Shown one piece after another: positions 1 through 64,000 of a stretch of DNA of 64,000 nt. Source of the DNA: Opitutales bacterium. GTDB taxonomy: Bacteria; Verrucomicrobiota; Verrucomicrobiia; Opitutales; Seribacteraceae. The notes beneath the pieces were generated by a model. The model searched no databases. It was not told the origin of the DNA and worked only from the letters and a program-made list of their open reading frames with translations. The DNA lies in NCBI GenBank assembly GCA_029254745.1, contig JAQWWZ010000001.1:1-64000 (forward strand). Direction: 5' to 3'. Within the stretch, counting starts at the first letter, position 1, and the number at the start of each line of letters is the position of its first letter. The translations under genes were made by a program, and so were the position numbers.

Positions 1-1529
1 AGCATTACACTTACAATAAAACCTCTGCAACGACTGCCCTTATTACTTTGGGGGCCGCAGAGTTTGGGATGGAAGAAATAAATTTGACTTTCCAGGAAGC
101 GGATTTTGCGGAGGGTACCTGGATGGAAATGGATGCGGGTGAAACTTTTGAAGGTACTTTAACTTTTAGGATTGTGGGCGAAAGCAAACATACTGATGAT
201 ACTGGTCCCGGAGACGATGGGAAACCCCCTAATACGGGTTCAATTTCTTTCAATACCCCATCTTTTATAAGCGTCCAGGAAAAGGATGAGTTCGTCACTT
301 ATATTATTGTCAGTGGGGTTGGGGGGGCAGACCTAATCTTCAACTTGCTGCCAGGGGCGGATTCCTTTTTCTTCCAACTTAGCCCGGTTACCGGCAAGCT
401 AAGTTTTCGGATCCCGAGAGATTTTGATCACCCAGAAGATGCCAGCCTGGACAATCTCTATGAGTTGACGATCGAAGCCAGTGATGGGAAGAATAGTGGA
501 TTCCTTGAATTAGTTGTTGGTATTTTGGAGATGAAGGAAGACCCTACAGATCCGGGTTACCCGGGCGGTCCGGGTATGGGTGACCTTGTTTTCATAAACC
601 CTGATTTTATCGAGGTGGAAGAAAATATGAATTATATAGTCCAAATTCAGGCAAGCGGTTTGGGAGGATATTCTATATCCTATGCATTGAATGGGGGATT
701 GGATCAAAAATTCTTCGAAATCGATCCGTTCACTGGAGATTTACGTTTTTTCACCCCGCGAGATTATGAATGGGCGGAAGATGCCAACCAAGATAACCTC
801 TATGAGGTCAGCATCAAAGCCAGTGATGGGGAGAGCAGTGCTGTAATGGACTTAGTCATTGGTATCCTTGAAATGCCGGAGGACCCCACGGAACCTGCTG
901 TTCCCGGCGAGGTTCTGCTGCCTATTGTTTACACAAACTTAAATGAAATTTCAGATGCGGGGGAAATTCACTTATCGGGTCGTGTATTGCATAACGGAGG
1001 GGGGAAGCTTGAAGAGGTGGGTTTTTTCATTTCCTCTCGATTACGAATCGATCCAATGGGACCAGAAACGGTAAGGCTGCCAGTCCATACCGAGCCTGAC
1101 TTTTCCTGGCACCTACACGAAAGCCCTTTCCCTAAACGATTATATGTTCAAGCCTATGCAATAAATCAGGCGGGAATGAATGTGGGAACAATCAAAAGGC
1201 TAAAGATTCCTTCACCTCCAATTCTTTGGTGGGGGAAAGTAGAGGAGAGGGAAGGGGGCTGGCTTCAATCCCCTTGGTTTGGGGATTTTAAGTATCATGA
1301 TCATGGATGGCTTTTTCATAGTTCTTTTCATTGGCTCTATGCTTCTCCGGATAATGGAGGCAGCACATGGCTATGGAAGAAAGGAATGGGTTGGCTTTGG
1401 ACCGGAGAAGGAGTCTGGCCTTATTTGTGGTCTTACGATTCCGGTAACTGGATTTATTTGACTGCCAGCAAATCTGGATCCCATTCTATTTATTATGATT
1501 ATTCAAGCTCTGTTTATCGAAACTTTTGA
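1..1529 (+). CDS. Cadherin-like repeat surface protein with Trp-rich C-terminal module (5' truncated)
   Basis: The reading frame (first full codon at base 3) is open to the window edge, so the N-terminus lies outside; 508 residues are visible. Two similar blocks at about residues 93-173 and 195-290 each end in an acidic stretch followed by Asn-Leu-Tyr-Glu and Ala-Ser-Asp-Gly, the signature of cadherin-like domains that often bind calcium and mediate adhesion. A separate beta-rich domain follows. The last 100 residues are packed with Trp, Gly and Tyr (WWGK, GWLW and WPYLWSY type motifs). From memory, such tails recur at the C-termini of large exported proteins in Verrucomicrobiota, where they may serve sorting or anchoring. 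Function is inferred as cell-surface adhesion. A terminator follows directly. Confidence 0.8.
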   Translation, partial: HYTYNKTSATTALITLGAAEFGMEEINLTFQEADFAEGTWMEMDAGETFEGTLTFRIVGESKHTDDTGPGDDGKPPNTGSISFNTPSFISVQEKDEFVTYIIVSGVGGADLIFNLLPGADSFFFQLSPVTGKLSFRIPRDFDHPEDASLDNLYELTIEASDGKNSGFLELVVGILEMKEDPTDPGYPGGPGMGDLVFINPDFIEVEENMNYIVQIQASGLGGYSISYALNGGLDQKFFEIDPFTGDLRFFTPRDYEWAEDANQDNLYEVSIKASDGESSAVMDLVIGILEMPEDPTEPAVPGEVLLPIVYTNLNEISDAGEIHLSGRVLHNGGGKLEEVGFFISSRLRIDPMGPETVRLPVHTEPDFSWHLHESPFPKRLYVQAYAINQAGMNVGTIKRLKIPSPPILWWGKVEEREGGWLQSPWFGDFKYHDHGWLFHSSFHWLYASPDNGGSTWLWKKGMGWLWTGEGVWPYLWSYDSGNWIYLTASKSGSHSIYYDYSSSVYRNF

Positions 1530-1543
1530 TTTTTAGTCTTCCT

Positions 1544-1573
1544 CTCAAGGGGCTAGGGCCTTTGAGCTTTTTT
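1544..1573 (+). terminator. Rho-independent terminator after the cadherin-like gene
   Basis: An 8-bp stem (CTCAAGGG paired with CCTTTGAG, one G-T pair) with a 7-base loop is followed one base later by six T residues. It lies 15 bases after the stop codon of the cadherin-like gene. Confidence 0.75.
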
Positions 1574-1684
1574 GTAAATATTTTGGGATTTTACGGTTAT
1601 CTTAAAAAGCAGAGCAAAAAATCGTGTAAAATTTTACTTTTGAAGGTTTGACCTTCACCCAAACCTTGTTTTTGATCATTCCCC

Positions 1685-2641
1685 ATGCGAAGGTTACTTA
1701 TTCTGCTTTCAGCAAGTATCATGTTTTGCTCTACTTTACTGGGGCAATCCTCACATCTCCTTTTGTTGTCTCAAGGGGACGGTGCTGTTGTAAAGGATGG
1801 AGATGCTACTCCGCAAAAACTTACAAAAGCTAGTTTTTTGCCCAAGGATCAATCAATTTCTGTACGACCCAGAAGTGGACTGGAAACTTTATGCTCTGGC
1901 TATAACTTTCGTTTTGGAGCGGACACCCGATTCCTTATTTTGGAAGAGGGCGTTGAGCTAAGCGAGGGGTCTATGATGATGCGTTCTCGCAAAATCAACA
2001 ATTCATTTAAAATAGCAGGCCCGGAAGCTGAAGTTCGACTCAATGGGGCTGGTTGTTTTTTGGTTGAGGTTGAAACCAACGGTGGGATTAAAATAGTTAC
2101 GATTTTAGGCCGGTTAGATGCGGTGGATCTGAAATCGAATGAGGCCTTTGAAGTTTTACCCGGAGAATTGATATTTATCATGCCCGGTGGCCGGGGTTTT
2201 GGAGAAAAAGTAAATATTAATTTAAATAGCCTGGTCGATAGCTCTTACCTGCTGTCAGGTTTCCCCAATAACGCTTCTTTTTCAAGTTCACTTAAAAGTG
2301 TGGCTTTAGCCCAATCCGAATCCATTGGGGTGACCTACGGTGCCGAAGTAGGAGATGCTAAATCTGCTGACAGTTTTGAGGTTATCCCTTCTGAATCTGT
2401 ATCTGAACGAGAAGAAACTAGCCCAGATTTGCTAGTGCCTGAAGCTAATGGTTCAAATTCTCCCATAAAAAATTATTTCATCCCTTCCTCTGATCCTCTT
2501 GCCGAGTTGCTCGGTCGTTCGCCCAAGCGACTGGTTGTAAGTACACCGGCCACCCCGGAAGTAGTCTCAGGTAGTGATCTATCACCCGTGAAGAAAGACA
2601 TTGAGCCAAGACCCTTTCCAAGCCGCTTGTTACGAAAATAA
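1685..2641 (+). CDS. FecR-domain exported protein
   Basis: 318 residues with an N-terminal signal peptide (basic Arg-Arg, hydrophobic core, probable cleavage near residue 20 after Leu-Gly-Gln). Residues 25-170 read as a FecR-like domain: a Gly-Asp-Gly turn, a strand ending in Arg-Ser-Gly, then a run of short beta strands with the typical Arg-Phe-Gly-Ala-Asp-Thr and Leu-Glu-Glu-Gly patterns. The C-terminal 120 residues are Ser/Pro-rich and probably disordered. In Verrucomicrobiota such proteins often stand alone, without the sigma/anti-sigma pair of classic FecR, and none is seen here. The role is unknown; periplasmic or outer-surface location is inferred. The next gene begins 30 bases downstream, so co-transcription is possible. 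Confidence 0.75.
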   Translation: MRRLLILLSASIMFCSTLLGQSSHLLLLSQGDGAVVKDGDATPQKLTKASFLPKDQSISVRPRSGLETLCSGYNFRFGADTRFLILEEGVELSEGSMMMRSRKINNSFKIAGPEAEVRLNGAGCFLVEVETNGGIKIVTILGRLDAVDLKSNEAFEVLPGELIFIMPGGRGFGEKVNINLNSLVDSSYLLSGFPNNASFSSSLKSVALAQSESIGVTYGAEVGDAKSADSFEVIPSESVSEREETSPDLLVPEANGSNSPIKNYFIPSSDPLAELLGRSPKRLVVSTPATPEVVSGSDLSPVKKDIEPRPFPSRLLRK

Positions 2642-2671
2642 TTTTTAATCCTCACTAAACTCATTTTTACT

Positions 2672-5600
2672 ATGAATTTTATGATTTCTTCTCCAATGAT
2701 CTTAGCCTCTGGTGGCGGTCATGATTATCTTTACGGTTTATTTTTCTTGATTGTGGCCCTTGTCATAGGAGCGGCCACTCGCCACTTCCTACAGAAGATA
2801 CCACTACCTTTTACCGTTCTCCTCCTTTTAATCGGTTTAGCAATGGGTGCTCTTAATCGTGCTTATGGGCCACATGGTGGTCATGGAGCGGAGCATAGTG
2901 AGCATGCAACGGGCTTGTGGGCCAAGTTTATTGATACTTTAAGTGGTGCGATTACTTGGGGGGGGAACTTGGATGGTCACCTCATTCTCTATGTTTTTCT
3001 CCCTATTCTTATTTTTGAGGCTGGTTTTGCCTTGGATGTTCACACATTCAAAAAGTCCTTCCTTAATGCCTTTTATTTAGCTGGGCCGGGTATTGTCTCG
3101 GCTACGGTGATGACAGGTGTTGCTTTTTTTGGTTTAATTCAATTTTTCGGGGATGAGGGAGGCGTTCTTTCAGAATGGAATACTGAGGCTGGGGCTTTTA
3201 TATGGCTCGCCTCCATGCTCTTTGGGGCCGTGGTTAGTGCCACGGACCCGGTTGCTGTGGTTGCCCTGCTAAAAGATCTGGGAGCCAGCAAAAAGCTAGG
3301 CACTTTGATTGAAGGGGAATCTCTTTTAAATGATGGTACTGCCATCGTTGCTTTTGTTTTATTAATTGGGGTAGTTACGGGTGCTGAGGCATTTACCGGC
3401 ACTGGTAGTTTCTTAGGCACGGCTGCGATCGGTTTTGGGCAAATTGGGGCAGCGGGTGGCTTAATCGGTGTACTTCTTGGTCTGATTGCGATTTTATGGG
3501 TACGAAAGGTGTTTAATGACCCCATGATCGAAATCACGGTGGTACTCGTCACCTCCTACGCGGTATTTTTCATTTGTGAGCATTTCTTTCATGTGTCCGG
3601 AGTTTTAGGGCTGGTTGCTTTGGGGATTGTTATGGCCGGTATTGGCCGCACCCGGATCAGTCCAGAGGTGGAACACTTCATGCATGAGTTTTGGGAACTA
3701 ATCGCCTTTGTTGCCAATGTGATCATTTTTATAGTGGTTGGTGTCGTCATTGCCCAAAATGCAAATCCCACGGGTATGGACTTTGCAATCCTTGGCTTGG
3801 TTTACCTTGTCATCCATATAGTTCGCGCAATCAATATGGGTACATTCTATCCATTGATGAAGAAAGCTGGTTATGGTCTTCCTGGCAAAGATGCGGTTGT
3901 AGTGTGGTGGGGAGCTCTTCGCGGAGCAATTGGGTTGGCTCTAGCTCTCGTAGTGTATTCGGAACAATTTAGATATGAGTTTACGGTATCCGAAAGTGGT
4001 TCTGGATACGTATCTGATACGACCTCAGCATTTGTTGTCGACAAAAGCCAAGCAAGCCTTGTAGGGGGGGGGCAAAATGTAAACTTGTATCAGGGCACAT
4101 CTATGGCTCACGCGGAAGTAGAAGTTCGTCAGGGTCAAGTGGTGGGGATATCTCAAAGTGAGGGACGTGCCATTAAAAGTCTTGGAGATAAAAGTTCTCA
4201 AGATGCAGCTAAGCTCCGAGAGCAAATTGCCAGTGGCGAAAAAGTTGTGATGATTTTAGGGGAGGGTACGGGTGCTACAGCTCAAGCTTCTTTGGTCGGT
4301 ATTTCTGCTCGGGTGCGAGATCAGTTTTTATTTCTGATCTCTGGGATTGTACTTCTTACTTTACTGGTTAATGCTACGACCGTTGGTCCGTTAGTTAACG
4401 CTCTTGGCCTGACTAAACTGCCTGCAGTTAAGAAGCTTATGTTCTCAAATGCTTCTGGAAATGTAGCCCAAGGTTGTGAAAACGAAATGGAACTGCTTAA
4501 GGATGATCGCTTTTTAAGCGGTGCAAACTGGGGACTCGTTAGGAAATATTTGCCTGATCCGGTGGCCTATCCCTTGACTTCTGACGAAATGGCGGAAATG
4601 GACACCCTTGCTGAAACCCGAAGAAGGTTACTTGAACGTGAAAGAAGTAGTTATTGGGGCCAATTCCGGGCCGGTTTATTGAGTGCTCGTGCGGTTGCTG
4701 TTTTGGATAATAACTTGAGTGAATTTCTAGATTTGCAGGGTAAAGTACCAATGACTGATCGAAATTATTTAGATAAAGTTTGTGGGGTAAGTAAGCTAAC
4801 GGAAGCTATTCGAGATGTTCCATTCATAAAAGGTCATTTCACGGACAAAATCACTGTGAGCTATGATGCAGCAAAGGCCTTTGTTGTTGCTCAGCAGGAT
4901 ATGGCCAAGATGGTAGATACGCTTGTGAAGGAACTAGATGATTCAGGGGATCAAGATAAGCTTGGGAAGGCTTCACGATTATTGAAGGATGAAATTCGCC
5001 AGAATCGTTTACGAGGACTGGAATATATTCGGAATATGCATGAGAATTATCCTGAAGCTACTGTGGGTATAGAGACAAAAGATGCCATTCGCTCGGTTCT
5101 CAATCATGAGCGTAATACCATTAAAAAATTAAAATCGGATGGTATGCTGGAAGCAGATGAAGCCAGTCGTATGATTACAGCGGTGGAAGAAAGGATGAAG
5201 GATGTTATGCAAAGCTCCTTAGAACTTCGCCTTCCCGAATCAGAAGAAGTTTTACGAGAAGTTACCTGGCTAAAAGGTATGCCAGAAGAGTTAATCGGTA
5301 AAATCGTGGCAGCTTCTGAACCTAAGGCTTATAACGCTGGAGATACTGTCATGAAGCAGGGCGACGATGGAGATGGTATGATTGTAATTACACGCGGAAG
5401 TGTAAAAGTCTCGATCGGTGACCTTGTGGTTGATATTATGGGTCGTGGTGCTGTAATCGGTGAAATGGCTGTTTTAGGCGGAATTCCTAGAACCGCTAAT
5501 GTTATGGCCGATTCCTCTGTAACCGCACTTTGGCTTACTAGGGAGTCGATGCAGGGAATTATGACGGAATCTCCTGAACTTTCTGGAAGCCTGTGGAAGA

Positions 5601-5872
5601 CCGCCGGGATGAGATTTGCAGAAAACCTACTTGGTACCAAAGATCCGTACAACGGATGGGATCAAATGCGTCTTCGTCGATGGTTAAACGAGGGAGATGT
5701 TACCGCTCCTACCGAGGGTGAAAGTGTGAACCTTTATGGGCAGACTGCCATATTAATATCCGGTAAGGCTAAAATAAGTGGTCAGGATGAGTTAATTTCT
5801 GCACCTGCCCATTTAGATATACCGGAGGCTGTGTTTTCTGAAAATCCAAAGGTTTTCATCCGAAATACATAG
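2672..5872 (+). CDS. CPA1-family Na+/H+ antiporter with C-terminal cyclic-nucleotide-binding domain
   Basis: 1066 residues. The N-terminal half is a multi-span cation:proton antiporter of the NhaP/CPA1 type: SATDPVAVVALL and GESLLNDGTA are the family's ion-site motifs, and LVNATT lies in the last membrane helix. Two things are unusual. About 115 polar residues (roughly 430-548) are inserted between two late membrane helices, and the cytosolic tail is very long. The tail has a helical region (about 590-860) and a cyclic-nucleotide-binding beta-roll at about 873-960 (GDTVMKQGDDGDG, then GEMAVLGGIPRTA). The role is proton-driven Na+ or K+ exchange at the inner membrane, probably gated by a bound nucleotide or another ligand. 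A conventional CPA1 protein is 400-550 residues. No Shine-Dalgarno is seen; Met4 is an alternative start. Confidence 0.88.
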   Translation: MNFMISSPMILASGGGHDYLYGLFFLIVALVIGAATRHFLQKIPLPFTVLLLLIGLAMGALNRAYGPHGGHGAEHSEHATGLWAKFIDTLSGAITWGGNLDGHLILYVFLPILIFEAGFALDVHTFKKSFLNAFYLAGPGIVSATVMTGVAFFGLIQFFGDEGGVLSEWNTEAGAFIWLASMLFGAVVSATDPVAVVALLKDLGASKKLGTLIEGESLLNDGTAIVAFVLLIGVVTGAEAFTGTGSFLGTAAIGFGQIGAAGGLIGVLLGLIAILWVRKVFNDPMIEITVVLVTSYAVFFICEHFFHVSGVLGLVALGIVMAGIGRTRISPEVEHFMHEFWELIAFVANVIIFIVVGVVIAQNANPTGMDFAILGLVYLVIHIVRAINMGTFYPLMKKAGYGLPGKDAVVVWWGALRGAIGLALALVVYSEQFRYEFTVSESGSGYVSDTTSAFVVDKSQASLVGGGQNVNLYQGTSMAHAEVEVRQGQVVGISQSEGRAIKSLGDKSSQDAAKLREQIASGEKVVMILGEGTGATAQASLVGISARVRDQFLFLISGIVLLTLLVNATTVGPLVNALGLTKLPAVKKLMFSNASGNVAQGCENEMELLKDDRFLSGANWGLVRKYLPDPVAYPLTSDEMAEMDTLAETRRRLLERERSSYWGQFRAGLLSARAVAVLDNNLSEFLDLQGKVPMTDRNYLDKVCGVSKLTEAIRDVPFIKGHFTDKITVSYDAAKAFVVAQQDMAKMVDTLVKELDDSGDQDKLGKASRLLKDEIRQNRLRGLEYIRNMHENYPEATVGIETKDAIRSVLNHERNTIKKLKSDGMLEADEASRMITAVEERMKDVMQSSLELRLPESEEVLREVTWLKGMPEELIGKIVAASEPKAYNAGDTVMKQGDDGDGMIVITRGSVKVSIGDLVVDIMGRGAVIGEMAVLGGIPRTANVMADSSVTALWLTRESMQGIMTESPELSGSLWKTAGMRFAENLLGTKDPYNGWDQMRLRRWLNEGDVTAPTEGESVNLYGQTAILISGKAKISGQDELISAPAHLDIPEAVFSENPKVFIRNT

Positions 5873-5883
5873 AATCGGTTGTG

Positions 5884-5971
<88 letters not shown>

Positions 5972-6129
5972 AGCTAGAAATTTAAAGGCTAATTAATGTC
6001 TTCGGTTCCGCTGATCGTCAACGCTCAAAATTAAAAATAAAATTCGAGAGGTGGGAAAAAGTAAGTTTTTCAGGCTTGAAGGTCTTTTGGTGTTTGCCTG
6101 TCGTTTAAGTTTAGGTAAAAAGAGAAGGA

Positions 6130-6651
6130 ATGATTGCTAATGAAGTTGCATACAACGGCAAGGTGGAAGGTGATGTAATTGTTACCAAAGCTGACGCTGT
6201 AATTAACTGGATCCGCAAACACTCGGTTTGGCCTATGCCCATGGGCTTGGCGTGCTGTGCGATTGAATTGATGGCTTCTGCTGCCTCTCGCTATGACATC
6301 TCCCGATTTGGGATGGAGGTAATGAGATTTTCACCCCGCCAATCTGATTGTATGATTGTCGCAGGTACCGTCACCTACAAAATGGCAGAAGTTGTTCGCC
6401 GTATTTATGATCAAATGGGTGATCCGAAGTGGGTAGTTGCGATGGGAGCCTGTGCGTCAACGGGTGGTATGTACCGTTCTTACGCAGTAATGCAAGGGGT
6501 GGATACCATTGTTCCTGTGGATGTATATGTTAGTGGATGCCCACCAAGGCCAGAGGCTTTATTGGATGCCATGATCAAATTACAGGACAAAATCGGGAAC
6601 GAGTCTTCAGTGAAAAATTTGAAGAAACGTGCATCTGCAGTTGCAGAATAA
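6130..6651 (+). CDS. nuoB: NADH-quinone oxidoreductase subunit B
   Basis: 173 residues. It is the peripheral-arm subunit that carries cluster N2, the last iron-sulfur centre before quinone. The four cluster ligands are visible: Cys42-Cys43 (ACCAIELM), Cys108 (MGACAS) and Cys137 ([11 protein letters not shown]). It is the first gene of the complex I operon; there is no nuoA between it and tRNA-Ser. A purine-rich AGAAGGA sits just before the start codon, one of the few plausible ribosome sites in the operon. nuoC begins 6 bases after the stop. Confidence 0.97.
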
Positions 6652-6657
6652 TTTTTT

Positions 6658-7275
6658 ATGATCGATCAAGATTTTACCAACAGCCTGCTGGCTAAGCACG
6701 ACTATCTTTCCAAGATTTCCCACGCTGATTGCCTGACCCTTTCCTGTTTACCTGCTGACTGGGTAGATTTTGCAAAATTTCTCAACCAAGAGGAGGCTTT
6801 CGAGCTTCTTGTTGATTTGACTGCGATTGATCAAGGAGATACCGCCGATATCCGTTTTGAGGTTGTTGCTCATTTTTACTCTCGTATCCACCACGACTAT
6901 CTGCGTGTTCACATTGATTGCTTGGATAACGAATCCCCTGAGGTAGATTCAATTGCATCAATCTACCCGGCGGCTGATTGGCATGAACGCGAAGCTTTTG
7001 ATATGTTCGGGATTATTTTTACGGGACACCCTAATTTAAAACGCATATTAATGTGGGATGAGTACCCGTATCATCCTTTGCGTAAAGAGTTTCCTTTGGC
7101 GGGTATTGATACCCCTTTGCCAGCCGCTGATGTCGTGGAAGCAACAGGTGCTTCTGTCGAACCGGCTCCCATGATGGGAGGACCTTTTGTGTCTCCTGGC
7201 AGCGGTCCTATGAGTGACGCCGAGCCTCGAGCTAAAGATGAAAGCTGGACCGAACAAATTGAAAAACCTGTATGA
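6658..7275 (+). CDS. nuoC: NADH-quinone oxidoreductase subunit C
   Basis: 205 residues of the 30-kDa subunit, part of the quinone-proximal peripheral arm. The family signature is visible at about residues 100-140 (WHEREAFDMFGI, then HPNLKRILMWD and the HPLRKEFPL-type end). A C-terminal extension of about 55 residues rich in Ala, Pro and Gly follows, probably disordered. The stop overlaps the start of nuoD by 4 bases, which suggests translational coupling. Confidence 0.96.
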   Translation: MIDQDFTNSLLAKHDYLSKISHADCLTLSCLPADWVDFAKFLNQEEAFELLVDLTAIDQGDTADIRFEVVAHFYSRIHHDYLRVHIDCLDNESPEVDSIASIYPAADWHEREAFDMFGIIFTGHPNLKRILMWDEYPYHPLRKEFPLAGIDTPLPAADVVEATGASVEPAPMMGGPFVSPGSGPMSDAEPRAKDESWTEQIEKPV

Positions 7276-8516
7276 GCACCACCACTAAAGAAATTTCTAT
7301 TGGAGATGTTGCCGCCCGGCAAGCTGCTGGTATGAGTCAAATTGAGGGGGAGGAAAGGATGGCCTTAAATGTTGGCCCTTCACACCCCACGACTCATGGC
7401 GTTCTTCGGTTAATCATGGAACTTAACGGTGATATGATTGAAAAGTGTGAACCGGTTCTTGGTTATTTACATCGCGGCGATGAAAAGATTGCTGAGAACA
7501 TGACCTACAATCAATTTGTTCCCTACACCGACCGTCTCGACTATTTAGCTCCTTTAGCCAACAATGTTGCCTATGCTATCTCGGTCGAAAAGCTGGCTAA
7601 TCTCGATATACCTGAAAGATGCCAAGCTATCCGCGTCCTCGTTTGCGAACTAGCCCGAATTTCCAGCCATCTTTTAGGTATGGGGGTGTTTGGTATGGAT
7701 GCAGGAGCATGGACCCCTTTCATGTATACTTTTACCGAAAGGGAAAAGCTCTACACCCTTTTCGAAGAATTGACAGGTGCCCGTTTTACAACCAGTTATA
7801 CTCGAATAGGGGGAGTTGCCCGGGATGTTCCCGATGGTTGGCTTGATCGGGTTACTAAGTTTTGTGATCAATTACCCAAGGCAATTGACGAAGTTGAAAA
7901 ATTGCTGACCCGAAATCGTATCTTCATTGACCGTACCGAGGGAATTGGTGAAATTTCTAAAGAGGATGCATTGGCTTACGGGTTGACTGGTCCAAACTTA
8001 CGAGCCTCTGGGATAGACTTAGACTTGCGTAAAGATAAGCCTTATTCTGGGTATGAGAAGTATGACTTTGATGTACCTATTGGTACTCGTGGAGATTGTT
8101 ATGACCGATACCTGATCCGAATAGAAGAAGTTAGGCAGAGTATTCGCATCGTCAATCAGGTCATCCAAAATTTTCCTTCTGGTGCTTGGTACGCAGAAGA
8201 TGCCAAGAAGATTTTTGCTCCACCCAAAGATAAGATAATGAACAATATGGAGGAGCTTATTCAAAACTTTATGATTGTGACTGAGGGTCCACAGATTCCA
8301 TCTGGAGAGGTATATTTTGAAGCTGAAAACCCCAAGGGAGCTCTTGGCTTTTACATTGTGTCCAGGGGTGGAGGCGTTCCTTATCGTCTCAAAATTCGTG
8401 CACCTAGTTTTTGCAACCTAAGCATTTTAGAAAAACTTGTTCCTAGTCACCTACTTTCTGACATTACCGTCATCCTTGGAAGCCTTGACTTTGTTATGGG
8501 TGAGTGCGACCGATAA
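7272..8516 (+). CDS. nuoD: NADH-quinone oxidoreductase subunit D
   Basis: 414 residues of the 49-kDa subunit, which with NuoB forms the quinone-reaction chamber. Family motifs are clear: NVGPSHPTTHGVLR near residue 35, HRGDEKIAEN, PYTDRLDYL, and the C-terminal ILGSLDFVMGECDR end. A stretch of about 30 residues precedes the conserved start of the domain. It is coupled to nuoC by a 4-base overlap. Confidence 0.97.
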   Translation: MSTTTKEISIGDVAARQAAGMSQIEGEERMALNVGPSHPTTHGVLRLIMELNGDMIEKCEPVLGYLHRGDEKIAENMTYNQFVPYTDRLDYLAPLANNVAYAISVEKLANLDIPERCQAIRVLVCELARISSHLLGMGVFGMDAGAWTPFMYTFTEREKLYTLFEELTGARFTTSYTRIGGVARDVPDGWLDRVTKFCDQLPKAIDEVEKLLTRNRIFIDRTEGIGEISKEDALAYGLTGPNLRASGIDLDLRKDKPYSGYEKYDFDVPIGTRGDCYDRYLIRIEEVRQSIRIVNQVIQNFPSGAWYAEDAKKIFAPPKDKIMNNMEELIQNFMIVTEGPQIPSGEVYFEAENPKGALGFYIVSRGGGVPYRLKIRAPSFCNLSILEKLVPSHLLSDITVILGSLDFVMGECDR

Positions 8517-8527
8517 AATTTATTAAC

Positions 8528-9097
8528 ATGAACCTCTCTGAAGAAACAATTCTTAAGATTGATGCACTCATTCCAAAATACCCGGAGAAACGCAGTGCTG
8601 CCTTAATGATTATTCACCTGATTCAAGACGAACTTGGATCCATTGATTTGGAAGCCTGTGAATGGATTGCGGATAAGCTGGAATTGCAGCCAATCAACAT
8701 CCAAGAATTGATTACTTTTTATCCGATGTTACGAGAGAAGCCTTGGGGTAAAAAGCACATCCGCGTATGCAGAACTTTGCCTTGTGCGCTTCGTGGTTCT
8801 TATGCCACCTGCCAAGCACTTGAGAAAAAGCTTGGGGTGAAAGAAGGTCATGTTCGAGACGATGGGGAGTATTCGATTGAGTTTATGGAGTGCCTCGCGG
8901 ATTGCGGAGAAGGTCCAGTGGTCATGGTCGATGAAGAAACTTACGAAAATGTTGATTCTGTCAAAGCAGGAGAACTTGCTGATCTTCTCACGAGCGGTAC
9001 ACTTGAAACCTCCAAGAAATTTGTCAGCTATGAAAATGCTCTCGTTCAAGATTCTAACTTGGAAGCGGCACCTAAATCAAAACCTTCGACAAAATGA
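8528..9097 (+). CDS. nuoE: NADH-quinone oxidoreductase subunit E
   Basis: 189 residues of the 24-kDa subunit, carrying the [2Fe-2S] cluster N1a of the NADH module. Ligands are Cys81 and Cys86 (CRTLPC) and Cys122 and Cys126 (ECLADC). An in-frame ATG at 8504 would add eight residues overlapping nuoD; the start at 8528 matches the usual N-terminus better, but neither has a good ribosome site. A tail of about 50 residues follows the thioredoxin-like domain. The stop overlaps the nuoF start (ATGA). Confidence 0.95.
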   Translation: MNLSEETILKIDALIPKYPEKRSAALMIIHLIQDELGSIDLEACEWIADKLELQPINIQELITFYPMLREKPWGKKHIRVCRTLPCALRGSYATCQALEKKLGVKEGHVRDDGEYSIEFMECLADCGEGPVVMVDEETYENVDSVKAGELADLLTSGTLETSKKFVSYENALVQDSNLEAAPKSKPSTK

Positions 9098-10449
9098 GTA
9101 ACAAAAGCACGCCAACTGAGAGAAGGATTATCTTAAAAAATGCAGATGATCCAAATTACTCAAACAAAATTAGTTGCTACCTTCGAGAAGGTGGTTATGC
9201 GATGCTAAAAAAGTCATTTAAGATGAAACCTGAGGAAATCGGGGCAGAAGTACTTAAATCTGGCGTTCGGGGACGTGGTGGAGCAGGTTTTCCTGCTGGC
9301 ATGAAATGGAAGTTTTTGGACAGAAAATCCGGCAAGCCAATCTACTTGATCTGCAATGCGGATGAGTCTGAACCAGGTACTTTTAAAGATAGGCAAATCA
9401 TTCACAAAGACCCTCACCAATTGATCGAGGGTATGATGATTGCCGCTTACGCCATTCAGGCAAAGCAAGCGTTTATATACATCAGGGCAGAGTTTTTCGA
9501 AGGGGCTCGTATTTTGGAATCAGCCATTGATGAGGCCAAAGCAAAAGGTTTTTGTGGTGATAAAATTCTTGGGAGTGATTTTTCCTGTGATCTGGTGGTT
9601 CATCGGGGTGCAGGGGCTTACATTTGCGGTGAAGAAACTGGCCTTATTGAATCTCTTGAAGGCAAGCGTCCCAATCCTAGGATTAAACCCCCTTACTTCC
9701 CCGCGGTACTTGGACTGTATCAGTGTCCTACTATTGTGAATAATGTGGAAACGCTTTGTAATGTGAAGCACATCATGGAAATAGGAGGCGATGAATTCGC
9801 TAAAATCGGAAAGCCTAACAATACGGGAACCCGTATTTGGTGCGTTTCTGGCCATGTCAAAAAACCAGGGTATTATGAATTTGAGTGCGGTGCTCTAACT
9901 ATGGGCGAGATGATTTATGATGTTTGCGGTGGACTACTGCCAGGTCGATCTTTGCAAGCTGTTATTCCTGGAGGTTCATCATCCAAAATACTCAGAGCTG
10001 ACGAACGATTTTCCGGAAAATTAAAAGACGGAACTGATTTTGATTGGGGTGTCGAAGACATACCGCTTGATTTCGATGGTCCGATGGCAGCTGGTACTAT
10101 GTCTGGTTCGGGTGGGATTATTGTCATGGACGACACGGTTGATATGGTCGAGGCTATGGCCAATATTAATGCTTTTTATGCTCACGAGTCCTGCGGTCAG
10201 TGTACTCCTTGCCGAGAAGGCTCTTTATGGATGCGGAAAATCACCCAACGCATGTGTGACGGTGGAGCGCGCGAGGAAGACGCAGACCTACTGCTCTCGG
10301 TTGCAAATCAAATTGAAGGTCGTACTATTTGTGCTTTTGGGGAAGCGGCAGCTTGGCCAACCCAGAGTTTCATCGCAAAATTCCGTGACCGATTTGAAGA
10401 TAAAGTCAAAAACCCTGAGCGCAAAAAATCTTCCTTACAACTCATCTGA
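9094..10449 (+). CDS. nuoF: NADH-quinone oxidoreductase subunit F
   Basis: 451 residues of the 51-kDa subunit, which binds NADH, FMN and the [4Fe-4S] cluster N3. The dinucleotide site reads RGRGGAGFPAGMKW, the FMN region CNADESEPGTFKDR and GAGAYICGEET. Cluster ligands are Cys367, Cys370 and Cys373 (SCGQCTPCREG) and Cys413 (ICAFGEAA). Length is normal. It is tightly packed between nuoE and nuoG. Confidence 0.97.
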   Translation: MSNKSTPTERRIILKNADDPNYSNKISCYLREGGYAMLKKSFKMKPEEIGAEVLKSGVRGRGGAGFPAGMKWKFLDRKSGKPIYLICNADESEPGTFKDRQIIHKDPHQLIEGMMIAAYAIQAKQAFIYIRAEFFEGARILESAIDEAKAKGFCGDKILGSDFSCDLVVHRGAGAYICGEETGLIESLEGKRPNPRIKPPYFPAVLGLYQCPTIVNNVETLCNVKHIMEIGGDEFAKIGKPNNTGTRIWCVSGHVKKPGYYEFECGALTMGEMIYDVCGGLLPGRSLQAVIPGGSSSKILRADERFSGKLKDGTDFDWGVEDIPLDFDGPMAAGTMSGSGGIIVMDDTVDMVEAMANINAFYAHESCGQCTPCREGSLWMRKITQRMCDGGAREEDADLLLSVANQIEGRTICAFGEAAAWPTQSFIAKFRDRFEDKVKNPERKKSSLQLI

Positions 10450-10451
10450 TT

Positions 10452-12149
10452 ATGATTTCTAAAAAGAATAGTAAAGTTGTACCCATTGTTTTAGACGGCA
10501 AAGAAGTTGAAGTGCCCGAGGGTATGAATCTTGTTGATGCTGCGGCACTACATGGTAAGGAAATTCCTCATTACTGCTACCACCCACAACTTAGTGTAGC
10601 CGGTAACTGCAGGATGTGCTTGATTGAAATGGGGACACCAATGAGAAACCGTGAAACCGGGGAGGCGATCTTAGATGACGATGGAAGCCCTAGGATAGGG
10701 TGGGTGCCCAAACCTGTTATTGGCTGTGCGACCAATGTTTCTCCAGGTATGCATGTAAAGACCGAATCCGAAAAGGTTTTAGGTTGCCGGGAGGGAGTTA
10801 TGGAATTCCTCTTGGTCAACCATCCCTTAGATTGCCCAATTTGTGATCAGGCCGGAGAATGCAGGCTGCAGGAATTTGCAACTGACTACGGTCGTGGTTA
10901 CAGCCGTTTTGTAGAACGCAAAAATGTAAAGCCCAAAAGAACACGACTTGGGCCTCGGGTGACTTTGGATGATGAACGCTGCATCCTGTGCTCAAGATGC
11001 ATACGCTTTTGTCAAGAAGTTCCCAAGGATGATGTGCTTGGCTTTGTTGATCGTGGAAGTTTTTCAACCCTTACGTGTTTTCCTGGTCGTGAGTTGGATA
11101 ACAACTATTCTCTAAACACGGTTGACCTTTGCCCTGTTGGTGCCCTCACAAGCTCTGATTTTCGCTTTAAGATGAGGGTTTGGTTCTTGAAAGATGCTGA
11201 TAGCATCTGCCCAGAGAGCAGTGCCGGGTGCAACACCACCGTGTCTAGTCGCGAAGGCGAACTTTATAGGATTACTCCTCGGCGTAATGACTTAGTCAAT
11301 GACAGCTGGATGCCAGACAGTGGGCGAGAGCTTTACAAGTCAGTTAAATCTAACAATCGCATATTGTCATCCCGTATCGATCAAAATCCTTGCACCGCAG
11401 ATGAGGCAATTATTGAATCAATCCGTTTGCTTGAAGGTAAAAAAATAGGAATTGTAGGTTCTTGTAAATCCAGTTTAGAAGAACAGTTTTTATTGAACCA
11501 AATTTCTCTCAAGACGAATGCGGTAAACTTCATCAGGGGGCATTTCGAAGAGGATGATGGCATTTTATTATCTGCAGATCGTACTCCAAATCTCAGGGGT
11601 GCGTTGATTTCTGGCTTTACTCAGAATTACCCTAAGGATAATTTAGTTTCTTTATCCCAAGCCCTTGATCAAAATCAACTGGACGTACTATTGGTGATTG
11701 ATGAGGACTTGGAGGCTGCTCAAGTAGATATTGCAAACCTTGAAGGTGTCCCGATTGTTTTTATCGGCACTCATACAAATTCTACTAGCAATCGTGCTTC
11801 TGTGGTTTTACCAAGTTTGACAACCTTTGAAAAGTCTGGAACATTTGTGAATCGTAGTTTCTATGCTCAAGTTTTTCGCCAAGCTGTACCTGGACCAGCA
11901 GGCGTTCTTCCTGATTTGTCTCTTCTGTCCCGTTTACACAATGGCCTCACAGAAGATGAGGAAATAAGCCCCGATCAAAATTCAGTTTGGAAGGTAATGA
12001 ATAATGTCAGTGGTTCAGTCCTCAAAGAAATATCTCTTACCGATGTTAGAAAGGATGCAGTCTTACTTGATAGCTCGAAATGGTCGGATTTACCATTCGT
12101 GGAATCAAAAGCTTTGCATTTCGAACCAGCCACTAAAGTAGAAGCATAA
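10452..12149 (+). CDS. nuoG: NADH-quinone oxidoreductase subunit G (short form)
   Basis: 565 residues, shorter than typical bacterial NuoG. The N-terminal 250 residues hold the electron-transfer clusters: a plant-ferredoxin-type [2Fe-2S] site (Cys42, Cys53, Cys56, Cys92), the His-liganded cluster N5 (His124, Cys128, Cys131, Cys137) and cluster N4 (Cys177, Cys180, Cys183, Cys227). The extra N7 motif found in E. coli is not seen. The molybdopterin-oxidoreductase-like C-terminal part is reduced to about 300 residues with weak conservation. Position in the operon makes the assignment secure. Confidence 0.94.
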   Translation: MISKKNSKVVPIVLDGKEVEVPEGMNLVDAAALHGKEIPHYCYHPQLSVAGNCRMCLIEMGTPMRNRETGEAILDDDGSPRIGWVPKPVIGCATNVSPGMHVKTESEKVLGCREGVMEFLLVNHPLDCPICDQAGECRLQEFATDYGRGYSRFVERKNVKPKRTRLGPRVTLDDERCILCSRCIRFCQEVPKDDVLGFVDRGSFSTLTCFPGRELDNNYSLNTVDLCPVGALTSSDFRFKMRVWFLKDADSICPESSAGCNTTVSSREGELYRITPRRNDLVNDSWMPDSGRELYKSVKSNNRILSSRIDQNPCTADEAIIESIRLLEGKKIGIVGSCKSSLEEQFLLNQISLKTNAVNFIRGHFEEDDGILLSADRTPNLRGALISGFTQNYPKDNLVSLSQALDQNQLDVLLVIDEDLEAAQVDIANLEGVPIVFIGTHTNSTSNRASVVLPSLTTFEKSGTFVNRSFYAQVFRQAVPGPAGVLPDLSLLSRLHNGLTEDEEISPDQNSVWKVMNNVSGSVLKEISLTDVRKDAVLLDSSKWSDLPFVESKALHFEPATKVEA

Positions 12150-12153
12150 TAAA

Positions 12154-13281
12154 ATGGAACTTTGGAACAGCTTAGAGCTTTGGCAAATTGTTGCGATTAA
12201 AGTCATGTTTTCCCTAATGATGATTGGGGCTGTGATGACGATGGCAGGGTATTCCGTACTTGCTGAAAGAAAAGTGAGCGCATGGATGCAAGGTCGTGTT
12301 GGGCCAAACCGTACGGTGCTTCCTTTTATCGAGCACATTCCTTTGATTGGACCTTTTCTTAAAGGTCTTGGTATTTTTCAACCTCTTGCTGATGGGTTAA
12401 AGTTTTTGTTTAAAGAAGAAATTGTACCCGGGCATGTTAATAAGGTTTATTATTACCTAGCTCCAATCATTGCCTTGGTACCAGCTTTGACTACGATGAC
12501 GGTTCTTCCTTTTGGGGAGTTTTTTACCGATACTGGTGACCGTATACCGTTGATGCTCGCAGATCTTGAGGTAGGTATTTTGTTTATTTTAGCTGTTTCT
12601 TCCCTCGGAGTTTATGGTATTGTTCTAGCTGGTTGGTCTTCTAATAGTAAATATCCTTTTCTTGGCGGTATTCGTTCATCCGCTCAAATGATTTCTTACG
12701 AACTTGCCATGGGACTATCTTTGCTACCCATATTCCTGTGGGTAAGTAAACCAGGAATTGATGTAGCCGCCTTGAGTCTTGTGGAGATTGTTCATTCTCA
12801 AAACCAGTCAATGTGGCTTGTCTTCGTCCAGCCTTTATCCGCTCTAATTTTTATGATTGCATTATTTGCTGAGACCAATCGTTTGCCTTTTGATATGCCT
12901 GAATCTGAAACAGATTTAGTTGGAGGTTTTCATACTGAATATGGCAGTTTTAAATTTGGTATTTTCTTTGTTGCGGAGTACGCTCACATAGTGATTGGTT
13001 CTGCTATTTTCACTACTATCTTTCTAGGAGGCTGGCATTTTTTGCCTTGGATGGCAGACCCATGGCCTAGTACCTGGATTGGTTCTATTCTTGGAGTCGT
13101 TTGGTTTCTAGCCAAAACTATCGGGTTAATATTTTTCTTTATCTGGGTGCGCTGGACTTTGCCTCGCTTTCGTTATGACCAAGTCATGAGCCTAGGTTGG
13201 ACAAAATTGCTTCCTTTAGCACTGGTGAATCTTTTATTCTATGTAATTTTAGTAACCTGGCTGGATCAACCAGCTTCTTAG
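12154..13281 (+). CDS. nuoH: NADH-quinone oxidoreductase subunit H
   Basis: 375 residues, a membrane subunit with about eight helices that forms the quinone entry channel at the junction of the two arms. Family motifs are present: ERKVSAWMQGRVGPNR near residue 38, GIRSSAQMISYELAMG, and AETNRLPFDMPESETDLVGG with the conserved acidic residues. It begins 4 bases after nuoG. Confidence 0.97.
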   Translation: MELWNSLELWQIVAIKVMFSLMMIGAVMTMAGYSVLAERKVSAWMQGRVGPNRTVLPFIEHIPLIGPFLKGLGIFQPLADGLKFLFKEEIVPGHVNKVYYYLAPIIALVPALTTMTVLPFGEFFTDTGDRIPLMLADLEVGILFILAVSSLGVYGIVLAGWSSNSKYPFLGGIRSSAQMISYELAMGLSLLPIFLWVSKPGIDVAALSLVEIVHSQNQSMWLVFVQPLSALIFMIALFAETNRLPFDMPESETDLVGGFHTEYGSFKFGIFFVAEYAHIVIGSAIFTTIFLGGWHFLPWMADPWPSTWIGSILGVVWFLAKTIGLIFFFIWVRWTLPRFRYDQVMSLGWTKLLPLALVNLLFYVILVTWLDQPAS

Positions 13282-13294
13282 ACGGAGTTATTCT

Positions 13295-13840
13295 ATGGCA
13301 AAAACTGTAGTCCTTGAACGCAAACCTCTCTCTTTATCTGAGCGCACTTACTTGCCTCAGATTGCAACTGGTTTGAAAACCACTTTTTCTACCATGTTTA
13401 AGAAAAAAGTGACCCTTCAATATCCAGAGGAAAGACCTGTGATTCCCCAAAATTATCGGGGTGTACCCACATTGGTTAAGGATCCAAACAACCGTGAAAA
13501 ATGTGTATCCTGTCAACTCTGTGAGTTTGTTTGCCCTCCAAAAGCAATTCGTATCACACCTGGTGAAGTTCCTGAGGGTGAAGCAGATAGAGAGCATGTA
13601 GAAAAAGCGCCCAAAGAGTTTGAAATTAATATGCTCCGCTGTATTTATTGTGGTTATTGCCAAGAGGTTTGCCCAGAAGAGGCCATTTTTCTTCAACAGG
13701 AATACTCATCATCTGGGTATTCTCGCGAAGAAATGATCAACAACAAAGAAAAACTTTATGAGTTGGGTGGGGTGGTTCCAGATCAGCACTACAAGTGGGA
13801 CAAAAAGAAAAAGGCTGAGCAGGAGGGGAATTCTCACTAA
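13295..13840 (+). CDS. nuoI: NADH-quinone oxidoreductase subunit I
   Basis: 181 residues, an 8Fe ferredoxin-like peripheral subunit that carries clusters N6a and N6b. The two motifs are Cys70, Cys73, Cys76, Cys80 (CVSCQLCEFVCP) and Cys116, Cys119, Cys122, Cys126 (CIYCGYCQEVCP). A GGAG sequence lies a few bases upstream of the ATG. An 88-base gap separates it from nuoJ, the largest in the operon. Confidence 0.97.
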   Translation: MAKTVVLERKPLSLSERTYLPQIATGLKTTFSTMFKKKVTLQYPEERPVIPQNYRGVPTLVKDPNNREKCVSCQLCEFVCPPKAIRITPGEVPEGEADREHVEKAPKEFEINMLRCIYCGYCQEVCPEEAIFLQQEYSSSGYSREEMINNKEKLYELGGVVPDQHYKWDKKKKAEQEGNSH

Positions 13841-13928
13841 ACTTACTTTTTGGTGTTGAGACTTTTGCGCCTTTAAGGCTTATATATTTCGAGTCCTTAA
13901 TCCTGCTTGCTCAAATTCGTTAACCTTT

Positions 13929-14495
13929 GTGAACCTAATCGATTTTCTATTTTTAGTTTTTGCCACCCTTTCAGTAGGTGGCGGGCTTTTAATGATATTT
14001 TCACGGCATCCAGTATCAGCTGCTTTGTTTATGATCGTTTCGATGGTAAGCGTTGCTGGTTTATTTGTCCTTTTGGAATCATTCTTTTTAGCGATTCTTC
14101 AGGTATTAGTCTATGCAGGAGCGGTGATGGTTTTGTTTCTTTTTATTATCATGCTTTTGGATGTGGGGCCAGAAGGAGCTAAAAGTTCAAAAATTAAGTT
14201 ATTGTCCGGGCTTGCTGGGATTGTCTGTTTTGGTATTTTAGTAGTGTTTTCTTTGATCTTGGTACTTAATTCTGTCCCAGACTGTAGTAGTTGTGCAGGC
14301 TGGCCTTCTTTGGACGACAGAAATTTAGTTTTGGGAGAAAGTTTGGTGTTTTCCACAAGTGTTAAAAGCTTTGGTTTTGGCCTTTTTTCTAAATACATGC
14401 TTCCTATTCAAGTAGCAGGATTTTTGTTACTTGCTGCAATGGTTGGTGTGATCATTCTCAGTAAAAAATTTGTACGGGAGAGTAGTCTTAGCTAA
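13929..14495 (+). CDS. nuoJ: NADH-quinone oxidoreductase subunit J
   Basis: 188 residues with about five membrane helices. The conserved third-helix region LQVLVYAGAVMVLFLFIIMLLD is characteristic of NuoJ, which lies in the membrane arm beside NuoK and NuoA. The start is a GTG. nuoK follows after 3 bases. Confidence 0.95.
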   Translation: MNLIDFLFLVFATLSVGGGLLMIFSRHPVSAALFMIVSMVSVAGLFVLLESFFLAILQVLVYAGAVMVLFLFIIMLLDVGPEGAKSSKIKLLSGLAGIVCFGILVVFSLILVLNSVPDCSSCAGWPSLDDRNLVLGESLVFSTSVKSFGFGLFSKYMLPIQVAGFLLLAAMVGVIILSKKFVRESSLS

Positions 14496-14498
14496 GTA

Positions 14499-14807
14499 AT
14501 GGAAAGTGTAACGCCACATTATTTCTTATTTCTTGGCTTCTTGCTTTTTGGTGTCGGTTTTCTTGGCGTAGTCATTCGCCGTAACCTGCTAATTGTTCTC
14601 ATGTCTCTTGAGCTCATGCTCAATGGGGTAAATATCGCCTTAGTGACCTTTTCAAGAGTCGGCCTTAACCTCGATGGTAGTCTCTTTGTATTTTTTATCA
14701 TGACCGTGGCTGCTGCTGAAGTAGCGGTGGGGCTCGCTTTGCTTGTGGCCCTGTACAAAAAACGACAAAGCATCTTTTCAGAAGATGCTACTTTATTGAG
14801 AAACTAA
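14499..14807 (+). CDS. nuoK: NADH-quinone oxidoreductase subunit K
   Basis: 102 residues, three membrane helices, normal length for the family. The LMSLELMLNGVNIALV motif carries the conserved helix-2 glutamate of the proton path, and AAAEVAVGLALLVA in helix 3 carries the second. It lies between nuoJ and nuoL with gaps of only 3-4 bases. Confidence 0.97.
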   Translation: MESVTPHYFLFLGFLLFGVGFLGVVIRRNLLIVLMSLELMLNGVNIALVTFSRVGLNLDGSLFVFFIMTVAAAEVAVGLALLVALYKKRQSIFSEDATLLRN

Positions 14808-14811
14808 AGGT

Positions 14812-16647
14812 ATGGAATCTGTTATCCTAAGCGTACTTTTGCTCCCTTTGTTGTCTTCAATTGTAACATTGTTATTTCTACGAAAAAATGGAAATGTTGC
14901 ATCTCTTCTATCTGTTGCAACTGCTGGTGGAATTCTTGTCTTCTCTCTTTACATTATCTTCCAGACTGGTGACACGGTATTTGCTTGGGAAATGACCTGG
15001 TTGAAGCTGGCAGGATGGGAGCTTAAGTTTGGGTTTTTAATTGATGGTGCTGCCCGTTTACTTTTATTCGTCGTTTCTTTTATTGGATTCTTAATTCATA
15101 TCTTCAGTCTTGGTTACATGCACAATGATGATGCAAAAGCCAGATATTTTGGGGGGCTTTCGATCTTTATGTTCTCTATGCTGGGAATTACTTTGGCTGA
15201 TAACCTCATCATGATCTTTGTTTTCTGGGAGCTAGTTGGTTTCAGCTCTTATTTGCTTATCGCTCATTATTTCTCTACTGACGAAGCAGCTCAAGCATCC
15301 AAAAAAGCTTTTATTGTTAACAGGGTGGGGGACTTTGGTTTTCTCATAGGTATTGTTCTCACCTATTGGAGTTTTCAAACTGTCAATTTGCAGGAAATCC
15401 GAAATCTTGTAGACTTTGACCCCAGCTTAGTTACCACCACATTATGTTTGGCCTTGGCGTGTGGTTTTATTGGTAAATCTGCCCAGTTTCCCTTACATGT
15501 CTGGCTTCCTGATGCCATGGCTGGACCTACACCTGTTTCTGCTCTTATACACGCGGCAACCATGGTCGCAGCCGGAATTTATTTGCTCTTCCGGATTGAT
15601 TTCATGTTCACCGTTGATGCCTTAAGTTTATTGGCTACGCTTGGGGCCACGATGGGACTTTTTGCTGGTTTTTGTGCTCTTGGCCAAAGTGACATCAAAA
15701 AAATACTTGCATATTCTACGCTTTCTCAACTCGGTTATATGACGGCTGCATTTGGACTTGGTATGCCTGGTATCGCTTTGTTTCACCTAATGACACATGC
15801 CTTCTTCAAAGCTTTGATGTTCTTGGGATCAGGCTCTGTCATCCATGCTTGTCATCATGAGCAGGATATTTTCAAATACGGTGGTCTTCGCAAAAAAATG
15901 CCAATTACCGCACTTACCTTTTTAGTCGGTGTTTTAGCTATATCTGGAGTAAACTTTTTATCCGGATATTTCAGTAAAGACGCCATCCTTTTGGGTGCCT
16001 ACAATTCAAACATGGTTGTCTTTGTCTTGCTTTATGCCGGGGCTCTTCTTACCTCTCTCTACATGTTCCGCCTGTACTTTTTGACTTTCGAGGGGAACTC
16101 TCGTTCTAATGTTTCCAAGGGAGCGACCGAAAGTTCCGTTCTTATGACCGGTCCTCTTTTAGTCTTAGCTTTTCTCTCAATCGTTGGTGGGTACCATGCC
16201 TTGTTTCCTGAAGCTATTGTGGGTGTTTTACTTGAAGATATATCCCAAGTGGCAGCTATGCCTAATCATTTGTGGATGGTTGTTCTTGGTACTTTGGCTT
16301 GGATTATCGGTGGAGGAACTGCAAAACTTTTTTATGGAAGGGCATTCAATGGGGAACCTCTTAAAGTCAGGTTTCCTGCTTTTTATGATCTTTGTAAAAG
16401 TAAGTTATTTTTTGATGAGATTTATGGCTTCTATGTTTCCAAAATCCAAGACCCTTTTGCCCGCTTTGTTGAGGTCATGGAATTACTTTTTATCTCCGGT
16501 CTTTTAGTCCGTGGTTCGGCTGGAATATCTGCACTTTTTGCTTTGTTAGCAAAAGCATGCTACGCGGGTAAGATTCACACTTATTCCTTTTGGTTTATCT
16601 TTGGGATCATTGGTTTTCTTGCCTATGCAATCGGTTTTGGAAATTAA
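14812..16647 (+). CDS. nuoL: NADH-quinone oxidoreductase subunit L
   Basis: 611 residues, the largest antiporter-like proton-pumping subunit, with the long lateral helix expected at the C-terminus. FVFWELVGFSSYLLI holds the key glutamate; the HVWLPDAMAGPTPVSALIHAAT signature with its conserved lysine region and histidine is intact. Length matches the family. Confidence 0.97.
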   Translation: MESVILSVLLLPLLSSIVTLLFLRKNGNVASLLSVATAGGILVFSLYIIFQTGDTVFAWEMTWLKLAGWELKFGFLIDGAARLLLFVVSFIGFLIHIFSLGYMHNDDAKARYFGGLSIFMFSMLGITLADNLIMIFVFWELVGFSSYLLIAHYFSTDEAAQASKKAFIVNRVGDFGFLIGIVLTYWSFQTVNLQEIRNLVDFDPSLVTTTLCLALACGFIGKSAQFPLHVWLPDAMAGPTPVSALIHAATMVAAGIYLLFRIDFMFTVDALSLLATLGATMGLFAGFCALGQSDIKKILAYSTLSQLGYMTAAFGLGMPGIALFHLMTHAFFKALMFLGSGSVIHACHHEQDIFKYGGLRKKMPITALTFLVGVLAISGVNFLSGYFSKDAILLGAYNSNMVVFVLLYAGALLTSLYMFRLYFLTFEGNSRSNVSKGATESSVLMTGPLLVLAFLSIVGGYHALFPEAIVGVLLEDISQVAAMPNHLWMVVLGTLAWIIGGGTAKLFYGRAFNGEPLKVRFPAFYDLCKSKLFFDEIYGFYVSKIQDPFARFVEVMELLFISGLLVRGSAGISALFALLAKACYAGKIHTYSFWFIFGIIGFLAYAIGFGN

Positions 16648-16653
16648 TTTGTA

Positions 16654-18255
16654 ATGTTATCTTTAGATCAGTTTCTTCTTTTAGGTTCGATTGTTATACC
16701 AGCATTTGTTTCTTTTTTGCTTTTTGTAGGTGTTGGAAACACTGATGGCTTTGCAAAGAAGCTCGCATATGTCGCGTTTACCTTCCCATTTCTCGCAGGT
16801 ATTCTATTATTTGTACGCTTTGAAGAAGGTGCGAATGGTTATGCTTTCGAATTTTTGTGTACAGGTATGGGGCTGCAGGAACTTAAGATTCATTTCCATC
16901 TTGGCTTAAATGGTGTATCCTCACCTCTGTTTGCAATGGCTGGGATTGTTGGGCTTGCCGCAGGTCTTACTGCCATTAATTCCGGAGCTGAGAGGATTCG
17001 GTTATACCTGGCTCTTCTATCATTGATGCAAGCTGGACTTATGGGAGTTTTTGCAAGTGTTGATTTATTTTTCTATTACCTGTTCCATGAGTTTGCACTG
17101 ATACCAACCTTTATCATGATTGGGCTGTGGGGAGGGCGTGATCGTCGTAGTGTTGCTCTCGAGATTACAATTTACCTTACTCTTGGTGCCTTGTTATCGT
17201 TGGCTGGGTTAGTGGCCATTAATACTTTTGTGGATGCAGAAAGCTTTGATTTTCCTTCTTTATCAATTGCCCTTGCTGAATCAAATCTTTTTGAGTCCAC
17301 AAAATCCAAAATCTTCGGCTTCCTACTCATTGGTTTTGGTATTTTAGTTGCTCTTTTTCCCTTTCATACTTGGGCCGTACGCGGGTACGATGCGGCTCCC
17401 ACTTCAGTCTCTATGCTTCATGCCGGAGTCTTAAAGAAGTTTGGTTTGTACGGTCTTATCCAGGTTGCAACTCCTTTACTACCAGAGTCTGCTCAGTCTT
17501 GGAGCACCTTGCTACTTTGGTTAGCTCTGGGAAATGTCTTGTTTGTGGGCATGGTAGCCATCGCTCAAACTAATCTGAAGTCGATGGTTGGCAATGGTTC
17601 TGTCATGCACATGGGATATTGTTTTCTTGGGATCGGTGTGTGTTCTTCTCTTGGTGCATCCTCTGCGATAATGCTGATGGTCGCCCATGGTCTTTCTGTG
17701 TCCTTAATGTTTTTATTAGCACACTATATCCAACGCCGGACAGATACATTTGAAATGTCTGACATGGGGGGGCTTGCAAAGCAAACCCCCTTACTTGCCT
17801 GTTTTTTTGTCGCTGCATCTCTCGCTACAATAGGTTTACCCGGTTTCGGAAATTTTTGGGGTGAATTTGGAGTTTTCCTTTCCCTAGGGCAGCAACCGGA
17901 TACGCAATTTTTTCTTTATTTCGCTGCTTTGGGAATCATTATTTCAGCTGTATTTGGTTTACGAGCAGTTGCTCGCATTTTTTACGGTGAACCCAGCGAA
18001 AAACTGGAGAGTATCTTGAGTAAAAAGAAAATTTCCGATTTGAGTTTCTCTGAAATCTTTCCTGCAAGCCTTATTCTTTTGGCTCTGCTCCTGATTGGTC
18101 TATGGCCCCTCACTATTTCCCCTAGAATTGATTCAGAGATAGAAAATAGATACAATGCCGTGGATTCTCAAGTTGTAGGAAGCTCACTCCCACCTTGTTG
18201 TCTCGCCAAGGAAGAGAAAAATACTGAAACCCCGTCCCTTCAATTGAAAGATTAA
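16654..18255 (+). CDS. nuoM: NADH-quinone oxidoreductase subunit M
   Basis: 533 residues, an antiporter-like pumping subunit with about 14 helices. The helix-5 glutamate is in LFHEFALIPTFIMIG, and the FHTWAVRGYDAAPTSVSMLHAGVLKKFG signature is clear. A tail of about 40 residues with a Cys-Cys pair (PPCCLAKEE) follows the last helix. It sits one base before nuoN. Confidence 0.96.
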   Translation: MLSLDQFLLLGSIVIPAFVSFLLFVGVGNTDGFAKKLAYVAFTFPFLAGILLFVRFEEGANGYAFEFLCTGMGLQELKIHFHLGLNGVSSPLFAMAGIVGLAAGLTAINSGAERIRLYLALLSLMQAGLMGVFASVDLFFYYLFHEFALIPTFIMIGLWGGRDRRSVALEITIYLTLGALLSLAGLVAINTFVDAESFDFPSLSIALAESNLFESTKSKIFGFLLIGFGILVALFPFHTWAVRGYDAAPTSVSMLHAGVLKKFGLYGLIQVATPLLPESAQSWSTLLLWLALGNVLFVGMVAIAQTNLKSMVGNGSVMHMGYCFLGIGVCSSLGASSAIMLMVAHGLSVSLMFLLAHYIQRRTDTFEMSDMGGLAKQTPLLACFFVAASLATIGLPGFGNFWGEFGVFLSLGQQPDTQFFLYFAALGIIISAVFGLRAVARIFYGEPSEKLESILSKKKISDLSFSEIFPASLILLALLLIGLWPLTISPRIDSEIENRYNAVDSQVVGSSLPPCCLAKEEKNTETPSLQLKD

Positions 18256-18256
18256 A

Positions 18257-19801
18257 ATGGAAGCTTATCTACCATTTTCCCAACAAAACTTATGGTTCGA
18301 AATCTGGCCTGAACTATCCCTTGCCATTGGTGCCTTGGTTATTCTTGGGGTGAATTTATTTTACAAAGCTGACTCCCAAACTGGTTTTTCAGGTAAATTA
18401 GCCATTTTTTTTCAAGCCGGCTTATTAGTTTTTCACCTTTTTGATTACCTAGCTTGGCACCATACTTTTGACCGTGAAACATTTTCTGGAATGCTCAGTC
18501 AGGGTTTCCAGGGTGATGTTATGCGTAGTTTTTTCCTAGTAGCATCTTTGTTAGTTTCAATTATTGGGCATCGGTATCTACTGAAGAATTCACTTAGAAT
18601 CGGGGAGTTTCATCACCTTACCATGCTCGCAACTGCTGGTCTTATGTTGCTATGCCAAAGCAGTCATTTTCTGATGCTTTTTGTCGCTTTGGAATGCGTT
18701 GCACTTTGCTTTTATGCCTTGGTTGCCTATGATCGAAACTCGGCAAAATCACTTGAGGCAGGAATCAAATACTTACTCTTTGGTGCTTTGAGCTCATCCT
18801 TTTTGCTTTTTGGTATTGTTTTGCTTTACGGAGTTGCTTCCAATCCGGAAATGTGGGGGGCATCTTTCATTGGCTCTGAACTTCGTGATCCATTGTCCTT
18901 TGATTACTTGGGTGATCTGATCCGTGAGAATTCAGACCATCTTCTTATTCGTACTGGTATCGTTTTAGTCATAGCTGGCATTGCTTTTAAAATTGGGGCT
19001 GCCCCCTTTCAGATTTGGGTGCCTGATGTTTATCATGGCTCGCCCATGCCCATAACTGCTTTTTTGTCAGTTTCCTCGAAAGCTGCTGGCTTTTTTGTAT
19101 TGTTGAATTTAGTGAATGGTCCATTTGCAGGTGCTAGTGAATTCATCTTACCCCTTCTTGGTTTTGTAGCTACCTTCACTATTTTCTTTGGGAATCTTGC
19201 TGCTTGTGCCCAAAGGAACCTTAAACGTATGCTCGGATTGTCTGGTGTTGCCCACGCAGGTTATTTGTTGGTTGCAATTATGGCGTCTATGCATTTCCCC
19301 GGTGATAGTGACCGTGCGGTATGGGTATTATTCTTTTATATGTTTGTTTACCTTGTCGCTTCCTTTGTGGTCTTCGGTGTAATGAGCTTGGCAGATGTTG
19401 AAGATGATAATGAACACGAGTTTTCAGACTACGAGGGCTTAGCCCAGAAAAATCCTTTGTTAGGATTTGCACTTGTTTGTGGAATCGGTTCACTGGCAGG
19501 CATTCCCCCTTTTGCTGGATTTATCGGTAAGTTACTTCTTATAAGTGTGGCCTTGGAAGCTGAGTTATATTTTTCTCTAGGCGCGATGATTGTGGGCGTA
19601 GTTATTTCTATTTTTTATTACTTTGGTTGGATTCGCGAAATTGTATTTCATCCCCGTCCTGTTTTCAATGATGACGAACCCAAGCATGATGCTTGGACGA
19701 AACTAACAGACATCGCTATGATCAAATTCGTTTTGATTGTTCTCACCTTTGTGTCTTTGGTTTTTGGTATATGGCAAGGTCCTTTTGGAGATACTTTCTA
19801 A
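18257..19801 (+). CDS. nuoN: NADH-quinone oxidoreductase subunit N
   Basis: 514 residues, the third antiporter-like subunit and the last gene of the operon. Family motifs seen are FVALECVALCFYALVAYDR with the conserved glutamate, KYLLFGALSSSFLLFG, and FQIWVPDVYHGSPMPITAFLSVSSKAAGF. tRNA-Leu begins 52 bases downstream on the same strand; no clear terminator lies between them. Confidence 0.96.
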   Translation: MEAYLPFSQQNLWFEIWPELSLAIGALVILGVNLFYKADSQTGFSGKLAIFFQAGLLVFHLFDYLAWHHTFDRETFSGMLSQGFQGDVMRSFFLVASLLVSIIGHRYLLKNSLRIGEFHHLTMLATAGLMLLCQSSHFLMLFVALECVALCFYALVAYDRNSAKSLEAGIKYLLFGALSSSFLLFGIVLLYGVASNPEMWGASFIGSELRDPLSFDYLGDLIRENSDHLLIRTGIVLVIAGIAFKIGAAPFQIWVPDVYHGSPMPITAFLSVSSKAAGFFVLLNLVNGPFAGASEFILPLLGFVATFTIFFGNLAACAQRNLKRMLGLSGVAHAGYLLVAIMASMHFPGDSDRAVWVLFFYMFVYLVASFVVFGVMSLADVEDDNEHEFSDYEGLAQKNPLLGFALVCGIGSLAGIPPFAGFIGKLLLISVALEAELYFSLGAMIVGVVISIFYYFGWIREIVFHPRPVFNDDEPKHDAWTKLTDIAMIKFVLIVLTFVSLVFGIWQGPFGDTF

Positions 19802-19853
19802 TCGGCAATAAACTTGCCCATTTATTCGATTTATATTTAATTATCTCCTTTAA

Positions 19854-19939
19854 GCCCGGGTGGCGGAATTGGTAGACGCGCCAGATTTAGGATCTGGTAT
19901 CCCATGGATGTGAGGGTTCGACCCCCTCCTCGGGCACCA
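19854..19939 (+). tRNA. tRNA-Leu (TAG)
   Basis: Full cloverleaf with acceptor GCCCGGG/CTCGGGC (one G-T pair), D arm with the GGTAGAC pattern, anticodon stem CCAGA/TCTGG around loop TTTAGGA (anticodon TAG), a long class II variable arm, T arm GGGTTCGACCCC and encoded CCA. It directly follows the nuo operon on the same strand. Confidence 0.97.
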
Positions 19940-20023
19940 TTCTTACTCAGTGACCCTTTATCCTGATTGGGGCTTTGCCCTCCTTCTTTTGAATTTGCGA
20001 GTGCACGATAGTACTGACTGATA

Positions 20024-20476
20024 TTAATCATAACCTAAGAAAGTCGTTTCTATGCTCTCTTCTAGATTTTTTTCACCCAAAAATGATTTTGTTTTTTGGC
20101 AATTCAGAAGTTGGTTCGTCTGGTAATCGTTAATTACTAAAAATTTATGATAGATTTCAACCAAGTTTATGTTTTTGTAGTAGATCGCATGAAGTCCCCA
20201 TCCATCCTCTATTCCTGTTCCAGTTTCTAATGGTTTAGGACATCCGCCGTCTAAAGTATTAAAGTATAGGCGTACTGTTAGATAAATTATGGAAATATCC
20301 TTCTAGATTTTGATAATACCTTCCTTTTTAAAAATAAAGTTTGGATTTTTTATCAGTAGCCCATCTGATCTAGATAATCGTACTTCGAGATTCGTTTTTC
20401 CTTTTCCAATTCTTGCCTCTGCTAGAAAAGCTATTGGTAAAAAAGTTATGGAGTAGAAGGAAAACCATTTTTTAAT
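20024..20476 (-). pseudogene. Decayed gene for a small exported protein
   Basis: On the minus strand one frame is readable for 150 codons but carries a single in-frame TAG at 20303-20305, and the codon where a start would be expected (20474-20476) is ATT rather than ATG. The decoded N-terminus is a clear signal peptide (Lys-Lys-Trp, hydrophobic core, ending LAEA), followed by RIGKGKTNLEVRLSR. After the stop the frame continues for 92 codons with a balanced, protein-like sequence (GWGLHAIYYKN, VEIYHKF). The general shape recalls small secreted proteins of Verrucomicrobiota that I cannot name. The lesions are two substitutions without frameshift, so decay looks recent; a sequencing error is possible for either but unlikely for both. 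Most of the gap between tRNA-Leu and the coiled-coil gene is explained by this relic; I see nothing else in it. Confidence 0.6.
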
Positions 20477-20619
20477 TTACTTTTCATAGTTATCCTTAAG
20501 CCTCATGTATAATTTTAGTAAACCAAAAGCATTTTTTTTGTTTTTCACCATATTTGAAAGTCAAATTAAGGATTAATTCAAGTCTTGCTAAGTAACCTGT
20601 CATCAACATTCTCAAAGTC

Positions 20620-23600
20620 ATGATAAATATATGCCTTTCTTTATTCAGACAAGGATGGTTAGGGGTGCCCATCTTTTTTATAGGTCTTGTATCATTAGCG
20701 TTCAGTCAATTTACAGAAGATGTGGTTGCCACTTCTCAATCTTCCGATGATTTATCTCAATTTATAGGTACATCTCTCAAGCAACTGAAGGGAAGGATTA
20801 GTACCTTATCTACCCAAAGCTCAGCAGATGCTTTTGAAGCAAAGTACAGTGCAGTAGACCGTAAACTTGCCACTTTAACCGATCAGAAGGAACAGTTTCG
20901 TTTATCTTCCAATTTACAAGCTGTTGCTGATGCATGGAAATTGCGTTCAGGAGATTTAATTAAAGGTATTTCTAGCGTAGAGGGCAGATTGCTGGAGGCA
21001 GATAAAATTTATCAAGATTTAGAAAATGATTTCGCGGGGCGAATGGATGAGGCGATGCCTGCCCTTACGGTTTTACAAGAGAACCTTCAACGATCATCTG
21101 ATGAAATTAACGCCCTTGATCAACTTTCCTCGAATGCAATCAGCGATGCTAATACTGGTTTTAATATATTGATTCGAGAAGTGGATGCAATGAGGGTGGC
21201 TCCCGCACCACCTATAATTCCAGTTGTTACTGCAGTTCCTCCTCCTGTGCCCTTTACAAAAACTGGGAGGAACTTAGCTTCAGTCATTCAAGCAAATGAA
21301 GCTGTCTCTCTAACTGGTGAAAATATAGGCTCTGCTATTCAAAGTAATGCCGGAGATGTGCGTCCTTCCAATCAGGCTCCTTCCACTCCGTCTGAAGATA
21401 TGATTCGCAGGCTTAGGGAAGAATTAGCAGATTCGAAAAATACAGGCACAGAATTGTCAACGGATACGGCAAACTTGCAAACAGACTTACGGAAAGCGTA
21501 TCGTGAAATTGTATCCTTACAGACAAACCTGCGTGAATCTGAGATGATGGTTAGCGAGCTTGAGACAACCAAAAATTCTCTCTGGAATACTTCCGATGGA
21601 AGATTGCCGAATGCAGACACCGTAAGTAGACAGATAACACAGCTGCAAAGCGATTTAGATGGGACGCGAAATGATCTTCGTCAATCGCGTCAATCCCTAT
21701 TGCTTGAGCAAGAACGATCCAATTCCATGATTCGTTCCGTTACTTCTGAACTTGAGCGTACGAGGAGAGAGCTGGATAATGCCCGTGTAGCCGCTGTCTC
21801 TTCAGGTGCTGATTCAGGACGCCTTTTACTCTTAGAAAGAGAACTTACACAGACCAAACGGGCATTACAAATGGCACGGAATGTACCTCAGGATGCCTCA
21901 TCTGAGACATACCTAAACCTCCAGGATGAATTGAGAAAAGCAATGGGTGAAATTGTGAGAATGCAAGTCGACCTTGGGGACAAAGAAGATTTAGAGAAAG
22001 AACTATTGCAACTTAGAAGTAGTTTGGAAGAAGTGGGGGCTAGCCCTTCGCGGTCAGCTAGTCCAGCCTATGTTAACAAACTGCTCATTGACCTCAATGC
22101 AGCAAAGAAGGAAGTTGCCAAGGCGAGAGCATCAAACCAACAAGAACGCCGACAACTAGCAGAAAAAGTCATTTCCCTTGAAAATGAATTGCAAGATTCT
22201 CAGATAGAACTTGAAAATACCAAGATTGGGCTAGCTAAAACCCAAGAGAGTATGGCCACTCGCGAATTTGAATTTGCTACCACTATTAAAAGACTGGAAG
22301 AAGACGCACAGCTTGCCCAAGAAGCAATAAGTAAAGCTGCATTGGGGCAGTTACCAGCCATTCCGTTTGTTGATGAAATGGAGAAGAACCTCGCAAATTC
22401 TGAGGCTAGGATGCAATCATTGGCCTCTCGCTTTGATACTGAGCAAAGTCGGGCCACCGAGGTGATAGATGGTCTCCAAATGGAATTAGATGCCGCCTTG
22501 ATTCGTCAGAAGCAAGCCATCAATGAATTAAATATTCGAGAGCGAAGTCTTGAGGGTAAAGATAACGAAATTGCCCAGCTCCGTCAGGAAAAGAAAAAAT
22601 TAAATGAAGAGCTTGATGTTGTTAAAGTAATTGCCGGGCAACTTAATGATTTAAATGAAGTTTTAGATCAGACCAAAGCAACTCAAAGCAATCAGACTGG
22701 AAGCATGGATATGGTTGTAGCATCCCTACGTGATGAACTAAATAAAGCAAAAGTGGAGCTCGTATTTGCTTTAGAAGAACGTGACAATCTTAAACAGGGT
22801 AGCTCTCTTGCGATTATCAACCTCGAGCAACAACTAGAGGACACCCAAACCCAATTGTTGATGGAAGAGGAAAACCTTGTCCTCCAAGCTAGGGATTCCA
22901 AAGACCTTCTACTTGAACTTAAAAGTGAGTTGGATGCAGCGAGAGATGAAATAGCTCGGATGAAAACTGCTGGCTTAGGAGAATCTGTCGAAACTAGGCA
23001 GGCGGTTTCTCAGCTGCAGGAAGCATTGGGGACCATTCGAATTTTGCAGGAAAGTCTCGATGAAGCCGAATCAGTCAATCTGGAAGTAGATAATCTTAGG
23101 TCTGAACTTGCGAATGCAATGTCTACTCAACTTAATGAGTTACAGCGGTCTGAAGATGAAAAGGTTAACCTGCAAAATAAAGTAAAAGATCTTGAAGCGG
23201 AAATTGCCATTGTACGTGAACAAGGTGTAGGTTCTAGCTTATCTCAAAAGAATTTAATTGCTGATTTACAGGAGAAATTACGGAGTTCAGATGCGCTTAC
23301 TTTAGACCTTGAGCAAAGACTTAATGATTCTGAGGATACAGGGATTTCATCCCTTGTGAGCTTGGAAAATGAATTGAGTAATTCCCGTGGATTGAACCAG
23401 GGACTTAGAGATGAACTTGCAAATATCCATAAAATAAAAGGTAAGACAGTTGACCTGCTTGAAAAAGAATTGGCAAATGCAATGAACCAGCTCGACGAAC
23501 TTGAAAATAGAGATCCCGCTATCGATGTGGATGCCCTTCGTCAGGAAAATAAACTTTTACTTAAACGGTTACTTGCTAAAGACGGTTCAAATCCGGCAAA

Positions 23601-26340
23601 TAATGAGTCGAGTGGGGACCAAAAGGGCACCATTGAAATGCTTGAGAGTAAACTTGGTCATGCACTCGATGAGTTGGCCAGAATTGAAGCAAATGCGCAA
23701 GGCTCCAAAGGTGTCATCGGAGTGAATCTTGATAATGAATCAATTTTTCGATTGGAGGATGATCTTGCAGTAGCTGAGGCAACTATCGTTGAATTACAGA
23801 CCGAACTTTCCAGTAAAAAAGGGACAGAAAGTAATGAAGAAGCAGAGACCATGGCTCTTCTTGAAAGAAAACTTAGTCAAGCCCTTGATGATTTGGACAA
23901 AATTGAGAAAACAGCCCAAACAGGAATGGAGAATGATGAGGTAAGCTTAGATAACAATTCAATCATCCGCCTTGAGGATGAACTTGCCAAAGCTGATGCA
24001 ACTATTTCAGTCTTACAAAATAATTTGGCTGCTCAGGGCGAAAAAACTGCCAAATTATTTGAAGATTTATCTTTAGCTTCTGAAAAAATTAAAGAGATGG
24101 AGAAATTGTACCAAGAGGGGCAACAAGAATTAATCAATGCGGTCGAAGAAATTACAAATAAAGAAGCAGAACTTGAACTGTCAAAAGCTATGCAAGGCTC
24201 TGTAGGCCAACCTTCTTTAGAGATTCCTGAAGATATTGTGATGGTTCTACAAAATGAGATAAATTTACTGAAGTCTCAACTTGATGAACTGAAGGTAGAA
24301 AATGAAGATTCTGTGATTACTAACAATCCTTCCATGGATGCTTTGCAGAATCAGTTACAGGATGCGGTTGCTGAAAGTATGGAAGTTCAAATGGAACTAG
24401 AGGAGACAAAGCAAAAGCTTGTTCAAATGGAGCAAATGCCGACAGGAAGCATTACGGATGATGAGATTAGAAACTTTATCGAAGATGCTAAAGAATCAGA
24501 AAAAGAAGCAGAGCAGAGAATTACTGAATTAACAAGTGCGTTAAAGGATTCAGAGGGTTTAAGGAAAGAAGTAGAGGACTTGCTGAGGGAGTCCCTCGGC
24601 TCCAGCCAAGACGATAATACCTTACAGGATAACTCTCAAATGATAGATCTTCAAGACGAGTTAGTGTTACTTCAACAGGACTTGTTAAATGCTAGAAATT
24701 TAGAAGATCCTCGTGTTAGAGAATTGGAAACTGAACTTAGCAAGAGCCAAGAAGATGGCACCCGATTAAATCTTGATTTTAAAAATGCCATGCAAGATTT
24801 TGCTCGATTGAAAGAACAGATTGAAATCCTTGAATCTGAGAACCGAAAGCTTAATGAGATTTCCTTGGTTCAGGCCCGTAATCAAGCAGGTCAGGCAAAT
24901 AATCAACTTCAAGTTGAATTAAATAAATCTCTGGGCGATATCTCAAATCTTAAAAATCAATTAGTTGACCGTGAGCAAAGACTTGATGCCCTCACAGAGC
25001 AACTTGCATTGGCCGAAAGCACTCGCCCTGGTATCGCACCCGACAGCTCGGCTTTAAGGGCTCAAGTCATAAGACTTCAAGGTTTTGCCAAATCTGCGAC
25101 TGATCGGGAAAACCAAGCTAAATTTGATGTACAAAGGCTAAATGGAGATTTAGCAGTTGCCCAGGGCAGAATTGCATCCTTAGAAGAAAACCTGCGTCAG
25201 TCTCAATCTTTATCCAGAGGGCTGCCATCTAGAATGTCTCCAATTTCTTCCGGTGGTACCCAATTACCACAGCTTTCCCCTCTTCAAATTGCAGAGCTCT
25301 CAACCTTACGGGAGCAAAACCAAAGATTACAGGAGCAGTTCCGCAAATTAGCCAATGCACCAGGTCGTGATGGACTTGATCGCCGCGTTCAAGACCTGAA
25401 TCAAAAAAACCTTACCTCTCAAATACAATTGGATCAAGAAAGGTCACGCGTACAGGATTTGCGTAAACAATTAGCTGATGCCCGAGGGATCAAGCAAGAA
25501 ATTATAGAACGAGGACAATCAGCAAATTTAAAAGTAAATTTACTAAATGAAGAGTTAGAAGATGCACGGGGTAAGATTGGCTCCCTTGAAAAAGCACTTA
25601 TTGCTGCCCGTGAAGCGATCCGAGTTTTACAGCGCGGAGGTACTGGCAATTCAACTGTAAACGTTTCCATTCCAAGTACTTCAGCTAGTCTGAATTCTAG
25701 TCGCAGGTCTACCCCTGCATCAATACAACCTTCTTACTCCGGAGCTTCAAGTCGCGTTACTGCCCCATTCCAACCAAGCTACAACAATCCAAGCCGCCGA
25801 TCTTCCTCATTTCAATCAACTTTACCAAGATCACAATATAATCCTGTAACTAATTCCTCACCTAATCCGGTAAGGTTCAATGCCCCTGTTGTGCAGAATG
25901 TACCGTCTGGACAGTCCACCATGCAGTTAAAGGCAGAAGTTCAGTTTCTCAATAATAAGAAAAGACCTGCTGGATTTACTGAATTCTTTTTAGTCCGCGA
26001 AAGCTTTGATTCTATCATGGAAAATGCCCGAATCAGGATACCCTCGAACGAGGGAATAAATTCATATGCTGAGTTTTGGGCCCGGGCAGTTCAACGCGGT
26101 TATCGATACCCAGGTGTTGCCGCTGCTATTAGAAATGCATTGGCAAGAACGAGCTTAACCCGGCTTAAAACTAATTCAATTGGTGTAGCTAATGTAGAAA
26201 AGCTTGAAAGTGGAAATTACTTCGTGATTGGAGCCTCGAGCTTGGGTCAGGTTGGTATTGTTTGGTCAAAAGCTGTGAGCTTGCAACAAGGCGAAAATCA
26301 GGTGGAGCTTGACCTTAGAGATGCGGCATGGGCTCAGTAG
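20620..26340 (+). CDS. Giant exported coiled-coil protein (1906 aa)
   Basis: A signal peptide (hydrophobic core at about residues 13-29, probable cleavage after AFSQ) is followed by about 1650 residues of almost uninterrupted coiled coil: heptads rich in Leu, Glu, Lys, Gln and Asn with many LEEEL-type runs. A 73-residue tandem repeat lies at about residues 1007-1152. A Ser/Pro/Arg-rich linker (about 1680-1765) leads to a compact C-terminal domain (about 1768-1906) with mixed alpha/beta character, ending in a beta-rich stretch (GNYFVIGASSLGQVGIVW). I recognise no named family. Export plus a long rod suggests a periplasmic or surface structural protein or tether; SMC-like or tropomyosin-like matches would be only compositional. 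There is no ATPase motif. The 3' end was duplicated downstream. Confidence 0.85.
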   Translation: MINICLSLFRQGWLGVPIFFIGLVSLAFSQFTEDVVATSQSSDDLSQFIGTSLKQLKGRISTLSTQSSADAFEAKYSAVDRKLATLTDQKEQFRLSSNLQAVADAWKLRSGDLIKGISSVEGRLLEADKIYQDLENDFAGRMDEAMPALTVLQENLQRSSDEINALDQLSSNAISDANTGFNILIREVDAMRVAPAPPIIPVVTAVPPPVPFTKTGRNLASVIQANEAVSLTGENIGSAIQSNAGDVRPSNQAPSTPSEDMIRRLREELADSKNTGTELSTDTANLQTDLRKAYREIVSLQTNLRESEMMVSELETTKNSLWNTSDGRLPNADTVSRQITQLQSDLDGTRNDLRQSRQSLLLEQERSNSMIRSVTSELERTRRELDNARVAAVSSGADSGRLLLLERELTQTKRALQMARNVPQDASSETYLNLQDELRKAMGEIVRMQVDLGDKEDLEKELLQLRSSLEEVGASPSRSASPAYVNKLLIDLNAAKKEVAKARASNQQERRQLAEKVISLENELQDSQIELENTKIGLAKTQESMATREFEFATTIKRLEEDAQLAQEAISKAALGQLPAIPFVDEMEKNLANSEARMQSLASRFDTEQSRATEVIDGLQMELDAALIRQKQAINELNIRERSLEGKDNEIAQLRQEKKKLNEELDVVKVIAGQLNDLNEVLDQTKATQSNQTGSMDMVVASLRDELNKAKVELVFALEERDNLKQGSSLAIINLEQQLEDTQTQLLMEEENLVLQARDSKDLLLELKSELDAARDEIARMKTAGLGESVETRQAVSQLQEALGTIRILQESLDEAESVNLEVDNLRSELANAMSTQLNELQRSEDEKVNLQNKVKDLEAEIAIVREQGVGSSLSQKNLIADLQEKLRSSDALTLDLEQRLNDSEDTGISSLVSLENELSNSRGLNQGLRDELANIHKIKGKTVDLLEKELANAMNQLDELENRDPAIDVDALRQENKLLLKRLLAKDGSNPANNESSGDQKGTIEMLESKLGHALDELARIEANAQGSKGVIGVNLDNESIFRLEDDLAVAEATIVELQTELSSKKGTESNEEAETMALLERKLSQALDDLDKIEKTAQTGMENDEVSLDNNSIIRLEDELAKADATISVLQNNLAAQGEKTAKLFEDLSLASEKIKEMEKLYQEGQQELINAVEEITNKEAELELSKAMQGSVGQPSLEIPEDIVMVLQNEINLLKSQLDELKVENEDSVITNNPSMDALQNQLQDAVAESMEVQMELEETKQKLVQMEQMPTGSITDDEIRNFIEDAKESEKEAEQRITELTSALKDSEGLRKEVEDLLRESLGSSQDDNTLQDNSQMIDLQDELVLLQQDLLNARNLEDPRVRELETELSKSQEDGTRLNLDFKNAMQDFARLKEQIEILESENRKLNEISLVQARNQAGQANNQLQVELNKSLGDISNLKNQLVDREQRLDALTEQLALAESTRPGIAPDSSALRAQVIRLQGFAKSATDRENQAKFDVQRLNGDLAVAQGRIASLEENLRQSQSLSRGLPSRMSPISSGGTQLPQLSPLQIAELSTLREQNQRLQEQFRKLANAPGRDGLDRRVQDLNQKNLTSQIQLDQERSRVQDLRKQLADARGIKQEIIERGQSANLKVNLLNEELEDARGKIGSLEKALIAAREAIRVLQRGGTGNSTVNVSIPSTSASLNSSRRSTPASIQPSYSGASSRVTAPFQPSYNNPSRRSSSFQSTLPRSQYNPVTNSSPNPVRFNAPVVQNVPSGQSTMQLKAEVQFLNNKKRPAGFTEFFLVRESFDSIMENARIRIPSNEGINSYAEFWARAVQRGYRYPGVAAAIRNALARTSLTRLKTNSIGVANVEKLESGNYFVIGASSLGQVGIVWSKAVSLQQGENQVELDLRDAAWAQ
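23638..24075 (+). repeat. Two tandem 73-codon repeats inside the coiled-coil gene
   Basis: Units 23638-23856 and 23857-24075 encode aligned segments with no gap through the first 33 positions: both run Leu-Glu-x-Lys-Leu, AL-acidic-acidic-L, Ile-Glu, Ala-Gln, then Leu-Asp-Asn and RLED-acidic-L. Nucleotide identity is clearly lower than for the downstream 443-bp duplication, so this is older. A weaker third copy may start at about 23458. Confidence 0.65.
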
Positions 26341-26355
26341 ATATTGTGCAGTCTG

Positions 26356-26612
26356 CTATCGGAACTGCTTTACAATCCGAAGATACCGCGACGCTTCGAG
26401 ATCACCTACCTTGATCGATTCCTGCAACCAAAATGCGGCTTTTGGGTAGTCAATTTGGACTCCTTTACCCAGGAAATATTGAATTCCTAGATACCTTAGA
26501 GGTTCAGGATGTTTATGGTTTTCCGCTTTTTCAAACCATTACTTGGAGCTTTAAAAATCTTTATTTTTATAAGCTTATAACCCAAGTGCATTTAAAGATT
26601 CCTTGTCGTTTA
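26356..26612 (-). pseudogene. Duplicated 3' fragment of the Sel1-repeat gene
   Basis: This stretch reads on the minus strand in the same frame as the Sel1 gene end at 26799-27055. The last 40 residues are nearly identical (VQIDYPKAAFWLQES, then EASRYLRIVKQFR and the same stop). Upstream of that, three sense codons have become TAA, so the fragment cannot be translated through. It has no start codon of its own. Confidence 0.88.
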
Positions 26613-26783
26613 ACTAATTCAATTGTTGTAGCTAATGTAGAAAAGTTTGAAAGTGGAAATTACTTCGTGATTGGAGCCTCGAGCATGGGGTAGGTTGGTA
26701 TTGTTTGGTCAAAAGCTGTGAGCTTGCAACGAGGTGAAAATCACCTGGAGCTTGCCCTTAGAGATGCGGCATGGGCCCAATAG
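26613..26783 (+). pseudogene. Duplicated 3' fragment of the coiled-coil gene
   Basis: The fragment repeats the final 57 codons (including the stop) of the coiled-coil protein (ANVEK, GNYFVIGASS) but carries a TAG where the parent has CAG (GQVGIVW region), plus several substitutions. It lacks the rest of the gene and any start. The original stop is preserved as TAG. Confidence 0.88.
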
Positions 26784-26798
26784 ATATTGTGCAGTCTA

Positions 26799-28172
26799 CT
26801 ATCGGAACTGCTTTACAATCCGAAGATACCGCGACGCTTCGAGATCACCTGCCTTGGTCGATTCCTGCAACCAAAACGCGGCCTTTGGGTAGTCAATTTG
26901 GACTCCTTGACCCAGAAAATATTGAATTCCTAGATACCTTAAAGATTCAGGATGTTTATGGTTTGCCGCTTTTTCAAACCATTGCTTGGAGTTTTTGAAA
27001 TCTTTATTCTTATAAGCTTGCAACCCAAGTTCATTTAAAGATTCCTTATCATTTTGTTCAGCACTATTTACCGATAGATAGGACTCATTTGAAGGGCTCT
27101 GGTTTGAGGCAATAGACTGACCAGGAAGATGAAGTGAAAGTTCTTGATTTGCATCATTTTGAGAAATTGATGATGTGTAGTCCAAGTTTTCTTCCGTTGA
27201 ATATTTACTTCTATTATCTACCTTGAGTGTGGAATTAACTGCTTGAGATGCGATCTCATTTACGGGTTGGTTTTTAGCAAATGTAACAGGTGCTCCACTA
27301 AGCCTGAGTAAAGTATTCTCATATTTTCTGAGTTGAAGTGCAGCTTCAGCTGATCCATTCAGGGTGGCTCTCCGTAGCCATTGTACTGCAAGCTCTAGAT
27401 TTCGATCCACCCCATCACCAAGGGCTAGTTTCATGCCCAAAGTAAGCTGGGCCATGGTAAGTTCTCGCTCTGCAGCAGCTCGAATCCAACGGATAGCAAA
27501 ATCGTCATTAATTTCTACACCATCTCCAATCGAGTAAGCCAAACCAAGATAAAACATTCCCAGTGGAATCTTTTTTTGAGCAGCCATGGATGACCATTTA
27601 AGTGCGATATTTGAGTCTTTCTTTACTCCAATACCTGCGAAGTAAATCATTCCTAAAGTAGCTTGGGCCGTAGCAAATCCAAGGTCCGCAGATTTCTCGA
27701 GGTTACGTAATGCCTTAGGGATATTTCGGGGAGGGTTATCCATTTCCATCATGCCCAAGCAATACAAAGCAAGTGGATCATGGTCTTTTCCTAGTTCTCT
27801 TAAGTTAGAGTGAAGGTAGGCTTCGTCATAAAGAAAATTGCCTCGTTCGGCTTTGCCTTTTTCAAGTTCAATCGCAGCAAGTGTGGCAAGACCAAATGCA
27901 CCTTCTTTATTGGCAGCCATACTGACCCAACGAGTTGCTTCTTCTGCATCAATGGGAAGACCATGCTCGCCATTTTTATAAAATAGCCCGAGTGCTCCTT
28001 GGTAATAAATGTCACCTTTTAAAGCTTTAGCTTGAATTCTGGCTAGGCTTTCCTGTAAAATTTTAGTTTTAGCGAAAGAGGAAATCAGAGGATTGACCAA
28101 AGTGAAACATACAGTTAAATAGAGAAGACTACGGAGTACATGGTATTTACTGAGTTTTTTATTTAAAATCAT
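26799..28172 (-). CDS. Sel1-repeat (TPR-like) exported protein
   Basis: 457 residues from the chosen start. A signal peptide or membrane anchor is at residues 7-34 (start at Met12 of the longest frame, which puts basic residues before the hydrophobic core). At least five Sel1-type repeats follow at about residues 45-290, with the typical A-x-x-x-LG-x-x-Y-x-x-G-x-G-V pattern (LGMIYFAGIGV, LGLAYSIGDGV, LGMKLALGDGV). A Ser/Asn-rich linker then leads to two more repeats at the C-terminus (LGIQYFLGQGV). Sel1 proteins are scaffolds that bind other proteins, often in the envelope. The gene is convergent with the giant coiled-coil gene, and its 3' end lies inside the duplicated segment. Confidence 0.88.
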   Translation of the reverse strand: MILNKKLSKYHVLRSLLYLTVCFTLVNPLISSFAKTKILQESLARIQAKALKGDIYYQGALGLFYKNGEHGLPIDAEEATRWVSMAANKEGAFGLATLAAIELEKGKAERGNFLYDEAYLHSNLRELGKDHDPLALYCLGMMEMDNPPRNIPKALRNLEKSADLGFATAQATLGMIYFAGIGVKKDSNIALKWSSMAAQKKIPLGMFYLGLAYSIGDGVEINDDFAIRWIRAAAERELTMAQLTLGMKLALGDGVDRNLELAVQWLRRATLNGSAEAALQLRKYENTLLRLSGAPVTFAKNQPVNEIASQAVNSTLKVDNRSKYSTEENLDYTSSISQNDANQELSLHLPGQSIASNQSPSNESYLSVNSAEQNDKESLNELGLQAYKNKDFKNSKQWFEKAANHKHPESLRYLGIQYFLGQGVQIDYPKAAFWLQESTKAGDLEASRYLRIVKQFR

Positions 28173-28249
28173 AACATTCGGGCAAGAATTGAAATTCTCT
28201 AGCAAATAAGCTTCAGGGCAAGACTTTTATAGAACTCCAAGATTTTACG

Positions 28250-28465
28250 ATGTCTGATTTTAAGGTATGCAAAAACTGTGATTTTGAGTGGCATCTATTA
28301 GATGGTTCAGATTGCCCGGTTTGTACCGCAGATGACCCCGTGCCAATAAAAACAGGAGGCGTTTTTGGGACGGGAAAGCACGCGTTGGCATGGGCAATAT
28401 TTTTCAAAGCACTGGGTTTAATTCTGCTGGTTTATATTATTTGGGCTTTTATGTTGAGCGGTTAA
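28250..28465 (+). CDS. Small zinc-ribbon membrane protein
   Basis: 71 residues. Cys7, Cys10, Cys22 and Cys25 (VCKNC and CPVC) form a likely zinc ribbon at the N-terminus; residues 48-69 are a single membrane helix with a short periplasmic end. It is divergent from the Sel1 gene and convergent with the Minf_1886-like gene. I do not know its function; tail-anchored zinc-ribbon proteins of this size are common and mostly uncharacterised. Confidence 0.7.
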   Translation: MSDFKVCKNCDFEWHLLDGSDCPVCTADDPVPIKTGGVFGTGKHALAWAIFFKALGLILLVYIIWAFMLSG

Positions 28466-28486
28466 TCAACCACCACCTGATCCGAG

Positions 28487-28885
28487 CTAGTTGTCCTGCA
28501 AATCTTGGGGCATAAAAGGCAGTTCAAAAGCTTCGTCGAAGCTGTAACCCCCTTCAAAATCTTCCAAGGAGTCATTTTCCGTTCTGCCCAAAATACCGAA
28601 ATCTACTAGATTAAAAACGATATTCCCAAAGTCTTTACACTTTCTTATATTCCAATGATCCATGAGCGTCAAAGTCATAGGACCAAATCTGTCTAACGCG
28701 TAATCTCGAATCCCGTCAAGTAATTGCGTGCCAGAGACATGACCCTTACTTTTAGATTTTTCTTTTTCAATAATTTTTAAAGTATGGTCTAAAGCTTCTC
28801 TTATAAAGTAGTAAGCACCTTTACCATATCGAGAATCTTTTTGGTAAATTTCTTTAACTACTGCGGGGAAATTCTTGTCGCTCAT
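28487..28885 (-). CDS. Minf_1886 family protein
   Basis: 132 residues, soluble, no signal peptide. The sequence (YGKGAYYFIREALDHTL near residue 20, then a helix-rich region with RDYALDRFGPMT and the acidic C-terminus) fits my memory of the Minf_1886 family, a set of conserved proteins of unknown function found widely in Verrucomicrobiota and Planctomycetota. The family name is recalled, not searched. Its last codons are 21 bases from the end of the zinc-ribbon gene. Confidence 0.75.
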   Translation of the reverse strand: MSDKNFPAVVKEIYQKDSRYGKGAYYFIREALDHTLKIIEKEKSKSKGHVSGTQLLDGIRDYALDRFGPMTLTLMDHWNIRKCKDFGNIVFNLVDFGILGRTENDSLEDFEGGYSFDEAFELPFMPQDLQDN

Positions 28886-28951
28886 TGTCTAAATATGTAA
28901 GGGGATGATGATTGTGTTTTTATCTATTTCTGACAAAGTCATCAATTATAA

Positions 28952-29437
28952 ATGAAAGTTTCTTATTCTGTTGCGAAGGGAAGATCCTCATCACACTGCA
29001 TTACATGGCTGATTGAAAAAAAAAGGCACCGAAAGTTTTTTAAAAACAGAATGGATGCTTTGGTTTTCAAATTTCAGAAAGAGGCGGAACTAGGGATGAA
29101 AAACACACATTCTGCTGAAAACGAAATTATTTTTCATTTGTTGTCAGAGCTTAAAGGAGAGGTGTCGGCCATTACTGAAAAACTTGATGAAATTTGTAAG
29201 TCAACAGCGCGTCAAGAAAAAGGAATTGCAGAAATCCAAAAACCTCCAGTTCCTAAGATTTTAAGAGTAGCAGAAGCTGCGAAAGCACTTCGGGTATCCT
29301 CTAGGAAATTATACTACCTTTTGGAGAAAGGAGTTTTTAAACGCTATAAACTTCCACATACCCGAACTACTTTTATAAAACTCGATGAAGTTGAAAAAGC
29401 TTTAGGCGACGGAAGTGTAGGAAACCTTCTAGACTGA
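28952..29437 (+). CDS. Excisionase-like helix-turn-helix protein
   Basis: 161 residues. The N-terminal 45 residues are basic (GRSSSHCITW, KKRHRKFFKN), resembling a short arm-binding segment. A helical stretch with coiled-coil character follows at about 50-95. The C-terminal part (about 103-155) is a MerR/excisionase-type winged helix (LRVAEAAKALRVSSRKLYYLLEKGVFKRYKLPHT pattern, cut here to its key parts). Such domains bind DNA, or act as small regulators in mobile elements, but no integrase is nearby. A regulatory role is inferred. Confidence 0.65.
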   Translation: MKVSYSVAKGRSSSHCITWLIEKKRHRKFFKNRMDALVFKFQKEAELGMKNTHSAENEIIFHLLSELKGEVSAITEKLDEICKSTARQEKGIAEIQKPPVPKILRVAEAAKALRVSSRKLYYLLEKGVFKRYKLPHTRTTFIKLDEVEKALGDGSVGNLLD

Positions 29438-29522
29438 ATCTTGTTTTATAATATTTTTCTAACTTTTTGTTTTGCTTGAATTTCAAGCTTATGTGAGAAA
29501 GATTGTTTAAATACCAAAAATT

Positions 29523-30596
29523 ATGAGTAAAAAATTTCCTGGAGGTGTAGTCACCGGTGACGGTGTGCAAGCTATTTTTAACGACGCGCAAGAAAATGAG
29601 TACGCACTACCCGCAGTAAATGTTGTTAGCACCAATTCCGTTAATGCAGTTTTAGAAACTGCCGCTGAAGTAAATTCCCCAGTTATGATTCAGTTCTCCA
29701 ATGGTGGTGGCGTTTTTTACGCAGGGAAGAGCCTTTCAAATGATCAACAAAAGGCTGCCATTGCAGGTTCTGTTTCTGGTGCTATGCATGTCCATGCGAT
29801 GGCAGAAGCTTATGGGGTTCCAGTTATCCTTCACACCGATCACGCTGCCCGCAAATTGCTCCCCTGGATTGACGGATTATTGGATGCTGGCGAAAAATTT
29901 CATGCTCGGGAGGGTAAATCACTTTACAGTTCTCATATGCTCGACCTTTCTGAAGAACCCATTAACGACAACTTGTCCACATGCAAAGAGTATTTCAAGA
30001 GAATGAACGCTCTCGGTATGACTGTCGAAATTGAGCTCGGAGTTACTGGAGGGGAAGAGGATGGTGTTGATAACACTGATATCGATACAGCACGTTTGTA
30101 CACCCAACCGGAAGAGGTTAATCAAGCTTTTGAAACTCTTTCCGATGTTAGTAATCGTTTCACAGTTGCGGCTGCATTTGGTAATGTTCACGGAGTTTAC
30201 AAGCCTGGTAATGTAGAGCTAACCCCCAAAATACTTTTAGACTCACAAGATTACATCAAAGAAAAACATGGGTTGTCAGGCAAACCTATTCACTTTGTTT
30301 TCCACGGTGGTTCTGGTTCTTCTCGTGATCAAATCCGAGAAGCGATTGGATATGGAGTGGTCAAAATGAATTTAGACACTGATATGCAATGGGCTTTCTG
30401 GGAAGGGGTGCATGAGTACTACAACTCCAACAAGGATTATCTACAGGCACAACTTGGTAACCCAGAGGGAGATGATAAACCAAATAAGAAGTTTTATGAC
30501 CCCCGTGCTTGGTTAAGATCTGGTGAGCAGACTTTTGTTTCAAGATTGAAGCAATCATTTGAAGATTTAAATTGTATCAACCAAAACGCTGGTTAG
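29523..30596 (+). CDS. fbaA: Class II fructose-bisphosphate aldolase
   Basis: 357 residues, E. coli FbaA-type (class IIA). It cleaves fructose 1,6-bisphosphate to dihydroxyacetone phosphate and glyceraldehyde 3-phosphate using zinc. The active-site HTDHAA motif gives His104, Asp106 and His107; further zinc ligands are in IELGVTGGEEDG, NVHGVYKPG and FHGGSGS. Length is normal. It stands alone, with 85 bases before it and 178 bases of non-coding sequence after it. No good ribosome site is visible. Confidence 0.97.
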   Translation: MSKKFPGGVVTGDGVQAIFNDAQENEYALPAVNVVSTNSVNAVLETAAEVNSPVMIQFSNGGGVFYAGKSLSNDQQKAAIAGSVSGAMHVHAMAEAYGVPVILHTDHAARKLLPWIDGLLDAGEKFHAREGKSLYSSHMLDLSEEPINDNLSTCKEYFKRMNALGMTVEIELGVTGGEEDGVDNTDIDTARLYTQPEEVNQAFETLSDVSNRFTVAAAFGNVHGVYKPGNVELTPKILLDSQDYIKEKHGLSGKPIHFVFHGGSGSSRDQIREAIGYGVVKMNLDTDMQWAFWEGVHEYYNSNKDYLQAQLGNPEGDDKPNKKFYDPRAWLRSGEQTFVSRLKQSFEDLNCINQNAG

Positions 30597-30774
30597 AAAT
30601 TATTCCCCTACAAAAGATTATTGTATTTGGCTTTATCCCGTTGGGATATTGGGACCAGTACTTTTATATTTCTAGCTGAGTGGTACGCGTTTTTCACACA
30701 ATCTCCCCATGTTTGCCTGCTTAGTGTTTTAATCTATTTGCGTATCTGGTGTTTTTAGTGTAGATATAAATGTT

Positions 30775-31041
30775 ATGAGCGATCAGCAACCGACCGAAAG
30801 ACTTGTAAGAACTATAACTTTAACCAAGGATGACTTGTCATTATTGGACAGTATCGAGAGGTTTGTATCGTCAGGAGGCTATCGTATCAAAACCGATTCG
30901 AAACTGATTCGTGCGGCCATTCAAATTGCCCATAAAGCTTTACACAATGAATCTTTTGACCTGAAGGAAATTGCGGAGAAAGTATTGAGTGAGGATGGGA
31001 GAACGCAAAGTAAGCTTTTACTAAAAGGTAAAAAGAATTAG
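30775..31041 (+). CDS. Hypothetical protein, possibly ribbon-helix-helix
   Basis: 88 residues, charged, no membrane segment. The start ([21 protein letters not shown]) has a short strand followed by a helix, and the next block ([18 protein letters not shown]) is a second helix, an order reminiscent of ribbon-helix-helix DNA-binding proteins. The match is by pattern only. Its stop overlaps the stop of the convergent YyaL gene by 4 bases. Confidence 0.6.
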
Positions 31042-33035
31042 CCGAAGAGTTTCTTCATCAGATTTTCGGTGTTGCTTACTTCCTCTATGTGCTCTTTCAC
31101 CTCGATTTCGATTTTACTACTAGTATTTGTAAATTTGTAGATAATAGGCCGGTATGGGTGGGTACCGATTGTATCAAATATTTCCTCCTTCGAACTGTTT
31201 GGTGCTGTCACTTTCACTAGACCAACAGTTTCTTCAGTTATTGATGTAAGGGCATAACTGACACCTTCGGGGTTTCTTTTTGCAAGGTTTGGAAAAGCCG
31301 ATCTTGCTTCCAAATACTCGGCCTCCCATTTTTTATTTTTTGTAAACTGGTAGAGTTGCGAGAAGGTTCGCAATAATGAGGAATTGCCAGAAGGTGAGGC
31401 ATTGTCATACCAATATTTTTTTTGCACTGGCGGTGGGGATATTGCGTTGAAAGATGAAAGGTAATAACCAGCTGTCCTGTCATCTCGAAAAAAGGTCATG
31501 CAATGTTCAGCAAAGGCAGCTGCATCGTCAATATATGCTGGTGAGCTATTCGGTCTCACGAATTCACTGACGGAGGCAAGGTGTAAAAGGCTTTCAGCCC
31601 AAAATGCAAAATCGTCTAAAATCGGATCGAGGGAATTTTTATGATTTTGGTGACCTGGGTAAGTAATGGGCAGGATTTGTTTATCTTTTTGCAGCTCCCG
31701 CTTCATCCAGTCAGCCAATACGCAAGCTTGCTCAAGTAATGCTTTGTCCTTCAGCGCAATTGAACAATCGATAAGGGCTCGGATTAAAATCGCATTTGCC
31801 GAAATCATTCGTTTTTCATCTACAGCAGGTCCTTGCCTGCTTGATCTCGCTTGGCTCAGTTTAGGCAGAATATTTTCCTCGACCTCAGCATTCCAAGCAC
31901 GATCATCTCCTAAGCGAGGGTGAAAAAGGGGGGCATTTCCTCCGTTTATAACCTCAAGGTTTGCCATGAATTGAGTTGCACATTTCGTTCCCAAGATTTC
32001 ATTGAGTTCCTTTTCTGTCCAAGTGTAGAATTTACCCTCTGTATTTTCAGATTCTGCAGAAATTGAAGACGAAAATCCCCCGCAGGGTTTACCCATTTCC
32101 TGAAAAAGCCAAGCCAAGGTTTTCTGTACAACTTTTTTATATCGAGGTAGACCATATTTACGAAAAGCTCTAGCGTAAGTAGACAGCAAGAGTGAGTTTT
32201 CGAGCAACATCTTTTCAAAATGAGGAACGGACCATTTAGGATCGACACTGTAGCGGAAAAAACCACCTTCGACTTGGTCAAAGATTCCGCCATGTGCCAT
32301 ATTATCTAATGTTGTGACCACGCAATGATTAACTTTTTCCGAGATCAGGGGATTTTTTTTGGCATATTCTGATTCCAATGCAGCCAATAAAAAATCAATT
32401 TTCATGGAGGCTGGAAATTTGGGGGCTGGAGAAAACCCACCAAATTCGTCGTCGTGAAGGGTACAAATTTTATCGACTGCATCAATAAGTAGCTCAGGAT
32501 TCCAAGAATCAGAGCTTGAACTTTCAGCATGATTTCCATGAGCAAGGTTTTTCATCACATTACTTGCATTCTCTGTAAGTTCATCTGGGTGGGTTCGGAA
32601 ATGCTCAGATATACGGATTAATACTTGAGGCCATGGGGCGAGCCCTTGACCCATATCTTCTTTTGGGAAAAAAGTGCCACCCCAAAAGGGTTCTCCGTTG
32701 GGTAGGCAGAAAGCGTGCAGAGGCCATCCTGCAGATTGATTAAACATTCGGATCGCTTCCATATAGAAATGGTCAAGGTCCGGCCTTTCTTCACGATCGA
32801 CCAATACGCACACAAAATGCCGGTTCATTAGTGAGGCAATATAGCTATCTTCAAAGTTCTGCCGTGACATGGTTTGGCACCAATGACAGGCAGAATATCC
32901 AATTGAAATAAGAAGAGGTTTGTTTTCCTTGGACGCCTTTTCTAGGGCTTCCGGACTCCATGTCATCCAATCGATTTCTTGATTCGAATGTTGGAGTAGG
33001 TAAGGACTTTTCTCTGTATTTAATTTGTTTGGCAT
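31038..33035 (-). CDS. Thioredoxin-domain protein of the YyaL/SPATA20 family (DUF255)
   Basis: 665 residues. The N-terminal 160 residues are the DUF255 thioredoxin-like domain: SPYLLQH at the start, GYSACHWC with Cys50 and Cys53, then VDREERPD and GWPLHAF. The rest is a six-hairpin alpha-barrel typical of the family ([25 protein letters not shown]). The family is widespread; the biochemical role is not settled, with links to redox and nucleoside-sugar-like epimerase folds. Length is normal. The gene is divergent from mutL, with 100 bases between starts. Confidence 0.92.
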
Positions 33036-33135
33036 GTTGAAATTAATGATAAGTTTTCGACTTTATTCCCAAACATATAACAATGGAGAATATTTTCCCG
33101 TTGTCGAGGTGGATGCCTACCTTTACGGAATAAGT

Positions 33136-34965
33136 ATGCCTGAAATCCGGATTTTAACTGATCGTGTTGCAAATCAAATTGCAGCAGGTGAAGTAGTGGA
33201 AAGACCAGCGGCTGTAGCAAAAGAACTAATTGAGAATAGTATAGATGCTGAAGCTAACAAAATCGAAATTGAATTTCGAAACGGAGGAAAGTCATATCTA
33301 CGGGTTGAAGACAACGGCTCTGGTATGACCGCGGATCAAGCTTTGCTTAGTTTAGAAAGGCATGCGACTAGTAAAATTCGGAAAGCGTCTGACCTAAATG
33401 AAGTGCAAACTTTTGGATTTAGAGGGGAAGCCTTACCCTCAATATCGAGCGTAAGTCGATTTCTCTTGCGAACGCGGACAAAGAAAAGACAAGAGGGCAG
33501 CGAAATTTTTCTTAACGGTGGAAAAATGATTCATGTAAAAGACTGTGGAATGCCCGTGGGTACAAGAATAGAAGTTTCACATCTTTTTAATTCTGTCCCT
33601 GGGAGGCGAAAATTTCTCAAAACGGAAGCTACGGAATCAACCCATATCATTCATCTCGCGAAATTATATGCCCTTGCTCATCCCAAGATAGAATTTTCTC
33701 TGATTGAAAGTGGCAGGACTATTTTTCGTTCTCCCGTTTGTAAAAATGTCCAGGAAAGGGTGGGTGAAATTTTTGGAAAAGCTTTGGCAGATGTGCTTGC
33801 TCCGATTACAAATCGTGACGATCATTTCTGCATAGATGGACTGGTGGGGCTCCCCGGTCAAAGTCGAAGTACAAGAAAGGAAATGCTTTTTTTCGTAAAC
33901 AGACGACCGGTTGAAAGTAAGACTATTACTTATGCCGTTCTTGAAGCTTACCACACTTATGCCCCCAAAGGTCGCTTTCCTCCCGCAATTCTTTTTCTTT
34001 CAATTAATCCAGAATTAGTTGATGTAAATGTACATCCCGCCAAAAGAGAAATTCGATTTCGTGATGATTTCAAAGTTCGCTCTTTTTTGATTGAGAGTTT
34101 GTTAACACGCAACAAAGAGCTCGGGTCTCATGCGAATGAAAGTGTGCCTGAGATTGTTCGCGAGAAAGATAGAGACTCCGGTCGCATGGTTCCTCAAATA
34201 GATCCAACCGCACGTGAGATTTATAAAAATGACCGGCCATTCAAGAGCCCGATTTCTTCAGAGCATAAATCTGTTCTTGTACCTGGGGACAAATCAAATC
34301 TTTTGGCTCCTGAACAGAAAGACAATTCCAAGGGCACGACCAGAGGTAGTGATGCAAAACGAATTGGGTCTCGAGATTCAGCTCACACCATTTGGCGATT
34401 CCTTGATCAACCTCATGGAGATCTTGCTGTGTTTTCATCCATTGATGGTATTATTTATTTTCATGCCAGAGCTGCTTACGAAAGGGTAAGGTTTGAGCAG
34501 TTAGAAGATACATTTCATGATACCAAGAATTCCGATTCGCAGTCTCTTCTATTTCCGGAGTCGCTAGAGCTCGATGGGATTGACCAGAAGAATTTAAGTG
34601 AAAGTTTAGCTGCCCTACGACTAGTAGGTTTTGAGTTGGAGGAATTTGGCAGAAACTTTTTTCGAGTGCAAGGTTGCCCTCAATGGGTAGACCCTGGTGA
34701 TACCATCCGCTTTTTGAAGGATTTTCTTGAAATAGCCCGAGAAAGCGGTGGTACGATGAATCCTGAAAGATTTGCCAAAGAGGCTCTTGTTAAAAAAGCC
34801 ACCAGTGAGCACTCTTACCAAAAAGTTTTTTCCGATGATGAAGTCATTAGGTTAGCTGAGACTCTGCTAGAATGTAGAAATCCATACAATTGCCCCAAGG
34901 GCAAACCCACATTCTACGAAACACCAAAAAGAGATATTGAAAATCGTTTTGGTCGGAATCTTTAA
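33136..34965 (+). CDS. mutL: DNA mismatch repair protein MutL
   Basis: 609 residues from the ATG at 33136; the frame is open 37 codons further upstream, but MPEIRIL matches the family N-terminus. The GHKL ATPase domain is intact: GEVVERPAAVAKELIENSIDA, VEDNGSGM, TFGFRGEALPSISSV. The transducer domain ends at about residue 330. After a variable linker the C-terminal dimerisation domain has HARAAYERVRFE where endonuclease-type MutL has DQHA-x2-E-x4-E, so the metal-binding Asp is missing, although a CPKGKP remnant near the end resembles the CPHGRP motif. It couples mismatch recognition by MutS to downstream excision. Confidence 0.95.
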   Translation: MPEIRILTDRVANQIAAGEVVERPAAVAKELIENSIDAEANKIEIEFRNGGKSYLRVEDNGSGMTADQALLSLERHATSKIRKASDLNEVQTFGFRGEALPSISSVSRFLLRTRTKKRQEGSEIFLNGGKMIHVKDCGMPVGTRIEVSHLFNSVPGRRKFLKTEATESTHIIHLAKLYALAHPKIEFSLIESGRTIFRSPVCKNVQERVGEIFGKALADVLAPITNRDDHFCIDGLVGLPGQSRSTRKEMLFFVNRRPVESKTITYAVLEAYHTYAPKGRFPPAILFLSINPELVDVNVHPAKREIRFRDDFKVRSFLIESLLTRNKELGSHANESVPEIVREKDRDSGRMVPQIDPTAREIYKNDRPFKSPISSEHKSVLVPGDKSNLLAPEQKDNSKGTTRGSDAKRIGSRDSAHTIWRFLDQPHGDLAVFSSIDGIIYFHARAAYERVRFEQLEDTFHDTKNSDSQSLLFPESLELDGIDQKNLSESLAALRLVGFELEEFGRNFFRVQGCPQWVDPGDTIRFLKDFLEIARESGGTMNPERFAKEALVKKATSEHSYQKVFSDDEVIRLAETLLECRNPYNCPKGKPTFYETPKRDIENRFGRNL

Positions 34966-35009
34966 GTTTTTTCTTCCCATTAGCCAACGTTTTTGTGAGA
35001 AAAGCTCAT

Positions 35010-36266
35010 ATGAAATTCAATTTAATAGTCTTAATGGTTCTTTCTTTTTCAATATTTAATCTCGGTTGCAGCCTTTCTGAAATGTCTAACAAAACAAAAG
35101 ATACTTTTACTAAAAGTGCAAACTACCTTAAGAAAACTAGTGGAAATGCTTATAAAAAAACAAAGGACGCCTTTGGGGACAAATCCACCAAGGCGAAAAC
35201 TCCAAAACCGATGAGTGTGTCTAAAACCAAGTTTGATATCTTACCGGATGGTACCCAGGTGAACCTTTATAAACTTTCAAATGCAAATGGTATGCATGTT
35301 AGTCTCTTAGATTATGGTGGAACGGTTAAAGAAATATTTGCTCCTGACAGGAATGGTGAATTTGCAAATGTCAGCCTCGGTTTTTCTACTATCAAGGATT
35401 ATGTAGAAAAAAGTCCTTACTTTGGTTGTATTACCGGGCGTTATGCGAACCGTATTGCTGAAGGTAAATTTTCCATTGGTGGTAAAAACTATAAGCTTGC
35501 TACAAATAACGGTCCCAACCACCTTCATGGCGGAAATAAAGGCTTTGATAAATATATGTGGAAAGCCAAAGTTTTAGATGTTGGGACGGGGGTTATATTT
35601 ACGAGAAAAAGTCCTAATGGGGAAGAGGGGTATCCCGGTAATCTAGACTGCAAGGTTACATACACCTTGACCAATGATAACGAGCTCAAAGTTGAGTACG
35701 AAGCCAAGACTGATCAAGCCACTATTATCAATCTTACCAATCACACCTACTTTAACTTGAAAGGTGAAGGTAATGGAGACATATTAGGGCATGAATTAAC
35801 CCTACCAGGAAGTCGTTTTGTGGCAACCGATGAAACCAATATCCCTATTGGTACCACCAAGGTCGCGGGTACTCCTTTTGATTTCAGGAAATCAACTTTG
35901 ATTGGAGCTCGTATTGAGCAGAAAGATGTCCAACTTAAATTTGGAAAAGGCTATGACCATACTTGGATAGTCCCCCAAAATAACGATGGCCTTTCTTTGG
36001 CCGCCCGCCTTCGAGAAAAAGAGTCCGGACGAGTTTTGGAAATTTTAACTGACCAGCCAGGTATACAAATTTACACGGGTAATTATCTGGATGGAATCAT
36101 TGGTCATGGAGGCAAGCCTTATCCTTTCCGTTCCGGGCTTTGCCTAGAAACTCAAATCTATCCAGACAGCCCAAACCACCAGGGAGAAGAAGGGTGGAAA
36201 AGTTGCGTTCTTTTACCGGGGGATACTTACACTCATACGACCATTCACCGTTTTAAAACCGATTAA
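35010..36266 (+). CDS. galM: Aldose 1-epimerase, predicted lipoprotein
   Basis: 418 residues from ATG 35010 (a GTG five codons upstream is possible). Residues 1-20 form a lipoprotein signal peptide with lipobox FNLGC, then about 55 residues of Lys/Thr/Ser-rich linker, then the mutarotase domain: YGGTVKEIFAPDR, GRYANRIAEGKF, LHGG, NHTYFNLKGEG with the catalytic His, and CLETQIYPDSPNH with the catalytic Glu. It interconverts alpha and beta anomers of aldoses such as galactose. The cytoplasmic enzyme is about 340 residues; this one appears to be anchored in the periplasm. It starts 44 bases after mutL. Confidence 0.92.
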   Translation: MKFNLIVLMVLSFSIFNLGCSLSEMSNKTKDTFTKSANYLKKTSGNAYKKTKDAFGDKSTKAKTPKPMSVSKTKFDILPDGTQVNLYKLSNANGMHVSLLDYGGTVKEIFAPDRNGEFANVSLGFSTIKDYVEKSPYFGCITGRYANRIAEGKFSIGGKNYKLATNNGPNHLHGGNKGFDKYMWKAKVLDVGTGVIFTRKSPNGEEGYPGNLDCKVTYTLTNDNELKVEYEAKTDQATIINLTNHTYFNLKGEGNGDILGHELTLPGSRFVATDETNIPIGTTKVAGTPFDFRKSTLIGARIEQKDVQLKFGKGYDHTWIVPQNNDGLSLAARLREKESGRVLEILTDQPGIQIYTGNYLDGIIGHGGKPYPFRSGLCLETQIYPDSPNHQGEEGWKSCVLLPGDTYTHTTIHRFKTD

Positions 36267-36356
36267 AGCTATCTAACTTTTCGTTATTGATCGCATTCCT
36301 TGTAAGAATGCACATTATGTTGGGTTTTATTTCTCAACTACTTATCAATTCCACTC

Positions 36357-38843
36357 ATGGCAACGGTTACCGAAAAATCACCTGAAAAGGCTAAAAATCC
36401 ATTAACATCCAGCACTCAAGTTAGCGAAATGAAGGAGGCGATCCAACGTCAACTTCGTCTTACCTTAGCTAGGCATCTTGATAATGCTACCAAACGAGAA
36501 ATATGGATGGCAACTTGTCTCGCTGTTCGAGAGAAAGTGGTGGATCGGTTCATCGAGACTCAGGCAACTCATAACCATGAAGATGCCCGACGCGTTTATT
36601 ATTTAAGCTTGGAGTATCTGATGGGTCGGTTGCTCAATTCAAATCTTTGCAACCTTGGATTATATAAAGCAACTGAAGAAGCTCTTGCTGAACTTGGCTT
36701 CGAACTCAATTTGTTGAGCGAAGAAGAACACGATATGGGTCTTGGTAATGGAGGGCTTGGCCGATTAGCCGCCTGTTTCTTAGACTCGATGGCAACCATG
36801 GATTTACCTGCGATTGGGTACGGAATTTATTACCAGTTTGGACTTTTTCGCCAGGAGTTTGAAAAAGGTAGGCAGGTGGAGCATCCTGACGACTGGCTCA
36901 AATACGGGAATCCGTGGGCTATCATGCGTCCCCAGTATGCACGGCGTGTTAAGTTGTACGGCCATGTTGAACATTCCTATGATGATCGGGGTGACTATAA
37001 CCCTCAGTGGGTAAGTACCAAATATGTAGAGGGTGTTCCTTATGACTTAGCGATTGTGGGATACGGAGCAGAGACCGTAAATTTCTTGCGATTATGGGAA
37101 GCTCGTGCTTCCGAGGAGTTAGATTTACAAGTTTTTAACCAAGGAGGATATGTAGAAGCGGTCAGAGAAAAAGCAATGGGTGAAAGTATTTCCAAAGTGC
37201 TTTACCCCAATGATGAGACTGAAAATGGGAAAGAACTTCGCTTGGTACAGCAGTACTTCTTTGTAGCTTGTTCCATACAGGATATGATTGCTCGTTTTCA
37301 AAGGAGCCATAAAGACTGGAAAAAGTTTCCCGAAAAAGTAGTGGTTCAGCTTAACGATACCCACCCCGCTGTTGCGATTCTCGAACTTATGAGGATTTTT
37401 GTGGATGAGGAAAAAATGGACTGGGATACCGCTTGGAAAATCGTTAAATCCACATTCGCCTACACCAATCATACCCTTCTCCCTGAAGCCTTGGAGACCT
37501 GGAGTGAAGGCTTATTTGAAAAAGTCCTTCCTAGGCACCTGCAAATAGTTCAAGAAATAAACCGACGGTTTATCAAAGACGAACTGGAAAGTCGTTGGCC
37601 CAGTGATGGTTCAAAAATTAATAATATGTCGATCGTTTCGCACGGTCTGATTCACATGGCTCATTTGTCAGTTGTTGGGAGTCATTCTGTAAATGGAGTT
37701 GCGGCCCTTCACACGCAACTCCTCAAAGAAAACTTACTTTCTGATTTCGCAGATCTTTATCCAACGCGTTTTAATAATAAAACAAATGGAATTACCCCAC
37801 GCCGTTGGCTTCTTGGTTGTAACCCCGAGTTGTCAGAGTTGATCAATGACTCGATTGGCACAGGTTGGACTAAAGATTTAAATTTACTAAGAGGGTTGGA
37901 GGTTTTTGCAGAAAATGAATCTTTTCAAGACCAATTTCTTGCAATCAAAAGGAGGAATAAAGTTACCCTGACTGACCTTGTAGCGGACAAAATGGGCTTA
38001 AATATAAATCCTGATGCTATGTTTGATTCTCAAATCAAACGCTTGCACGAATACAAAAGGCAGCATCTTAATTTACTCCATATTTTAACGCTCTATCGCA
38101 GGTTACTTCATGACCCTGATCTCAATATTTCCCCCCGAGTTTTTATTTTTGGAGCCAAAGCAGCTCCTGGCTACCACCTAGCGAAGGTAATTATTCATGC
38201 GATTAATTTAGTGGGTGATAGAATCAATAACGACGAGAGAATTGGGCATAAGCTGAAAGTGGCTTATTGGCCGAATTATGGAGTATCCTCGGCTGAGAGA
38301 ATTATCCCGGCTACAGATTTGTCAGAGCAAATCTCAACTGCAGGAAAAGAGGCATCTGGGACGGGTAACATGAAGTTTGCTCTTAATGGTGCGTTAACGA
38401 TTGGTACATTGGACGGGGCTAATGTTGAAATCCTGGAAGAGGTAGGAGACGATAACATCTTTATATTTGGAAAAACTGTGGAAGGGATTAACAGCTTGAA
38501 AGAAAATAATTACGATCCATGTTCTTTTTACGAAAGTGATGCGGAACTTAAAGCGGTGTTAGATTGGCTCTCTTCTGATTATTTTTCCCCGAAAGAAGGA
38601 AATTTGTTAGAGGATTTGCCCAAGAGCCTGCTTGAGTGGGGAGATCCATTTTGTGTCTTGGCTGATTATCGGGCTTACGTTGATGCCCAAGAAAAAGCTG
38701 ATAAAGTTTTTCAAAATCCTCGGGAATGGGCAACTATGGCTGTTCGTAATGTTGCAGGATCAGGTAAATTTTCTTCAGATCGTACAATTTCCGAATATGC
38801 CAAAGATATCTGGAAATTGAATCCCGTCGCCGTAGGTCACTGA
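36357..38843 (+). CDS. glgP: Glycogen/starch/alpha-glucan phosphorylase
   Basis: 828 residues, family GT35, normal length. It releases glucose 1-phosphate from alpha-1,4-glucans. The pyridoxal-phosphate site [14 protein letters not shown] places the Schiff-base lysine at Lys673; other family blocks are [41 protein letters not shown] and KRLHEYKRQ. It works with the mutarotase and aldolase in sugar turnover. No Shine-Dalgarno is visible. Its stop codon overlaps the likely start of the next gene. Confidence 0.97.
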
Positions 38844-39601
38844 AATTAGGCTTTGAGATTTACCGGTTTGTTTCCCTGCTTTATGTAGCAGTTATTTTCC
38901 AGGTTTCATTACTTGGAAATGAAATACCATTTCAACCAGGAGAAAAGTTAGAGTATGAATTGAAATGGGGCTATTTCCCTGTTGGTTCAGCTACATTGGA
39001 AGTCCTGCCTATGAAAAAAGAGGGAGACGGTCCCCTATATCATTTGTCATTCCGGGTAAGGACGAATTCCTTTGCAGACAAAATTTACAAGGTAAGAACT
39101 GAAATTCAATCAGAAGTTTCATCGAATTTTAGTCGTTCTTTAAGCTACCGAAAAAAACAAAAAGAAGGACGGACACAAAGAGATATTCTTGTGCAGTTTG
39201 ATTACGAAAAAAATATTGCCACCTATCAACAAAAGGGAGGGATAACTTCTTATTTACCAATACCGAAAAAGGTTTTTGATCCCCTTGCCATTGCTTATTT
39301 TTTCCGCATTGGTCAATTATCTTCTCATTTAAAAATAAATCTTCCCACTTGCGACGGTAAGAAAATTCAAAATATTGTAGTTAAAACAACAGAGAGGGAA
39401 AAAATAAAAGTTCCTGCTGGTACATTTTACGCATATAAAGCTATTCCTGAGATGAAGAACTTGCGAGGGGTTTTCAAAAAAAGCCCAGATGGAATTTTAC
39501 AGGTGTGGTATGCTGACGATGAAGAGAAAATTCCGATTAAAATAAGCAGCAAGGTGGTCGTCGGAAGCTTTACTGCGAGCTTAAAATCAAGAACAAAATA
39601 A
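38840..39601 (+). CDS. DUF3108 exported protein with uncertain start
   Basis: The mature part matches the DUF3108 family: [26 protein letters not shown] at the start, [10 protein letters not shown] in the middle, [10 protein letters not shown] and [18 protein letters not shown] at the end. Members are periplasmic beta-rich proteins of unknown function. No ATG or GTG starts this frame. The first TTG (38960) would cut into the domain, whereas the in-frame CTG at 38840, overlapping the glgP stop, gives a complete signal peptide ([21 protein letters not shown]). CTG at 38876 or ATT at 38858 are alternatives. Length is 253 residues from 38840. Translational coupling to glgP would explain the weak start. 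Confidence 0.75.
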
Positions 39602-39612
39602 GGATTTACGAC

Positions 39613-40506
39613 CTAGAGGTTGGTCGTCGGTTCATTTTTCATAAGTTCTACAAACGATCGAAGGGCAGGTGTGATAACTCGATTTTTTTTGTATATTACA
39701 GCGAGTGGTCGGTTGTGAATACCACCTTCAAGTTTGTAGGTAACAAGTTGGTTTCTTTCCACTTCATTTCTCACTGTGCTAGCCGGTAGGATGGCTAGAC
39801 CGGCATTAATTTCAAGAGCACGCTTTACGGTCTCAACATTATCGAACTCCATGGTTACTGAGACCTCTACATCTGCATTGGCCAAAATTTCATCGGTTGC
39901 TTTTCGTGTGGGTATATCTTTTTCAAAGGCAACCAAATCCACTCCTTTTAAGTTGTCAATGGTGAGCATTTTCTTTTGGGCGAGATTGTTTTCCGGACTC
40001 ATTGCCACGATCAATTCATCGTTAGCGAAAGGTTCTATTATCAATTCTTTGTGAGGCGAAGGGAAAGCAACTAATCCAACATCCGCCGAACCATGCAACA
40101 CATCCTCGTAGACAAGGTTTGCTCTGCGGTATTCGACCCGGGCATTAACAGAAGGAAATTCTTTAATGAATTTCTTCAAATACGGGGGCAGTTCATGGAG
40201 ACCAATACTGTTGACAGTAGATATCTGGATCGTACCGCTGACAATATTCCTCATTTCTTGAATCTCGCAGTGCAGTTTTTCGTACAAGGATAAAATTTGC
40301 TTAAAAGTCGAGTACAGAGCAGTGCCCTGCGGGGTGAGCCTAAATTTCTTTTGGTTTCGATCAATAATGAGCATGTCATACTGTGATTCCATTGCCTTAA
40401 GTTGTTGACTTACAGCAGACTGTGTGACCTCATTTAACCTAGCAGACTTGGAAAAACTTTTTGTTTCCACTAAGTCGCAGAAGGTCTTAAAATTTTGAAT
40501 GTGCAT
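39613..40506 (-). CDS. LysR-family transcriptional regulator
   Basis: 297 residues. The N-terminal winged helix is classic LysR (FKTFCDLVETKSFSKSARLNEVTQSAVSQQLKAME), followed by a periplasmic-binding-protein-like effector domain (about 90-290). Residues such as SAVSQQLKALE and the FPSVNARVEYRRAN region resemble CysB/CbbR-type members, but no effector can be named. It is divergent from the PLP-binding protein gene with 57 bases between starts, which suggests that it controls that gene and itself. It ends 12 bases after the convergent DUF3108 stop. Confidence 0.92.
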   Translation of the reverse strand: MHIQNFKTFCDLVETKSFSKSARLNEVTQSAVSQQLKAMESQYDMLIIDRNQKKFRLTPQGTALYSTFKQILSLYEKLHCEIQEMRNIVSGTIQISTVNSIGLHELPPYLKKFIKEFPSVNARVEYRRANLVYEDVLHGSADVGLVAFPSPHKELIIEPFANDELIVAMSPENNLAQKKMLTIDNLKGVDLVAFEKDIPTRKATDEILANADVEVSVTMEFDNVETVKRALEINAGLAILPASTVRNEVERNQLVTYKLEGGIHNRPLAVIYKKNRVITPALRSFVELMKNEPTTNL

Positions 40507-40563
40507 AAGTAATTACTATTACCTCAACTTATGATAGGCAAATCTAATATATTTCATTAACTA

Positions 40564-41253
40564 ATGATAAGTGAAAAAAAATTTCTTGATAACTTACATA
40601 TAATCCAAAGTCAAATTGCTGAATCCTGCAGGGCAAGTGGTCGAAATCCTGATGATGTTACTTTGTTGCCAGTTACCAAAAATTGGCCCGCTGGTGTAGT
40701 TGACTACTGCAAGAGAGCTAAGCTAATGAGGGTTGGAGAAAATCGGGTACAAGAGGCGCTGGAAAAAAAACTTGGAATATCGGAAGTGTGCTGGGAGTTG
40801 ATTGGGCACTTACAAACAAATAAAACGAGACAAGTTGTAGGCGAATTTTCCAGGATTCAGACAGTTGATAGCCGAAAACTACTTAAGAAAATTAATGATG
40901 TTTCACTACAAAAAAAAATAAAAACCTCTATTCTTCTTCAGGTAAATGCTGGGAGTGATCCAGCTAAATATGGGTGCTCTGTCGAAGTGGTTGATGACCT
41001 GCTTGAGTTCGCACTTTCACAGCAAAATATTGCAGTTGAGGGACTTATGACAATTGCTCCCTATGCGCCAGATAATTTAGATATCGCCAAAACCACTTTT
41101 CAAAAATTGCGAACCTTAAGGGATGACTTATGCCAAAAGTGGGATGTAGAGTTAAAAGAACTTTCAATGGGAATGAGTATGGATATGCAAGAGGCAATCG
41201 CTGCAGGAAGTACTATGGTGCGCGTGGGTTCTGCTTTGTTTGGGAGACGCTAA
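40564..41253 (+). CDS. Pyridoxal-phosphate homeostasis protein (YggS/PLPBP family)
   Basis: 229 residues, the fold-type III PLP-binding barrel that buffers free PLP in the cytoplasm. The PLP lysine lies in LLPVTKNWP (Lys39, usually AVSKTKP), followed by GENRVQEALEK, WELIGHLQTNK, and the C-terminal LSMGMSMDMQEAIAAGSTMVRVGSALFGRR signature (seen in parts). No ribosome site is visible; the start is two bases after a TAA-containing AT-rich stretch. Confidence 0.93.
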   Translation: MISEKKFLDNLHIIQSQIAESCRASGRNPDDVTLLPVTKNWPAGVVDYCKRAKLMRVGENRVQEALEKKLGISEVCWELIGHLQTNKTRQVVGEFSRIQTVDSRKLLKKINDVSLQKKIKTSILLQVNAGSDPAKYGCSVEVVDDLLEFALSQQNIAVEGLMTIAPYAPDNLDIAKTTFQKLRTLRDDLCQKWDVELKELSMGMSMDMQEAIAAGSTMVRVGSALFGRR

Positions 41254-41313
41254 TTTCTGTTTTCGAATAAGATTTCTTGCCCCATGGTAGAATCCAAGGG
41301 TATATAAAAATCA

Positions 41314-42177
41314 ATGAATAGTTCTGAGAAAACAAATTTCAATTCGATCAAAGCTCTGATTGATGATGAAACGCCCTTGGTCAGAAAAGCTGTGATACAG
41401 CAACTCAAGGATTTTCCAGACCAAGGGAAAACCTTTCTTAAAGATATTTTAGATGGAGCGGACCGTTTGCTAGCAAAGCACGCTCAAGAAATCAACAAGT
41501 CATTAGGCTGGGCAGATGTAGTTGGTGACTTCTTGAATTTTATACGCTCCCAAAGATATGAATTAGAGACCGGATGGTTCTTATTAGATCGTACTGTGTA
41601 TCCAAATTTTCAGGCCACCTCAGCGACTTTATTTCTGGATAGGTTGGCCGATCGTGTGCGAGATTTGGTTACTCCTCCACTTAGTCCGCGTCAAACATGT
41701 GCTCTCTTGAACCGTGTTCTTTTTCACGAATATGGATTCCGAGGATCCGGGAAAAATTTCGAAAATCCTCAAAATAGTTTCTTACACCGGGTACTAGACC
41801 GTCGACAAGGATTACCGATCACCCTCTCTGTGATATACCTTCTTATTGCCCGTAGGATTGGCTTGGAGTTGGATCCTATCGGATTACCTGGACGTTTTAT
41901 GGTTGGATGCTTTGCAGAGGAAAAACCTTTTTATGTTGATGCCTGGTCGGGTGGGAAAATTTTAGAGTTAGATCAGATGGAGAATTTTCTTGAACATTCT
42001 TCAATTGAGGATTCTGGTTCTGCCTTACTTCCTGTAACCGTTTCAGAAACATTATGCAGAGGGTGCAGGAATTTGGTTTATCATTTTGAGCTCTCTAAGG
42101 ATTCAGAAAAATCAAACCTTTTCAGTAGCTTTGTTAAAGAATTTGAACGCGTCCAAAGATTAGCATCAAATGCATGA
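41314..42177 (+). CDS. SirB1-like transglutaminase-fold protein
   Basis: 287 residues. The first 60 residues are helical. The core reads LNRVLFHEYGFRGSGKNFENPQNSFLHRVLDRRQGLPITLSVIY (in sections) and GLPGRFMVGC, with YVDAWSGG, which is the SirB1/transglutaminase-core pattern. The catalytic Cys of true transglutaminases is absent, as in the SirB1 family: the usual position is within ITLSVIYL. The role is unknown. Its last 8 bases overlap the start of aroE. Confidence 0.85.
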   Translation: MNSSEKTNFNSIKALIDDETPLVRKAVIQQLKDFPDQGKTFLKDILDGADRLLAKHAQEINKSLGWADVVGDFLNFIRSQRYELETGWFLLDRTVYPNFQATSATLFLDRLADRVRDLVTPPLSPRQTCALLNRVLFHEYGFRGSGKNFENPQNSFLHRVLDRRQGLPITLSVIYLLIARRIGLELDPIGLPGRFMVGCFAEEKPFYVDAWSGGKILELDQMENFLEHSSIEDSGSALLPVTVSETLCRGCRNLVYHFELSKDSEKSNLFSSFVKEFERVQRLASNA

Positions 42178-43069
42178 TAATCAGCTTACTTTGGATCAAA
42201 TAAAGCCATTAGCAGATGGACGGGTTGGGTTGGCAGTACTTGGTTTTCCAATAAATCATTCATTAAGTCCCCATCTACATAATGCTGCTCTTGCTCAATT
42301 GGCTTTTCATGACGAAAAGTTTAAAAACTGGAAATATGGAAAGGTCGAGTTGGCCGCCTCTGATTTAGGAAAAGCATTACCAAAGTTATGGGATTGTGGA
42401 TATAAGGGGTTAAATTTGACCATACCTCATAAAGTAGAAGTTCTACCTTTGTTGAGCTCTATTGATCCTGCTGCAGAAATTATGGGAGCGGTTAACACAT
42501 TGGTATGGAAAGAAGATGGATGGCATGGTTGTAATACCGATGGATATGGCCTTGAGGCAGGATTGAGGGAGTCTCTTTCAGTTGAGCTAGAAAATGCGCA
42601 GGTTCTTATTCTCGGGGCAGGGGGGGCTGCTAGGGCAGCAGCAGCCCAATGTTTGAAAAGCAGATGCAAAAAAATATGGTTAGCAAATCGATCAATCGGT
42701 CGTTTAACTGAAGTTGTGCATGTTCTGAGCAAAACTTTTGGAAGTAAAAGAATTCAATCTTTTGCACTAGATAGTTTACCCAACGAAGTAGGAAATATTA
42801 AAGGTTTGGTTATAATTAATGCCACATCATTGGGTTTAAAACGGGAAGACCTTTGCCCCATTGAATTAGATGGATTTGATCCCAGTTGTAAGATCTATGA
42901 CATGATTTACAACCCTGCTGTAACGAAGCTTCTTGAGCAGGCTAAATATGGTAAGATGAGTCATGCAAATGGACTATCGATGTTAGTACATCAAGCTGCA
43001 CGGGCTCTGGAACTTTGGACCCAGGAAAGTGTCAGCGTTTCTGCTATGTATAGTGGGGTGAGGGCGTGA
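42170..43069 (+). CDS. aroE: Shikimate dehydrogenase
   Basis: 299 residues. It reduces 3-dehydroshikimate with NADPH in aromatic amino-acid synthesis. Substrate-binding motifs are GFPINHSLSPHLHNAAL and NLTIPHK, with the catalytic Lys; NTDGYG holds the catalytic Asp. The nucleotide-binding site is GAGGAARAA followed by NRS. The C-terminal QAARALELWT is typical. It overlaps its neighbours on both sides (8 and 4 bases), so the run 40564-43965 is probably one operon. Confidence 0.96.
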   Translation: MHDNQLTLDQIKPLADGRVGLAVLGFPINHSLSPHLHNAALAQLAFHDEKFKNWKYGKVELAASDLGKALPKLWDCGYKGLNLTIPHKVEVLPLLSSIDPAAEIMGAVNTLVWKEDGWHGCNTDGYGLEAGLRESLSVELENAQVLILGAGGAARAAAAQCLKSRCKKIWLANRSIGRLTEVVHVLSKTFGSKRIQSFALDSLPNEVGNIKGLVIINATSLGLKREDLCPIELDGFDPSCKIYDMIYNPAVTKLLEQAKYGKMSHANGLSMLVHQAARALELWTQESVSVSAMYSGVRA

Positions 43070-43965
43070 TCGAATACCTTGGGGATGTCCATTTAATAAC
43101 CTGCTTTGGCCTTTTATTTGGTGCGATAGCTGGGAGTTTTATCAATGTTTGCGCTTTTCGTATTCCCCGTAACAAATCTGTGGTATTTCCTCCATCAAGC
43201 TGCCCAAAGTGTGAGCAATCAATTGCCTGGTACCGGAATATTCCCCTGCTCAGTTGGCTTGCCCAAAGAGGGCGTGCGGCATGTTGCTCTTTTAACATCC
43301 CAGCACGATATTTTTGGGTAGAATTAATAACTTCTTTGTCGTTTGCCTATTTTTTTCGCCTTTCGATACTTTCCTTGTCCTGGGATATCGGAATAGTGGG
43401 TTGTGTATTTAGTTTTATCCTTATTTCGGTTATTATTATCGACCTTGAGACCATGACGATCCCAGATCGCTTTAGTATGGGAGGAGCTATTATTGGTTTG
43501 ATTTTCTCTTTTGCTTACCCATCTCTTCATTCTTTTGAGGGCGTGGATATTTTTTCTCGTTTACATTCCCTTTTTACCTCTCTCATGGGTCTATTGATCG
43601 GTTCGTCTGTTCTGTATTGGATTGGTGCATTTGCGTACCGGATATTTGATCGTGATGCGCTAGGTGAGGGGGATGTGAAATTATTAGGCTGTATAGGAGC
43701 TTTTTGTGGATGGAAAGGAGCGATTTTCACCATTTTCGGGGGTGCTATGGTCGGTTGTGCTATGCTTATACCTTTGATGATATTTCAGAAAGTTAAAGCA
43801 AGAGGAGTAGACACAATCGATAATCCCGTTTCTTGGGGCCAAGAAGTACCTTTTGGCCCTTACTTAGCTGTAGCAGCCCTTATATTTTTTGCGGGTATGA
43901 ACGAGTTTGTTGACAAATGGTTATCCGTAAAACTTGTTCCAATCCTAAATGTAATTGGAAGCTAG
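43066..43965 (+). CDS. pilD: Type IV prepilin peptidase / leader peptidase
   Basis: 299 residues, GTG start overlapping the aroE stop. About eight membrane helices. The N-terminal methyltransferase-like part has GSFINVCAFRIPR and a zinc-knuckle: Cys46 and Cys49 (CPKC) are normal, but the second pair reads Ala-Ala-Cys73-Cys74 instead of Cys-x-x-Cys. The peptidase aspartates are Asp126 (IDLETMTIPD) and Asp203 (GEGDVKLLG). It processes type IV pilins or type II secretion pseudopilins; no pilin or secretion gene is in this window. Confidence 0.93.
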   Translation: MIEYLGDVHLITCFGLLFGAIAGSFINVCAFRIPRNKSVVFPPSSCPKCEQSIAWYRNIPLLSWLAQRGRAACCSFNIPARYFWVELITSLSFAYFFRLSILSLSWDIGIVGCVFSFILISVIIIDLETMTIPDRFSMGGAIIGLIFSFAYPSLHSFEGVDIFSRLHSLFTSLMGLLIGSSVLYWIGAFAYRIFDRDALGEGDVKLLGCIGAFCGWKGAIFTIFGGAMVGCAMLIPLMIFQKVKARGVDTIDNPVSWGQEVPFGPYLAVAALIFFAGMNEFVDKWLSVKLVPILNVIGS

Positions 43966-44044
43966 TCTTCTTTTTGCGTTGAACAAACCTATACGAGAAG
44001 GCATTTAAGATGATCATTTCCCCCAATTTTTATTCAGTTAAATT

Positions 44045-47000
44045 ATGAAGAAATTACTTGTTGCAAACCGTAGTGAAATAGCCGTGCGTATTTTTCGTTC
44101 AGCTTCCGAACTTAATCTTCGGACAGTTGCAATCTACGCTGAAGAGGATCGGTTTGGAGTGCACCGTTTTAAAGCTGATGAGGCCTACCTCATTGGAAAG
44201 GGAAAAGGTCCGGTGGCTGCATATTTGGATATCGAGTCTATCATCTCTTTGGCAAAGGAAAAGAAAGTGGATATGATTCACCCCGGCTATGGTTTCCTTT
44301 CCGAGAATGCAGAGTTTGCCCGAGCTTGTGAAGATGCTGGAATTATTTTTATTGGACCATCTCCCGAACTTTTAGAAAGTATGGGTGATAAAGTCGCAGC
44401 TAAAAAAGCGGCGGATGAAGCGGGAGTGCCAACATTGCCCGCAACACCCAATCCAGTTGCTAATCCCAAAGAAGCACTCAAGTGGGGCCGAAAAATTGGG
44501 TTCCCGCTGATTATTAAAGCTGCTTTTGGCGGAGGAGGCCGGGGCATGCGAGTGGTGCACAAAGAAGAAGATTTAAAATCTATGCTTGAAGAAGCCCAAG
44601 GTGAAGCCGAAAGAGCTTTTGGGAATTCCTCTGTTTTCCTTGAACGATATGTGGGGCGAGCCAAGCATTTGGAGGTTCAAATTTTGGGTGATCGTAAGGG
44701 TAATGTTGTACACTTGCATGAACGCGACTGTTCAGTTCAAAGGAGGTACCAAAAAGTGGTCGAGGTAGCTCCTTCAATTGGGCTGGATCCTAAGGTTGTA
44801 AATGAGCTTTGCCAAGCGGGTGTGGATCTCGCAAACAATGTCGGCTACAATAATGCAGGAACGGTTGAATTCTTATTGGATCAAGACACCAATGAATGGT
44901 TCTTTATCGAAATGAATCCAAGAATTCAGGTCGAGCACACCGTGACTGAACAAATTACTGGTATTGATATTGTTCGTTCTCAGATCTTGGTCGCCATGGA
45001 ACATGATCTTCATGGAAAGCGGATTGGTATTCCTACCCAGGATCATATTCCTCGCAATGGATGCGCCGTTCAATGCCGTGTTACTACAGAAGATCCTGAG
45101 AAAGATTTTACTCCGGATTATGGTAAGATTTTAAGTTATCGATCTGCAGCTGGTTTTGGAGTCAGGCTCGATGGTGCAATGGGTGATACGGGGTCGATTA
45201 TTACCCCTTTTTACGATTCTTTACTGGTTAAGCTTACCACCTCTGGTCCAGATTTACCGCAAGCATTGGATCGGATGCATCGATCTCTTCGCGAAATGCG
45301 TATCCGGGGGGTTAAAACCAACATTCCTTTCCTGGAGAATGTAATCACTCACAAGGATTTCATTCAGGGTAAAGCGACAACGCGGATGATAGATATCACC
45401 CCGAGTTTGTTTCAATTCAAAGCAAGACGAGACCGAGCTTCTCGCTTACTTGGTTATCTTGGTGAAGTCATTGTAAACGGTAACCCCCAGGTTAAAGGAA
45501 GAGAGCGAGTTAGTAATCCTCTCCCACTGATTGTCCCCGAGCATGATGCTCGAGCTGAACCACCTAGAGGTACCCGAGATTTATTGTTATCGATGGGGGC
45601 GCCTAAGTTTTCTCAATGGATGCGAGACCAGAAGCCTTTGATGATTACCGACACCACTTTACGTGATGCTCACCAATCTCTTTTTGCGGCCCGTATGCGT
45701 TCTCACGATATGTTATCCGTGGCTGATTTTATTTCGCGTCGCTTATCCGGTCTCTTTAGCCTTGAAATGTGGGGCGGTGCTACCTTTGACACCTGCATGC
45801 GTTTTCTTGGCGAATGTCCATTTGAAAGATTGAGAACCCTACGCGAAAAAATCCCCAATGTACTCTTTCAGATGTTATTACGAGGATCCAATGCCGTTGG
45901 GTATGCCAACTACCCTGATAATGTAGTCCGTGAGTTTATCATCCATTCATCCCAAGCAGGAATGGATGTATTTCGTATATTTGATTCTCTTAACTATTTA
46001 CCAAATTTAAAAGTGGCCATGCAAACTGTAGCTGAGAAAACAAATTCTCTGTGCGAAGCTGCGGTTTGTTTTACGGGTGATTTTACCAACTCAAGTGAAG
46101 AAAAATATGTACTCAAATATTATGTAGATTTGGCAAAAGAATTGGAGAAGATGGGGGCTCATATCTTAGCAATTAAGGATATGGCTGGACTTTGTCATCC
46201 GATTGCGGCTCACAGGCTTGTCAAAGCCCTTCGCAACGAAACTTCATTACCGATTCACTTTCATACCCATGATTCGAGCGGTATTGCGTCAGCCTCTGTT
46301 TTAAAAGCAGCGGAAGCCGGAGTTGATGTCGTTGACCTTGCGGTCTCTTCTATGTCTGGGTGCACAAGCCAACCAAATTTAAATTCGGTTGTTCATGCAT
46401 TACAAAACGCACCTCGATCGACAGGTCTTCAAGTAGATGCTTTAAACGAGCTGTCTATCTATTGGGAAGCCGTTCGTCAATATTACGCTCCCTTCGATAC
46501 CTCTCCGCCATTTGGAAGCGCCGAGGTTTATCAACACCAAATGCCTGGAGGTCAGTACACCAATCTGCGGGAGCAGGCAACTGCTCTTGGCTTGGGTAAA
46601 AGGTGGCCTGATGTTGTTAAAACCTATCAGGAGGTTAACGAGCTTTTGGGTAATATTGTCAAGGTCACACCCAGCAGTAAATGTGTGGGTGATCTTGCTA
46701 TCTTTCTCATTACCAAAGGTGTAAAACCAAGAGACTTGGCTAATTTACCTCCAGAAACTGGTTTTCCAGAGTCGGTCAAAGACTTGATGTCTGGAAACCT
46801 CGGGCAACCCAAAGGGGGATGGCCCAAAGATGTACAGAAAGTAATCTTAGGGGATCGAAAACCATTACGTGGAAGACCTGGTGCTACGGCCCCTAAAATT
46901 GATCTGCGACAAGAAAAAACAAAGATCAAGAAAAAGTATGGTAGTAAGTCCACGGATGATGATTTGTTTTCATCTCTCATGTATCCAAAAGTATATGAGG

Positions 47001-47482
47001 AATACAGAGAGTTTCGGGAAAAGTATGGCGACGTTTCAGTTCTCCCGACGACCGCTTATTTTCATGGACTAAATCCTGGCGAAGAAATTTCCATCCAGAT
47101 CGAGGAAGGTAAGACTCTTTTCGTAAAACTACTCCATGTTGGAGAACCTGATGAAAATGGCGTCCGCTCTATAACCTTCGAATTGAACGGAAAGGCAAGA
47201 ACCACGATGGTCCAAGATAAAAGTGTCAAAGGTGAGACCAAAGCCAGAGAAAAAGCAGATCCAGCTAACTCACTTCACATTGCAGCCCCCATACCAGCCA
47301 TGGTCAGCGGCATCGCAACGAGTGTCGGTAAAACTATTGCCAAAGGTGAAAAAGTTGCAGTTCTTGAAGCAATGAAGATGCAAACTACTCTTTACGCTTC
47401 GTCAGATGGAGTCGTTGATGAAATTCTTGTAGCTGTCGGAGACTCGGTTGAATCCAAGGATTTAGTTGTTCGCTTACGTTAG
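44045..47482 (+). CDS. pyc: Pyruvate carboxylase
   Basis: 1145 residues, the full single-chain enzyme. Biotin carboxylase is at about 1-450 (FGGGGRGMRVV, HLHERDCSVQRRYQKVVE, EMNPRIQVEHTVTE), carboxyltransferase at about 535-815 (TTLRDAHQSLFAARMR, MWGGATFDTCMRFL, RGSNAVGY), then the tetramerisation and biotinyl domains (VLEAMKMQT, Lys1111 is the biotin site). It makes oxaloacetate from pyruvate to refill the TCA cycle. Stand-alone gene, no ribosome site seen. Confidence 0.97.
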   Translation: MKKLLVANRSEIAVRIFRSASELNLRTVAIYAEEDRFGVHRFKADEAYLIGKGKGPVAAYLDIESIISLAKEKKVDMIHPGYGFLSENAEFARACEDAGIIFIGPSPELLESMGDKVAAKKAADEAGVPTLPATPNPVANPKEALKWGRKIGFPLIIKAAFGGGGRGMRVVHKEEDLKSMLEEAQGEAERAFGNSSVFLERYVGRAKHLEVQILGDRKGNVVHLHERDCSVQRRYQKVVEVAPSIGLDPKVVNELCQAGVDLANNVGYNNAGTVEFLLDQDTNEWFFIEMNPRIQVEHTVTEQITGIDIVRSQILVAMEHDLHGKRIGIPTQDHIPRNGCAVQCRVTTEDPEKDFTPDYGKILSYRSAAGFGVRLDGAMGDTGSIITPFYDSLLVKLTTSGPDLPQALDRMHRSLREMRIRGVKTNIPFLENVITHKDFIQGKATTRMIDITPSLFQFKARRDRASRLLGYLGEVIVNGNPQVKGRERVSNPLPLIVPEHDARAEPPRGTRDLLLSMGAPKFSQWMRDQKPLMITDTTLRDAHQSLFAARMRSHDMLSVADFISRRLSGLFSLEMWGGATFDTCMRFLGECPFERLRTLREKIPNVLFQMLLRGSNAVGYANYPDNVVREFIIHSSQAGMDVFRIFDSLNYLPNLKVAMQTVAEKTNSLCEAAVCFTGDFTNSSEEKYVLKYYVDLAKELEKMGAHILAIKDMAGLCHPIAAHRLVKALRNETSLPIHFHTHDSSGIASASVLKAAEAGVDVVDLAVSSMSGCTSQPNLNSVVHALQNAPRSTGLQVDALNELSIYWEAVRQYYAPFDTSPPFGSAEVYQHQMPGGQYTNLREQATALGLGKRWPDVVKTYQEVNELLGNIVKVTPSSKCVGDLAIFLITKGVKPRDLANLPPETGFPESVKDLMSGNLGQPKGGWPKDVQKVILGDRKPLRGRPGATAPKIDLRQEKTKIKKKYGSKSTDDDLFSSLMYPKVYEEYREFREKYGDVSVLPTTAYFHGLNPGEEISIQIEEGKTLFVKLLHVGEPDENGVRSITFELNGKARTTMVQDKSVKGETKAREKADPANSLHIAAPIPAMVSGIATSVGKTIAKGEKVAVLEAMKMQTTLYASSDGVVDEILVAVGDSVESKDLVVRLR

Positions 47483-47520
47483 TGCTAAAGCTTTTTATGG
47501 ATCAACCGATTCTTTAAAAG

Positions 47521-49053
47521 GTGAGACTTTATATTTCCACCTCATTTCCTGATGCCGGAAGGTTTATCTTTGGCCTTTTCTTTTTGTGCGGTTGTTTTAC
47601 TTTGCAGGGAAAGCCAATCCTTTTTCCAGAACTCAATTTAGAACGGGCGATTTGCCAATCATTGGGAGTTTCTCGAGAAAACTTAACTAAGAAAGAGTTA
47701 CAAGATAACTTAAGAAGCTTGGATGCAAGCTCTCTTGAAATTAGGGACTTAACTGGACTGGAACATGCGACTAACTTGGAAATTCTTGTACTTCGGGACA
47801 ATCACATAGAGGACTTAAGTCCGATCTCAGATCTTGCACACTTAAGGAAATTGGATCTATCTAGTAATCGTATTCGAAACCTTCGCCAATTGGTTTCTCT
47901 TTCCGGCAGTAAAATGAGAAAGAAGGTAGTTGATGTCCAACTCTCCTTGGAAGACCATAAAGTACCCCGAGCTCAAAAAGTGAAAATAATCCAAGAGTTG
48001 TCAGTTTTGGTCGAGCGTCTCAAACTAGGACCGTGGAGTTTGCGGGAGCTGAATTTAGCAGATAACCGACTACTTGGTCTTACCGGCATCGAGTTTTTAA
48101 CTGATCTTACTTTTTTAAATGTTTCTAAAAATTCATTGATTGATCTTGAAGGTCTCAACCGCCTGAAGTCCTTGACCACCCTTTATGCCCAGCAAAACCA
48201 ACTTGGACGCATCGAGTCTTATGTAGATGAAAATAAAAATAAAACTTACGACCAAGGTGAACCCATTGATGATCAGAGCGGAAATGGGAAGCGAGATATC
48301 GATCCTCTAGTCGAGGTTCAATCGCTTCCCCAACTAGCCCATCTTTATTTGTATAATAATCTCATCGAATCTATAGATTCGATTCAAGATTTGCCCAATT
48401 TAGTTACTCTTTTTGCTTCTGGAAATAAGTTGAGGAACATTTCTAAACTACAAAATTGTAAAAATTTAATAAGACTTTCCTTATCTGATAATAAAATTTC
48501 GAGTCTTGCCGGTTTGGGTAAACTTCGACGGTTACAATATCTTTACCTTGTCGAAAATAGGCTTTCTGACCTGCGTCCTCTTCGTGGTATGACGAGTCTG
48601 AAAGAGTTACATTTACAACGTAACCAACTGGTTGAGGTAAGACCAATTGAAACCCTTACAAATTTGGAAGTACTGTCTCTCTCCTACAACATGATCTACG
48701 ATGTTAGGTTCACTGAACCCCTTACGAAACTAAAAAGGTTTTCTATGGCATACAATTGCTTTGTAAGCGACGCAGCTTCCTTGCAGGTTATGAAAGCCAA
48801 AGGTGGGCGAGTAACTATTGGTAATCAACGTACAAGGATACCGGAAGTCGAAAGTCTTGTGGCTTTTCTTTCGGGGTACCCCTCGGCAAATGAGGAGCTT
48901 GGGGATTATCTTGTAGCAAATGGGTACAATAATTTCATGGATTACATTGATGATCTGTCGATCACTGATGAAGAAAAGGCAAATGCTTTTAGAACTTGGG
49001 AAAAAACTTTTAAAAATGGTAAAAAGTTAAATGAGTTGCCCCCGACAAGATAA
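47521..49053 (+). CDS. Exported leucine-rich-repeat protein with a calcium-loop-like insert
   Basis: 510 residues, GTG start. A signal peptide covers about residues 13-30. Residues 30-460 carry some 12 internalin-type leucine-rich repeats (LEILVLRDNHIEDLSPI, LRKLDLSSNRIRNL, LRELNLADNRL and so on). At about residues 236-262 the repeats are interrupted by an acidic segment (DENKNKTYDQGE, then DDQSGNGKRD) spaced like two EF-hand or dockerin-type calcium loops. A helical tail of about 50 residues ends the protein. A ligand-binding surface or periplasmic protein is inferred. It follows pyc by 38 bases. Confidence 0.85.
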   Translation: MRLYISTSFPDAGRFIFGLFFLCGCFTLQGKPILFPELNLERAICQSLGVSRENLTKKELQDNLRSLDASSLEIRDLTGLEHATNLEILVLRDNHIEDLSPISDLAHLRKLDLSSNRIRNLRQLVSLSGSKMRKKVVDVQLSLEDHKVPRAQKVKIIQELSVLVERLKLGPWSLRELNLADNRLLGLTGIEFLTDLTFLNVSKNSLIDLEGLNRLKSLTTLYAQQNQLGRIESYVDENKNKTYDQGEPIDDQSGNGKRDIDPLVEVQSLPQLAHLYLYNNLIESIDSIQDLPNLVTLFASGNKLRNISKLQNCKNLIRLSLSDNKISSLAGLGKLRRLQYLYLVENRLSDLRPLRGMTSLKELHLQRNQLVEVRPIETLTNLEVLSLSYNMIYDVRFTEPLTKLKRFSMAYNCFVSDAASLQVMKAKGGRVTIGNQRTRIPEVESLVAFLSGYPSANEELGDYLVANGYNNFMDYIDDLSITDEEKANAFRTWEKTFKNGKKLNELPPTR

Positions 49054-49074
49054 TCAGCCTCACAGACAAAAGAA

Positions 49075-49269
49075 TTATCTGGTTTCTAGGTATAACAAGG
49101 TCGCGAAGATTATGGTCGTGATAAAGCAAACGAGATAGACCAGCCTCAAAACTAGCTTCTGCATCCCGTGTGAGCGAACAAAGCTGTCCACAAATTTGTA
49201 ATATTCCCGCTTAAATCTTTTTTTAAACGGTTTTTTTCTTTTTTTATTTTCCGAATTTAACATCTCCAT
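49075..49269 (-). CDS. Small basic membrane protein
   Basis: 64 residues. The N-terminal half is strongly basic (KKRKKPFKKRFKREYYKF), and residues 40-60 form one membrane helix. Met3 is an equally plausible start. It lies alone between the LRR gene and lpxC, on the opposite strand. Unknown function; it could also be a spurious frame, but the basic-plus-helix layout is protein-like. Confidence 0.5.
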   Translation of the reverse strand: MEMLNSENKKRKKPFKKRFKREYYKFVDSFVRSHGMQKLVLRLVYLVCFITTIIFATLLYLETR

Positions 49270-49369
49270 TCTCGTCTAAGGCTAATTTAAAAAAGGAGCA
49301 AGCTTGGAGAATTCATGCTTCTATCTTTACATCTGCTGAATGTTAAAATAGGTGTTTTGTTTTCAATCA

Positions 49370-50716
49370 ATGTCCATCAAGCAAAGGTCCATCCGCCAAG
49401 AGCGTAGTATAACCGGTAAATCATTACATACCGGAGAAGAAGTTTCGCTTACCATCAAGCCAGCGAAGGCGAATACTGGATATGTATTCCGCAGGATTGA
49501 TTTATATGGACAGCCAGAAATTAAGCCCATCGCTGCGAATGTTACCGAATTGGTCAGAAGCACAACGATTTCCAATGGCAATGCAAAAGTTCATACGATC
49601 GAACATGTCCTTAGTGCATTGGCAGGTTCTGGGATCGATAATGCGATTATAGACCTTGATGCGAGTGAACCGCCTATTATGGATGGTTCTTCACGACCGT
49701 TTGCTAATCTTATTCTTGAGGCTGAGCCATGTGACTTGGATGAGGAAAGGCAATTCTTTAAACTTCCCAGTCCTGTATCCGTGACCGATGGTAACCGCTC
49801 GATGATTGCCTTGCCCTACGATGGGTTTCGGATTACTTGCACTTCGACCGATGAACGGGCGAGTCATGTTCAACACCTGTCGATTGAGTTAGATCCTGAA
49901 ATCTACTTGGCCGAGCTAGCACCCGCTCGAACTTTTACACTGTATGAAGACATTGAGGAACTGTTGAAACTTGGAAAAATTCGTGGCGGCAGTCTTGATA
50001 GTGCAATTGTTATAAAGGGGGATAAAATTTTATCCAAGGAAGCCCTTCGTTTTGAGGATGAATTTGTTCGGCATAAAATCTTGGACATCGTAGGCGACCT
50101 GACACTTTTAGGAAAACCTTTACAAGCTCACATCATAGCAGTTCGCCCGGGACATTCTCTTAATGCAAGGTTGACGACGAAGTTGCACGAGTTAATGAGT
50201 CATGCAGAGAAACCCAAAGCGGCTAGCTCTTCACCTGCCAAGGGTAAGTCATTTGTATTACCTGACGAGACTGAGCTTGATGTAAGAAGGGTACTGGATG
50301 TTTTACCCCACCGTTTCCCTTTTGTTATGATTGATAAGGTCGTATCCATTGAAGGGGATCAAAAATTAGTTGGAATTAAAAATGTTTCAATCAATGAACC
50401 TTTTTTCCCCGGGCATTTCCCTGGTCATCCTGTAATGCCAGGAGTTTTGCAGCTTGAGGCAATGGCTCAGGCTGCGGGCATTCTTTTATTACGTAGAGGA
50501 TCGGCAGAGGGTAAAGTCGCGTTTTTTATGAGTGCGGATAAGGTCAAATTTCGAAAGCCCGTAGTTCCAGGTGATCAATTGATTGTTACTGCGAAACTTG
50601 AAAAAGTCAGAGGTAACAAGATAGCTACAGCAAGTGTAGATTGTAGAGTAGGGGAGCAAGTTGTTTCCTCTGCTAGCTTAATGTTTTCGATTGTTGACGG
50701 GAAAGATGCTTTTTAA
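49370..50716 (+). CDS. lpxC/fabZ: Fused UDP-3-O-acyl-GlcNAc deacetylase / 3-hydroxyacyl-ACP dehydratase
   Basis: 448 residues from ATG 49370 (a GTG six codons earlier is less likely). Residues 1-290 are LpxC, the committed zinc deacetylase of lipid A synthesis: [10 protein letters not shown] with His79, then [12 protein letters not shown] with His235 and Asp239, and IMDGSS. Residues 305-448 are FabZ, which dehydrates 3-hydroxyacyl-ACP: [11 protein letters not shown] and [23 protein letters not shown] with the catalytic His and Glu. The two compete for the same hydroxyacyl pool, and the fusion is known from Bacteroidota, Chlorobiota and Verrucomicrobiota. lpxA follows after 6 bases. Confidence 0.96.
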
Positions 50717-50722
50717 GATTAA

Positions 50723-51502
50723 ATGGGCGTAAATATTCATTCTAGTGCGATTGTTGATCCCAAGGCAAAACTTGGTGAGAATGTGGTGATCGATGCCTTT
50801 GCGATGATTGGACCACAAGCTAGTATAGGCGATAACTGTCGTATTTTTCATCATGCAACTGTAGAGGGTCGGGTTACTCTAGGTTCGGGGAATCTCATTC
50901 ATTCTTATTCTTTGATCGGGGGACTCACTCATGATCTGAAATACCAAGGCGGAGAGCCAGGTCTCGAAATCGGAGATAATAATATCTTTCGGGAATATGT
51001 GACTGCCCATGTGGCAACTGAAGAAGAGGATCTAACTGTGATCGGGTCTGATAATGTATTCCTCGCATACAGCCATGTTGCCCACGATTGCCAAGTGGGT
51101 AATCATTTAATAATGAGTAGTCATTCCGCACTCGGGGGGCATGTAGTCGTTCAGGATCATGTTAATGTAGGATGGAATGCAGGCGTTCATCAATTTTGTC
51201 GTCTTGGTAAGCATTGTATGGTTTCTGCGTGTTCAAAATTAGTACAAGATGTCCCCCCTTACATGCTTGCCGATGGATTTCCAGCGGAAGTCCGTTCAAT
51301 TAATAAAATCGGTATGGAGCGAAATGGGTTTTCGAGTGATGAAATCGATGAAGTCCGCGGAGTTTTCAAAAAAATCTACAAGAGTGATTATAATCGGAGC
51401 CAAGCATTGGCTATTTTGTCGGATGATCAGAGTATAGCAGATAAACCTGTCCTGAATGAAATCATTGATTTTATTCAGAATAGCGGTAGGGGCGTTGCCT
51501 GA
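50723..51502 (+). CDS. lpxA: UDP-N-acetylglucosamine acyltransferase
   Basis: 259 residues, left-handed beta-helix built of hexapeptide repeats (VDPKAKLGENVVI, IGDNCRIFHHATVEG). The catalytic His lies in SHVAHDCQVG, and GWNAGVHQFCRLGKH and the C-terminal helical region (IKKIY-like FKKIYKS) fit LpxA. It performs the first step of lipid A synthesis in the cytoplasm, upstream of LpxC, with which it forms an operon. Confidence 0.96.
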   Translation: MGVNIHSSAIVDPKAKLGENVVIDAFAMIGPQASIGDNCRIFHHATVEGRVTLGSGNLIHSYSLIGGLTHDLKYQGGEPGLEIGDNNIFREYVTAHVATEEEDLTVIGSDNVFLAYSHVAHDCQVGNHLIMSSHSALGGHVVVQDHVNVGWNAGVHQFCRLGKHCMVSACSKLVQDVPPYMLADGFPAEVRSINKIGMERNGFSSDEIDEVRGVFKKIYKSDYNRSQALAILSDDQSIADKPVLNEIIDFIQNSGRGVA

Positions 51503-51533
51503 CTTGGAATCTTACTCGAGTATTTGTTTTAAT

Positions 51534-51839
51534 TTAATCTAAATTTCTCAACGACTTAAAGTATTCCCATGAATATATACCTGTTGAATGTCCATCACTA
51601 AAAACTAGGCGAAGTGCGTAGTTTCCAATGAGATGGAAATCTTTGATAATAACATGGTCAAAGTTTTCATTGTTGGAAGCTCCACCCCTGATTTTTCCGA
51701 AAATATCCATCTCACCTGCCTGATCAGCACTTGGGGAATGTTGACGAAGAAAGGAAGCATCCAAAAAATCCTCCTGCCCATCTGCCCAAAGTATGGCAAA
51801 TGAGTTTCCGATAATTTCATATCGAGTGGGCATTTCCAT
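51534..51839 (-). CDS. DUF971 domain protein
   Basis: 101 residues, almost the whole DUF971 domain (also the N-terminal domain of gamma-butyrobetaine hydroxylases). Family landmarks are FAILWADGQEDFLDASFLRQHSPSA near the start and VIIKDFHLIGNYALRLVFSDGHSTGIYSWEYFKSL at the end (seen in parts). The CP-x-C cysteines that often bind metal are replaced (HSPSADQ). Function unknown; the family is linked by context to iron-sulfur protein handling, and mrp is close by here. It lies 3 bases downstream of the acidic protein gene and probably forms an operon with it. Confidence 0.85.
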   Translation of the reverse strand: MEMPTRYEIIGNSFAILWADGQEDFLDASFLRQHSPSADQAGEMDIFGKIRGGASNNENFDHVIIKDFHLIGNYALRLVFSDGHSTGIYSWEYFKSLRNLD

Positions 51840-51842
51840 AAC

Positions 51843-52403
51843 CTAAATAAAGGAATCTAAGCTGTTCCCTGAAGACGGGGGTTCTGATGGATCACTCCCG
51901 CTTTTGTAGTAGGGGTCCATAACTTCATTCCGGTATGAACGACTAAAATCCTCGCCTCTTTCGGCAGCCCGGTTGAATGCTTGTACTTCTTTTTCAACTA
52001 AATCCTTGTGGAGATCTTTTTTCTGGAGATCCTCGTCTAAGCTGCGTTCGTCCCAGTATTTATCATTATGCAATTGGCTTGGAATAACTGTCGGTGGCAG
52101 GTTCGTTGGTTTTACGACTTCCCAGTCTGGTTTTCTTGTACAATCTATACCCGCGTCGTCTTGGTTATCGACACTTGGTAAAGGATTCCCTGCTTGGGGA
52201 CATTCTAGCTGGGATTCCAAAGAATCTTCTCCACGCAGATTCCCACCTAATTCAAGAGGCTCTGGAGATTTTGTAACCCGTTGAGAGCTATCTTGAGCCA
52301 TTTCTGGCAGATCTAATTTGGAAGCTTCATCTCTGCTTGCTTGAATCTCTTTAAATGCATTTTCATTAAGATTCGAGATACTTTGGCTAGATGAACTGTC
52401 CAT
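51843..52403 (-). CDS. Acidic hypothetical protein
   Basis: 186 residues, hydrophilic, rich in Ser, Asp, Glu and Pro, with no signal peptide or membrane segment. It looks mostly disordered; the only structured part may be at 110-160 (YWDERSLDEDLQKKDLHKDLVEKEVQAFNRAAERGEDF, quoted in outline), which is helical. I recognise no family. Tight spacing to the DUF971 gene supports a real gene. Confidence 0.65.
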   Translation of the reverse strand: MDSSSSQSISNLNENAFKEIQASRDEASKLDLPEMAQDSSQRVTKSPEPLELGGNLRGEDSLESQLECPQAGNPLPSVDNQDDAGIDCTRKPDWEVVKPTNLPPTVIPSQLHNDKYWDERSLDEDLQKKDLHKDLVEKEVQAFNRAAERGEDFSRSYRNEVMDPYYKSGSDPSEPPSSGNSLDSFI

Positions 52404-52508
52404 ACGATAAATTTGAAGTAAGGATGAATGATTTGCAAATTCAAATCATATTTTTAATTAGAGCATTTTAGCATTGCTCGATGTCCTACGATTCCATACA
52501 CATAAGAA

Positions 52509-52679
52509 ATGGCTAGAGATACGATAATTCTTGAATGCACAGAAGCACGCAAAGAAGGAAAACCTCCTTCTCGTTACATGGCATCCAGAAATAAAAAGCT
52601 CCAAACGGACCCAGTTGAGAAGAAAAAGTATAACCGCTTCCTTCGCCGCCATACTCTGCATCGCGAGATTAAGAGTTAA
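52509..52679 (+). CDS. rpmG: 50S ribosomal protein L33
   Basis: 56 residues: [14 protein letters not shown] at the start, then [14 protein letters not shown] and the basic end ([14 protein letters not shown]). This is the L33 fold of the large ribosomal subunit. It is the zinc-independent type: only one of the cysteines of C+ forms remains (Cys10). The gene is short and sits in a gap; a longer overlapping frame at 52531-52779 is not a gene. It is convergent with mrp, 5 bases apart. Confidence 0.95.
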
Positions 52680-52684
52680 TCCTT

Positions 52685-53749
52685 TCATTGCCCCCCAACG
52701 GGCACAATATTTACAATCTCTTCAGCAATATTTGCCAGGGATTGTGATGCTCTTCCCTGAGGATTTCCTATCACAGTAGGAATTCCATGATCTGCACCTT
52801 GTCTCACTTCCTCTACGAGAGGAATCTCACCCAAGAATACAGTTTCCAACTTCTGTGCAGTCAAAGGACCACCACCTTGGCCAAATAAAAAGCTTTTTTC
52901 ACCGGTGCTCTCGTTAAGAAGATAACTCATGTTTTCTATTACTCCCAAAATGGGAACATTAACCTTTGAAAACATTCTCGCTCCGCGTCTGGCTACATCG
53001 ACCGCTGCTTTTTGTGGGGTGGTCACAATTACAACTCCGTCTAATGGTAAAATCTGAGCTAACGAGAGTTGTGCATCTCCAGTCCCTGGAGGGAGATCAA
53101 TCAGTAAGTAGTCCAAGTCTCCCCACGCAACATTAGATGCGAATTGCTGGATTGTTTTCATAACCATAGGACCACGCCAAACAACTGGGGTTTCTTCATC
53201 CACCAGCAAACCCATAGACATGACTTTTATTCCATAATTTTCAACGGGTTCCAGCAAATTTTCTTCGAGTGCGGTGGGTTGTTCTGATATCCCAAGTTGT
53301 AAAGGAATAGATGGTCCATATAGGTCACAGTCCATGACACCTACAGAAAAAGGTTTTCCGTTATCTCCACTCTGCCTGCTTAAAGCACAGGCAAGATTTG
53401 CGGTGACGGTTGACTTACCCACACCTCCTTTACCACTGGCAATCGCGATTATTCTTTTGACTCCGGCAAGGTTGTTTTTCTCGTTTTGAGTATTTCCCTT
53501 TTTGTCTTGTTTGAAAATGACTTGGATGTCGTGTTTTTTTACCGATGGTGCTTCCTCTAAAACTTTTTGAATCCCGGTCTTTATGGTATTTGGGAGAGTG
53601 GAGTCTTCTCCGCTTACTTCCACTTTTATTTTAGCATAGCCATCGGTAAAGCTCACATCAGTCACAAGCCCAAAGGAAACAATATCTCTGCTAAACCCAG
53701 GATATTTTACTTTTTTTAAAAGAACGAGAATGTCTTCTTCAGTTGTCAT
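52685..53749 (-). CDS. mrp: Mrp/NBP35-family iron-sulfur carrier P-loop ATPase
   Basis: 354 residues from the internal ATG at 53747-53749 (10 more codons are possible upstream). Residues 1-85 are a MIP18/DUF59 domain (DILVLLKKVKYPGFSRDIVSFGLV region). The ParA-like ATPase follows: GKGGVGKSTVTANLACAL Walker A, MDCDLYGPSIP, VVWRGPMV, DLPPGTGDAQLSL. Family members carry or insert [4Fe-4S] clusters. The usual CPxC motif after ENMSY is absent here (NMSYLLNESTGEKSFLFGQGGG, shown in part), so cluster binding by this copy is in doubt. Confidence 0.93.
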   Translation of the reverse strand: MTTEEDILVLLKKVKYPGFSRDIVSFGLVTDVSFTDGYAKIKVEVSGEDSTLPNTIKTGIQKVLEEAPSVKKHDIQVIFKQDKKGNTQNEKNNLAGVKRIIAIASGKGGVGKSTVTANLACALSRQSGDNGKPFSVGVMDCDLYGPSIPLQLGISEQPTALEENLLEPVENYGIKVMSMGLLVDEETPVVWRGPMVMKTIQQFASNVAWGDLDYLLIDLPPGTGDAQLSLAQILPLDGVVIVTTPQKAAVDVARRGARMFSKVNVPILGVIENMSYLLNESTGEKSFLFGQGGGPLTAQKLETVFLGEIPLVEEVRQGADHGIPTVIGNPQGRASQSLANIAEEIVNIVPVGGQ

Positions 53750-53917
53750 AATTAATGGAATCATCAAGGGTTCATTCATGACTATGGCAATGCAAAATTT
53801 AAGTTTTATAAATTTTGTTCCCGAAATTACTATTCATCATTAGCGAGTGTTTGCGCTTGCGAGATACGGTAAGTTTTAGATGGTAAAGGTATGAATGTGG
53901 ATATTTACTGGTTTAGT

Positions 53918-55117
53918 ATGAAGATAATTTCGCTTGGGCTTATTGGATGTACTTCGGTTCTTGGCCAAGGTAGTTCGACGATTGTACTTGGTCCAATCGA
54001 AGGAGAACTTGCCAAGAAGCAAATTGCATTGGATATCGAAGGTACACAAAAAGATCTACTCCCCCTTGCCACCAGAGCCATTCAAGCTCACGGAGCGCTT
54101 CGGTTAGCAAATTCTCAATCCAGTCAATTTGGAATTACTTTATTTTCTCAAGGAAGTAACATTGTCCAAGTTCGAATTTCTTCGGGAAAACCGCGAAAAA
54201 TTATAAAAACCTTCTCACAAGAAGGAAATTCAATGAGGCAGGCAACTTTTCGAGCATTAGACCAAATGGTTTTGGCCATTACCGGGGTTCACGGTTTTTT
54301 TGATGGTCAACTTGCTTATCTTTCATCGCTATCAGGAAATAAAGAAATTTTTGTTTCAGATGCCTTAATGAGCACGGCTCGTCCGCAAACATCGTTTGGC
54401 AAAATCACTTTCAATCCGAGCTGGGATAATGCAGGCAAAGGGGTCTTCTTTACTAGTAATCGAAAAATATTTAATAATGTATACCATCTAGATTTTTCAT
54501 CCCGTAAAATTTCTAATGTCGCAAGTTATAAAGGCAGTAATTTAAGAGCGGTTCAAAATCCCCGTACCAATCAAGTTGCATTAATCCTATCTGCATCAGG
54601 AAATCCGGAGGTTTGGCTGGCCGAAAGTTTGAGTAGCAAACCTCGAAAGGTTACCAATAACCGGAGTAATGAATCGGGTCCTTGCTGGTCTCCTGATGGG
54701 CGAAGAATGATTGTAACCTCAGATAGTCGGGGACGTCCTCAACTATATGAAGTTTCTTTATCTACGGGAAGACTTTCACGGATACCTACAAATATTAGTT
54801 CCCATTGTACAGAGGCATCATGGAACCCTACAGATGCGACACGGGTTGCATTTACCGCAGCAGTTGGAGGTGGTTTTCAAGTGTGCGAGTATAGTTTTGC
54901 CAAAAGGGAGACCAGGATTTTAACCCAAGGTACAAAGCATGGTATGCAACCAGTTTGGGCTAGGGATGGTCGCCATTTGTATTACACGGAAAGGGCTTCG
55001 ACTGGAGCGACTCGTATTATGCTATTAGATACCGAATTTGATGAAGCAAAACCGGTAGCCTTGCATGATTCTTCATTTGGGCACTGTTCCCAAGCAAGTT
55101 TTTATTTCTATCGCTGA
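53918..55117 (+). CDS. TolB-like beta-propeller protein
   Basis: 399 residues from Met at 53918; a start at 53891 would add nine residues. A short signal peptide ends near VLGQ. The N-terminal alpha/beta domain (about 15-120) is TolB-like, followed by WD40-like PD40 repeats: SWDNAGKGVFFTSNR, NPRTNQVALILSASGNPEVW, CWSPDGRRMIVTSDSRGRPQLY, WNPTDATRVAFTAA and WARDGRHLYYTERAS. A periplasmic role in envelope integrity is inferred from TolB; no tolQ, tolR or pal is nearby. Downstream is a gene relic. Confidence 0.88.
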   Translation: MKIISLGLIGCTSVLGQGSSTIVLGPIEGELAKKQIALDIEGTQKDLLPLATRAIQAHGALRLANSQSSQFGITLFSQGSNIVQVRISSGKPRKIIKTFSQEGNSMRQATFRALDQMVLAITGVHGFFDGQLAYLSSLSGNKEIFVSDALMSTARPQTSFGKITFNPSWDNAGKGVFFTSNRKIFNNVYHLDFSSRKISNVASYKGSNLRAVQNPRTNQVALILSASGNPEVWLAESLSSKPRKVTNNRSNESGPCWSPDGRRMIVTSDSRGRPQLYEVSLSTGRLSRIPTNISSHCTEASWNPTDATRVAFTAAVGGGFQVCEYSFAKRETRILTQGTKHGMQPVWARDGRHLYYTERASTGATRIMLLDTEFDEAKPVALHDSSFGHCSQASFYFYR

Positions 55118-55120
55118 CCC

Positions 55121-55501
55121 GAAAAAGCCCTCTGGAAAGCAGCTTTACAAGCTCTTCCTTGCTTTGTTGTAGAGCGAGAATTTACTCGCTCTGGTGCTTA
55201 ATTCGCAATAATTCCAAAAAATGGGCTTTTCAAAATGACCTTACTTACTTCAATCCTTACTCGCCGATCGCTTGCTGGCATGGTTCAATGTCTGGATTTA
55301 AAAACAGACGGTGCTGTGGGGGCAGAAGTGATTGATCTCAGTCTCAGCAAGATTGTTTTCGACTTCTTTTGCCTAGATACGCAAGATAGATGCTAGGTTG
55401 CTCACGCCATATTCAAAGCACTAACTAGTGGAGGTATGCTATTTCCTTTGCAGTTTTGGAAAAAGATCTTCGTGATAAATAAAGTTAAATATTCAAATTA
55501 A
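55121..55501 (+). pseudogene. Relic of an unidentified gene, two in-frame stops
   Basis: Between the TolB-like gene and ymdB one frame reads as protein for about 125 codons but contains a TAA near 55200 and a TAG at 55394-55396. The decoded pieces are WKAALQALPCFVVERE, FAIIPKNGLFKMTLLTSIL, LDLKTDGAVGAEVIDLSL and AIFKALTSGGMLFP, with no obvious compositional bias. Translation could begin only at ATG 55235, giving 53 residues. I do not recognise the parent. An 8-bp perfect hairpin (55171-55192, AGAGCGAG/CTCGCTCT) lies inside, without a T run. The reading could be chance, since no frameshift or paralogue confirms it. Confidence 0.4.
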
Positions 55502-56323
55502 ATGAAAATTCTTGTACTTGGTGACATTGTCGGCCGCCCCGGTCGTAAATTTCTTACCGATTTTCTTGCTGACTACCGAAGAAAAGAAAAGATCGATTTC
55601 TGTATCGCTAATGGGGAAAATGCGGCCGGAGGTGCAGGTATAACCGCTAAAACAGCGCGTGAAATTATGAAGGCTGGCGTCGATGCCATTACTCTTGGAG
55701 ATCATGTCTGGGATCAAAAAAATTTTAATAATGAGATCGATGACTTGGATTTCGTTTGCAGACCCGCCAACTTACCAGATTCAAACCCAGGAAGCCATTA
55801 TCTTATTTCTGATGCTGGTGGTATAAAGGTCGCTGTATTCACTGTCCTTGGTCGTACTTTTATGGGCCCAAAGGTATCCTGCCCCTTTGTTACTGCTCAG
55901 AGTTTATCGAATAAATTAGGTCAAAAGGCAGATGTGATCATTTGTGAAATCCATGCTGAGACCACATCAGAAAAAGAATCCATGGGCTGGCATTTAGACG
56001 GCCAGGTTAGTCTTGTTTTTGGCACCCATACACATGTTCCTACTGCGGACGGCCGTTTACTTCCCAACGGTTCCGCATACCAGACAGATCTTGGTATGAC
56101 CGGGCCCCGGGAGTCCGTGCTTGGAAGGGAAATTGATGCCTGCCTAGGCCGTTTTTTGGATGGTATGCCCCGGCGTTGTCCGGTTGCGGAAGGGGATGTA
56201 GGCATGCAGGGCTGTGTTATAGCATTTGATGATGCCAATTACCGACTACCAAAGTCTATCACTCGCATTGAGTTGCGAGCAGATGAACTTGACCAAGGTT
56301 TAGTTTCGACGTCCGCCGAGTAA
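55502..56323 (+). CDS. ymdB: YmdB-like metallophosphoesterase (TIGR00282 family)
   Basis: 273 residues, a calcineurin-like phosphodiesterase with dinuclear metal site: GDIVGRPGRK at the start, ANGENAAGG, TLGDHVWDQ, CEIHAETTSEK, GTHTHVPTADGRLLPNG and TDLGMTGPRESVLG. Characterised relatives hydrolyse 2',3'-cyclic nucleotides or cAMP. Length is normal. It overlaps the convergent zinc peptidase gene by 24 bases. Confidence 0.95.
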   Translation: MKILVLGDIVGRPGRKFLTDFLADYRRKEKIDFCIANGENAAGGAGITAKTAREIMKAGVDAITLGDHVWDQKNFNNEIDDLDFVCRPANLPDSNPGSHYLISDAGGIKVAVFTVLGRTFMGPKVSCPFVTAQSLSNKLGQKADVIICEIHAETTSEKESMGWHLDGQVSLVFGTHTHVPTADGRLLPNGSAYQTDLGMTGPRESVLGREIDACLGRFLDGMPRRCPVAEGDVGMQGCVIAFDDANYRLPKSITRIELRADELDQGLVSTSAE

Positions 56324-57010
56324 TCCTAGCCGAAAGGCATAATAAAGAAGCATGAGTAGGGAACTGGCAAATGCCGCAACATAGGTCATGGCCGCGGCGT
56401 TCAATACCTTTCTTGCTCCTTCAAGCTCTTTATCCACCACATAATTTCCTTTTTGCAAGCAAGTAAGGGCTCGTTTGCTTGCATCAAATTCAACGGGCAG
56501 AGTAACGAGTGTAAAAACAGTAGTGCACCCAAATAATAAAACCCCTAGCCAGGAAAGTGATGCCCCGGTTGCGGTTTGAGCTCCACCCATAAAAAGAGCA
56601 ATCATGATCACAATCATGGAAAGTCCGCTCCCTAAATTTGCCACCGGTACCCAAGCTGAGCGAAAAGATAAAAGGGCATATGATGTAGCGTGCTGAATGG
56701 CATGGCCAACTTCGTGCGCAGCTACACCAAAGGCGGCCATTGAGTTGCGGTCATGAACATCAGCACTCAGCCGTAGAGTTTTACTGGTCGGGTCATAGTG
56801 GTCGCTCAGTTTCCCACCTACACGCTCCACACGCACATCGTGGATATTATTATCAGCTAATATTCTTTTGGCGACCTCTGCACCCGTGAGGCGAGAGCGA
56901 GTGGTGAATTGGCTGTATTTTTTAAAACGGCCCTTGGTGATACTGGATGCATAGAGGCTGAAGCCCATGCCTATCATGATAACAAGAAGGAATAGTGGAT
57001 CGAAAAACAT
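56300..57010 (-). CDS. Membrane zinc metallopeptidase (YugP-like, Zn_peptidase_2)
   Basis: 236 residues. One helix at the N-terminus, then a cytosolic or periplasmic part with AAHEVGHAIQ (HExxH zinc site), and three more helices at about 120-230, with PVEFDASKRAL carrying the third zinc ligand. The protein fits the YugP family of membrane peptidases of unknown substrate. The reading is complete and length is normal. Confidence 0.92.
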   Translation of the reverse strand: MFFDPLFLLVIMIGMGFSLYASSITKGRFKKYSQFTTRSRLTGAEVAKRILADNNIHDVRVERVGGKLSDHYDPTSKTLRLSADVHDRNSMAAFGVAAHEVGHAIQHATSYALLSFRSAWVPVANLGSGLSMIVIMIALFMGGAQTATGASLSWLGVLLFGCTTVFTLVTLPVEFDASKRALTCLQKGNYVVDKELEGARKVLNAAAMTYVAAFASSLLMLLYYAFRLGLLGGRRN

Positions 57011-57074
57011 AATAATTTATAATTAGTATCGTACCTCAAAATTAGATTTGCTCAAAATAATTATTATATTTCTA

Positions 57075-57097
57075 GCATTTATCTGATGAGAATGCTT
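57075..57097. promoter_or_regulatory. Inverted repeat upstream of the fucose genes
   Basis: AGCATT and AATGCT are perfect arms separated by 11 bases, 85 bases before the kinase start and 65 bases before the divergent peptidase start. It could be an operator or a weak hairpin; no T run of terminator type follows directly. The assignment is speculative. Confidence 0.25.
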
Positions 57098-57181
57098 TCT
57101 TCTTTCTTTGTTTTACATTTATGTTGAAGTTGGCATGATCAGAGTGGTTTTCTAAACGCTCTCTACCTGTATTTTTGCCAG

Positions 57182-58672
57182 ATGAATTCAAAAAAAACAT
57201 ACATTGCTGTTGATCTAGGTGCGGAAAGCGGTCGAGTCCTGGCTGTAAATTTTGATGGCCATACTTTATCGCTTCAAGTCATTCATTCGTTTCCTAATGG
57301 ACCCGTTGTGTTAAATGGATCCATTCATTGGAATGTTGTAGGCTTGTACAATGAAATACTAATTGGTTTAGCCATGGCTCAAGCCGAGTATGGGAAAAGC
57401 CTTCAATCAATCGGTGTTGATAGCTGGGGGCTGGATTATGGACATCTTGATATCCATGGGCATCTATTAGGAATGCCATATCATTACAGAGATGAGCGAA
57501 CTCTCCCGATGCTCGACTTAGTTCATCGACAAGTTGACCGGAAGGAATCTTTTGCTCGAACCGGGATACAACCCTTATTTATCAATACCCTTTTTCAATT
57601 AATGGCGGAGAAAGAATCGGGCCAGGCATGCATGGATCGCTCAGACCAGATGCTGTTTACTCCAGATCTTATAAATTTTTGGCTTACGGGAAAAAAGGGA
57701 AATGAGATAACGATGGCAAGTACCAGTCAAATGCTCAGCCAAGAATCCCGTACATGGGATCTAGAATTTTTGGAAAGCCTTGGGCTTCCTACCTGTTTTC
57801 TTGGAGAGCTCTGGGAACCAGGTCATCTTGTAGGCCCCGTACAGGGAGCAGCTAAGAATAAGATTCAATGCGATCACCTGCCAGTTTATACCGTGGGCTC
57901 TCATGATACTGCTTCAGCAGTTGCTGGTGTACCCGCGGTTGGAGAATCAGATTTTGCCTACCTCAGTTCAGGTACCTGGAGTTTAATGGGAGTGGAAAAT
58001 GATAAGGCATTGTGTGATCCGATCAGCGAAAAGCTTGGGTTTACCAATGAGTTTGGAATCAGTGGAGATATTCGGTACCTCAAAAATATAAGTGGACTAT
58101 GGATCGTACAAGAATGTCGTCGCCATTGGAAAAGTATGGGCGAAGATTTCAACTATACTCAGCTAACTCATATGGCTAAGGAAGCAACCCCATTTGCCTC
58201 CATCATTGATGTGGATGATCCCATTTTTTCTTCCATGGGAGATATGCCATCCAAAATCGGTATGAAGTGCCAAGAAAGTAGACAAGCACCTCCATCGACT
58301 AAAAATGAAACCGTCCGGATCGCTCTTGAGGGATTAGCTTTGAAATATCGAGAAGTCCTAGAAAATTTGCGAAGCCAGACAGGCAAATCTTTACAAACTC
58401 TTCACATTGTTGGAGGTGGAACCAAGAATGAATTACTTAACCAAATGACCGCCGACTCTACAGGATGTGAAGTGGTTGCAGGGCCTGTAGAGGCAACATC
58501 TGTCGGTAATGTTTTAGTTCAAATGATGGCTGCGGGGGAAATTTCATCCCTTGCCCAGGGTAGGGAGATTGTAGGCAATTCTTTCGAGCCTCAAAGGTAT
58601 GAACCTAATCCCTCCGATGAGTGGGATCAAGCATACGGTAAAATGCGCGGTCTCGCCGTCCTCAGATCTTAA
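57182..58672 (+). CDS. FGGY-family sugar kinase, RhaB-type, probable L-fuculokinase
   Basis: 496 residues. The N-terminal VDLGAESGRVLAV is the phosphate-binding motif in its rhamnulokinase form; SIGVDSWGLDYG, YHYRDERT, GSHDTASAVAGVP, LSSGTWSLMGVE, LHIVGGGTKNELLNQMTAD and ATSVGNVLVQ follow in family order. By sequence it is rhamnulokinase-like. By context, 3 bases before L-fucose isomerase, it more likely phosphorylates L-fuculose. No aldolase is seen downstream. Confidence 0.88.
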   Translation: MNSKKTYIAVDLGAESGRVLAVNFDGHTLSLQVIHSFPNGPVVLNGSIHWNVVGLYNEILIGLAMAQAEYGKSLQSIGVDSWGLDYGHLDIHGHLLGMPYHYRDERTLPMLDLVHRQVDRKESFARTGIQPLFINTLFQLMAEKESGQACMDRSDQMLFTPDLINFWLTGKKGNEITMASTSQMLSQESRTWDLEFLESLGLPTCFLGELWEPGHLVGPVQGAAKNKIQCDHLPVYTVGSHDTASAVAGVPAVGESDFAYLSSGTWSLMGVENDKALCDPISEKLGFTNEFGISGDIRYLKNISGLWIVQECRRHWKSMGEDFNYTQLTHMAKEATPFASIIDVDDPIFSSMGDMPSKIGMKCQESRQAPPSTKNETVRIALEGLALKYREVLENLRSQTGKSLQTLHIVGGGTKNELLNQMTADSTGCEVVAGPVEATSVGNVLVQMMAAGEISSLAQGREIVGNSFEPQRYEPNPSDEWDQAYGKMRGLAVLRS

Positions 58673-58675
58673 TTT

Positions 58676-60472
58676 ATGAAATCACAAGCCATTTGGAAAA
58701 ACTTACCTAAAATAGGGATTCGCCCCACCATTGATGGGCGTTTAGGGGGAGTCCGGGAGTCTCTGGAAGAGCAAACGATGAACCAAGCAAAGAAGGTAGC
58801 TTCCTTAATTCAGGAAACCCTAACATACCCCCATGGTGAGCCCGTGCAGTGTGTGATTTCCGATTCATGCATTGGTGGAGTGGCAGAAGCCGCCCAGACC
58901 GCAGATCAATTTTCCCGTGAAGGGGTGGGTGTTTCGCTCACCGTGACCCCTTGCTGGTGTTATGGGTCTGAAACTATGGATATGGATCCACTCATGCCAA
59001 AAGCAATTTGGGGATTCAATGGAACGGAAAGGCCAGGTGCGGTTTACTTAGCCGCGGCTTCCGCTGCTCATGCCCAAAAAGGAATTCCAGCATATAAAAT
59101 ATATGGAGAGGATGTACAGGACTCATCCGATGATTCCATTCCCGAAGATGTGCAGGAGAAAATCTTCCGCTTTATCCGTACTGGGCTTGCAGTTTCGATA
59201 ATACGAGGAAAATCCTACCTTTCCATGGGAGGCACATCTATGGGTATTGTAGGCTCTACGGTAGACCCAGCTTTTTTTGAATCCTACTTAGGTATGCGGG
59301 TTGAATTTACCGATATGTCCGAATTTTCCCGGCGTTTGAATGCGGACCTTTTTGATCAAGAAGAATATAAACGGGCAAAAGATTATGTAAAAACTAACTT
59401 TATTGAGGGAGCTGATTACAACGCAGAAGGCAAGCAAAGGACCCGGTCTCAATTAGACCAAGAATGGGAGACCTCTATAAAAATGTGCCTGATCGCCCGT
59501 GACCTTATGGTCGGTAACCCTAGGTTGGCAGAAAAAGGGTGGGGGGAAGAAGCACAAGGACATCACGCGATTGCCGCAGGTTTCCAGGGGCAGAGGCAAT
59601 GGACTGATCATATGCCCAATGGTGATTTTATGGAAGCCGTCCTCAATTCCAGTTGGGATTGGAACGGAAAACGACCACCTTATGTACTTGCCACTGAAAA
59701 TGATGCCCTGAATGGCGTCTGTATGTTGTTTGGTCAGTTGCTCACCCACTCAGCTCAAGTATTTGCAGACCTCCGCACATATTGGAGCCCCAAGGCAGTC
59801 GAGCGTGTCAGTGGGAAAAAGCTGACAGGTCTTGCTGCGCATGGAATTCTTCATTTGATCAATTCCGGACCCGCTGCTTTGGATGGCACTGGAGAACAGT
59901 GTGATTCTCAAGGCAGCCCGACGATGAAACCTTATTGGCAAATCACTGATGATGAAGTTGCAGCCTGTAATCAATCCACGAGCTGGCATCCTTCCATTTC
60001 AGAATACTTTCCGGGGGGTGGTTGGTCTACCCGCTATAAAACAAAAGGAGGTATGCCTGTCACAATGACCCGTTTAAATATTGTAAAAGGCCTTGGTCCC
60101 GCCCTGCAACTTGCCGAGGGATACACCGTTGAGCTTGATCAAGATGTGCATGATGCTTTGGACCAGCGCACCAACCCAACCTGGCCAACTACATGGTTTG
60201 CTCCTCGCCTTACCGGGAAAGGAGCTTTTGTAAGTGTTTATTCTGTTATGGACGCCTGGGGCTCCAACCATTGCGTGATGACCCCGGGGCATGTGGGAGC
60301 TGACTTTGTAACTTTAGCTGCCAATCTTCGCATACCTGTCTACATGCATAACTTGGAAGGCGAACAAATATTTCGCCCATCTTCGTGGACTGCCTTTGGA
60401 ACTGCCGACCAGGAAGGAGCTGATTTTAGAGCGTGTGAGAAACTCGGACCTCTTTACACAACTTACAAGTAA
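58676..60472 (+). CDS. fucI: L-fucose isomerase
   Basis: 598 residues, normal length. It converts L-fucose to L-fuculose with manganese. Active-site residues are Glu341 (ATENDALNG) and Asp365 (FADLRTYW); the third metal ligand His is in the [11 protein letters not shown] region. Conserved N-terminal text is [10 protein letters not shown] and the middle [18 protein letters not shown]. It is translated right after the kinase (3 bases apart), which marks the pair as an operon for L-fucose, a main sugar of brown-algal fucoidan and of mucins. Confidence 0.96.
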
Positions 60473-60485
60473 ATACCGGATTTGG

Positions 60486-60932
60486 CTACTTTTTGCGCTC
60501 GTATTCCTCGTGCAGTTTGAGGATAGCCTCTTTCAATGACTTAGCCGCTTCTGCTTCCACGCTTTGCTTTGTTTTCATCGCACTTACCAGTACTTCATGA
60601 GAAGCAACCAACAATTTATTGTAATGAGGGGCGCTGGATTTAATTCTCTGAATCAAAAAGTATTCCGCCACTATCTTTTGAATGTTCGAGGCATGAGACT
60701 CCTTCGTCGCCACCCAACGAGTTAATTGATTTTGGGATTGAGCATCATTTTTGACACTCAACTGATGGATAAGTTTTGATGCTTTATCTATGGTTTTATG
60801 ATCCTCTAGCATTTGTTCAAAACGCAACTGGTCGGTGTACACTCCACAAGGTACTTGGCAGTGGCCTAAAGCCTGCGAGGTTGAGAAAGAATAAAAGATA
60901 GAACTAATAAGAAGGAGAGTTTCAAGTTTCAT
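60486..60932 (-). CDS. sodN: Exported nickel superoxide dismutase
   Basis: 148 residues from ATG 60930-60932; the frame is open 20 codons further. A Sec-type signal peptide (hydrophobic core at residues 5-18, end QALG) is followed directly by HCQVPCGVY, the nickel hook. After cleavage at Gly23-His24 the mature N-terminus would be His1-Cys2-x-x-x-Cys6, exactly the nickel ligands, with Tyr9 in place. The mature protein of 125 residues is four helices, near the 117 of Streptomyces SodN. In the classic system a propeptide is removed by SodX; none is needed or seen here. It removes superoxide, here in the periplasm by inference. It is convergent with fucI. Confidence 0.9.
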   Translation of the reverse strand: MKLETLLLISSIFYSFSTSQALGHCQVPCGVYTDQLRFEQMLEDHKTIDKASKLIHQLSVKNDAQSQNQLTRWVATKESHASNIQKIVAEYFLIQRIKSSAPHYNKLLVASHEVLVSAMKTKQSVEAEAAKSLKEAILKLHEEYERKK

Positions 60933-61040
60933 AAATGTAAGAGTTGTTGATAAAATATAATTACACTCAAAATATGTTGGTGAGAAAGCCAAGTCAAACC
61001 GATCAGAAATCCTGTATAATTTTTATACAAGTATTTTATT

Positions 61041-61217
61041 ATGACCATCACACGTGTTTTTTTCTGGAATGTAATTGATCGCCAAAAGATAAAAATACTC
61101 GGATTCTCTTATTACGAAGGGGATACCTTATATGCTTCACTTGTTTTGAGGTCCTTCAATCCCGGGCACACCACCATCATTCTTACACTATTTTACTACC
61201 CCATGGTTGTGGTATAA
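61041..61217 (+). CDS. Possible small protein, doubtful
   Basis: 58 codons starting with ATG: MTITRVFFWNVIDRQK, then SYYEGDTLYASLVLRSF and a hydrophobic end (TTIILTLFYYPMVVV). There is no ribosome site and no neighbour in the same direction. It may be chance or a remnant. Confidence 0.2.
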   Translation: MTITRVFFWNVIDRQKIKILGFSYYEGDTLYASLVLRSFNPGHTTIILTLFYYPMVVV

Positions 61218-61461
61218 AAAAGTCTGGTTATTTACTTTAAGGCCAAAAATTACTTCAACTGCGAGAATTTACTGTTTAGATCAAACCAAAAGGGGAGAGT
61301 TATGTGAATCCGCTTACAAACCGGCATTGATGGTTTTTATTAACTGTTGCATGCGAGATGAATCAGATTTCATTTAAGTAAGTTCAATCTTTAATTCAAA
61401 CAAGCAGCACCAGTCAGATGTATATGGAAAGTTCTATTGTTTTACCCTTCAATAAAATCCT

Positions 61462-61490
61462 TTGTCATTGCGAAATGATAAGAATAATAC
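61462..61490 (+). promoter_or_regulatory. Possible promoter of tRNA-Arg
   Basis: TTGTCA (61462-61467) and TAATAC (61485-61490) are separated by 17 bases, and the mature tRNA starts 58 bases later. The -35 box is a good match and the -10 box is weak. Confidence 0.3.
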
Positions 61491-61547
61491 AAAATGAATA
61501 AATCGTCCGAGTTAAATCAAAAAGTTTTCTCGAATGTTTCAATATTA

Positions 61548-61624
61548 GCGGGAGTAGCTCAGTTGGATAGAGCATCGGTCTTCTAAACCGGTGGTCGTGG
61601 GTTCGAATCCCACCTCCCGCGCCA
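61548..61624 (+). tRNA. tRNA-Arg (TCT)
   Basis: Full cloverleaf: acceptor GCGGGAG/CTCCCGC, D arm GCTC/GAGC, anticodon stem TCGGT/ACCGG with loop CTTCTAA (anticodon TCT), variable loop TGGTC, T arm GTGGG/CCCAC with TTCGAAT, discriminator G and encoded CCA. Confidence 0.97.
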
Positions 61625-61879
61625 TTTTGAACTAAGTGAATAGTTTTGAATGGAGCAGAAGAAGGTTTAATTTAGCAGTTTATAAATTATATTTTAAGAT
61701 GAATAATGTTGAATAATTTGACATTTTTTAATGATAAACTGACAGCAAGTAGACCATGAAGTCATGATATTTCTAAAAAGACTTCTCAGCTTTGACATTA
61801 TTTAGTCAGTTATAAAAAATGATTCCTTAATGCAGGTAAAAAATCTTTGCTTCAAAAGTGTAGTCAGATTTATTTTTGA

Positions 61880-62200
61880 AAGTGGCTGGAATCGAACGAA
61901 TGATGGCGGGCTCTGACTTTTGAAAACAAAGAGTAAACAACCACCGACTTTGTCGGGGTGCCTGCGGCAGAACCAACCACCTACATTGGTGCTTGCCGCC
62001 CTAGGGCACCCACTGCTTTGCAGCACGGTCGCTATGCTCTCTGTTCTCTCGTTCCACTCGGTTGTCGGGGCGAGCGGCCTATTCGTTATTTAAAATTCAC
62101 GATTTCGCCACCTGCAGCAGACCGCTGACCTCCTGGCGGATAAAAAAATCCTTTTTTTCATAAACTTCCGATTTGGGTCGGAATCAGACTTTTGAGGGAG
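61880..62200. other. Structured G+C-rich non-coding patch downstream of tRNA-Arg
   Basis: The gap 61625-62352 has no convincing gene, but this part is richer in G and C than its flanks and is full of hairpins. CCGAC-TTT-GTCGG is near 61944. A nested stem has arms 61956-61962/62005-62011, 61964-61969/61994-61999 and 61972-61976/61986-61990. CTGC-TTT-GCAG is near 62013. A stem CGCCA/TGGCG (62106-62110/62134-62138) encloses CAGC/GCTG, and GGAT-A6-ATCC is followed by T7 at 62152-62158, like a terminator. On the minus strand near 61880-61932 the sequence resembles the 3' half of a degraded tRNA (TTCGATTCC). It may be a dispersed repeat, a small RNA gene or debris of an integrated element. Confidence 0.4.
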
Positions 62201-62352
62201 GTGTAACTGCCGTACTGCCCAGGCGCGAGGTACCGGGTGTTCGACGACTTACTTTAAGCTTCAATTATATTGCTCCCATTAAAGATGAGATTTTAGGGTG
62301 GTAAGAAAGAGCTGCTAAGAAATAAGTCCGACATTTAATCGTTGATCAATTA

Positions 62353-63471
62353 GTGAAATACAAGATTGTTGAAAACTTGACTGAATCACCCACACCCATT
62401 TCTACCTCGACACCTACGACGGCTTGCTTGATTCGTATTTCGAAAAACTTTGAACATTTTGCAGATGATATCATCTCCGATCTTGATGCTTCTCTGACAA
62501 AACGATTAGGGCAGGAATACTTTCTGTTAAAATGTGAAGATCCGAGTAAAATCCGAAGTTCAGACGCGACTCGTTACATTAGGTGGAATCTCGCGATGGA
62601 CCATGCCTGGCCCTGTCGGCCGGAAAAAATGAAAGATTTTGTAGAGAAAGGAGCCAGAGCCCTTTTTCAGAAGTTCGGTGGATGTAATTTACAGGGCATT
62701 TTCATAGGGATTTTAGATGCCAGTTCGACTCACAACCCTTACAAGTCTATGGCGTCTAATCTTCGAGGACGCACGCTGCAGTTATTCGCCCACGAACTGG
62801 GGGCATTTAAAGATGTTGAAGGACAGAACCCAAAAGCTCAAAGTCTCTTCTGTTTAGTCGGGAAGGAAGGGCTTTATTGTGGAGTGCATAGTCCTTTGCA
62901 GGCAAATGGTTTTTATCCTGGAGGAACAAAATTTATCAGCCAAAAAGCACCTCATACCATTAGTCGTGCTGGAGCGAAAATAGCGGAGGCATTGCATTAC
63001 CTGAAGCTGCACCAACCACTACCAGCTACGGGAAGTCATTGGTTAGAATTGGGAGCTTGTCCGGGTGGGATGACTTCTGAACTGCTTGAGCGAGGGTATC
63101 AAGTAACAGCAATTGATCGAGCGCCTCTGGATGAGCGCCTCAAGGGTCGTAGGGGCCTGAGTTTTAAGAAGGGGGATGTGGCACGCTATAACCCTGTTCC
63201 GCAAGCCCAGTTTGATTGTCTGCTCTGTGATATGAATGGCGATGTGGAAGTTTCACTGAAGCAAGTGGTCCGATTATCTGAAAGCTTGATACCAGGAGGT
63301 CTTATTTTATTTACTTTAAAAACTCCTGGCGTCACCACTTTTAAGGAATGTAATTCCCTCTATCACCGAGCGATTGAAAGGGCAAAGGCCGGTGGTCTGA
63401 AGCAAATTGCATGCACTCACCTGACTTATAACCGACATGAGTTTACGCTTTTTCTAAAGAAAACTCATTGA
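62353..63471 (+). CDS. RlmM-like 23S rRNA 2'-O-ribose methyltransferase
   Basis: 372 residues, GTG start. The N-terminal 200 residues contain a THUMP-like region. The FtsJ-type Rossmann domain starts at about 225: WLELGACPGGMTSELLERGYQVTAIDRAPL (in part) for S-adenosylmethionine, FDCLLCDMNGDVEVS with the catalytic Asp, GGLILFTLKTP with a Lys, and the C-terminal NRHEFTLFLKK. This layout fits RlmM (cytidine 2498 of 23S rRNA in E. coli). Overall similarity is moderate, so specificity is inferred. Confidence 0.85.
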   Translation: MKYKIVENLTESPTPISTSTPTTACLIRISKNFEHFADDIISDLDASLTKRLGQEYFLLKCEDPSKIRSSDATRYIRWNLAMDHAWPCRPEKMKDFVEKGARALFQKFGGCNLQGIFIGILDASSTHNPYKSMASNLRGRTLQLFAHELGAFKDVEGQNPKAQSLFCLVGKEGLYCGVHSPLQANGFYPGGTKFISQKAPHTISRAGAKIAEALHYLKLHQPLPATGSHWLELGACPGGMTSELLERGYQVTAIDRAPLDERLKGRRGLSFKKGDVARYNPVPQAQFDCLLCDMNGDVEVSLKQVVRLSESLIPGGLILFTLKTPGVTTFKECNSLYHRAIERAKAGGLKQIACTHLTYNRHEFTLFLKKTH

Positions 63472-63620
63472 GGCAAATCATTTAGGTTTTTCATTTCCGC
63501 AGTGGTGTAAGAATCCATTTCAGTGATTCCCGTAATAGCGATCTAGCTGAAGTTGAGTATCGGGACATAGCTTAATTTTTTTATTTGTAGAAAAGGTCAA
63601 TCGAAGACTATTAATTGTCG

Positions 63621-63830
63621 GTGAGTAATTTCAAAAGGATGCATCTTATTGCCGGAACCATGGCGATTGTTTTCCTTGTTTGGTTTACTCCAAGGTTAGT
63701 GGAGGCAATGGTGCAGAATTGGCAAGATGCATTTGGGTTAGCTGCGAGTATCGTGCTGGGAGGATATATGATCGGTTGCCTTGCTGGCTTAGTCGTGAAT
63801 TTTATTCTGATGTTTTTTCAGGAAAATTAG
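63621..63830 (+). CDS. Small two-helix membrane protein
   Basis: About 69 residues with starts possible at TTG 63615, GTG 63621 or ATG 63639. Two membrane helices (about residues 10-25 and 40-65), a basic N-terminus (FKR) and short acidic end. I recognise no family. The last 170 bases of the window after it hold nothing I can support. Confidence 0.55.
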   Translation: MSNFKRMHLIAGTMAIVFLVWFTPRLVEAMVQNWQDAFGLAASIVLGGYMIGCLAGLVVNFILMFFQEN

Positions 63831-64000
63831 TTTTGAGTAGTCATTGCACTCTATCTGGTAATCTGTAAGACCAGGAAAGTGGGTATACTATCGGTCAATA
63901 TTTTTCGGGAACCCTGTTTTCTTCAGGCAGAGGGGCGGGTGTGTTACTTGTACATTGAACTGTAATTCCTCCTCTTGCTGTCATCCTGGGGGGGGGACAA

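Follow-up and report, generated by a model that had tools for sequence, protein, structure and literature searches.

Organisation of the convergent junction

The window (the whole stretch of DNA analysed here, 64,000 nucleotides) is the first 64 kb of a 115-kb contig (C9) in a draft genome of 2.45 Mb (72 contigs, 96.5% complete) from the Opitutales, an order of Verrucomicrobiota. Two of its genes meet tail to tail. The left one (20620-26340, forward strand), defined by its open reading frame (ORF) and translation, encodes a coiled-coil protein of 1906 amino acids and has three proton-antiporter-type (complex I-like) genes immediately upstream. The right one (26799-28205, reverse strand) encodes a Sel1-repeat protein of 468 amino acids (Pfam PF08238, 2.5e-33). 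The C-terminal part of the coiled-coil protein, about 150 amino acids encoded at 25888-26337, is a domain conserved in the family, for which we found no Pfam match and no significant PDB relative. It occurs in 40 of 42 family genomes, most of which have two or three genes for it: a single protein of about 1,900 amino acids plus one or two shorter ones, of about 400.

The ends of both genes lie in a tandem repeat of two 443-bp copies (copy 1, 26169-26611; copy 2, 26612-27054), which differ by 32 mismatches and no indels (92.8% identity) according to both self-comparison and Tandem Repeats Finder. The copies abut directly in the same orientation, with no DNA between them, as in a tandem segmental duplication. 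The repeat was retrieved in self-comparison with an E-value of 0, its 93% match is far above the chance level, and identity at an offset of 443 drops to background beyond both edges. Tandem Repeats Finder detected no other tandem array in the window. The first-pass annotation had already described a 443-bp tandem duplication across this junction; the duplication is real, but the frame proposed for it (26170-26612 and 26613-27055) starts one base late. The absence of indels stands and 33 mismatches are indeed counted in that frame, the 33rd already belonging to the right flank, as its first base; the 171 and 257 bases attributed to the two gene ends become 172 and 256.

Each copy consists of 172 bases of the coiled-coil gene end, a 15-bp spacer and 256 bases of the Sel1 gene end. 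In copy 1, the living end of the coiled-coil gene (26169-26340, forward strand) is followed by the ancestral stop-to-stop spacer (26341-26355) and by a dead end of the Sel1 gene (26356-26611, reverse strand), still matched by an HMM of the Sel1 tail (4e-38) and interrupted by three TAA codons (26539-26541, 26551-26553 and 26575-26577). In copy 2, a dead end of the coiled-coil gene (26612-26783, forward strand; HMM 2.3e-28), interrupted by a TAG at 26691-26693, precedes the second spacer (26784-26798, placed by the alignment of the copies) and the living end of the Sel1 gene (26799-27054, reverse strand). All four premature stops announced beforehand are thus confirmed, and with them the death of the two inner halves. 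It is equally true that the two living genes end in different copies: the coiled-coil ORF stops within copy 1, at 26340, and the Sel1 ORF within copy 2, at 26799. This is no special fact, since the left flank runs straight into copy 1 and the right flank adjoins copy 2, and geometry imposes the arrangement whenever a tandem duplication extends over a gene boundary. An ORF of 86 amino acids at 26433-26693 was rejected as a gene: it is merely an open stretch that runs antisense through Sel1 sequence, enters the dead coiled-coil end and is closed by the TAG there.

Single-copy state in related genomes

The duplication was read in one genome of its species. The relatives' genomes are records of uncultured Opitutales or Opitutia bacteria, mostly metagenome assemblies with some single-cell-style isolates. 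The convergent coiled-coil/Sel1 pair is present in 23 family genomes, the window's included, and 21 of the 22 others readable at the junction carry no duplication, with gaps of 2-374 bp; many of them have only 2-13 bp between the two stops. The closest relative examined, G017 (CALSTX010000004.1), has the same tail-to-tail genes in single copy, 13 bp from stop to stop. Single-copy junctions with both flanks conserved, as expected if the window holds a tandem duplication, occur in G017, G022, G005 and others, so that the single-copy state which the first-pass annotation had suggested looking for exists in G017 and 20 other family genomes.

Among 179 convergent ORF pairs sampled in the family (1.83 Mb of sequence, ORFs called crudely with a minimum of 100 codons), the median gap is 14 bp and the 458 bp of the window falls in the top few percent. 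The largest single gap class in this sample is a 4-base overlap (20 of 179 pairs).

Divergence of the copies and relative age

The 32 mismatches comprise 22 transitions and 10 transversions, giving a Jukes-Cantor distance of 0.076. They are evenly distributed over the 443 bp and the longest identical run is unremarkable (p=0.45), so there is no sign of recent gene conversion between the copies. Between living and dead sequence, dS is 0.11 for the coiled-coil end and 0.20 for the Sel1 end, values resting on small counts (4 and 9 silent differences, respectively), and the whole-gene dS between the window and G017 is 0.84 for the coiled-coil gene and 0.70 for the Sel1 gene. On these ratios, the duplication has about one tenth to one quarter the age of the split from G017. 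The event had been called datable, which holds in this relative sense and not for absolute time. The two copies are sisters with a bootstrap of 66%, in a tree where the silent sites of the outgroup are near saturation; despite this support value, the copy distances and the single-copy state of G017 agree in placing the duplication most likely after that split.

Changes in the living and dead halves

We polarised the copy differences with G017 as outgroup, whose near-saturated silent sites make some polarisations noisy. This mismatch count per half, also proposed in the first-pass annotation, gave, among derived changes, 13 amino-acid-changing and 2 silent ones in the inner, dead halves against 2 and 8 in the outer, living halves (Fisher p=0.0024). 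The living coiled-coil end has 3 silent changes and none that alters an amino acid, and the living Sel1 end has 5 silent and 2 amino-acid-changing ones. One of the latter, at 27020, lies opposite a stop codon of the dead half; its polarisation is therefore probably wrong, which makes the comparison conservative. Under the observed transition bias, neutral evolution would yield 72% amino-acid-changing differences, an expectation that the dead halves fit (p=0.26) and from which the living halves depart (p=0.001). All four premature stops are confined to the inner halves, and a G, an L and a Q of the coiled-coil tail, invariant in 26 of 26 relatives, are kept in the living half and lost from the dead one. 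Relaxed constraint is thus limited to the inner halves, which, having lost the coding constraint of the living copies, are pseudogene fragments.

A second duplication at the same junction

The remaining genome of the 22, G020 (JABGWD010000325.1, SI034_bin43), belongs to another species and carries on its contig C142 (locus L028) a tandem direct repeat over the same pair of convergent stops (L028 3423-3697, equivalent to L116 7902-8176). As in the window, two dead inner gene ends are left, the coiled-coil one with a frameshift and without its stop codon, the Sel1 one with changes as well. Unlike the window, the spacing is 148 bp, identity is 84% over 131 bp with small indels, and the motif CCTTG (about 5 bp) is visible by inspection near both inferred ends, so that the join was possibly made through this microhomology. 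The two lineages are distant (66% identity over the coiled-coil tail) and each has closer single-copy relatives, G017 for the window and L026 and L030 (about 80%) for L028; the two duplications are therefore independent events.

Two further tandem matches were discarded as junction events. The one in L070 is an in-protein repeat. The one in L132 (510-2340, G060:C11), a tandem pair of about 830 bp with 85% identity whose copies hold ORFs of 271 and 196 amino acids, respectively, lies in a stretch of uniform strand that contains a whole ORF, and not at a convergent junction.

Origin and fate of the duplicated block

Very probably, the tail-to-tail junction was copied in one illegitimate tandem duplication of 443 bp, which most likely postdates the split from G017, and the inner halves then decayed without constraint. 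Each gene body kept its adjoining copy, copy 1 on the left and copy 2 on the right; both genes thus remained whole, and the duplication would have been near-neutral. The inner halves, severed from any gene body, would have been free to decay, and the stop-to-stop gap would have grown from 15 to 458 bp. At the join (CGTTT|AACTAATTC, 26611|26612) any exact microhomology now visible is at most about 1 bp long; later mutation could have erased a longer one. Both the joining mechanism and the neutral retention of the duplication are what we infer. Since a perfect tandem repeat of 443 bp should initially be unstable, its persistence to 7% divergence could hint at some benefit. Insertion of a mobile element was rejected as the source: the extra DNA is wholly copied from the two gene ends and no inverted repeats were found.

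That the assembler joined end to end the variants of a single-copy junction from two strains might be suspected in a 72-contig draft whose relatives are mostly metagenome assemblies, all the more as the divergence of the copies is of the size seen among strains or close species. Such a chimera of two living junctions would, however, leave both halves of each copy open and constrained, whereas 4 of the 4 stops and 13 of the 15 polarised amino-acid changes are in the inner halves; the repeat also lies inside the 115-kb contig, away from its ends. We therefore hold this explanation to be highly improbable, and the earlier opinion that the duplication is no assembly artefact is strongly favoured by the pattern of living and dead changes. 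It is somewhat less improbable, although still quite unlikely, that the block was retained for a function, by spacing the converging transcripts, by providing a second 3' region or as a source of trans antisense RNA against both gene ends. The gap has moved from about the family median to the top few percent, and a second lineage acquired a similar block at the same place; against this stand the neutral change in the inner halves, the gaps of just 2-13 bp in many relatives, and a terminator and promoter scan of the duplicated block that remained at chance level (one weak terminator-like site, with 1.0 in shuffles, and no promoter-like site). As for antisense, the suggested extension of both transcripts with sequence antisense to the other gene would be nothing new, since ancestral stops 15 bp apart already gave cis antisense on read-through. 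Read-through would now reach the dead copy first, and the cis overlap would thereby be converted into an imperfect trans complementarity (19 mismatches over the 256 bp of the Sel1 end and 12 over the 172 bp of the coiled-coil end).

A further proposal, on the cause of the event and compatible with a single duplication in the window, is that the junction is a hot spot for straddling duplications, for instance because of head-on transcription. With two independent events, of 443 and 148 bp, at this junction among 23 genomes and none at the 178 other convergent junctions that were sampled across the family, Fisher's test gives p=0.013. The window itself prompted this test, however, and without it the contrast (1 of 22 against 0 of 178, p=0.11) is not significant. 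Moreover, self-comparison and six-frame searches with HMMs of both tails revealed decayed gene-end copies in no junction gap of 68-374 bp other than that of L028, nine relatives with such gaps being devoid of remnants. We accordingly doubt that the junction is recurrently duplicated, or that straddling duplications regularly lengthen tail-to-tail gaps in this family, perhaps through head-on transcription, and we treat the second case as a suggestive lead only.

Relation to known duplications and significance

Spontaneous duplications are frequent in growing bacterial populations, as described for Salmonella (PMC3411829). Like other small illegitimate tandem duplications of bacterial chromosomes, formed by microhomology or template-switch joins, the block analysed here is a head-to-tail direct repeat with intact flanks and single-copy relatives; it differs in that it is old enough to have diverged by 7%, contains two gene ends only and displays no microhomology that is still visible. 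Disabled native duplications are one of three listed origins of prokaryotic pseudogenes (PMC522871), and the inner halves resemble them in being degraded duplicates of native genes that are still living, and in carrying premature stops. They differ in that gene ends only, and no whole gene, were copied, on both strands and in one event. Our literature search found no paper on junction-straddling duplications in bacteria.

Taken together, the tandem duplication of the junction is a well-authenticated case: it is real, old and small, holds two pseudogene ends and is a clear, if ordinary, example of its kind. Its living and dead halves act as an internal control, by which the assembly is authenticated with no need for reads. 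Given the second case at this junction, one may ask if duplications of this type tend to occur where genes meet tail to tail. As a worked example, the block indicates how a partial duplication over a gene boundary can spare both genes while seeding non-coding DNA with pseudogene ends, and it illustrates one origin of bacterial gene fragments and of longer intergenic gaps.
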